Shown: positions 1 through 27,238 of the stretch, piece after piece
Layout of the letters: each line of letters opens with the position of its first letter
How positions within the stretch are numbered: the stretch's first letter is position 1
IMG/VR virus record: IMGVR_UViG_3300049825_000330
Location: 1 to 27,238 of that record
From: a virus
DNA: 27,238 bases
Direction: 5' to 3' (one strand)
Program-made: the position numbers and the translations under genes
Notes under the pieces: model-generated
Databases searched by the model: none
What the model was told of the DNA's origin: nothing
What the model saw: the letters and a program-made list of their open reading frames with translations, nothing else

Positions 1-120
1 AGTGAAGCCGCCGCTTGGTGGATCGCGCTGGGGTTCCCGGATCAAAGCGAAATTGAGGCGAAGAAAGCTGCGGGCTTCCGGATGTGGCCCGCCGAGCTTT
101 CGTGGAAGGAAAAGCCATGA
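1..120 (+). CDS. 3' end of an unrecognised gene (truncated by window edge)
   Basis: An open frame enters the window at base 1 and ends at the TGA at 118-120, giving the last 39 residues of a protein whose start lies outside. The visible part is rich in Trp, Ala, Glu and Lys and ends in SWKEKP. I do not recognise a family. Its stop overlaps the ATG of the NusG-like gene as ATGA at 117-120, and the SD of that gene lies inside this frame, so the two are almost certainly co-transcribed and translationally coupled. The overlap style matches that used throughout the window, which is the main reason for accepting so short a fragment. Confidence 0.6.
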   Translation, partial: SEAAAWWIALGFPDQSEIEAKKAAGFRMWPAELSWKEKP

Positions 121-713
121 AGCGCCTCCCCGTCCACCCGCTTGACCCTAGCCGCCCATGGCCGCCCCACCTTCAATGGTATGCGATTGTCACTGAACCT
201 CGGGCAGAGTTCACTGTAGCGCGCCGGTTTGAGCATGAGGGCATTTTCACCTGGACGCCTACGCGCGAGAAGGCGGCACCACTCAGCTCCCGCAACCATA
301 GGCGCAGTTGGGCGAAGTTGACGAGCAAGCCAGTGCCGCCGCGAACACAGCCGCCCGTCCCGATCTTGTCCGGTTTCGTGTTCGCCGGTTTCACGGCCCC
401 GCCGCGTTGGTTGAATGTGCGGGCCATGCAGAACGTAATTGACGTCGTGTCAAACAACCACGATCCGCTCCGCATCAAGGCTACCGAGCTAGCCAGGTTT
501 CGGGACAGTCTCCAGAAGGCCACAGGGAAGGCGCTAGAGGGCCTTGAATTGAAACTAGGCACCAAGTACCGGCTTGTACTCGGCGGCCTCCTAGAGGCCC
601 CTGAGGTCTTTCTAGATCACATTCCGCCCAAGGGGCCGGGTGTGTTCATCAAAGGCTTGTTTGACGTTCCGACGAAAGTTAACCGTGACCAACTGGAGGA
701 AATTCCCCAATGA
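117..713 (+). CDS. NusG/RfaH-type transcription elongation factor paralog
   Basis: The 198-residue protein resembles bacterial NusG, which is about 180 residues. Residues 21-110 look like the NGN domain: WYAIVTEPRAE near the start, a predicted basic loop, then GFVFAGF before a helix, as in NGN domains that bind the clamp helices of RNA polymerase. Residues 150-198 look like a KOW domain, with GTKYRL, then a VFIKGLFDVPTKV strand pair and QLEEI at the end. I start at ATG 117, not at the GTG at 84, because of the SD GGAAGGA at 104-110 and the ATGA overlap with the previous gene. Phage NusG paralogs can act as operon-specific antiterminators. Such a role here is inference, supported by the internal terminator at 12916-12949 in the long late operon. 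Confidence 0.75.
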   Translation: MKRLPVHPLDPSRPWPPHLQWYAIVTEPRAEFTVARRFEHEGIFTWTPTREKAAPLSSRNHRRSWAKLTSKPVPPRTQPPVPILSGFVFAGFTAPPRWLNVRAMQNVIDVVSNNHDPLRIKATELARFRDSLQKATGKALEGLELKLGTKYRLVLGGLLEAPEVFLDHIPPKGPGVFIKGLFDVPTKVNRDQLEEIPQ

Positions 714-795
714 CCGATTTTTCGCTTCCGGTAGAACTTGTTGCCGAACGCTTGGCCAAATCGCGGCAAAAAAACCGCAGGCAACTGGAGGAAAT
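690..795 (+). repeat. 14-base direct repeat carrying two SD sites
   Basis: CAACTGGAGGAAAT occurs at 690-703 and again at 782-795, unchanged. Each copy codes for the QLEEI end of its gene and supplies the GGAGGA SD of the next gene. It may be a small duplication that created an extra coupled frame. Confidence 0.6.
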
Positions 796-802
796 CGCAT
801 GA
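710..802 (+). CDS. small hypothetical protein (30 aa)
   Basis: ATG 710 overlaps the stop of the NusG-like gene as ATGA. The SD GGAGGA at 695-700 stands 9 bases upstream. The 30-residue product begins MTDFSLPVEL, is mostly helical and basic in the middle, and ends in RQLEEIA. Its stop overlaps the ATG of the next gene, again as ATGA. I recognise no family. The evidence is the two stop-start overlaps plus the SD, so this may be a real peptide or simply a coupling frame that carries ribosomes from the NusG-like gene to the next gene. Confidence 0.5.
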   Translation: MTDFSLPVELVAERLAKSRQKNRRQLEEIA

Positions 803-978
803 GCGAAGAGATTGAGGTTACAGAGGGTATGGTGGGCGCAGGATCGGCTGCGTTTTGGGAGGTTTTGACTGTTGATCTCGATGGAGACATTGGGAATGTC
901 CATGCCACTGTTGCTGCCATCTTCCGCGCCATGACGGAAGCCCAGCGGGCCGAAAGCGCCAAGACGGGGAAGCCCTAA
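799..978 (+). CDS. small acidic hypothetical protein (59 aa)
   Basis: ATG 799 lies 6 bases after the SD GGAGGA (787-792) and overlaps the previous stop as ATGA. A longer in-frame start at 640 is rejected because it lies inside the NusG-like gene and has no comparable SD. The protein starts MSEEIEVTEGM, has a glycine-containing middle with FWEVLTVDLDGDIG, and ends in an amphipathic helix rich in Ala, Arg and Glu. No signal or membrane segment is seen. I do not recognise the family. It is the third gene of the tightly coupled chain that begins before the window. Confidence 0.6.
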   Translation: MSEEIEVTEGMVGAGSAAFWEVLTVDLDGDIGNVHATVAAIFRAMTEAQRAESAKTGKP

Positions 979-980
979 AA

Positions 981-1091
981 ATGCGCTTGAACCCATGGTC
1001 AAAATTCGCTAACCGTATGTTCCATAGTGATTTGCGGGACCTATGGGGCCAGTGCGCTATCGCGCCTCCCAGCCGCACCGGGGCACAGTAG
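981..1091 (+). CDS. possible small basic peptide (36 aa)
   Basis: ATG 981 follows the previous stop by two bases. The frame runs to TAG at 1089-1091 and gives 36 residues beginning MRLNPWSKFA. A weak SD (GGGGA, 966-970) is 10 bases upstream. No family is recognised. The support is position only: it closes the chain of coupled genes and is followed at once by a terminator-like hairpin. It could be a chance frame. Confidence 0.3.
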   Translation: MRLNPWSKFANRMFHSDLRDLWGQCAIAPPSRTGAQ

Positions 1092-1124
1092 CGCCGGAAT
1101 GGGATTGTTTGTCTCAAGTTTTGG

Positions 1125-1158
1125 CCGCACTTGGTTCCGGAGCCTAGTGCGGTGTTTT
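1125..1158 (+). terminator. possible Rho-independent terminator
   Basis: CCGCACT at 1125-1131 pairs perfectly with AGTGCGG at 1146-1152 across a 14-base loop, and TGTTTT follows at 1153-1158. It sits 33 bases after the last small gene. The long loop and short T run make it moderate. It could instead be the 5' hairpin of the structured RNA proposed next. Confidence 0.4.
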
Positions 1159-1159
1159 A

Positions 1160-1690
1160 AGCCTAGACGGATGCATGAGCGGGGGACACCCTGCGGCATT
1201 CGAGACAAGCGGAGGGCGGGGGCTAGGGGTCTCAGGCGCTGCGGCTTTCAAACTTTTCTGCACCGATACTCAGCCGTGGAGAGGATAAATACCACGGGTC
1301 GCTATAGGCGCGGCAGGGTTGCACCCTGCTTAGTCGAGGTAAATTCGGGGTAGCTCGACGAGCGAAACAAAAATCCCCGGCCAATTTCCTAAGTACCCCA
1401 GCCCAGCTCTGCCACAAAGCCTAGGGATGATAATGGCCCCTAGGGGGGTGCGCCAGATTAGCGGAAGCATCGGTTAACGCCTCCCTCTTGAAAGCCCTCG
1501 ACAGGCGTTTTGTGACCGGAGGGGGTGCCCTTATAGTAATTCGGGGCAGCGTGCTTCCGCTAATCCGTTCAGTTGGGCAATGCCCCGGGGTTCGCGTGGC
1601 GAGCCGACTTAGCTGGAACGCTTTTTGAAACATCCTTGGTTCAAACGTTCTGCGTACCAGGGATGGCCCTACCCGGAAGGATGGGCCCGG
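1160..1690 (+). ncRNA. candidate large structured non-coding RNA
   Basis: About 600 bases (1092-1698) hold no frame with an SD or protein-like composition, yet carry a series of perfect hairpins. By position they are 1179-1184/1189-1194, 1274-1279/1292-1297, 1313-1319/1323-1329, 1333-1338/1354-1359, 1420-1426/1438-1444, 1456-1469/1552-1565 with two inner hairpins, 1589-1595/1599-1605, 1616-1620/1646-1650 with 1624-1629/1640-1645 nested inside, and 1665-1669/1683-1687. Where helices contain or extend by wobble pairs, nearly all are G-U in the + sense (for example 1181/1192, 1470/1519, 1591/1603, 1615/1651); only 1427/1437 favours the other strand. This suggests a + strand RNA. Large ornate phage RNAs such as GOLLD and ROOL are known, but I cannot match this to either. 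Ends, promoter and function are unknown. Confidence 0.5.
1456..1565 (+). other. three-way-junction RNA element closed by a 14-bp helix
   Basis: The arm at 1456-1469 pairs without mismatch with 1552-1565. Inside it, 1471-1474 pairs with 1515-1518 (with 1470/1519 as a G-U extension) and 1476-1482 pairs with 1503-1509, forming one hairpin. Next to it, 1526-1530 pairs with 1544-1548 (plus 1531/1543 G-U), forming a second. A closed outer helix with two inner hairpins is a standard RNA junction and hard to explain as chance or as a protein-binding DNA palindrome. Confidence 0.6.
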
Positions 1691-1698
1691 CGTTCCTG

Positions 1699-1947
1699 CT
1701 AACCTATATCAGGATTGATATGATACATTGGGATCGTCAGAAAATATCCGCAGTCCATTGCCTCCAGGACATCACGGCACAGCTCCGGCACAGGCCTTTC
1801 CCCGGCTTCCCACTGGGCCACATAGCGGCCCGGGTCACGGCCCCCATAGTAGAGGGCGCGGCCTAGTTCGGCTTTTGTGAGCGGCCTCCCTAGGCCGATA
1901 CGGTGGCCTAGGGTTTCGCGAACGGCAGTGATTTCAGATGGTTTCAC
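1699..1947 (-). CDS. Xre/Cro-like helix-turn-helix regulator (82 aa)
   Basis: The small protein has the pattern of phage and plasmid HTH regulators: LTKAELGRAL as the first HTH helix, a turn, then YVAQWEAGERPVP, matching the usual tail of the recognition helix and the W/R-E-x-G-x-R-x-P motif. It has no ligand or multimerisation domain of note. I choose GTG 1947, because CGGAG lies 7 bases upstream and the codon overlaps the stop of the 26-residue upstream frame as GTGA; a TTG at 1950 is the alternative. It is transcribed leftward, divergently from the late genes, so it is likely the DNA-binding part of a switch acting on the inverted repeats at 2073-2150. Whether it represses or activates is not visible. 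Confidence 0.75.
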   Translation of the reverse strand: MKPSEITAVRETLGHRIGLGRPLTKAELGRALYYGGRDPGRYVAQWEAGERPVPELCRDVLEAMDCGYFLTIPMYHINPDIG

Positions 1948-2024
1948 CAAGCGGCTCCGTATGTGGTGTCAGCTACCGCCTCGAACCTGTCATATTCGTC
2001 TTTTGCTAATGCGAAGTTAGTCAT
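1944..2024 (-). CDS. 26-residue leader peptide of the HTH operon
   Basis: On the minus strand, ATG at 2024-2022 is preceded 5 bases upstream by AGGAGG, the best SD in the neighbourhood. The frame encodes 26 residues beginning MTNFALAKDEYDRF and ends at TGA 1946-1944, overlapping the GTG of the HTH gene by four bases. The strong SD and coupled overlap suggest it is translated. It may be a functional peptide or a device that controls translation of the HTH gene. No family is recognised. Confidence 0.6.
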   Translation of the reverse strand: MTNFALAKDEYDRFEAVADTTYGAAW

Positions 2025-2047
2025 GTCGTCCTCCTGTTGATGAGACC

Positions 2048-2076
2048 AAAATACACCTTTTTAGCGTATCGTCCAA
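2048..2076 (-). promoter_or_regulatory. leftward sigma70-type promoter for the HTH operon
   Basis: Read on the minus strand, TTGGAC (2076-2071) and TATTTT (2053-2048) are separated by exactly 17 bases. Transcription would start near 2041, leaving a short leader before the ATG at 2024 with its AGGAGG. Confidence 0.6.
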
Positions 2077-2116
2077 TCACATATTAGGTATTATCTCGGC
2101 CCTGAGTTGTGATCGG
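2073..2116. promoter_or_regulatory. inverted repeat between divergent promoters (operator candidate)
   Basis: CCAATCACA at 2073-2081 and TGTGATCGG at 2108-2116 are inverted copies with one mismatch, 26 bases apart. The left arm overlaps the -35 of the leftward promoter; the right arm lies just upstream of the rightward -35. This is a plausible pair of regulator sites. Confidence 0.4.
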
Positions 2117-2123
2117 CCCCCTG

Positions 2124-2151
2124 TTGACACCTGTTGCCGATGTGGTAACAA
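2124..2151 (+). promoter_or_regulatory. rightward sigma70-type promoter for the late genes
   Basis: TTGACA at 2124-2129 (a perfect -35) and TAACAA at 2146-2151 are 16 bases apart. The expected start is near 2158. No other equally good promoter is seen before the packaging genes, so this is the best candidate for the start of the long late operon. Confidence 0.65.
2132..2150. promoter_or_regulatory. operator candidate over the rightward -10
   Basis: TGTTGCC (2132-2138) and GGTAACA (2144-2150) form a 7-5-7 inverted repeat with one mismatch. It fills the spacer and the -10 box, where a bound dimeric HTH protein would block polymerase. Confidence 0.45.
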
Positions 2152-2185
2152 GAGACCATGACTGACAAGCCAGGGAGGCGGGGAA

Positions 2186-2434
2186 GTGAAAAATCATATT
2201 AACGTTCCTCGATTGCCCCTCTTGGTGAGATACGAACAAGCGTTCGGAGCGAAGGCAGCGTCAAACTTCGACTGGATCGACACCGAAGCGCCCGAGCCCT
2301 ACTGGGCTGCTGATGATGAAATCCAAGCCTCGGCGAACGAGCAAGACATCGGGGCTCAATGCCAAGCAGGACAGTTTCACGCCAGCCCCGAGGGTGGGGT
2401 AATGGCCAGGGCGAGAGATAGGGGGAACGGATGA
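2186..2434 (+). CDS. hypothetical protein (82 aa)
   Basis: GTG 2186 has the SD GGGAGG (2173-2178) 7 bases upstream. It is the first sizeable gene after the rightward promoter. The product begins MKNHINVPRL, has an acidic middle with TEAPEPYWAADDE, and ends in an Arg-Gly-rich tail. No membrane segment or known domain is recognised. Its stop overlaps the next start as ATGA. Overlapping minus-strand frames here have no SD and an unnatural Arg/Ser/Pro-rich composition. Confidence rests on the SD, promoter and overlap, not on homology. Confidence 0.55.
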   Translation: MKNHINVPRLPLLVRYEQAFGAKAASNFDWIDTEAPEPYWAADDEIQASANEQDIGAQCQAGQFHASPEGGVMARARDRGNG

Positions 2435-2484
2435 GTGCTTCGCCGCCAAAGTTAGCCCGGACAATTACTATGTGTGACACATGA
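2431..2484 (+). CDS. 17-residue coupling mini-gene
   Basis: ATG 2431 has a strong SD-like run, GGGGGAA, just upstream and overlaps the previous stop as ATGA. The frame encodes 17 residues (MSASPPKLARTITMCDT) and its TGA overlaps the ATG of the next gene, which has no SD of its own. The probable job is to deliver ribosomes to that gene; a peptide function cannot be excluded. Confidence 0.45.
   Translation: MSASPPKLARTITMCDT
2470..2482. promoter_or_regulatory. perfect palindrome over a start codon
   Basis: ATGTGT-G-ACACAT is a perfect 6-1-6 inverted repeat whose last bases are the AT of the ATG at 2481. It could be a protein-binding site. The 1-base centre rules out an ordinary RNA hairpin at full length. 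Confidence 0.3.
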
Positions 2485-2705
2485 CCTTACAAGAATTCCT
2501 CGAAAGCAAAGGCATCGCGGCCAAGGGGGCCGTGAGCCCCGGCAATTGGACATTTGGCCATGAGATGGCCCCCCCAGATGGGGCATTTCTAGAAATCCAG
2601 GGATATCGCTATTGGATAAGCCCTCAGGTCGAGAGCCAGTTCGAGCCTGCATTCCAGAACATCTTGGATTCGGCAGCCTCCCATGGGCTCAAGGTGAAGG
2701 TATGA
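2481..2705 (+). CDS. small hypothetical protein, MTLQEFLE family copy 1 (74 aa)
   Basis: The product begins MTLQEFLESKG and contains a later W-x-FG-x-x-M pattern. The gene at 4987-5259 starts almost identically (MTLQEFLEAKG) and has the same W-x-FG pattern, so the two are paralogs. This copy is shorter and has a YRYWISP segment. No enzyme motif, signal or membrane segment is seen. It is coupled to the mini-gene before it and to the gene after it (ATGA at 2702-2705). The two copies flank the terminase genes, which may mean a packaging or head role, but that is inference. Confidence 0.65.
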   Translation: MTLQEFLESKGIAAKGAVSPGNWTFGHEMAPPDGAFLEIQGYRYWISPQVESQFEPAFQNILDSAASHGLKVKV

Positions 2706-3262
2706 CCGGCTCCATCTCAAACGAGCGCTTCCGTGCCGCTACGGGCCGGGCCCCCTCGGTAACCGAGACATTGAGGCTTCGTTGCCCTCGCCCAGGTTCG
2801 CCCGGCCATGAGGCCTGCGGTTGGGATTATGTCAAAGAACTCCCCATGTGGGAAACCGCACATCACAACACGGTTCCGGACAATCAAGTGGTTGACCGTC
2901 TCAACGCAATCAGCAACAGCGCGGTCACGTCAGCTTCAATGGAAGACCTACACCACAGCCCGGCACTCGACAGGCTACTGGACGGCCCAGGGCTGTTGTC
3001 TCCTCCGCTCCGCCAAGACATGATGGAATCCAAAGGCCTGTCCTACGGTGACGACATTCTGAGCGACCCGGATACCCTCAAGGCCCTGCGGCAAGCCCAC
3101 AACGCCGCGATGTTGTCCGGAATTGGCTTTATTCAGATTAATTACCTGGACGGCAAGCTCTCGATAGCCCATCTCAAGGGCCCGATGGTCTATATAGGCG
3201 AACCCCTTGCCGCACCGCAGCAATCCAATTCGCAACCGCAACAAGATATTGCACCGCAATAA
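2702..3262 (+). CDS. hypothetical protein (186 aa)
   Basis: ATG 2702 overlaps the previous stop as ATGA and has a weak SD (AAGGTGAAGG). An upstream in-frame start at 2612 would lie inside the previous gene and is not used here. The protein begins MTGSISNERFRAATGR and has Cys/Pro-rich stretches near residues 20-40. It is largely helical after that (SMEDLHHSPALDRLL, then DTLKALRQAHNAAML) and ends in a Gln/Pro-rich tail. No known domain is recognised. It sits immediately before the candidate small terminase, so a packaging-related role is possible but unproven. Confidence 0.6.
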   Translation: MTGSISNERFRAATGRAPSVTETLRLRCPRPGSPGHEACGWDYVKELPMWETAHHNTVPDNQVVDRLNAISNSAVTSASMEDLHHSPALDRLLDGPGLLSPPLRQDMMESKGLSYGDDILSDPDTLKALRQAHNAAMLSGIGFIQINYLDGKLSIAHLKGPMVYIGEPLAAPQQSNSQPQQDIAPQ

Positions 3263-3276
3263 GAAAGCTATTCTGT

Positions 3277-3558
3277 ATGGTAGGCACCCCATCATCTGGC
3301 AGTAGGAAGGACAAAATCTTCCGTGCAGCCATCTTGCGTTGTCTCGATGGGGCCAAGCTGGCGACCGTAGATTCATTAGCCGAGCAGGTCATCGCGACCG
3401 CTATGTCTGACGGCCCGTTGAAGATGCAGGCCCTCAAGGAAATTGCTGACCGGCTTGACGGCAAGCCCGCACAGGCGATTGTCGGGCCCGATGACGACGA
3501 GGGCAACCCAACGGCAATCATGCTTAGAATTGTAGACGGTGCGATCAAGCGAGATTGA
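3277..3558 (+). CDS. candidate terminase small subunit (93 aa)
   Basis: The protein starts with a Ser/Lys-rich segment and continues as helices with LAEQVIATAMSDG followed by ALKEIADRLDGKPAQAI. The ADRLDGKP type of motif is common in small proteins encoded just before phage large terminases in proteobacteria, some annotated as DNA-binding small terminases. The gene overlaps the terminase large subunit by 20 bases, the classic TerS-TerL arrangement. The SD is weak (AAGAAAG, about 11 bases upstream of ATG 3277). In the usual model TerS recognises the packaging site and loads TerL. I see no explicit helix-turn-helix, so the call depends mainly on context and the motif. Confidence 0.55.
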   Translation: MVGTPSSGSRKDKIFRAAILRCLDGAKLATVDSLAEQVIATAMSDGPLKMQALKEIADRLDGKPAQAIVGPDDDEGNPTAIMLRIVDGAIKRD

Positions 3559-4921
3559 GGTCCATGTCCCCCGTGCGTTTGCGCCTTTGTTGCAGCCTAG
3601 CCGCTTCAAGGGTGCCTATGGGGGCCGGGGCGGGGCAAAGTCACATCACTTCGCGGAACTGCTTATCATCCGCATGTACGAGGCCGCCAAAAGGGCGGTG
3701 TGCATTCGCGAGGTCCAAAATACCATCAAGGACAGCGTAAAGCTTCTCCTGGAGGACAAAATCCGCAAGCTTGGGCTTACGGGGGCCTTCGAGATAACGG
3801 AACGCGAGATCAAGTGCCTGACCAACGGATCGCTTTGCATCTTCCGGGGTATGCAGAATTTCAACGCCGACAACATCAAGAGCCTTGAGGGCTTCGATAT
3901 CGCATGGGTAGAGGAGGGCCAGACCCTAAGCCAGCGCAGTCTTGATTTGCTGAGGCCGACAATCCGCAAGCCCGGCTCGGAACTGTGGTTTAGCTGGAAC
4001 CCCCGCTTTGAAAGCGACCCTGTTGACAAGTTCTTCCGTGGCGGAGGCGACCGCCGGGGCATGATATGCGTTGAGGTTGGCTATCAGGATAACCCGTGGT
4101 TCCCCGAAGTGCTCCGGGACGAAATGGAGGACGATTACCGGATCGATCCCGAAAAGGCCGCTCACGTCTGGGGTGGGGGCTATGAGCTTATCACCGAGGC
4201 GAACTACTACGCCAAGCTGATCAGCGCTGCGGAACGCGAGGGCCGAGTGGGGAATTTCCCGCACAACCCAGCCAAACAAGTGGTCACGAGCTGGGATATC
4301 GGGGTGGACGACTACACGGACATATTGTTTTGGCAGGAATACACCGATCACGTCCGGATCGTGGACTTCTATGAAATCGACAACGCAGGGATCGGGGAAA
4401 TCCGTGACCTTGCGTTGCCGGAACTAAACCCCAGGCTGGCGGAAGCGGCCCAACAGATGATCGAGCTAGGCCGCCCTGAGCCGTTCCAGTACCGGCATCA
4501 CAATTTCCCCCACGATATCAAGGTCAGGGAATGGGGAGCCGGCGCGAGACAACGCAGCCTCACGGCCATGGAGCTGGGGATCAAGCCTATCCATCCTGGC
4601 GTCCAAACCGACCCTGCGGACCGGATAAACGCTGCGCGCAAGCTTTTGCCCTTGGTTTATTTCAACGACACCCCTAGGATCAGGATATTGATCAACCACT
4701 TGCGGCGCTTCTCACGTAAGAAGAACGAGCTGCTAGGCGTCTACACGGGGCCGTTACATGATGACCACATTCACGCTGCTGACGCTTTTGGCGAGTATGC
4801 GATCAATTGCCCGCTGGTACGCGATCCAGCCATCGAGACACCTAAGCCCCGTGCGCTGCCGGGCCAGATCTACCTGCCGGGCCCGCCGGAACCTAGGCAG
4901 CCGGGCCGCATAAGGCTATAG
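3539..4921 (+). CDS. terL: terminase large subunit (ATPase and nuclease)
   Basis: This is the motor that cuts concatemeric phage DNA and pumps it into the prohead through the portal. The 460-residue length is normal for the PBSX-like group. Walker A is GGRGGAKS at residues 28-35, a known terminase variant with Ala before the Lys. Walker B is DIAWVEE at residues 120-126, with the catalytic Glu pair following the strand. LWFSWNPR near residues 149-156 fits the coupling motif. The RNase H-like nuclease domain starts around residue 248, with VTSWDIGVDD giving the first acidic residue (Asp253); HDDHIHAADAFGEY near the C-terminus fits the last acidic motif. The start is GTG 3539, inside the end of the previous gene. 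Confidence 0.95.
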   Translation: MRSSEIEVHVPRAFAPLLQPSRFKGAYGGRGGAKSHHFAELLIIRMYEAAKRAVCIREVQNTIKDSVKLLLEDKIRKLGLTGAFEITEREIKCLTNGSLCIFRGMQNFNADNIKSLEGFDIAWVEEGQTLSQRSLDLLRPTIRKPGSELWFSWNPRFESDPVDKFFRGGGDRRGMICVEVGYQDNPWFPEVLRDEMEDDYRIDPEKAAHVWGGGYELITEANYYAKLISAAEREGRVGNFPHNPAKQVVTSWDIGVDDYTDILFWQEYTDHVRIVDFYEIDNAGIGEIRDLALPELNPRLAEAAQQMIELGRPEPFQYRHHNFPHDIKVREWGAGARQRSLTAMELGIKPIHPGVQTDPADRINAARKLLPLVYFNDTPRIRILINHLRRFSRKKNELLGVYTGPLHDDHIHAADAFGEYAINCPLVRDPAIETPKPRALPGQIYLPGPPEPRQPGRIRL

Positions 4922-4986
4922 TCAAGTTTGCATTCATGCCAACCGGTGCCGCCAATCACGGCAAAACACCAACCAGGAGTTGATCT

Positions 4987-5259
4987 ATGACCCTACAGGA
5001 GTTTTTGGAGGCCAAAGGCCTGAGGCCGCATGGCGAGTCCAGCGAGTGGCCATTTGGCTTTGTGATGGTTGATGACACCACGGCGGCATTCCCGGTCGCG
5101 TCTCAGGACGGGGCCTCGACATCAACGCTCATGATGGCGGATCCGGACGGGGCTGAGTGGCCTGCCCGGTGGGCTGACGTGGAAGCGTCGCTTAGGGATA
5201 TGGGCGTCCAGACACCCGGAGACGCCCCTCCGGAGCCCGCTGTGAAGCGAAAGAAATAG
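4987..5259 (+). CDS. small hypothetical protein, MTLQEFLE family copy 2 (90 aa)
   Basis: ATG 4987 has AGGAG 7 bases upstream. The first 11 residues match the product of 2481-2705 at nearly every position and WPFGFVMVDD corresponds to its WTFGHEM. The middle differs and the end is Pro/Lys-rich (PEPAVKRKK), suggesting a flexible basic tail. No known domain is recognised. It lies between terminase and portal with three bases to the portal start, in the place where many phages carry small head-completion or packaging accessory proteins. The function is unknown. Confidence 0.65.
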   Translation: MTLQEFLEAKGLRPHGESSEWPFGFVMVDDTTAAFPVASQDGASTSTLMMADPDGAEWPARWADVEASLRDMGVQTPGDAPPEPAVKRKK

Positions 5260-5262
5260 CCA

Positions 5263-7671
5263 GTGGACGACGCCCCGGCGACAGATAAGCCCAAGATGTC
5301 TGGAGACGCCAAGCCGTGGCTTGACGCCATCCAGGACGCCATGGGGTATTTCGATGCCTATCAGCGCAAGGGCGATTCCATAGATAAGCTGTACGCCAAT
5401 CTGGAGAAGATGGCCGAGGGCAGCGTAGACCGCGAGTTCAAGGCCTTCTGGGCCAACATCGAGGTCATGAAGCCTTCGATCTATGCCCGCCCGCCCGTGC
5501 CGGTTTGTACGCCCAGGCATAAGGACCGGAAGGAACTGCCCCGCGTGGCCGCTGAGTTGTTGGAGCGCGTCATGATGACGAGTTTCGACGTCTCGGGCAT
5601 GAGTGATAGCATGTTGATGCTCCGCGATGACGTGTGTATCTCGGGACGCGGCGCCATGTGGCTACGCCTGGAAGAGGACGAAAAGGGCAAGCGCATCTGT
5701 TATGACCATCTGGACCGTCACGACTTCTTGCACGAACCTGCCCGCAAGTGGCGGGAAGTCGGTTGGGTGGCGCGCCGCGAATGGCTGACAGCCCCACAGG
5801 GCGTAAAGCGGTTTGGCCAAGAGTGGCTGCACGCCGGGTTCATCGAGGGCACGCTCGACAATGACCGGCGAGACGACAAGTCGGCTTACAAAGGCGAGCG
5901 CAAGGCAGAGGTTTGGGAGGTTTGGGATAAGGCCTCGAAGAAAGTCTATTGGGTCAACAAGAGCATTCCGAAGCTGCTCGATGAGCAAGACCCGATCCTG
6001 AATCTTGAGGGCTATTTCCCTTGCCCGCAGCCTGCCTATGCGACAGTCCAGCGCGGCTCGCTCATTCCGGTTCCGGATTTCGTCTACTACAAGGACCAGA
6101 TTGAGGAGATCAACGAACTTACGGCCCGGATCGGAGGCCTCAGCCATGCGCTGCGCATGAAGGGCTTCTACGCAGCAGGGACCGATGGTATCGGGGACGT
6201 GATCGAACGCGCCCTCAAGGATATGGACAACCGGGCGCTCATGATCCCGGTTCCGAACTTCGCCTCTCTGGGGGGCAGCCAGCTCAAGGACGCGATTGTG
6301 TGGATGCCGGTCCGTGAAGTGGCTGAGACGGTCAAGATTCTGATTGAGCTTCGCCGCCAACACATCGACGACATTTATCAGATCACCGGCCTCAGCGATA
6401 TCATGCGGGGCAGCACCGATCCAAACGAAACCCTCGGGGCCCAGGAACTCAAGTCGCAGTACGGCAATATCCGGATTCGCGACAAGCAAGCGGGGTTGAT
6501 CCGGGTTGCTCGCGATGCCGCCCGGCTTGCTGGCGAAATCATCGCGGAGAACTTCGATCAAAAGACCATCACCGATATGGGGCAGATGGACCTGCCCTCC
6601 GATGAAGAGATTCAGGGCCAAATCCAACAGATCACCCAACAGGTCCAACAGGCCTTGAGTGATCCAAACATCTTGGCGCAAGCGCAGGCCAACCCCGAGC
6701 AGGCCCAACAGGCCAAGCAACAGGCGATGGACCAGATCGCCAAGTTGGAACAGACGACCACGATTGAGAAGATCATCGGGCTCTACCAAGAGCAACGGAT
6801 GCGCCCATTCGTGCTTGACATCGAGACCGACAGCACGATTCAACCGGACGAAAATACCCAGAAGAAACTGGCGGGCGAATTCCTAACCAGCATCGGGGGT
6901 TTCATTTCAAGCGCGGGCCCGATTGTGCAGGCCCAACCCCAGATGGGCGGTTTTGTCGCGGAAGCGCTCAAGTTCGCCGCCAGGCCGTTCCGGCCCGGTC
7001 GCGCGATGGACCAAGCAATTGACGACCTAGCGCTACAGCTTCAGCAAATGGCCAAAGCGCCCAAGAGCCCCAGCCCCGAGGAAATCAAGGCCCAGATTGA
7101 CCAAAAGGCCCTAGAGGCCAAGATGCAGGTCGAGCAACAAAAGGGCCAACTGGAACAACAGAAGATGCAGGCCGAAATCGCCATGGCCCGCGAAGAGCAC
7201 TCGATGAAAATGCTTGAGATGCAGGCCAGCGCGGACTTGGGGCAGGCCAAGCTGGCGCAAGAGAAAGAGATGCACGGCCAACAGATGGAACACGGCAAGA
7301 TGCAGATGGACCACGATATGTCCAAGCATCAAGACACCATGGCGCAAAGCATCATGAAACAGGACTACCGCAAGCAAGAGCGCGATGACGCCACCAAGGT
7401 CGCGAGCGCCAAGGCGGGGCTGCCGGTCGGCTACACGGCGGAGCAGGACCGGGCCAAGTTCGACGGCATCTTGAAGGAACTTGAGCAGAATCGGGAAGTC
7501 TTGATGGAAATCCTTGCCAACGTGGTGAAGGAAAACGACACAAGGCACCAGGAAGTCGTGGGAAGGCTCCAGGCCGGAGACCAGACCCGCGAGCACATCA
7601 TGAGCGGTATCGAGAAAGGCCAGAAGCCCCGCGATATCGTGGCACAATTGAGAAAGAGGAAGGCAAGCTAG
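5263..7671 (+). CDS. portal protein (802 aa)
   Basis: The portal is a ring at one capsid vertex through which DNA enters and leaves. The large size, the place after terminase, and the N-terminal region with YRKGD-type and FWANIEVMKPSIYARPP segments fit the P22-like/large podovirus portal group. The central part contains PDFVYYKDQIEEIN and GLSDIMRGSTDPNETLGAQ, typical of portal wing and stem regions. From about residue 445 on, the protein is very rich in Gln, Glu, Lys and Met. Residues 610-715 form a long predicted helical, coiled-coil-like section comparable to the barrel that extends into the capsid in large portals. The start is GTG 5263, three bases after the previous stop and with a poor SD, so translation is likely coupled. 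The assignment does not depend on the exact start. Confidence 0.85.
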   Translation: MDDAPATDKPKMSGDAKPWLDAIQDAMGYFDAYQRKGDSIDKLYANLEKMAEGSVDREFKAFWANIEVMKPSIYARPPVPVCTPRHKDRKELPRVAAELLERVMMTSFDVSGMSDSMLMLRDDVCISGRGAMWLRLEEDEKGKRICYDHLDRHDFLHEPARKWREVGWVARREWLTAPQGVKRFGQEWLHAGFIEGTLDNDRRDDKSAYKGERKAEVWEVWDKASKKVYWVNKSIPKLLDEQDPILNLEGYFPCPQPAYATVQRGSLIPVPDFVYYKDQIEEINELTARIGGLSHALRMKGFYAAGTDGIGDVIERALKDMDNRALMIPVPNFASLGGSQLKDAIVWMPVREVAETVKILIELRRQHIDDIYQITGLSDIMRGSTDPNETLGAQELKSQYGNIRIRDKQAGLIRVARDAARLAGEIIAENFDQKTITDMGQMDLPSDEEIQGQIQQITQQVQQALSDPNILAQAQANPEQAQQAKQQAMDQIAKLEQTTTIEKIIGLYQEQRMRPFVLDIETDSTIQPDENTQKKLAGEFLTSIGGFISSAGPIVQAQPQMGGFVAEALKFAARPFRPGRAMDQAIDDLALQLQQMAKAPKSPSPEEIKAQIDQKALEAKMQVEQQKGQLEQQKMQAEIAMAREEHSMKMLEMQASADLGQAKLAQEKEMHGQQMEHGKMQMDHDMSKHQDTMAQSIMKQDYRKQERDDATKVASAKAGLPVGYTAEQDRAKFDGILKELEQNREVLMEILANVVKENDTRHQEVVGRLQAGDQTREHIMSGIEKGQKPRDIVAQLRKRKAS

Positions 7672-8328
7672 ATGGCTAACGCACTATTCGACCCAGGCCG
7701 GGAGGGATTCCTCCTCGGTGAAATTGATTGGGACACGGCAGTCATCAAGGTTGCGTTGGTTCGCGGCTATACGTTCAACGCGGCTCACAAGTTTGTGTCA
7801 GACGTCACGACGGCGGGCGGCACGTTGGTTGCCACCTCGGCGGCGCTGGCCAGCAAGACCGGAACCAGCGGGGTTGCGGACGCGGCAGACGTGACCTTTA
7901 CCGCCGTGGGGGCGGGCCCGGCGATTACGAGCTATATTGCGTTCCAGAGTTCGGCTGTGACCGGCGGTGCGGACGTGGCCGCTACGGCCCAGCGGTTGAT
8001 TGGCTTTTGGGATAACCGCTCGCAGGTCGAAATCGCCGTCACGGCAGCCATCTCGGCCACGGCGTTGGTGCCTGAGGACTTGCCAGCCGACTTGGCCAAC
8101 GGGGCCACGATGACGCTTATCAGTGGAACCGGCCAGGCCTCGGTGGTCACCAGTGCCGCATCGGCGGCAGGTACGCGGGCCATCACGTGCGTGGCCCTGG
8201 CCAGCGGCATCACGGCGGGCGCGGTGTACGAATACGCGCGCTCGGGTTCGGTCTTGCCCCTTACGCCAAACGGCAGCGACATCACGATCACATGGGATAA
8301 CGGCGCAAACCGGATGTTCAAGCTGTAA
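7672..8328 (+). CDS. virion structural protein (218 aa)
   Basis: ATG 7672 directly follows the portal stop; AGAGGAAGG supplies the SD. The N-terminus contains FDPGREGFLLGEIDWDTAVIKVALV-like sequence, a start seen often in phage virion proteins near the portal, followed by Ala/Thr/Gly-rich beta-type sequence and a GSDITITWDNG segment before the end. There is no signal or membrane segment. Its place between portal and scaffold suggests a head decoration or minor head protein. The exact role is not resolved. The stop overlaps the next ATG by one base (TAATG). Confidence 0.65.
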   Translation: MANALFDPGREGFLLGEIDWDTAVIKVALVRGYTFNAAHKFVSDVTTAGGTLVATSAALASKTGTSGVADAADVTFTAVGAGPAITSYIAFQSSAVTGGADVAATAQRLIGFWDNRSQVEIAVTAAISATALVPEDLPADLANGATMTLISGTGQASVVTSAASAAGTRAITCVALASGITAGAVYEYARSGSVLPLTPNGSDITITWDNGANRMFKL

Positions 8329-9371
8329 TGCCGCTTTTCGCTGACCGCACACTAGAGACCAGCACCACGACCGGCACGGGCGCGTTGACGCTCGCCGGTG
8401 CGGTAACGGGCTATGGGGCATTTTCGGTCCGGCATCTGTTGGGCGAACTAGTCAGCTACGGGGCGGAAGGCGTAGACGCGAACGGGATTCCTATTGGCGA
8501 GTGGGAAATTGGTTTCGCGACTCTGACGAACGCCACGACGCTCACGCGGCTTGTGGCTTTGGAAAGTAGCAATGCGGGCGCATTGGTCAATTTCAGCGCG
8601 GGCACCAAGCGGGTATGGTCAAACGCCAACGCTCTTCTTGTTCGGGACGTGTTTTCGACGGCTCATGTCAGCGCTTGGGCCGCTCCGGGCCACAATTCTT
8701 CTTCGACCCCTTCCCAATACGGCACTACGTCCTTCACCGTGGGCACGGCAGGTATCGCGGCGGGCATGGCCACGACCAACAGGATTACCCGGACCAATCG
8801 ACTACGATTCCAAACCACAGCCACGGCGGGGACTCTTAATTTTTTGCGCCAAACCGTGATGGCGCGCACGATTGGGGATGGTTCGGCGGGCGGTTTCGTC
8901 TTTTCAGCCAGGTTCGGTACTAGCGATGCCGCCGCTGTGGCGGGGGCAAGATTTTTTGCCGGAATGTCTAGTTCAACATCCGCTCCGACCAATGTCGAGC
9001 CAAGCGGCCTTCTCAATCAGTTCGGCGTTGCGCAGCTTTCCACAAGCAATAACTTTCAACTTGTGCAGGGTGGTAGCGCCGCCCAGGCGGCAATCGACCT
9101 TGGATCAAATTTCCCGGCCAACACGCTTGCCGCCGATCTTTACGAACTCACCTTAATTTCTCCCCGAACCAAGGCGAATCAAGTTCTCTACAATTTTGAG
9201 CGTGTGGGTTCAGGGTTTTCGGCGTCAGGCCTGTTTCCCAACGCCACGCCCGGAACCACCATGCCCGCCAACACAACGTTGATGGAAGCCATGTTTTGGC
9301 GGACCAACAACGCCACGGCACTCCAAGCCCAATTCGATGTATCCAGTATAATCATATATTCGGATCATTAA
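8328..9371 (+). CDS. virion structural protein, fiber-like N-terminus (347 aa)
   Basis: The first 95 residues contain ETSTTTGTGALTLAGAVTGY, then EWEIGFATL, and finally SSNAGALVNFSAGTK. This pattern occurs at the start of many phage tail or head-surface proteins. The rest is Ser/Thr/Asn/Ala-rich with regular short strands and no helical core, consistent with a beta-rich surface domain; FERVGSGFSASG and AQFDVSSIIIYS lie near the end, as in lectin-like beta sandwiches. The gene begins at the TAATG overlap. It could be a head-fiber or decoration protein; the sequence does not settle which. Confidence 0.6.
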   Translation: MPLFADRTLETSTTTGTGALTLAGAVTGYGAFSVRHLLGELVSYGAEGVDANGIPIGEWEIGFATLTNATTLTRLVALESSNAGALVNFSAGTKRVWSNANALLVRDVFSTAHVSAWAAPGHNSSSTPSQYGTTSFTVGTAGIAAGMATTNRITRTNRLRFQTTATAGTLNFLRQTVMARTIGDGSAGGFVFSARFGTSDAAAVAGARFFAGMSSSTSAPTNVEPSGLLNQFGVAQLSTSNNFQLVQGGSAAQAAIDLGSNFPANTLAADLYELTLISPRTKANQVLYNFERVGSGFSASGLFPNATPGTTMPANTTLMEAMFWRTNNATALQAQFDVSSIIIYSDH

Positions 9372-9374
9372 TCC

Positions 9375-10184
9375 ATGCCTAGCTTTAGGCCTCTCAGTAG
9401 CGGCCCCATAAGCAACACCGCACGTCCGTTCGCCGTAGCGGGGCTTACCATAAGCTCCACCGGCATCTCGACAGGAGGGGCCTTCGGGGCCGTCACGTTC
9501 ACCCTCGGGGCCGTGACGCTCAATTCCGTATCGGTCCTGAGTCAGGAGACATTCGGGGCCGGGACTACCCTCACGGTTGCGGCGGGCGGCATCGCGGCAT
9601 CGTCGATTGTCAACGGGGAGGCATTCGGCCAAGCGGTCTTGACCGTTGGACCAGTTAGCGTCCCGTCTGACGGCATTCTGTCCCTTGAACAATTTGGCGC
9701 TTCGACGACGCTCGCCATTGGGGCTGGGGCGGTCGTGGCATCTTCGATCCCGAGCCAAGAAGCCTTTGGGGCCGTGACGGTCACGCTCGGTAGCGTGACG
9801 ATAGCCGGGCAGGGGATTGATTCACGTGAAGCATTCGGGCCCGGGTCCGATCTTTTCCTCGGCAATATCCCGGTCCCGCAACAGATCATCATCGACCCCG
9901 ATGGCTACAATCGAAAGCACCGGGAAGCGGCGGACAAAATCCGGGCATGGGAGGACGATCTAAAGCGGATTGTCGAGCGGGCATTCGAGACCGTGTTAGG
10001 CGAGCCCGAGGTCCCGGCCCCGGAAGAGAGGAAGGAAATCAAGCGCACGATCCGGCGCGAGATAAAGCTCCAGGGGGCCTATGAGTCAGTCCAGCGCATC
10101 GAAACCCTGATACGCGCTTACGAAACCCAATTGGCGGAAGAGGAAGAGGATGAACTTGCACTTGTGCTTCTCATGGCGGCCTAG
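9375..10184 (+). CDS. virion protein with strict 23/24-residue FG repeats (269 aa)
   Basis: Residues 30-163 are six short repeats, each carrying an FG pair, at residues 37, 60, 84, 107, 131 and 154. The spacing alternates 23, 24, 23, 24, 23, and the two unit types alternate, giving a 47-residue super-repeat. Type one contains FGAVT then a TLG/TVG turn; type two contains FGA then TTL and a longer Ala/Gly/Ser stretch. The pattern suggests a beta-solenoid or stacked hairpins on the virion surface. From about residue 170 the protein turns highly charged and helical (RKHREAADKIRAWEDDLKR) and includes VERAFETVLG, related to a motif in the next two genes. No clear SD is seen; the start follows the previous stop by three bases. 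Confidence 0.65.
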   Translation: MPSFRPLSSGPISNTARPFAVAGLTISSTGISTGGAFGAVTFTLGAVTLNSVSVLSQETFGAGTTLTVAAGGIAASSIVNGEAFGQAVLTVGPVSVPSDGILSLEQFGASTTLAIGAGAVVASSIPSQEAFGAVTVTLGSVTIAGQGIDSREAFGPGSDLFLGNIPVPQQIIIDPDGYNRKHREAADKIRAWEDDLKRIVERAFETVLGEPEVPAPEERKEIKRTIRREIKLQGAYESVQRIETLIRAYETQLAEEEEDELALVLLMAA

Positions 10185-10481
10185 ATGACCGTCATCATGC
10201 GAATCTCCCATGTGCCGCGCCCGGATGCGCACAAACGGGGCAATTTCCCCACGCCGGGCGTCATCACGGACACGATGGCCCCGATCCAATCCATGCTGGA
10301 CGGCAAGCTGTACGACAGCAAGGCAGCCTTGCGGGCTACCTACCGGGCCGCTGGGGTGAACGAAGTGGGGAACGATTCATCGGTCATGGACCCTAAGCCG
10401 GTCAAGAAACCAAAACCGGACAAGAAGGCCATCCGGGCTAGTGTCGAACGTGCCTTTAGCCGCGCCGGACTCGGTGCTTAG
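10185..10481 (+). CDS. small head-region protein with scaffold-like C-terminal motif (98 aa)
   Basis: The ATG directly follows the previous stop and has no clear SD; an in-frame ATG at 10197 is an alternative. The N-terminal half is unremarkable and the section around residues 68-82 is a Lys/Pro-rich linker (PKPVKKPKPDKKA). The last 15 residues, RASVERAFSRAGLGA, closely resemble the last residues of the scaffold encoded next and a segment near the scaffold N-terminus. A shared motif at chain ends suggests a common docking partner, possibly the coat or portal. That is inference; no known family is recognised. Confidence 0.55.
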   Translation: MTVIMRISHVPRPDAHKRGNFPTPGVITDTMAPIQSMLDGKLYDSKAALRATYRAAGVNEVGNDSSVMDPKPVKKPKPDKKAIRASVERAFSRAGLGA

Positions 10482-10493
10482 GAGACTGCGAAA

Positions 10494-11558
10494 ATGGACG
10501 ACCAGATTCAAACGACCGCGCCGGAAATCTCTGCGCCCGCGCCCGAAACTCCGGCGGCCGCCCCGGAGACATCCACGCCGGACACTCCCTCGACTAGCGC
10601 CCGTTCGGCCATGGACCGGGCCTTTGCAAAGTCCGGCATAGACGAACCCCCGGCCCAGACAGCCCCCACGGCAGCCCCGGTCGCCCAAGTCGCCCCTGCG
10701 GCACCCGAGACCTCGCGGGACGATGGCCGGGACGCCCAGGGGCGCTTTGCCCCCAAGGCCCCGGAACTCGCCCCTCCCCCGGCTGACGCAAAGCCAATCG
10801 ATCCCGCCAAGGTCCCGGCGGTCCAGGACGCTCCGGCACGCCTCAGCCCGGCAGCCAAGGCCGAATGGGCCAAGGTGCCGATCCCGGTCCAGCAAGAAGT
10901 CTCACGCGCCATCGCGGAGGCCGAAAAGGGCATTTCCGACTATCAGGCCCGATTCGAGCCCTTGAAGCCATTCTTCGAAATGGCAGCCCGAGAGGGCACG
11001 ACGGTCCAGGACGCGCTGAGCAACCACGTGCGGCTCGCCCAACAGCTCCGCACCGATCCCGTTAAGGGAATCGAGGAGGTCTTGGCCTTCGCGGGCATGA
11101 CGCCGCAGCAATACGCCGCGCATGTGGCGGGCCTGCCGCCCCCGGCCCCCGAGGCTTCGCAACAGACCATTGCGGCACTGCAACAAGAGCTGCAACAGCT
11201 TCGCGGCCAATTGGGCCAATTTGAACAACAGAATGAACAAAGCCTAGCCGCGCAGGTGCAGGACTTCGCCGCCAAGGCCCCGAGGTTCGAGGAACTTCGC
11301 GACACCATGGCGGGATTGTTCAACGCGGGTCTTGCACAAGACCTTGAAACCGCATACAATATGGCTGCCCAGCTCAAACCTGGTGCGCCCCAGCCGGAGG
11401 TTAAAACTCCGGCCACACCGGCCCCTGCTCAAACCAATCGGGCCAATCTATCTGTGATCGGCGCGCCCTCTTCGGGCTCAAACCCCGCAAGCCGCAAGCC
11501 ATCCGCAAGCCCCCGGGACTCTATCAACCGCGCTTTTGCGGCTGCGGGCCTCGGGTAA
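10494..11558 (+). CDS. capsid scaffolding protein (354 aa)
   Basis: This gene lies immediately before the major capsid gene, the usual place for the internal scaffold that guides prohead assembly and is removed before or during packaging. Composition fits: an Ala/Pro-rich disordered N-terminal third, a helical middle with Glu/Gln/Lys heptad-like sequence, LQQELQQLRGQLGQFEQQ near residues 231-248, and a short C-terminal helix. The chain begins and ends with versions of the same motif: ARSAMDRAFAKSGID at residues 36-50 and PRDSINRAFAAAGLG at residues 340-354. A C-terminal helix that binds coat protein is known for P22 scaffold; a like role here is inference. The SD AGGAG is 10 bases before ATG 10494. 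Confidence 0.75.
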   Translation: MDDQIQTTAPEISAPAPETPAAAPETSTPDTPSTSARSAMDRAFAKSGIDEPPAQTAPTAAPVAQVAPAAPETSRDDGRDAQGRFAPKAPELAPPPADAKPIDPAKVPAVQDAPARLSPAAKAEWAKVPIPVQQEVSRAIAEAEKGISDYQARFEPLKPFFEMAAREGTTVQDALSNHVRLAQQLRTDPVKGIEEVLAFAGMTPQQYAAHVAGLPPPAPEASQQTIAALQQELQQLRGQLGQFEQQNEQSLAAQVQDFAAKAPRFEELRDTMAGLFNAGLAQDLETAYNMAAQLKPGAPQPEVKTPATPAPAQTNRANLSVIGAPSSGSNPASRKPSASPRDSINRAFAAAGLG

Positions 11559-11584
11559 CCCCAACCTCAAGGAGGAGTGCCTAG

Positions 11585-12604
11585 ATGGCTACTTCATCGA
11601 TTGTATCCCTTGAGCGCTTGCAGGAAACCTTTTCCCTTGCGCTCGAAGACCGTTCGGCGGGGTATAGTGACCTCGTTTCGAACTCTAACCTGATCCTCAA
11701 GTATATGAAGGACCAGGGCCAGTGGGAGACCTTTAGCGGCCCGACGATCCGCGAACGTCTGCTCTACAACGAAACCGGCACCTACACGCGTTATGCCGGC
11801 TATCAGTTCCTCAACCCCGCGCCTGCCGAGCTGTTCAACGATGCGGAATTCCAGCCTAAGTTGGCTGCCGTGTCGATCACGCTTTCGGGCGAGGACATCT
11901 TGAAGAACAGCGGAGCCGCGCAGCTCAAGGACATCATGGCAGCGCATCTCGAAGCTGCCGAACAGGAACTGCAGGACCGTTTTGTGGAGGACCTCCACGC
12001 CGACGGGACGCAGACCAACCAGATTGGTGGCCTCCAGCTCGCGATTCCGACGGTTCCGACCGCCGGGGTTTACGGCGGCATCGACCGCGCGACGGTGCCG
12101 CTTTGGCGTACTGGCATCTATGATGCCCAAACGGCATTCGGGGCCGGTATCACACAGGTAAGCGCGACCACGATCAAGGGCATGTTTGACAACATCATGA
12201 TTGATCGCTCGCGTGGCCAAAAGGGTCCGAACCTCGTTGCCAGCTCTAAGGAACACTTCGTTGCCTTCACGGCAGCGACCGTGGCCCTACAGCGCATCAA
12301 CGACAACAACGGCAAAGGCGAAATCGGTTTCCCGACTCTCAAGTATTATGGCGCGGGCAAGTCGGTTGACGTGTTGCTTGAGGGCGGGATCGGGACCGCG
12401 ATGCCTGCCAACACGACCTATTTCATCGACACCAAGTCGCTGCGCTTCCGTTACCATCCGGAACGGAATTTCAGCAAGATTGGGTCGAAGATGATGCCGG
12501 TCAACCAGGACGCAATGGTGCAGCACATTGGCTTCATGGGCAATCTTACGCTCAAGAACCCGCTCCACATGGCGAAACTCTGGGATAGCAACCCGGCTGC
12601 CTAG
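11585..12604 (+). CDS. major capsid protein (339 aa)
   Basis: This is the coat subunit. It has a very strong SD (AAGGAGGAG) and is positioned directly after the scaffold. The N-terminal region contains FSLALEDRSAGYSDLVSNSN and a WETFSGPTIRERL segment, then PAELFNDAEF and the helix LKDIMAAHLEAAEQELQDRF, resembling coat proteins of podovirus-like phages with an HK97-type fold (spine helix near residues 115-140). Near the C-terminus, MVQHIGFMGNLTLKNPLHMAKL fits the closing strand region. I see no cleavage site and the length of about 340 needs no propeptide. The family assignment is from sequence pattern only; the role as coat is very likely from context and expression signals. Confidence 0.85.
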   Translation: MATSSIVSLERLQETFSLALEDRSAGYSDLVSNSNLILKYMKDQGQWETFSGPTIRERLLYNETGTYTRYAGYQFLNPAPAELFNDAEFQPKLAAVSITLSGEDILKNSGAAQLKDIMAAHLEAAEQELQDRFVEDLHADGTQTNQIGGLQLAIPTVPTAGVYGGIDRATVPLWRTGIYDAQTAFGAGITQVSATTIKGMFDNIMIDRSRGQKGPNLVASSKEHFVAFTAATVALQRINDNNGKGEIGFPTLKYYGAGKSVDVLLEGGIGTAMPANTTYFIDTKSLRFRYHPERNFSKIGSKMMPVNQDAMVQHIGFMGNLTLKNPLHMAKLWDSNPAA

Positions 12605-12625
12605 TAGCCGAGAAAGGATGACAGT

Positions 12626-12907
12626 ATGCCTAACCTTGTTGAAAACTCCACCGGCGTGAACTTCACCGACGTGCACAAGGCCTCATCGGTTACGTTCGGA
12701 CCTAAGTTCGCGGTTGGCACGAGGATTCGTGCAAACGACCGCGACTATGTTTACGCTCGCGCGACCGGCGCGGTTGCGAACAACGCGGCGGTGATCTTGA
12801 CCGAACCCGCGATGACGGTCGCCTCGGGGGCCGGGGCATGGACGAACAAAACGGGCGTTGCGCTCGTGTTGGACGATCATGCGTGGTTCCAGCGGAACAC
12901 GATCTAA
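12626..12907 (+). CDS. capsid decoration/stabilisation-like protein (93 aa)
   Basis: This short protein lies directly after the coat gene with the SD AAAGGA. It is beta-rich with KFAVGTRIRANDRDYVYARA, then an Ala/Asn-rich loop and VILTEPAMTV, a pattern seen in small head proteins encoded next to coat genes in related phages, where such proteins cap or stabilise the capsid surface. No signal, membrane segment or catalytic motif is seen. A strong terminator begins 8 bases after the stop, so this is the last gene of the head block. Confidence 0.65.
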   Translation: MPNLVENSTGVNFTDVHKASSVTFGPKFAVGTRIRANDRDYVYARATGAVANNAAVILTEPAMTVASGAGAWTNKTGVALVLDDHAWFQRNTI

Positions 12908-12915
12908 CGACCTTC

Positions 12916-12949
12916 CCGGGGGTGGGCTTATCCGCCCCCGGTTTTCTTT
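12916..12949 (+). terminator. strong Rho-independent terminator after the capsid genes
   Basis: Bases 12916-12926 pair with 12931-12941 to give an 11-bp GC-rich stem (two wobble pairs) closed by the tetraloop CTTA at 12927-12930. TTTTCTTT follows at 12942-12949. Because the connector and tail genes follow in the same direction with no obvious new promoter, it is likely a partial terminator that tunes expression or is overcome by antitermination. Confidence 0.85.
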
Positions 12950-12960
12950 CAGGAGATACC

Positions 12961-13722
12961 ATGCAGACTGCCATCGATCCGAATAACCAGAGCCCGCAGG
13001 AAAACACCAATCACCTGCACATCGAATTCTTTTCCGAGACCGTCGAGGACGTGTTGCGCACCCGGGCGGAAGGAAAGCCATGTTTCAAGGACGAAGAGCT
13101 TGTCCGCATCCGCTACGCGGGCGACAAGAATAGCGTCCTGGTCGCGCCCGCGAATGTCCGGACGTTCTACATCAAGGAACCGGGCGGGCCGGGCAGGCTG
13201 TTGAGCTATGCCGAGCGGTTCCCGCGCCACTATGAGGCCTTCAAGGCCAATCAGGTCTATATCGGGGACGGCACGCCGTTGACGCAAGTCACATTCCTGA
13301 CCGCCGCGCGGGTCCGCGAACTCGCGATGTCGAGCGTCCATACGGTCGAGGCCTTGGCGGGCCTGGACGGCACGATGTTGCAGCGGCTTGGCATGGACGC
13401 CCGTGAGCTGAAGAACAAGGCCCAGGCCTATCTGGACAGCACACAGGGCAGCGCCGGGTTGATGAAACTCGCAAGCGAAAATGCCGAAATGCAAACCCAT
13501 CTGGAGCAACTCCGGTCCCAGATTGCCGAACTCATGGCCGCGAAACAGCCGGTCGAGGTCGCGAAGGTCTCGGCTGACAAGTATCCGGGCTATTCGGACG
13601 AAGACCTCAAAAACATCATCAAGGACAAGACCGGGCAAGCCCCCCGGGGAGTGCCGAAGCGCGAGACCTTGGTGGCGATGCTCGATGAAGCGGTCGCGAA
13701 GGAAAGCGAGGCAGCGGCGTGA
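12961..13722 (+). CDS. virion-associated protein with SAP-like C-terminus (253 aa)
   Basis: ATG 12961 has AGGAGA 5 bases upstream, so an in-frame start before the terminator is rejected. The protein has an N-terminal part with HLHIEFFSETVEDVLR and EELVRIRYAGDKNSVLVAP, then GTPLTQ and TVEALAGLDGTMLQRLGMDA, a helical pattern common in a phage protein family encoded between capsid and adaptor genes. A coiled coil follows at about residues 165-195. The last 45 residues (KYPGYSDEDLKNIIKDKTG, then PKRETLVAML) look like a SAP/Rho-N-type helix-extended-loop-helix, a possible nucleic-acid or peptide binder. The role is unknown. The stop overlaps the next GTG as GTGA. Confidence 0.65.
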   Translation: MQTAIDPNNQSPQENTNHLHIEFFSETVEDVLRTRAEGKPCFKDEELVRIRYAGDKNSVLVAPANVRTFYIKEPGGPGRLLSYAERFPRHYEAFKANQVYIGDGTPLTQVTFLTAARVRELAMSSVHTVEALAGLDGTMLQRLGMDARELKNKAQAYLDSTQGSAGLMKLASENAEMQTHLEQLRSQIAELMAAKQPVEVAKVSADKYPGYSDEDLKNIIKDKTGQAPRGVPKRETLVAMLDEAVAKESEAAA

Positions 13723-14414
13723 CGATTACCGGCCTGCTGGCGCTCGTTTGTCCTCGCATCGGCCTGGCGGTCATCACCGGGCCAATCGCGTCCACGGAAC
13801 GCCAGTATGTCGAACTTGACGCCTTTGTGAACGAAATGGCGCTCCGGATCGCCCGTCAGCACGAATGGCGGGCGCTCAAGTTTGAGTCCAGCTTTACCGG
13901 CAACGGCACCACGACCACGTTCGCGCCCCCGGCGGATTTCGACCGCCTGCCGGTGGACCAAAAGCTGTGGAGCACGAAACTTCGCCAGCCGCTTGTCCAG
14001 GTGATCGACGACAACGAATGGCTTGAGCTTAAGGTCAGGCAGTACACGAGCGCTATCCCGCGTTGGTCAATTCAGGGCGGAAGCTTTGAATTCTACCCCG
14101 CCCCTGTGGCGGGCGACACGATCCGTTACCACTACATGTCGAATCGGATCGTAAAGCCCAACACGGGGGTGAACAAGGAGACGTTCACGCTCGACAGCGA
14201 CAGCTACGTATTGGACGACCAACTGCTAAAGCTCGGGACCATCTATCTGTGGCGGCAGTACAAGGAATTGAGCTACGCGGAGGAAATGGCGGACTTCGAG
14301 GAATTGAAGGAACGCCTGATTCTCGCGGCCCGGGGGGCGAAAACAATCCGGATCGGTCCCGCGACGGTATCGCGTGATGCCGAGACCGCCTATCCGTTCC
14401 CGGTGACCCCATGA
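13719..14414 (+). CDS. head-to-tail adaptor (tail tubular A / gp4-like, 231 aa)
   Basis: The GTG start overlaps the previous stop. The sequence has the look of podovirus adaptors. An N-terminal helix, EMALRIARQHEWRALK, is followed by a beta section (FESSFTGNGTTTTFAPPADFDRL), then IPRWSIQGGSFEFYPAPVAG and IRYHYMSNRIV, and a C-terminal helical region with IYLWRQYKELSYAEEM. In T7 (gp11) and P22 (gp4) such proteins form a 12-subunit ring between portal and tail nozzle. The gene order here, adaptor followed by a nozzle-type protein, agrees with that. I see no hydrolase motif like that attached to some gp4 proteins. Confidence 0.75.
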   Translation: MTITGLLALVCPRIGLAVITGPIASTERQYVELDAFVNEMALRIARQHEWRALKFESSFTGNGTTTTFAPPADFDRLPVDQKLWSTKLRQPLVQVIDDNEWLELKVRQYTSAIPRWSIQGGSFEFYPAPVAGDTIRYHYMSNRIVKPNTGVNKETFTLDSDSYVLDDQLLKLGTIYLWRQYKELSYAEEMADFEELKERLILAARGAKTIRIGPATVSRDAETAYPFPVTP

Positions 14415-16018
14415 GGCAGGCGTTGCGGCGTGTCGCGGCTCCGCCACGCGGGGGCAAGAAACCGATGTTGCTACATCGCGGCTATGCGCCACCGCTGCGG
14501 GGTTGGGTTACGGCAGAGCCGGTCGCGACCGCGAAGCCCGGCGCGGCGGTGTTGCTGGAGAACTGGCGGCCCACCACGCGGGGCATTAGGCTCCGGGGCG
14601 GGGCAATCCGGCACGCCACGTTGCCGAGCCGCGCCCAAAGTATGTTTACCTACGAATACGGGTCGGTCAAACGGTTCTTCGCCGCAACGGAAACATCTAT
14701 TTATGACGTCACGACGGTCATCAATCCCCAGACGGTCGTGACCGCAACCGAATTGACCGGCCAACGGGCAGGCCAATGGTCAACCGTCACGGTTTCGAAC
14801 GCGGGCGGTAACGTGTTGGTGGCCGTCAATGGCCAAGACGAACCTCAGCACTTCAACGGATCAGCCTGGAGCGTTGATCCGAAGTTGACCGCCCCCGGGT
14901 ATGTGCTCAATCCCTCGACGTTGAGTCACGTCTGGCTATGGAAAAACCGCCTGCTTTTCATCGAAGGCGGGAGCATGAGGGCTTGGTATCTCGGGGTTGA
15001 CGAGATCGGCGGGGAGTTGAAGCAAATCAATCTCGGGGGCGTGTTTGATCGCGGGGGCGCGCTATATTTCGGCGCTACGGTTTCGTTTAGCGCAAACGAC
15101 GCTATGGCGGAAATGTGCGTTTTCGTTTCCACCAAGGGCGAATGCGCGGTTTATCGCGGCACCGATCCGGGGGACGCCGATGCGTGGTCGCTGGTCGGCG
15201 TCTATGACATCGGGCTTCCGCTGGGCCGGAAGGCGCATCTGCGGGACGCTGGCGATTTGGTGATTGCCACCGAGCTTGGTCTTATCCGGCTTAGTTCCGC
15301 GATGGCGGTCGATAAGGCGGCGTTGACGATTTCGGCCATCTCGGGCCCGATTGAACCGGATTGGCGGAACGAAACGTCATTTCGAAAGCCCGGGATCGAA
15401 TGGGCTTGCGTCAAGTGGGACCGGCAAGGCTATGCGCTAATCACAAGGCCGACCTATGACGGTTCGGTGCCCTATTGCCTGGTTGTCAATCTCACGACCG
15501 GGGCGTGGTCCAAGTATGTGGGCTGGGATGGCCAGACGGTTGTGGAATTTGATCGCTGGGTTTATTTCGGAACAACCGATGGGCGGATCATGCGGGCCGA
15601 ACTCGGGGGCACCGATGACGGGCAACCCTATCTGGCGACGGCAATCTTCCAATACGACCACATCAAGAAGCCGGGCGTCTTCAAGGTCGCGAAATTGGCG
15701 CGTCTGACTTTCTTGGCCGGTATTCCGTTCAACGTGAAGCCGACGATTTCGGTTGACTACGTTCAGAAGATCGAGCCCTACCCGGCGGCTGCCACGGACA
15801 TTCGGCCAATCGGCTGGGATTTGTCCCTCTGGGATGATGGCGAGTGGGATGAGGTCCCGAATGGGATTGACCAAATCAGCACCCGGTGGGTTGGTGTCTA
15901 TGGGGCAGGGTTTGCACTTGGGCCCGGCCTCCAGGTGACGTGCAACAGCGTCAACACGCCGGATGCTGAACTGATCAGTTATGAACTGATGTACGAGGAA
16001 GGCGGGATCGTGGTATGA
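14411..16018 (+). CDS. tail tubular B / gp10-like nozzle protein (535 aa)
   Basis: The start overlaps the previous stop as ATGA. The basic N-terminus is followed by GAAVLLENWRPTTRGIRLRGG, a characteristic segment of podovirus nozzle proteins. Repeated blades with W-x-W-x-x-R-L-F-I-like patterns (VWLWKNRLLFIEGG, then GDLVIATELGLIRLS and YALITRPTYDG) fit a beta-propeller. The C-terminal 100 residues contain WDLSLWDDGEWDE and GPGLQVTCNS. In T7 (gp12) and P22 (gp10) this protein forms the DNA-conducting nozzle below the adaptor. The length is within the range of these families. No adhesion or enzyme motif is obvious. Confidence 0.75.
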   Translation: MRQALRRVAAPPRGGKKPMLLHRGYAPPLRGWVTAEPVATAKPGAAVLLENWRPTTRGIRLRGGAIRHATLPSRAQSMFTYEYGSVKRFFAATETSIYDVTTVINPQTVVTATELTGQRAGQWSTVTVSNAGGNVLVAVNGQDEPQHFNGSAWSVDPKLTAPGYVLNPSTLSHVWLWKNRLLFIEGGSMRAWYLGVDEIGGELKQINLGGVFDRGGALYFGATVSFSANDAMAEMCVFVSTKGECAVYRGTDPGDADAWSLVGVYDIGLPLGRKAHLRDAGDLVIATELGLIRLSSAMAVDKAALTISAISGPIEPDWRNETSFRKPGIEWACVKWDRQGYALITRPTYDGSVPYCLVVNLTTGAWSKYVGWDGQTVVEFDRWVYFGTTDGRIMRAELGGTDDGQPYLATAIFQYDHIKKPGVFKVAKLARLTFLAGIPFNVKPTISVDYVQKIEPYPAAATDIRPIGWDLSLWDDGEWDEVPNGIDQISTRWVGVYGAGFALGPGLQVTCNSVNTPDAELISYELMYEEGGIVV

Positions 16019-16497
16019 CGCCCCGCCTTGTCTTTGGCGATGAACCGATTTGCCGATGGGTTACGGCCCAGACCAGTTCAACGGGCCTCGTGGGCGTGCA
16101 GGGCAACTATCGGGCCATCGGGGTTGCGCGGGGCGACAAGATTTGCGCCGGGTTCGTTTACCACAACTGGAACCCCGGGGCGGGCACGATTGAAATGACG
16201 ATAGCCGCCGTGCCGGGTAGCCGTTGGGCAAATCGCGAAACCATTCATCAATTGCTCGCCTATGCGTTCATCGGCAACCAATGCCAGCGCATCACGACAA
16301 TCATTGACGAAGACAATTTTGAATCTCTGAGACTTTCGGACGGCATCGGATTCAAGCGTGAAAGTATCGCGGAACGGTGCGCCCCCGGGGGAAAAAATCT
16401 CGTTATCACGCGGCTTTTCGTCGAAGAATGGCGGGCCGGTAAATTCTATCTAGGAGGGGTGCCAGATGGGCAAGCCGAAACCGCCACAGCCCACTGA
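16015..16497 (+). CDS. GNAT-like acetyltransferase-fold protein (160 aa)
   Basis: The start overlaps the previous stop as ATGA. The sequence follows the GNAT pattern: a strand pair around KICAGFVYHN and GTIEMTIAAVP, a helix ETIHQLLAYAFIG, a strand RITTIIDEDN, then the helix FESLRLSDGIGFKRE. The usual acetyl-CoA loop (R/Q-x-x-G-x-G/A) is not clear, so catalytic ability is uncertain. Similar GNAT-fold proteins sit in tail or ejection clusters of podoviruses (T7 gp13 is a relative in position). A virion or ejection-related role, or modification of a host target, are both possible. The gene overlaps the next by 32 bases. Confidence 0.6.
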   Translation: MTPRLVFGDEPICRWVTAQTSSTGLVGVQGNYRAIGVARGDKICAGFVYHNWNPGAGTIEMTIAAVPGSRWANRETIHQLLAYAFIGNQCQRITTIIDEDNFESLRLSDGIGFKRESIAERCAPGGKNLVITRLFVEEWRAGKFYLGGVPDGQAETATAH

Positions 16498-17455
16498 TCC
16501 GCGCGTTACCGCGCAGGCCCAGACCAGCACGAGCATCGATACCGCGAACGCGAATTCGGTCCTCAACAATGTTGACCAGATCACCCCCTATGGGAACCTG
16601 TCTTACAAGAACACCCCTACATGGGTTACGGACTCGGAAGGCAAGCGGCACCAGGTCAATCGCTGGACGGCCACTCAGACGCTCGGCAAGGGCCAACAGG
16701 GGATTTACAACGCCACCACGGCGGCGGGGCAGAATTACGCCGACATCCTCCGGACCCTATCGGGCAAACTCAAGGACACCCGCAAGGACAATTTCAAATT
16801 CAGCAATGAGGCCACCGAAGCGCGCTTGATGGAGCTGGGCCGCAAGCGCCTCGATCCCGCGCTGGGCCGGATTCGCGAGACGGAAAATACCCGGCTGGCC
16901 AACATGGGGATCGCCTCGGGGAGCGAGGCCTACAATAACGCCATGAAGGACCGCAGCTATGCGGAAAACGACGCCTACAATCAATTGACGCTTGGCGGTC
17001 GCGCGTTGGCCAACCAAGAACAACTCACCGAATGGAACCAACCCTATAACGAAATGGCTTCGCTCATGTCCGGATCGGCCATTCAGGGGCCTAATTTCAT
17101 CTCGCCAAACAACTACAACATCCCGACGACCGACCGGGCGGGTATTCAGGCCAACTACGACAACCAACGGTTCCAGGGCTGGCAGGCCCAAAACCAAAAC
17201 CGCATGGGACTATTCGGCAGCCTGTTGGGCTTTGGCTCGGGGTTGATTTCAGACGAACGGCTCAAGACCGATAAGCGCCCGATTGGCACCACGCACGATG
17301 GCCAGACCATCTGGGCCTTCCGCTACATGGGCGGCGGCCCGGTCCATATCGGGCTCATGGCCCAAGAGGTCGAGCTGACCAGGCCCGAGGCCGTCATGGA
17401 ACACCCGGCGGGCTTCAAGTTGGTCGATTACGAATTGGCACTCCAGGGGGCCTAA
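16466..17455 (+). CDS. virion protein with C-terminal S74 intramolecular chaperone (329 aa)
   Basis: ATG 16466 has AGGAGG upstream and starts inside the GNAT-like gene. Residues 1-250 are Asn/Gln/Ala-rich and helical, with LMELGRKRLDPALGRIRETENTR-type long helices (read in parts) and MGIASGSEAYN. The last 68 residues begin at Ser262 with SDERLKTDKRPIG and contain HIGLMAQEVE and LVDYELAL. This is the S74 peptidase/chaperone pattern that helps fibers trimerise and then cuts itself off before the Ser. S74 domains usually end tailspikes, so finding one on this helical protein is unusual, although similar short versions occur in podovirus tail clusters. The gene could encode a tail needle-like or internal protein. 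Confidence 0.7.
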   Translation: MGKPKPPQPTDPRVTAQAQTSTSIDTANANSVLNNVDQITPYGNLSYKNTPTWVTDSEGKRHQVNRWTATQTLGKGQQGIYNATTAAGQNYADILRTLSGKLKDTRKDNFKFSNEATEARLMELGRKRLDPALGRIRETENTRLANMGIASGSEAYNNAMKDRSYAENDAYNQLTLGGRALANQEQLTEWNQPYNEMASLMSGSAIQGPNFISPNNYNIPTTDRAGIQANYDNQRFQGWQAQNQNRMGLFGSLLGFGSGLISDERLKTDKRPIGTTHDGQTIWAFRYMGGGPVHIGLMAQEVELTRPEAVMEHPAGFKLVDYELALQGA

Positions 17456-17458
17456 CAG

Positions 17459-19843
17459 ATGCGGATGCCGGGATATCTCATCGGGGGCGACACGGGCGAG
17501 ACGGCGGAAAGCTTGGCGCGAAAGCGCGCCCTGGCGGAAGCCATGATTGCTCGCGGGAGTCAGGGCGGTTCGTCCATCCCCGAGGCCGCGGAAGCGCTCG
17601 GGCAGGCCATTGGGGGCCGGTTCCGGATGGCGGGCATCAACAAGGCCCAGAAGGCTGGCGAGACTGCGTTCAATCAACAGTTTGGCAGTATTCTGGGCGG
17701 CATGGGAGGTCCCGCGCCATCGGGGCCGATGACGGCTGCACCTCAGCCGGGCCCGCAGGCAATGGTCAAGGCCCTAGGGGGCGGGAAAGACACCGGCACG
17801 GGCGCGATGTTGGCCAAGGCGTTGCAAAAAGATTTTGGCCTAACGCCCGGCGCTGCGGCAGGTTTCGCGGGCAATCTCGCGCATGAGAGCGGCAACTTCA
17901 AAACCCTTCAGGAAATCAACCCCACGGTCAAGGGTTCAAGGGGCGGGTTCGGTTGGGCACAGTGGACCGGGCCACGCCGCCGGGCCTTTGAGGCCTACGC
18001 GAAAACCAACGGGCTCGATCCTTCGTCTCCAGAAGCCAACTATGGGTTCCTCAAGCATGAATTGACCAGCACGCCCGAAAGTGCGGTGTTGAGCAAGCTC
18101 CAAGGCGTTGACGATCCGGCCCGGGCGGCACAGATTGTGTCAAAGAACTACCTCCGCCCCGGCGTTCCCCACATGGATTCTCGCATCAACTACGCGGGCC
18201 AAATCGCTGGCCAGCTTGGCGGCGGCGGCATTTCGACCGGGACGCCCGTCCAACCCCCGATGCCGCAACCCCGGCCCCAGATGGCCGCCGGGTTGCCAAC
18301 CCCAACCCCGGGGGCAGCCGGGCCGGTGATCCAGCCGCCCGCGTTCTCGCAGTCCGCTGCGGTATCTCCGCCGGTCGCCTCGCCCCCGGGGCCCACGGCC
18401 ACGCCGCAAATCAGCGGTGTTGCGCCGACGGGACCCCAGTCAGCACCCCCGCCCCAGATGGCCCTGCCGCAACAACCCGTCATCGAACCCGCTGGCGCGC
18501 CGCCAACGCCCCAACAGGCCGCGCCCGAGCCGTTGACCAATTTCGAAAAGCAAGCAATCCGGTTGATGGAAGAGAAGGGCATGACCTATCCGCCCGCTTT
18601 CACCGAAAGGCTGAAAGCCAAGGTCCAGGCCCTCCAGGGCTCACAAGGCGACCGGGGAGGCCCCCGGGCCCCGCAGGCCCCCATGGGCCAAGGCGAACCC
18701 CCGATGGCCCCTCAGGGGGCTCCGGAACCTGCTGGCGCAGCCCCGCAGGCAGCCGGGCAGCCCGGCATGTCGCCTTCGTTGCAGCAGCTCTACCAGATTG
18801 CCTCAAACGGCTACGCGCAACCGTGGCAACGCGAGTTGGCCGGTAAGTTGATCGAACAGCAGATGGCCCAGCAGGACCCGGGCAATCAACTCGATTTGGA
18901 GTACAAGAGAGCCCAGATAGCCAAAATGCAGCAAGGGCAATCTCCGGAACCCTATACGCTTAATCCCGGAGACATTCGTTTTGGCCCTGACAACAAGCCG
19001 ATTGCCCAAGGGGGCCCGCGCGAGACCGGCGGCAACCTTCCGGCTCGGGTGCAAGAGTATAATCTTGCGGTCGAGGACCTCAAGGCCCGTGGTGTCCCGC
19101 CTGAAAAAATTCCGTCCATGATTGAGTTTTTCAATCCGAAGAGCGCGGGCATAAGTTTCACCAGCCCCGATGGGACGCAAATTCAGATCGGGGGCACCGG
19201 CGGCCAGGGCGGGAACCTTCCGGCGGAAATGGGCGCTCGCATTGGGTTGGGCGAACGATTTAGCCAAGTTGATGCTCCGGAGATCCGGAAGGCAATTCAG
19301 TCCGGCGGCGCGACGGGACCGATTGACTATCTTTCGGGCCGACTTGGACGCGGACAAGCGGGCGAAGTGCATCGCCGCATGGCGACAGGCGTCGATGCGC
19401 TAGTCCGCAATCTGACGGGTGCGGGCAAGTCCGAGTCCGAAGTCAGGGACTACACGCAACGCTATCTCCCGGCGGTCACCGATGATGCCGACACGTTGGA
19501 ACGGAAACTGACGGGACTGGAAGCCGACTTGGCGGCGGTCGCGCAAGGCGCGGTTCGAGGCAAGTCCGGCACGCTCAACACTTTGTTGAAGGGGCAAGAA
19601 GGCTGGGGCTCAACCGTCGATCAATCGATGAAGGACAACGCGACGAAACCAGTTCAAGCCGCGCCCGCGGCGATAGTTCCGGACCTCCGCCAAACTCCGG
19701 ACGACACGTCACAAAACCAGCCCGGCATCGGGAGCGAGGGCGACTATGCCCAACCGGCTCCGAAGCCCGGCGAAGTGATCCAGGGCTATCGGTTTAAGGG
19801 CGGCGACCCTTCGGACAAGGCCAATTGGGAGCCCGTTCGCTAA
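17459..19843 (+). CDS. virion protein with tail-lysozyme domain (794 aa)
   Basis: Residues 115-255 match the phage tail lysozyme pattern. LQKDFGLTPGAAAGFAGNL is followed by AHESGNF with the likely catalytic Glu143, QEINP, then GFGWAQWTGPRRRAFEAYA and YGFLKHELTSTPESA. Such domains locally cut peptidoglycan so that DNA can cross the wall. Residues 260-440 are a Pro/Gln/Ala/Gly-rich, probably disordered linker that could thread through a narrow channel. The rest is helical and mixed, including LAGKLIEQQMAQQDPG and FFNPKSAGISFTSPDG segments, and ends with VIQGYRFKGGDPSDKANWEPV. An ejection-protein role is likely from context. The start is ATG 17459; an ATG two codons later is possible. Confidence 0.75.
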   Translation: MRMPGYLIGGDTGETAESLARKRALAEAMIARGSQGGSSIPEAAEALGQAIGGRFRMAGINKAQKAGETAFNQQFGSILGGMGGPAPSGPMTAAPQPGPQAMVKALGGGKDTGTGAMLAKALQKDFGLTPGAAAGFAGNLAHESGNFKTLQEINPTVKGSRGGFGWAQWTGPRRRAFEAYAKTNGLDPSSPEANYGFLKHELTSTPESAVLSKLQGVDDPARAAQIVSKNYLRPGVPHMDSRINYAGQIAGQLGGGGISTGTPVQPPMPQPRPQMAAGLPTPTPGAAGPVIQPPAFSQSAAVSPPVASPPGPTATPQISGVAPTGPQSAPPPQMALPQQPVIEPAGAPPTPQQAAPEPLTNFEKQAIRLMEEKGMTYPPAFTERLKAKVQALQGSQGDRGGPRAPQAPMGQGEPPMAPQGAPEPAGAAPQAAGQPGMSPSLQQLYQIASNGYAQPWQRELAGKLIEQQMAQQDPGNQLDLEYKRAQIAKMQQGQSPEPYTLNPGDIRFGPDNKPIAQGGPRETGGNLPARVQEYNLAVEDLKARGVPPEKIPSMIEFFNPKSAGISFTSPDGTQIQIGGTGGQGGNLPAEMGARIGLGERFSQVDAPEIRKAIQSGGATGPIDYLSGRLGRGQAGEVHRRMATGVDALVRNLTGAGKSESEVRDYTQRYLPAVTDDADTLERKLTGLEADLAAVAQGAVRGKSGTLNTLLKGQEGWGSTVDQSMKDNATKPVQAAPAAIVPDLRQTPDDTSQNQPGIGSEGDYAQPAPKPGEVIQGYRFKGGDPSDKANWEPVR

Positions 19844-21441
19844 TGGCCGGACCTTGGGAAGCGTACAAGAAAAAGTCAGACGCCGGGCCGTGGACGCAGT
19901 ACCAAAGGGCCGCGCCGCAAGACAACTGGTCAGACCTTCCGGGCAATGTTGGAAAAAGCGCCATGGGGGTTGCGTCCGGGCTCTATCAGGCAGTCCGGCA
20001 TCCACTCGATACCCTAGAGGGAATTGGGCGGCTAGGCAGCGGTGCGGTGAACAACATGGCTCCGGAGCAGATGAAGGCCCTGGACGCCTTCTTGGCCGAC
20101 CGGGGCATGAAAGAGCCGAGCGACCAACGCGAAGTCACGGCCCAACGGGAACTCGCCGGAGAGGCCGGGAAAGCGTTGAAAAACCGCTACGGCGGGCTCC
20201 AGAATATCAAGCATACGTTGATCAACGATCCGGTCGGTTCCGCGATGGACGCTTCGCTATTGTTTGGCGGCGGGGCGGCGGTGGCCGGAAAGGCCTCGAC
20301 TGCCGGGAAGGTGCTGGGCCGAGCTGCCGAGGTCACCAACCCGTTGACGCTCCCTATGGCGGCGGCCCGCAAGGGCGCGGCCTTGGCTGGCAAGGTGGCG
20401 TCCTATCCGGCGGGTCTCACGACCGGCGCGGGCCCGGCATCGATCCAAGAGGCAGGACGGACGGGCGCACAAGGCGGCGAGGCCGCACGGGTGTTCCGAG
20501 GCAATATGCGGGGCTCGATCCCGCCAGAAGCCGTCATTGATGAAGGCAAGGCTGCGCTCGGCACTTTGGCGAAGGGCCGTCACGCCCGTTACATGGCAGG
20601 CATGGAGCAAACCAAGGCGGCGGCGGAGCCGGTTGATGTTGCTCCGATTGCTCAAGAACTCCAGGGCTTGCGCGAAAGCCTTTTTACCAAGACGCCAGGC
20701 AGGCAGTCGATTGACGATGCCGGACAGGTGGTCGATCAACCGGGCGGCGTGTTCCAGGTCGGCACTGATGCCGAGCTGGCCAAGATGAACAAGATCGAGG
20801 ATTTGTTGCGCGAGTGGCAGTCCAAGCCCGGCGGCGACACCCCGATTGCGCTCGATGCCTTAAAGCGCCGGATTAGCCGCATGGCCCCCGCCGGAGCGGC
20901 CGAAAATTCTGGAAATGAATTGCGGCTCATCACCGGGGCCTCGGGGGCGGTCAAGGACGCCATCGTGAAGCAAGTCCCCAGCTACGCGGCGGCGATGAAG
21001 GATTACGAGTCCTCGACAAGGCAAATCCAAGAAATTGAGAAAACCCTAAAGCTTGGCGGCAGGGCATCGAACGACCAGGCGCTGCGAGCGCTCCAGAGCA
21101 TCTTTCGAAACAACGCCAACACGAACTATGGATCGCGCGTCAAATCCGGCGAAGCCTTGGCGGCAGCGGGCGGCAAGACCATCATGCCCGCGTTGGCGGG
21201 CCAGATGCTCAACAGCGCGCTACCCCGAGGGCTTTCGCAGCTCCTCGCCGGTGGGGCGGGCTACGGGGCTGCCCTCAGCCCCATGATTGCTGCCGCGCTC
21301 CCGATGGCGTCTCCTCGGATTGTCGGCGAAATCGCGCACGCGCTCGGGCGCGCAAGCCGCAAGATGCCGAAACCAGACTTGATGAAATTGCTTGCCGCCG
21401 CACAGGCGGGCAAGGCCACGCAACCCGATAGCTCTCGATAG
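19843..21441 (+). CDS. internal virion/ejection-like protein (532 aa)
   Basis: I start at ATG 19843, which overlaps the previous stop as TAATG with GGGAG upstream; an ATG 18 bases earlier lies inside the previous gene. The N-terminus repeats a short aromatic motif, GPWEAY then GPWTQYQ, a type of start seen in phage internal or ejected proteins. The rest is Ala/Gly-rich and mostly helical, with glycine-rich hydrophobic stretches at residues 140-155 (LLFGGGAAVAG) and near 455-485 that might insert into membrane. Together with the lysozyme-containing protein before it, this fits an ejection apparatus. No enzymatic motif is recognised. Confidence 0.65.
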   Translation: MAGPWEAYKKKSDAGPWTQYQRAAPQDNWSDLPGNVGKSAMGVASGLYQAVRHPLDTLEGIGRLGSGAVNNMAPEQMKALDAFLADRGMKEPSDQREVTAQRELAGEAGKALKNRYGGLQNIKHTLINDPVGSAMDASLLFGGGAAVAGKASTAGKVLGRAAEVTNPLTLPMAAARKGAALAGKVASYPAGLTTGAGPASIQEAGRTGAQGGEAARVFRGNMRGSIPPEAVIDEGKAALGTLAKGRHARYMAGMEQTKAAAEPVDVAPIAQELQGLRESLFTKTPGRQSIDDAGQVVDQPGGVFQVGTDAELAKMNKIEDLLREWQSKPGGDTPIALDALKRRISRMAPAGAAENSGNELRLITGASGAVKDAIVKQVPSYAAAMKDYESSTRQIQEIEKTLKLGGRASNDQALRALQSIFRNNANTNYGSRVKSGEALAAAGGKTIMPALAGQMLNSALPRGLSQLLAGGAGYGAALSPMIAAALPMASPRIVGEIAHALGRASRKMPKPDLMKLLAAAQAGKATQPDSSR

Positions 21442-21450
21442 GAAGCCCCG

Positions 21451-23394
21451 ATGCCTCGTAATATCACGACCGGAATCTACGCCCGCCCCGTAGGGGTTGG
21501 CAATGATGTGCCCGCGACCAAGATCGGGTCAAACGATTCAAATCGCTGGATCGACGACGTTGAAGCCACGCTTAACCAAGTGTTGCCGATCAACATGGGC
21601 GGCACCGGGACCGATAAGCCAGCATCTGCCGAAGGGCTATTTGCTGGGCGCAATGCCTATGACGGCTACCCGGTGGGGTTCATCTATCGGGCAACTGATC
21701 GGAACGCTTCCTATATCCGCACGGCCCCGTCGGGCTGGAGTGTGGCGGTTGTGGAAAACGTCCCGGCCTCCCAGTACCTGCCCCATTATCCGAACCGCCC
21801 CAATGCGACGACGACCAACGCCTACTTGGTCCCGGCGGATGTGCGGTATATCCACCTTGATGGATTTTGGGTTGATGGAGACGTTGGCGAAAGCACTTAC
21901 AAGCGCCTCGCCAGTGTGCCGACAACGCTCAAGGTCCACCAATTCACGACCAACGCCGGAACGGTCGCGTGGGAGGCAATCCCGGATCAAGACGGCTGGC
22001 TGAACGCGGGTGCGTTTGCGATCAAGGCGAACGATTCTTCCTATGACAGCGCCCCAGGGTTGACGGAATTTTGCCTACAGGTCTGTGCCCTGAATTGCAA
22101 AGGCTCCGTTCCTGCCGGGAACATCTATATCAGGACCCAACTTGTATGGGACCTTACCACCGCTTTTGCCGGGGCCCCGATCATATGGGGTAAGGGAAAA
22201 GGCGTCACCTTTATCAGGGCCTTTCCGGCAGACTCGGTGCCGGGCCCGGCGTTCAAAATCACAAGCGCTCAGGGCTTGTCAGGAGCCGCCTTACAACATC
22301 CTGTCTTCTATGGATCATTTGGCTATTTCTCCATTTCGGGCGCGGTAAGCACGGGGGATCGGTCGCTTTTTTCCATTGGGAACGGGAATGTGCCCGGTTA
22401 TGTCCCTCCCCCATCGGTCCCTGACGCAACCCTTTCCGACGTGTATTTCAACGGGACGACGTTCACAAATATTGCGGTAGCCAATACCAGCGCTCTCAAT
22501 GTGGTGGGGAACGGCGCTGAAAACATTAGCTGTAAAATTTATGGGGCTGATGCTTGCGTCTTCGAAAGTTGCAGCTTCGCGGGCTTTAGGTCGCAACCGG
22601 GCGGAGCCGGGACTCCATATTTTTACAATAATTATGGGCTCTACGTCGCCCATTTTAACAACTGCGATGTTCGAGGCTGCACGGCGTCCGGCAAAATTGC
22701 GATTTCCTTCAAAGAAGGCAAAATCATCGCCAATCGGTTCAACATATTGGTTAGCGTTTCCGGCACCGCACTAAAAATCATCAATAGAACCGCTGCCACT
22801 GGCGGAATTTCGGTGTTCAGCAACACATGGAACGGCGGGGCAGTTTCGGACTGTGAATATGGAATCGATGCGCCTTCGCAAGGGAATAACAGGATTTTTG
22901 GCGTCTACACGGCAGAAGGAAAGGGCGCGTTTGAGCTTGGCCGCGTGGTCAATCCGACGGCCCGCGATGGCTCATGGGGCGGGCTCGGGTGGATTTGGCC
23001 GGATCAAAACTTTGACTGGCTTGGGCGAAACGTTTACGAATTTAATCCGGGGCCTCCGCCGGTCATCGTCTATGCCTTGATGCCGACACTTCCGGCTGAC
23101 GATAGCGCGATCAACACGACATGGATTCGCAACTGGTTCCTAACTCCGATTGAGATCAGCCTGTACACAACCAACGTGTCACCAGGCTCCAGCTTGATCT
23201 ATAAGCGAAATTGGGATGACGACAGCATCGCGGCAGGCGGCACGTTGGGTAACATCCTGTATGGGCGTATGCAGGCAAACCTGATGTTTATCCTTGCGCC
23301 GGGCGAAAGTTTCCAATGGGTTCACCAAACCAGCACTGGCGCGGGCAACCCGCTTGGCCGCACGATGCGGCTTAGGCAATGGAATGGAACATAG
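21451..23394 (+). CDS. tailspike/receptor-binding protein, beta-helical (647 aa)
   Basis: AGGAAG precedes ATG 21451. The N-terminal 70 residues contain LPINMGGTGTDKPASAEGLF, the GGTG-type motif of phage fibers, and should attach to the tail. Residues 70-120 include a GYPVGFIYRAT segment. From about residue 200 the chain is rich in Asn, Gly and Ser with short regular strands (YFSISGAVSTGDRSLFSIG, LNVVGNGAENISCKIYG, CVFESCSFAGF, FNNCDVRGCTASG), as in right-handed beta-helix spikes that bind or cut surface polysaccharide. Several Cys residues are present. I cannot point to catalytic residues. Base composition is more AT-rich than the neighbours around 22,400-22,900, consistent with exchange of the host-recognition part. 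Confidence 0.75.
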   Translation: MPRNITTGIYARPVGVGNDVPATKIGSNDSNRWIDDVEATLNQVLPINMGGTGTDKPASAEGLFAGRNAYDGYPVGFIYRATDRNASYIRTAPSGWSVAVVENVPASQYLPHYPNRPNATTTNAYLVPADVRYIHLDGFWVDGDVGESTYKRLASVPTTLKVHQFTTNAGTVAWEAIPDQDGWLNAGAFAIKANDSSYDSAPGLTEFCLQVCALNCKGSVPAGNIYIRTQLVWDLTTAFAGAPIIWGKGKGVTFIRAFPADSVPGPAFKITSAQGLSGAALQHPVFYGSFGYFSISGAVSTGDRSLFSIGNGNVPGYVPPPSVPDATLSDVYFNGTTFTNIAVANTSALNVVGNGAENISCKIYGADACVFESCSFAGFRSQPGGAGTPYFYNNYGLYVAHFNNCDVRGCTASGKIAISFKEGKIIANRFNILVSVSGTALKIINRTAATGGISVFSNTWNGGAVSDCEYGIDAPSQGNNRIFGVYTAEGKGAFELGRVVNPTARDGSWGGLGWIWPDQNFDWLGRNVYEFNPGPPPVIVYALMPTLPADDSAINTTWIRNWFLTPIEISLYTTNVSPGSSLIYKRNWDDDSIAAGGTLGNILYGRMQANLMFILAPGESFQWVHQTSTGAGNPLGRTMRLRQWNGT

Positions 23395-23404
23395 GAGAGA
23401 TAGT

Positions 23405-24223
23405 ATGCCCCGTAAATCGACTGACGCAATCGTGGTTCACTGCACCGCTACGCTGGAACACCAACCGTTTGCCGTCCCGGCTATCCGGGCCATGCACAAG
23501 GCGCGAGGTTTTTCAGATATCGGATATCACTACCTGATCGGCCTCAAGGGCGAGGTTTGGGAAGGCCGCAAGCCCGAAAATTCGGTGGGCGCGCACGTGC
23601 AGGGCTACAATTCGAACACCATGGGAATCTCCTATGTGGGCGGATTGGCGAGTACCAATGGGGCGCCGAAAGACACGCGGACGCCGGAGCAACTCCAGGC
23701 CATGGCGGGACTGCTCCGCAAGCTTTCGGCCAAGTACCCGAAGGCGGTCATTCTGGGCCATCGGGACCTTTCGGAGGACAAAAACCGCGACGGCAAGATT
23801 ACGCCCAACGAATGGATGAAATCCTGCCCGTGCTTCGACGCAGGCGCGTGGGCCAATTCCATTGGGCTGCCGGGCGGGAAGTGCATTAACGGCAGATTCT
23901 CTCGCCTATCCGTTGGCGCAACCGTTTCACAACCCGTCCCGGTGAAACCCGCAAAGCCGAGCATCATTTCAAGCTTGCCCCCGGAACCCGTACCTTTTTT
24001 CCCGGCACCTCCACCAGTTCCCCCAGCTCAAAAGCCCTTTGTGGCCGTTCCGGCCCCACAGGCGGCCCCTACAGCGTCTCCAGTCGTGGCCGCCCCTACC
24101 CCGCCCCTAGCCCCGCCGACCCTTGTTGTGGCTAATCCTCCGGTCACGGCGGCCCCCGATCCCGCGCCGCCTCAGGTTTCGACCGGATGGACATGGCCTT
24201 TCAGCCGTTTTTGGAGGTTCTAG
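23405..24223 (+). CDS. endolysin: N-acetylmuramoyl-L-alanine amidase (272 aa)
   Basis: ATG 23405 follows AGGAGAG, whose first bases are in the previous stop. Residues 1-150 are an amidase_2 (T7 lysozyme-like) domain that cuts the bond between MurNAc and the peptide. The zinc ligands are visible as His12 (VVHCTAT), His119 (GHRDL) and Cys141 (KSCPCFD), with Tyr near residues 41-43 and Lys139 in place of the T7 lysozyme Tyr46 and Lys128. The SEDKNRDGKITPNEW insertion between His119 and Cys141 is common in phage amidases of this type. Residues 185-258 are a Pro/Ala-rich linker and the chain ends with TGWTWPFSRFWRF, an aromatic basic tail. There is no signal peptide, so export needs a holin. Confidence 0.9.
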   Translation: MPRKSTDAIVVHCTATLEHQPFAVPAIRAMHKARGFSDIGYHYLIGLKGEVWEGRKPENSVGAHVQGYNSNTMGISYVGGLASTNGAPKDTRTPEQLQAMAGLLRKLSAKYPKAVILGHRDLSEDKNRDGKITPNEWMKSCPCFDAGAWANSIGLPGGKCINGRFSRLSVGATVSQPVPVKPAKPSIISSLPPEPVPFFPAPPPVPPAQKPFVAVPAPQAAPTASPVVAAPTPPLAPPTLVVANPPVTAAPDPAPPQVSTGWTWPFSRFWRF

Positions 24224-24226
24224 CCC

Positions 24227-24301
24227 ATGTTGTCGATCCTGGTTTCGGTGCTGGTCGTCGTGGTCGCGTTCTTCGTGGCCGGGGCGATAGTCAAATCGTG
24301 A
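24227..24301 (+). CDS. 24-residue membrane peptide
   Basis: GGAGG at 24213-24217 is 9 bases before ATG 24227. The product is almost entirely one hydrophobic segment (LVSVLVVVVAFFVAGAIV) followed by Lys-Ser. Its TGA overlaps the next GTG as GTGA. It is too short for family recognition; the composition and coupling argue for a real single-span membrane peptide in the lysis region. Confidence 0.55.
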   Translation: MLSILVSVLVVVVAFFVAGAIVKS

Positions 24302-24411
24302 CGCTACTCCGCGCCGGGCTCGCCTTTCCATTCTTGGCGGCAGGCGTGTTCTTCGCCTTTGTCGGCGACTCGCTGGTAAATCTTGGGATAGGAATTCAGG
24401 GTCAACCATGA
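24298..24411 (+). CDS. 37-residue membrane peptide
   Basis: GTG 24298 overlaps the stop before it, and TGA 24409-24411 overlaps the next ATG. The product has one membrane segment, LAFPFLAAGVFFAFVG, and a short polar end (GIQGQP). A longer frame from 24187 would overlap the amidase C-terminus and is not supported by an SD. No family is recognised. Confidence 0.5.
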   Translation: MTLLRAGLAFPFLAAGVFFAFVGDSLVNLGIGIQGQP

Positions 24412-24575
24412 TTTCAGGCATCACCGCGATTTTGTTGACTGCGCTTGTTTCTGTAGTGGCGGTTGTCGCCATAGCGGCGTTCGTCGAAATCACCCCCGCG
24501 CTCGCATCGGTGTTCACGGCGGGGATTACCGTCATAGGGCAGATCGCGATGAAGCACGTCGAAACGCTGAAATAA
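24408..24575 (+). CDS. 55-residue membrane protein, holin candidate
   Basis: ATG 24408 overlaps the previous stop as ATGA; CAGGG is just upstream. Residues 4-26 form a strong membrane segment (ITAILLTALVSVVAVVAIAA). Residues 31-47 (ALASVFTAGITVIGQIAM) could form a second, and the end is basic (KHVETLK). Two spans with a charged C-terminus in the lysis region fit a class II-type holin, which would release the signal-less amidase. The gene at 25856-26050 is a rival candidate. Confidence 0.55.
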   Translation: MISGITAILLTALVSVVAVVAIAAFVEITPALASVFTAGITVIGQIAMKHVETLK

Positions 24576-24592
24576 CTCAAAGGAGACCTGCC

Positions 24593-24961
24593 ATGTCAGA
24601 CGACAAGAAACCCCAGAAAGAAATCATGCCATCCGCGCAAGCGGCGAGCAACGAATTCATGGAACTTCGCGAGAAGGGCTATCAGTTCATGCACCAAGCC
24701 GTGCTGGCCTATAACGCCGAGCAGGCCTGCAAGAAGGAATTGCTCAAGAAATACCCCCAGATGATGGTTGCGGACACGGGCGAGATCGAGGTTGCGTTGC
24801 TTGGCTTCCTCAAGACCGGAGCCGAGGTCCTGGCCATGCATCGCAAGGCCTCGGAAATTTTCCGCAAGTTTGGCGAACCGCTTCCTCTGCCGCCCGATGA
24901 CTATCCGACTGACATTCCGGAATTCACCGAGATGGCCACCAGGCCGTTGTTCCGCCGCTAA
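24593..24961 (+). CDS. hypothetical soluble helical protein (122 aa)
   Basis: AGGAGA precedes ATG 24593. The chain is charged and helical: a Lys/Glu-rich start, FMELREKGYQFMHQAVLAYN, KKELLKKYPQM, then VALLGFLKTGAEVLAMHRKA and a Pro-rich PLPPDDYPTDIPEF tail. No membrane segment or signal is seen, so it is the one clearly soluble protein in a block of membrane genes. No family is recognised. It ends in TAATG with the next gene. Confidence 0.6.
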   Translation: MSDDKKPQKEIMPSAQAASNEFMELREKGYQFMHQAVLAYNAEQACKKELLKKYPQMMVADTGEIEVALLGFLKTGAEVLAMHRKASEIFRKFGEPLPLPPDDYPTDIPEFTEMATRPLFRR

Positions 24962-25461
24962 TGACGTTCTGGCCTGATAGCGGGTGGGGGATCGCGTTCG
25001 TAACGCTGCTTCTTCTAAGCAGCGTTTACGCAATTTCGACCCCACGCCCTCAATACCGGATCGCCGCCATCCTGTGGGCCGGATGGTTCTTGACGCGGTC
25101 AATCGACTACATACAGCACGATGCGACGTATCTGTGGGCCCTGCTCGATGTGGCGTTCATCATGGCCTTCATTCTTGAGGCCAGCACGGCGGCGTTACTG
25201 TGCGCGGCATTCTTCGTCGTCCCGCTCAACGTCGATTTGATCGGGCTCTTCACGGAAATCAAGTTCAACGCCGCTGCATCGGTTTTCGAAGGCGCGGGGT
25301 ATCTCTCAATGGCATTCATGACCGGGGCGGCCTATGATGATCATGGACGTGGTAGCCGCCTTAGCGGTTATCTTGGCAGGCGGGCTTTCAGATGGTCTCA
25401 TCGTATACACCCTCTACAGGCTCGGACTCCGGCCCCGCCACCTCGCAGACTTACTCGTTAG
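24961..25461 (+). CDS. multi-span membrane protein (166 aa)
   Basis: ATG 24961 overlaps the previous stop. About four or five membrane segments are visible: residues 9-26 (IAFVTLLLLSSVYAI), 34-45, 57-90 (ALLDVAFIMAFILEAS then ALLCAAFFVVPL) and 110-122 (YLSMAFMTGAAY). The final 42 residues are strongly basic and lack hydrophobic order. In that part the third-base GC is low and another gene (25334-25510) uses the other frame, so the tail looks like sequence fixed mainly by the overlapping gene. Function is unknown; a holin or antiholin role is possible. Confidence 0.55.
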   Translation: MTFWPDSGWGIAFVTLLLLSSVYAISTPRPQYRIAAILWAGWFLTRSIDYIQHDATYLWALLDVAFIMAFILEASTAALLCAAFFVVPLNVDLIGLFTEIKFNAAASVFEGAGYLSMAFMTGAAYDDHGRGSRLSGYLGRRAFRWSHRIHPLQARTPAPPPRRLTR

Positions 25462-25510
25462 AGCCTGGAACGCAATTTCCATGGCGGCGAAACGCTTCAC
25501 AGATGGGTAA
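25334..25510 (+). CDS. 58-residue membrane protein, overlapping reading frame
   Basis: ATG 25334 follows GGGGCGG. The product has a membrane segment at residues 5-28 (VVAALAVILAGGLSDGLIVYTL), then a basic amphipathic helix (LRPRHLADLLVRAW). Third-base GC is high in this frame across the overlap with 24961-25461, so this is the frame under protein selection there. It overlaps the next gene by 8 bases. No family is recognised. Confidence 0.55.
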   Translation: MMIMDVVAALAVILAGGLSDGLIVYTLYRLGLRPRHLADLLVRAWNAISMAAKRFTDG

Positions 25511-25736
25511 CGGGAATGGAAACGACGAATACGGCGTCTATGAGCGGCTCGCGGCCCTCGAAACGGACTACAAGCACCTCATGAAAAAAGTCGAGGACAA
25601 CACAGCGCCGAAGCCGAGCGACAAGTCCGTGTTCGGACTATCTGAAAAGTTCGTTTTCTGGCTGCTCATCATTGCCGCTGCGAGTGGCAATCTACCGGGT
25701 GTCATCGAAGCTTTTGCAAAGGTGGTGACCAAATGA
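25503..25736 (+). CDS. XhlA-like holin accessory protein (77 aa)
   Basis: I choose ATG 25503, which overlaps the previous stop; an in-frame start at 25392 lies well inside the other gene. Residues 10-32 (YGVYERLAALETDYKHLMKK) form a short coiled coil, residues 33-48 a linker, and residues 49-62 (KFVFWLLIIAAASG) a membrane segment. This coiled-coil plus single span layout is that of the hemolysin XhlA family, small proteins found beside holins and amidases. The stop overlaps the next start as ATGA. Confidence 0.6.
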   Translation: MGNGNGNDEYGVYERLAALETDYKHLMKKVEDNTAPKPSDKSVFGLSEKFVFWLLIIAAASGNLPGVIEAFAKVVTK

Positions 25737-25813
25737 TGAAAGCCGCAATCGTGTTTGTGCTAGTGCTCCCCGTGTTGAGGGTTGTCCTCGGCTTCATGGG
25801 GGCAGGTTTCTAA
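25733..25813 (+). CDS. 26-residue membrane peptide
   Basis: ATG 25733 overlaps the previous stop as ATGA. The product is one hydrophobic stretch (AAIVFVLVLPVLRVVLGFMG) with a Pro and an Arg in the middle. It is the third very short membrane peptide in the block and is followed by a GC-rich hairpin. No family is recognised. Confidence 0.45.
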   Translation: MMKAAIVFVLVLPVLRVVLGFMGAGF

Positions 25814-25818
25814 CCCGC

Positions 25819-25835
25819 GCCGGGCGGCTCCCGGC
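25819..25835 (+). other. GC-rich hairpin between lysis genes
   Basis: GCCGGG (25819-25824) and CCCGGC (25830-25835) pair perfectly around CGGCT. There is no T run, so it is not a standard terminator; it may protect mRNA or separate translation of the flanking genes. Confidence 0.4.
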
Positions 25836-25855
25836 TTCACAGAAAGGCAACACAC

Positions 25856-26050
25856 ATGACTGGACTCAACCCCGCAGCACTCTCGAAAATCAACTGGACT
25901 CAGGTGGTTTCCGCAGGCGCGATGCTGCTTACCGTTTTCGGCCTCGACATCGATCCGGCCACACAGGTCAAGATCGTGGCGTTCATCGGCTTCGCCGGTC
26001 AGGCGCTGACGATGGTGTTCCGCACGTTCTTCACCGGCGGCGCGAAGTAA
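25856..26050 (+). CDS. two-span membrane protein, holin candidate (64 aa)
   Basis: AAGG lies upstream of ATG 25856. Residues 15-30 (TQVVSAGAMLLTVFGL) and 39-58 (KIVAFIGFAGQALTMVF) are two membrane segments joined by DIDPATQV, with a short Gly/Lys end. A two-span protein with both ends probably on the same side, directly before the spanins, is the commonest place for a holin. It is the best single candidate among the small membrane proteins for release of the amidase. Confidence 0.6.
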   Translation: MTGLNPAALSKINWTQVVSAGAMLLTVFGLDIDPATQVKIVAFIGFAGQALTMVFRTFFTGGAK

Positions 26051-26051
26051 C

Positions 26052-26270
26052 ATGCTCGCTGGCATCCTGTCCCTGTTTCGCTTGTTGGCGACGGCGGTCG
26101 GCTGGGCTAAGACTCGACAAGAGCAAGCCACCGGGGCAGCGATGCAGCGTGGCGCAGACGCGGAGGCGGAGAATGAACGGTTACGGCGTGTGCTTGCTGG
26201 CAGGTCTAAGCCTCTTGACGGCGGCCTGCCAGCCCCTGACCCAAACGACCGGGCGGACCGCGAGCCCTAG
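26052..26270 (+). CDS. inner-membrane spanin (Rz-like, 72 aa)
   Basis: ATG 26052 follows the previous stop by one base. The N-terminus has one membrane segment (ILSLFRLLATAVGW), followed by a charged helix (EAENERLRRVLAG) and a Pro/Asp-rich tail. That is the layout of an inner-membrane spanin, though this one is short. The next gene begins inside it in another frame and codes for a lipoprotein, the typical Rz/Rz1 overlap. Together they would bridge and fuse the inner and outer membranes at the end of lysis. Confidence 0.65.
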   Translation: MLAGILSLFRLLATAVGWAKTRQEQATGAAMQRGADAEAENERLRRVLAGRSKPLDGGLPAPDPNDRADREP

Positions 26271-26385
26271 ACCGGCGGCCTGCGACGTGTTCCGCCAACT
26301 GTCATACAACAGCAAGCGGGACACGGCGGAAACCGTCAAGGGCGTCCGCGAGCACAACCGGGATTATGGAGCCTATTGCCCATGA
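26173..26385 (+). CDS. outer-membrane spanin lipoprotein (Rz1-like, 70 aa)
   Basis: ATG 26173 has GGAGGCGGAG just upstream and starts inside the previous gene in another frame. Residues 1-19 (GVCLLAGLSLLTAAC) form a lipoprotein signal ending at Cys19. The mature part is Thr/Pro/Arg-containing and ends DTAETVKGVREHNRDYGAYC, a pattern I associate with small phage lipoproteins of this position. A longer in-frame start at 26149 would place charged Arg residues before the signal and is less likely. It extends beyond the Rz-like gene and ends in an ATGA overlap with the next. Confidence 0.65.
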   Translation: MNGYGVCLLAGLSLLTAACQPLTQTTGRTASPRPAACDVFRQLSYNSKRDTAETVKGVREHNRDYGAYCP

Positions 26386-26576
26386 TCATGCTTTTCGTCG
26401 TCGCCTGCCTGTCCGACGATCCGCAGTCCTGTAAGCGGATCGACTTCCCCCAGACGTTCGAAACCAAGCAGGAATGCAACGCCCACTTCGTCCCCGGTAT
26501 GCTGGCATTCGCCCAGACGTACCCGCAATGGCGCATTCTCTTTATCGGGTGCGGCCCAGAGGAAGTTTCGCTATGA
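26382..26576 (+). CDS. small Cys-containing hypothetical protein (64 aa)
   Basis: ATG 26382 overlaps the previous stop as ATGA. A hydrophobic start (MIMLFVVACL) may be a short signal or membrane anchor. The rest has spaced Cys residues (C9, C19, one in ECNAHF, one in GCGPEE), an aromatic QTYPQWRILFIG segment and few charges, as expected of a small disulfide-containing exported protein. No family is recognised. It is coupled to the nuclease-like gene by ATGA. Confidence 0.55.
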   Translation: MIMLFVVACLSDDPQSCKRIDFPQTFETKQECNAHFVPGMLAFAQTYPQWRILFIGCGPEEVSL

Positions 26577-27058
26577 AGGCCACCACAGCCTTATTTCTGT
26601 GCCTCCTAGGGGCATCCCATGTGGGGGCGGCGGATGTAGCATACCCCGTCTATGAACCCTTCAAGGCCAAGATACTCCGGGCGGCAGATGGCAACACGTT
26701 CACGGCGCGCGCCTTGGATTGCGGCCCGGCGGCGCTGTGTGACTTCACGATCCGCATCTTCGCCCTTGATACACCGGAATCCCGGCGGGGCGGCGGGCTG
26801 GCGGGAGCCAAGTGCGAAAAGGAACGCCGTCTCGGCATCATCGCCAAGACGTTCGCGAAGCAAAAGATGCTGGACGAAATCGTAACCGTTGTTCCTCTCC
26901 AACGCGCACAGCAGACAGACCCTAGAGGGCGCTTCCTCGCGTCAGTGACGTTGAAGGACGGAACCGATTACGCGAAGATGATGATCCGGACGGGGAACGG
27001 CAGGTTCTATGATCCGGCGGCGGCTGGTGATTTCAAGAAGCCGGACTATTGTCACTAG
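26573..27058 (+). CDS. secreted staphylococcal nuclease-like protein (161 aa)
   Basis: I start at ATG 26573 (ATGA overlap), not the longer in-frame start at 26474. Residues 1-20 are a signal peptide (TALFLCLLGASHVGA). Residues 30-155 follow the SNase fold: ILRAADGNTF, then TIRIFALDTPES, a helix with EKERRLGIIAKTFAKQ, and TDPRGRFLASV. By analogy with SNase, Arg61 matches Arg35, Asp66 Asp40, Glu69 Glu43 and Arg120 Arg87. The calcium-binding Asp21 of the DGDT motif is Asn41 here (DGNT), so activity may be weak or altered. Extra Cys residues (50, 56, 81, 160) may form disulfides in the periplasm. Candidate roles are degrading DNA released at lysis, excluding superinfecting DNA, or a non-catalytic one. 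Confidence 0.75.
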   Translation: MKATTALFLCLLGASHVGAADVAYPVYEPFKAKILRAADGNTFTARALDCGPAALCDFTIRIFALDTPESRRGGGLAGAKCEKERRLGIIAKTFAKQKMLDEIVTVVPLQRAQQTDPRGRFLASVTLKDGTDYAKMMIRTGNGRFYDPAAAGDFKKPDYCH

Positions 27059-27078
27059 GGCCATCACTCTCTCCTATC

Positions 27079-27115
27079 TGGCCTATGGCCATTTGCGCGC
27101 CGTCCGCTAGACGGC
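27079..27115 (+). other. two small hairpins after the last gene
   Basis: The stretch 27059-27181 has no gene. It holds TGGCC-TAT-GGCCA (27079-27091) and GCCGTC-CGCTA-GACGGC (27099-27115), each a perfect stem. Neither is followed by a T run. They may be mRNA end-stabilising structures before the terminator. Confidence 0.4.
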
Positions 27116-27181
27116 TGGTTCGAAACTCACGGTGACACGAACTCCCGGCAAGAGTTGGTTTTATTCGCTAAGCCTTAATCG

Positions 27182-27215
27182 GCCCTCGGCTCCCCAGCCG
27201 GGGGCTTTTGTGTTT
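27182..27215 (+). terminator. strong Rho-independent terminator of the late operon
   Basis: Bases 27182-27191 pair with 27196-27205 (10 bp with one wobble) around the loop CCCC, followed by TTTTGTGTTT. It lies after the nuclease-like gene, with no further gene visible to the window end at 27238. Confidence 0.9.
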
Positions 27216-27238
27216 CAGCGAGTGTTCCAATCTTCAAT

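Follow-up and report, generated by a model that had tools for sequence, protein, structure and literature searches.

What fills the gene-free stretch ahead of the packaging genes of this phage, and what might it do there? An earlier note on the same DNA had taken positions 1160-1690 to be one large, ornate RNA read from the + strand. The window analyzed here is the whole viral record IMGVR_UViG_3300049825_000330 (27,238 bases). It carries terminase and portal genes, and the portal is closest to those of phages of Rhizobium and other alphaproteobacteria; the packaging genes start with the terminase pair (3277..4921, + strand) (Table 1). We use the term slot for the interval between the leader described below and the terminase genes or, where a locus is short, for whatever follows the leader. 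Hexamer-based coding scores, with this phage group as the training set, bore out the absence of a credible frame in the block. Frames within 979-1698 scored negative or near zero except for two weak ones, a minus-strand frame of 46 codons (1330-1470) and another at 1573-1866, of which only the start falls in the block. Family-model searches found no family for the product of the small gene at 799..978. The gene at 1699-1950 had previously been called an HTH gene, a label that gained no family match in Pfam, PHROGs, or NCBIfam.

Table 1. Features of the window from the regulatory gene to the portal gene
Feature	Coordinates	Strand	Details
Specialized NusG paralogue gene, likely trans-acting antitermination factor	117..713	+	
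Small gene, 59 codons	799..978	+	Hexamer score 25; last gene ahead of the leader
Putative leader promoter	987..1021	+	TTGAAC (987-992), 17 nt, TAACCG (1010-1015)
Conserved 5' leader	1026..1120	+	AGTGATTTGCGGG at 1026, two hairpins, TTGTCTCAA at 1109-1117
5' part of the noncoding slot	1121..1450	+	Hairpin 1125-1152, then TGTTTTAA
110-nt domain	1456..1565	+	Perfect 14-bp closing helix, GATTAGCGGAAGCA/TGCTTCCGCTAATC
3' domain	1566..1702	+	Includes TTAGCTGGAACGC (1609-1621) with GCGTTCCTGCTAA (1690-1702)
Small gene, second slot occupant	1699..1950	-	Hexamer score 25
Presumed small terminase subunit	3277-3558	+	Inferred from position
Large terminase subunit	3539-4921	+	PF04466, 3e-35; phrog_3717, 9e-51
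Portal gene	5263..7671	+	phrog_12082, 3e-181

The first gene in Table 1, for which 84 and 102 are also possible starts, encodes a protein with a NusG-family N-terminal domain (PF02357, 3.4e-9, above the cut-off) that also matches phrog_6386, a transcription antiterminator family (4.6e-11). Its match to the UpxY model (9.1e-8) lies far below the cut-off of that model. The LoaP model did not match the window protein and gave 17.3 bits, against a cut-off of 125, for the corresponding protein of L043 (labels of this kind denote loci of related phages and prophages). The NusG paralogues are related to the RfaH, LoaP, UpxY, and NusG families but score far below the first three cut-offs and below the NusG cut-off too, so we filed the protein under none of these families. 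It shares 48% identity with its L030 counterpart, which was the only match among viral contigs; none was found in 385 genomes of the class.

Behind this region lies a conserved element at 1026-1120, which means that a block starting at 1160 had been begun too far 3'. L030 is the sole relative that matches here (window 1027-1120 versus L030 2717-2809; 75.8% identity over 95 nt, with the arms of hairpin 2 unchanged), and both leaders stand downstream of a NusG-paralogue gene. Hairpin 1 has the apex GCGC-TATC-GCGC (1054-1065) and an outer helix of TGCGG (1033-1037) with CCGCA (1073-1077), and hairpin 2 reads CCGG.GC..GC.CCGG (1078-1097). The window leader combines GTGATTTGCGG with two hairpins and is without the UCAC loop found in many related leaders. 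Among viral contigs, the core motif of the window and L030 leaders occurred only in the L030 contig; a looser motif search returned 12 other stretches, which are apparently unrelated. The putative promoter, for which TATGTT (1016-1021) is an alternative -10 element, is weaker than those of the relatives, and a consensus scan of 900-2200 gave it no score.

This arrangement of a NusG paralogue, a promoter, a GTGATTTG leader, and a variable insert recurs in related phages and among prophages of one bacterial family. The upstream gene is a NusG paralogue in L043, L046, L133, L032, L042, and L122. Promoters of the form TTGACA/G, 17 nt, and TAGGAA or TAATGG precede GTGATTTG at a similar distance in L030, L043, L046, and L133. 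The last three were the further true cases in a pattern search that combined the promoter with GTGATTTGCGRG; each has TTGACG, 17 nt, and TAATGG, followed by GTGATTTGCGAGAC, and their leaders fold as an outer helix with two hairpins. Leaders with GTGATTTGCG are found in these three loci and behind NusG-paralogue genes in prophages. When 397 genomes of the order were searched with a strict leader pattern, the L133 prophage was the single true case. Within one bacterial family, phrog_25909 was present in 19 of 298 genomes (controls, 0 of 14). Opposite-strand occurrences of ACTGATTTGCG (L036, L052, and L122) were discarded as chance.

Between -80 and +420 of the NusG stop, TGATTTG was present at 16 of 27 loci, compared with 8% of random stretches from the same loci; the exact motif is absent from the other 11, several of which have one-base variants. 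A hairpin with UCAC in or beside its loop was seen in 15 of 26 leaders, some of which had their starts and limits set by eye (shuffles: mean, 5.6; maximum, 12 of 26). The stems of these hairpins differ (for example, GCGGAG/CTCCGC, GATTGG/CCAATC, and GCTGGT/ACCAGC). Clear UNCG loops are limited to L032, L185, L190, and L195 (the window has GCGC-UAUC-GCGC), and a loose UNCG test over all leaders did no better than shuffles. Of 26 leaders, 4 have an intrinsic terminator in the next 420 nt (shuffles: mean, 0.9; maximum, 3), the clearest of them directly behind the L183 leader, and most leaders are without a recognizable terminator nearby. In L114, L037, and L052, phrog_15385 takes the upstream position in place of the NusG paralogue, and such a leader was not seen there. 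This family is possibly an alternative late regulator.

What follows the leader varies from locus to locus. A tRNA-Asn occupies the slot in L043 and, without the leader, in L114; L192 has a tRNA plus tRNA-like pieces, and L046 has tRNA-like pieces. ORFs follow the leader in L030, L181, and L193, and genes on the opposite strand sit in the slot at about 10 of 26 loci. The gene-free slots of L046, L052, and L012 are folded (z of -4.5, -3.6, and -6.2, respectively), and the slots of L114 and L133 fold no better than shuffles. A pseudoknot-like module with a covarying hairpin stem is common to L037 (2451-2560) and L042 (5765-5860). Its two-sided stem changes (CATCACCC/GGGTGATG and CAAGAACC/GGTTCTTG) surround a conserved loop for which an upstream pairing is possible (CCCACG with CGTGGG, CCACG with CGTGG); this covariation was read from the sequences, as the MAFFT alignment was partly out of register. 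Another hairpin, common to L046 and L037, has one two-sided change (CCAACG/CGTTGG versus CCAAGG/CCTTGG). Since the slots of relatives hold tRNAs, a covarying module, and folded stretches, this position does harbor structured RNA, but no part of that RNA can be aligned with the window block.

A published isolate, Rhizobium phage RHph_I3_18 (MN988542), is the source of L173 4328-5070 and has about 940 unannotated bases before its terminase genes (4328-5070 and the first bases of the circular record), with folded pieces in the stretch. It has a 93-nt piece in common with the L114 prophage (93.5%); this module was absent from viral contigs and from the other genomes among 298, and a 38-nt match to it in G189 was taken as chance.

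In L192, the approximately 940 nt after the NusG-paralogue gene (2110-3053) contain modules closed by TTTGGAATGG/CCATTCCAAA, one of which has a tRNA-like TTCGAAT arm and is followed by a real tRNA. The tRNA-like module of L046 resembles that of L192 and was called by neither ARAGORN nor Rfam. A 760-nt gene-free stretch upstream of the L012 terminase (441-1201) is strongly folded on the + strand (z of -6.2 and -4.8), ends in a terminator-like hairpin and a T run, and has no Rfam match; 68 nt of it are present in L013 at 93%. The related phage L034 has a match to the Rfam abiF RNA at 1287-1322 (41.4 bits).

Within the window block, the earlier count of at least nine perfect hairpins was right for arms of 5 bp, but the number is at the level of chance in dinucleotide shuffles. 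Positions 1160-1690 contain 14 hairpins with arms of at least 5 bp (13.9 in shuffles), 6 with arms of at least 6 bp (3.8 in shuffles; reached by 53 of 300), and 3 with arms of at least 7 bp (1.0 in shuffles; reached by 21 of 300). The reported eight-to-one asymmetry in favor of G-U wobbles was not reproduced. In a symmetric test, with G-U and A-C equally allowed in helices, the block had one of each; the counts were 22 versus 15 when the block was pooled with the slots of relatives and 77 versus 88 in coding windows. The claim is not strictly refuted, however, because our set of helices differs from the one used before.

A perfect 14-bp inverted repeat (1456-1469/1552-1565) had no equal in 200 shuffles. 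When the pairing span was limited, 1121-1702 gave a z of -2.6 on the + strand (5 of 1,000 shuffles as stable) and -2.0 on the - strand (26 of 1,000). The 3' domain alone (1566-1702) gave a z of -3.0 (4 of 1,000), and 1121-1450 alone folded like shuffles (321 of 1,000 as stable). Under unrestricted folding, z ranged from -1.6 to -3.5 with the ends chosen for the block, and values of -3 to -4 also occurred in some of the coding windows of this phage. By these hairpin and folding tests, the evidence of structure sits in the 3' half of the block, and shuffle tests on a single sequence are no substitute for covariation. An eye-spotted motif at several module starts (CAGATC with GGAAG/CTTCC), possibly also present at window 1453-1469, is post hoc, and we make no claim for it.

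Searches for known RNAs were negative, and no Rfam family of any kind matched the block. GOLLD and ROOL, which the earlier note had mentioned for their similar size, gave no gathering-level match in the whole window, none up to an E value of 10 in 900-2200, and no covariance-model match in the scanned relatives. No Rfam group I or II intron model matched up to an E value of 10, and neither ARAGORN nor the Rfam tRNA model found a tRNA or tmRNA in the window. With blastn, 1121-1698 had no relative in phages or plasmids and only six short matches in 385 alphaproteobacterial genomes (E values of 0.001 to 0.006 per genome), which is about what chance would produce over that many genomes.

Because relatives fill this place with tRNAs, structured RNAs, and small genes, the block appears to be a variable slot for cargo. 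The explanation that we consider probable is that 1026-1120 is the promoter-proximal cis-acting signal of antitermination by the NusG paralogue, in the manner of LoaP or RfaH, and that a noncoding, partly structured cargo slot follows it. Transcription would start near 1026, with GTGATTTGCGG as the first bases of the transcript. These bases, together with the two hairpins that come after them, would then load the NusG paralogue (117-713) onto RNA polymerase, much as LoaP is loaded at its leader hairpin and RfaH at ops, and the modified polymerase would read through the slot into the terminase, portal, and other structural genes. Promoter activity, binding of the paralogue, and antitermination are predicted here by analogy. 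Positions 1121-1698 would be the current slot filling of this phage, noncoding and transcribed within the late leader, and its 3' domains may fold as RNA and have a function of their own. An RNA of the + strand is the better reading of the block, since the leader at 1026 points into it and the slots of relatives hold tRNAs and structured RNAs; that it forms one ornate RNA of 600 bases is unproven.

The leader looks like a new kind of antitermination signal, and no description of this type was found in the literature searched. Antitermination by LoaP depends on a leader hairpin of the UNCG type and targets an intrinsic terminator that lies downstream (PMC12691694). As at the dfn and mln leaders of Bacillus velezensis, a specialized NusG paralogue and a hairpin-bearing leader are found here at the start of a long operon. 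Unlike LoaP, the present system is phage borne, in alphaproteobacterial phages and prophages, and has a conserved GTGATTTG at the presumed transcript start, often with a UCAC loop in the second hairpin; the protein falls far below the LoaP cut-off, and the UNCG loop is confined to a subset. In the proposed mechanism, a short conserved sequence recruits a NusG paralogue where the target operon begins, as ops does for RfaH. Here, however, the element lies at the presumed transcript start, reads GTGATTTG rather than ops, and is followed by two hairpins, and the protein is below the RfaH cut-off. At the put sites of phage HK022, two hairpins at the 5' end of the transcript modify the polymerase without a phage protein. 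The presumed transcript here likewise begins with two hairpins, whereas a NusG-paralogue gene adjoins the leader in the loci studied.

Could the slot instead be a discrete, large structured RNA of the GOLLD or ROOL kind, expressed late, often together with tRNAs, and with 1456-1565 and 1566-1702 among its domains? Both of these RNAs are found in the neighborhood of tRNA islands, and the level of GOLLD increases during lysis (PMC12286853); the likeness is one of large folded phage RNAs, several hundred bases long, close to tRNAs. The + strand folding and the 14-bp helix of the window fit this idea, as do the folded slots of L046, L052, and L012, the two-sided changes in the L037/L042 and L046/L037 stems, and the tRNAs in the same slot. 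We nevertheless regard it as possible but doubtful. The window block has neither a covariance-model match nor a tRNA, and it is without a relative and therefore without a covariation test; 1121-1450, the hairpin counts, and the G-U bias are at chance, and the L114 and L133 slots do not stand out from shuffles. It is rather unlikely, in our estimate, that the slot following the NusG-paralogue leader serves as a diversity hot spot for large, modular, tRNA-linked RNAs of a new class in alphaproteobacterial phages, made late from an antiterminated promoter, with window 1121-1702 as a rapidly diverged member composed of domains of about 100 nt.

A decayed protein gene, possibly the ruin of a moron gene, is conceivable because TTGTCTCAA (1109-1117) is kept but a stop follows after 12 codons. 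The L030 leader runs into an ORF that possibly starts with TTGTCTCAA, and the leader and first codons (TTG TCT CAA) are the same in L030 and the window. We consider this origin unlikely, given that nucleotide searches found no similarity of 1121-1698 to the L030 ORFs, that nothing scores as coding, and that the 14-bp helix and the folded 3' part would be left unexplained. The block might also be an attenuator zone, in which pause or termination hairpins prevent expression of the packaging genes before loading of the NusG paralogue. LoaP leaders consist of a hairpin and then an intrinsic terminator (PMC12691694), the terminators behind L183 and a few other leaders recall this arrangement, and the window hairpin at 1125-1152 with the TGTTTTAA behind it is imperfect but terminator-like. 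Such a zone seems improbable to us, as a terminator scan of window 900-2200 found no intrinsic terminator and 580 bases far exceed what this function needs.

If antitermination at the leader is the right explanation, widespread phages and prophages would switch on their packaging genes through a NusG-type factor of their own and a short leader, a compact system in which to study how NusG paralogues choose their targets. The interval between leader and terminase would likewise be a place to seek unknown phage RNAs, and RHph_I3_18 offers an isolate that is open to testing, with a long stretch free of annotation in the corresponding position. Farther downstream in the window, two small genes flank the terminase genes (2481-2705 and 4987-5259); both products start with MTLQEFLE.KG, and the first gene is 76% identical to a gene of L030.
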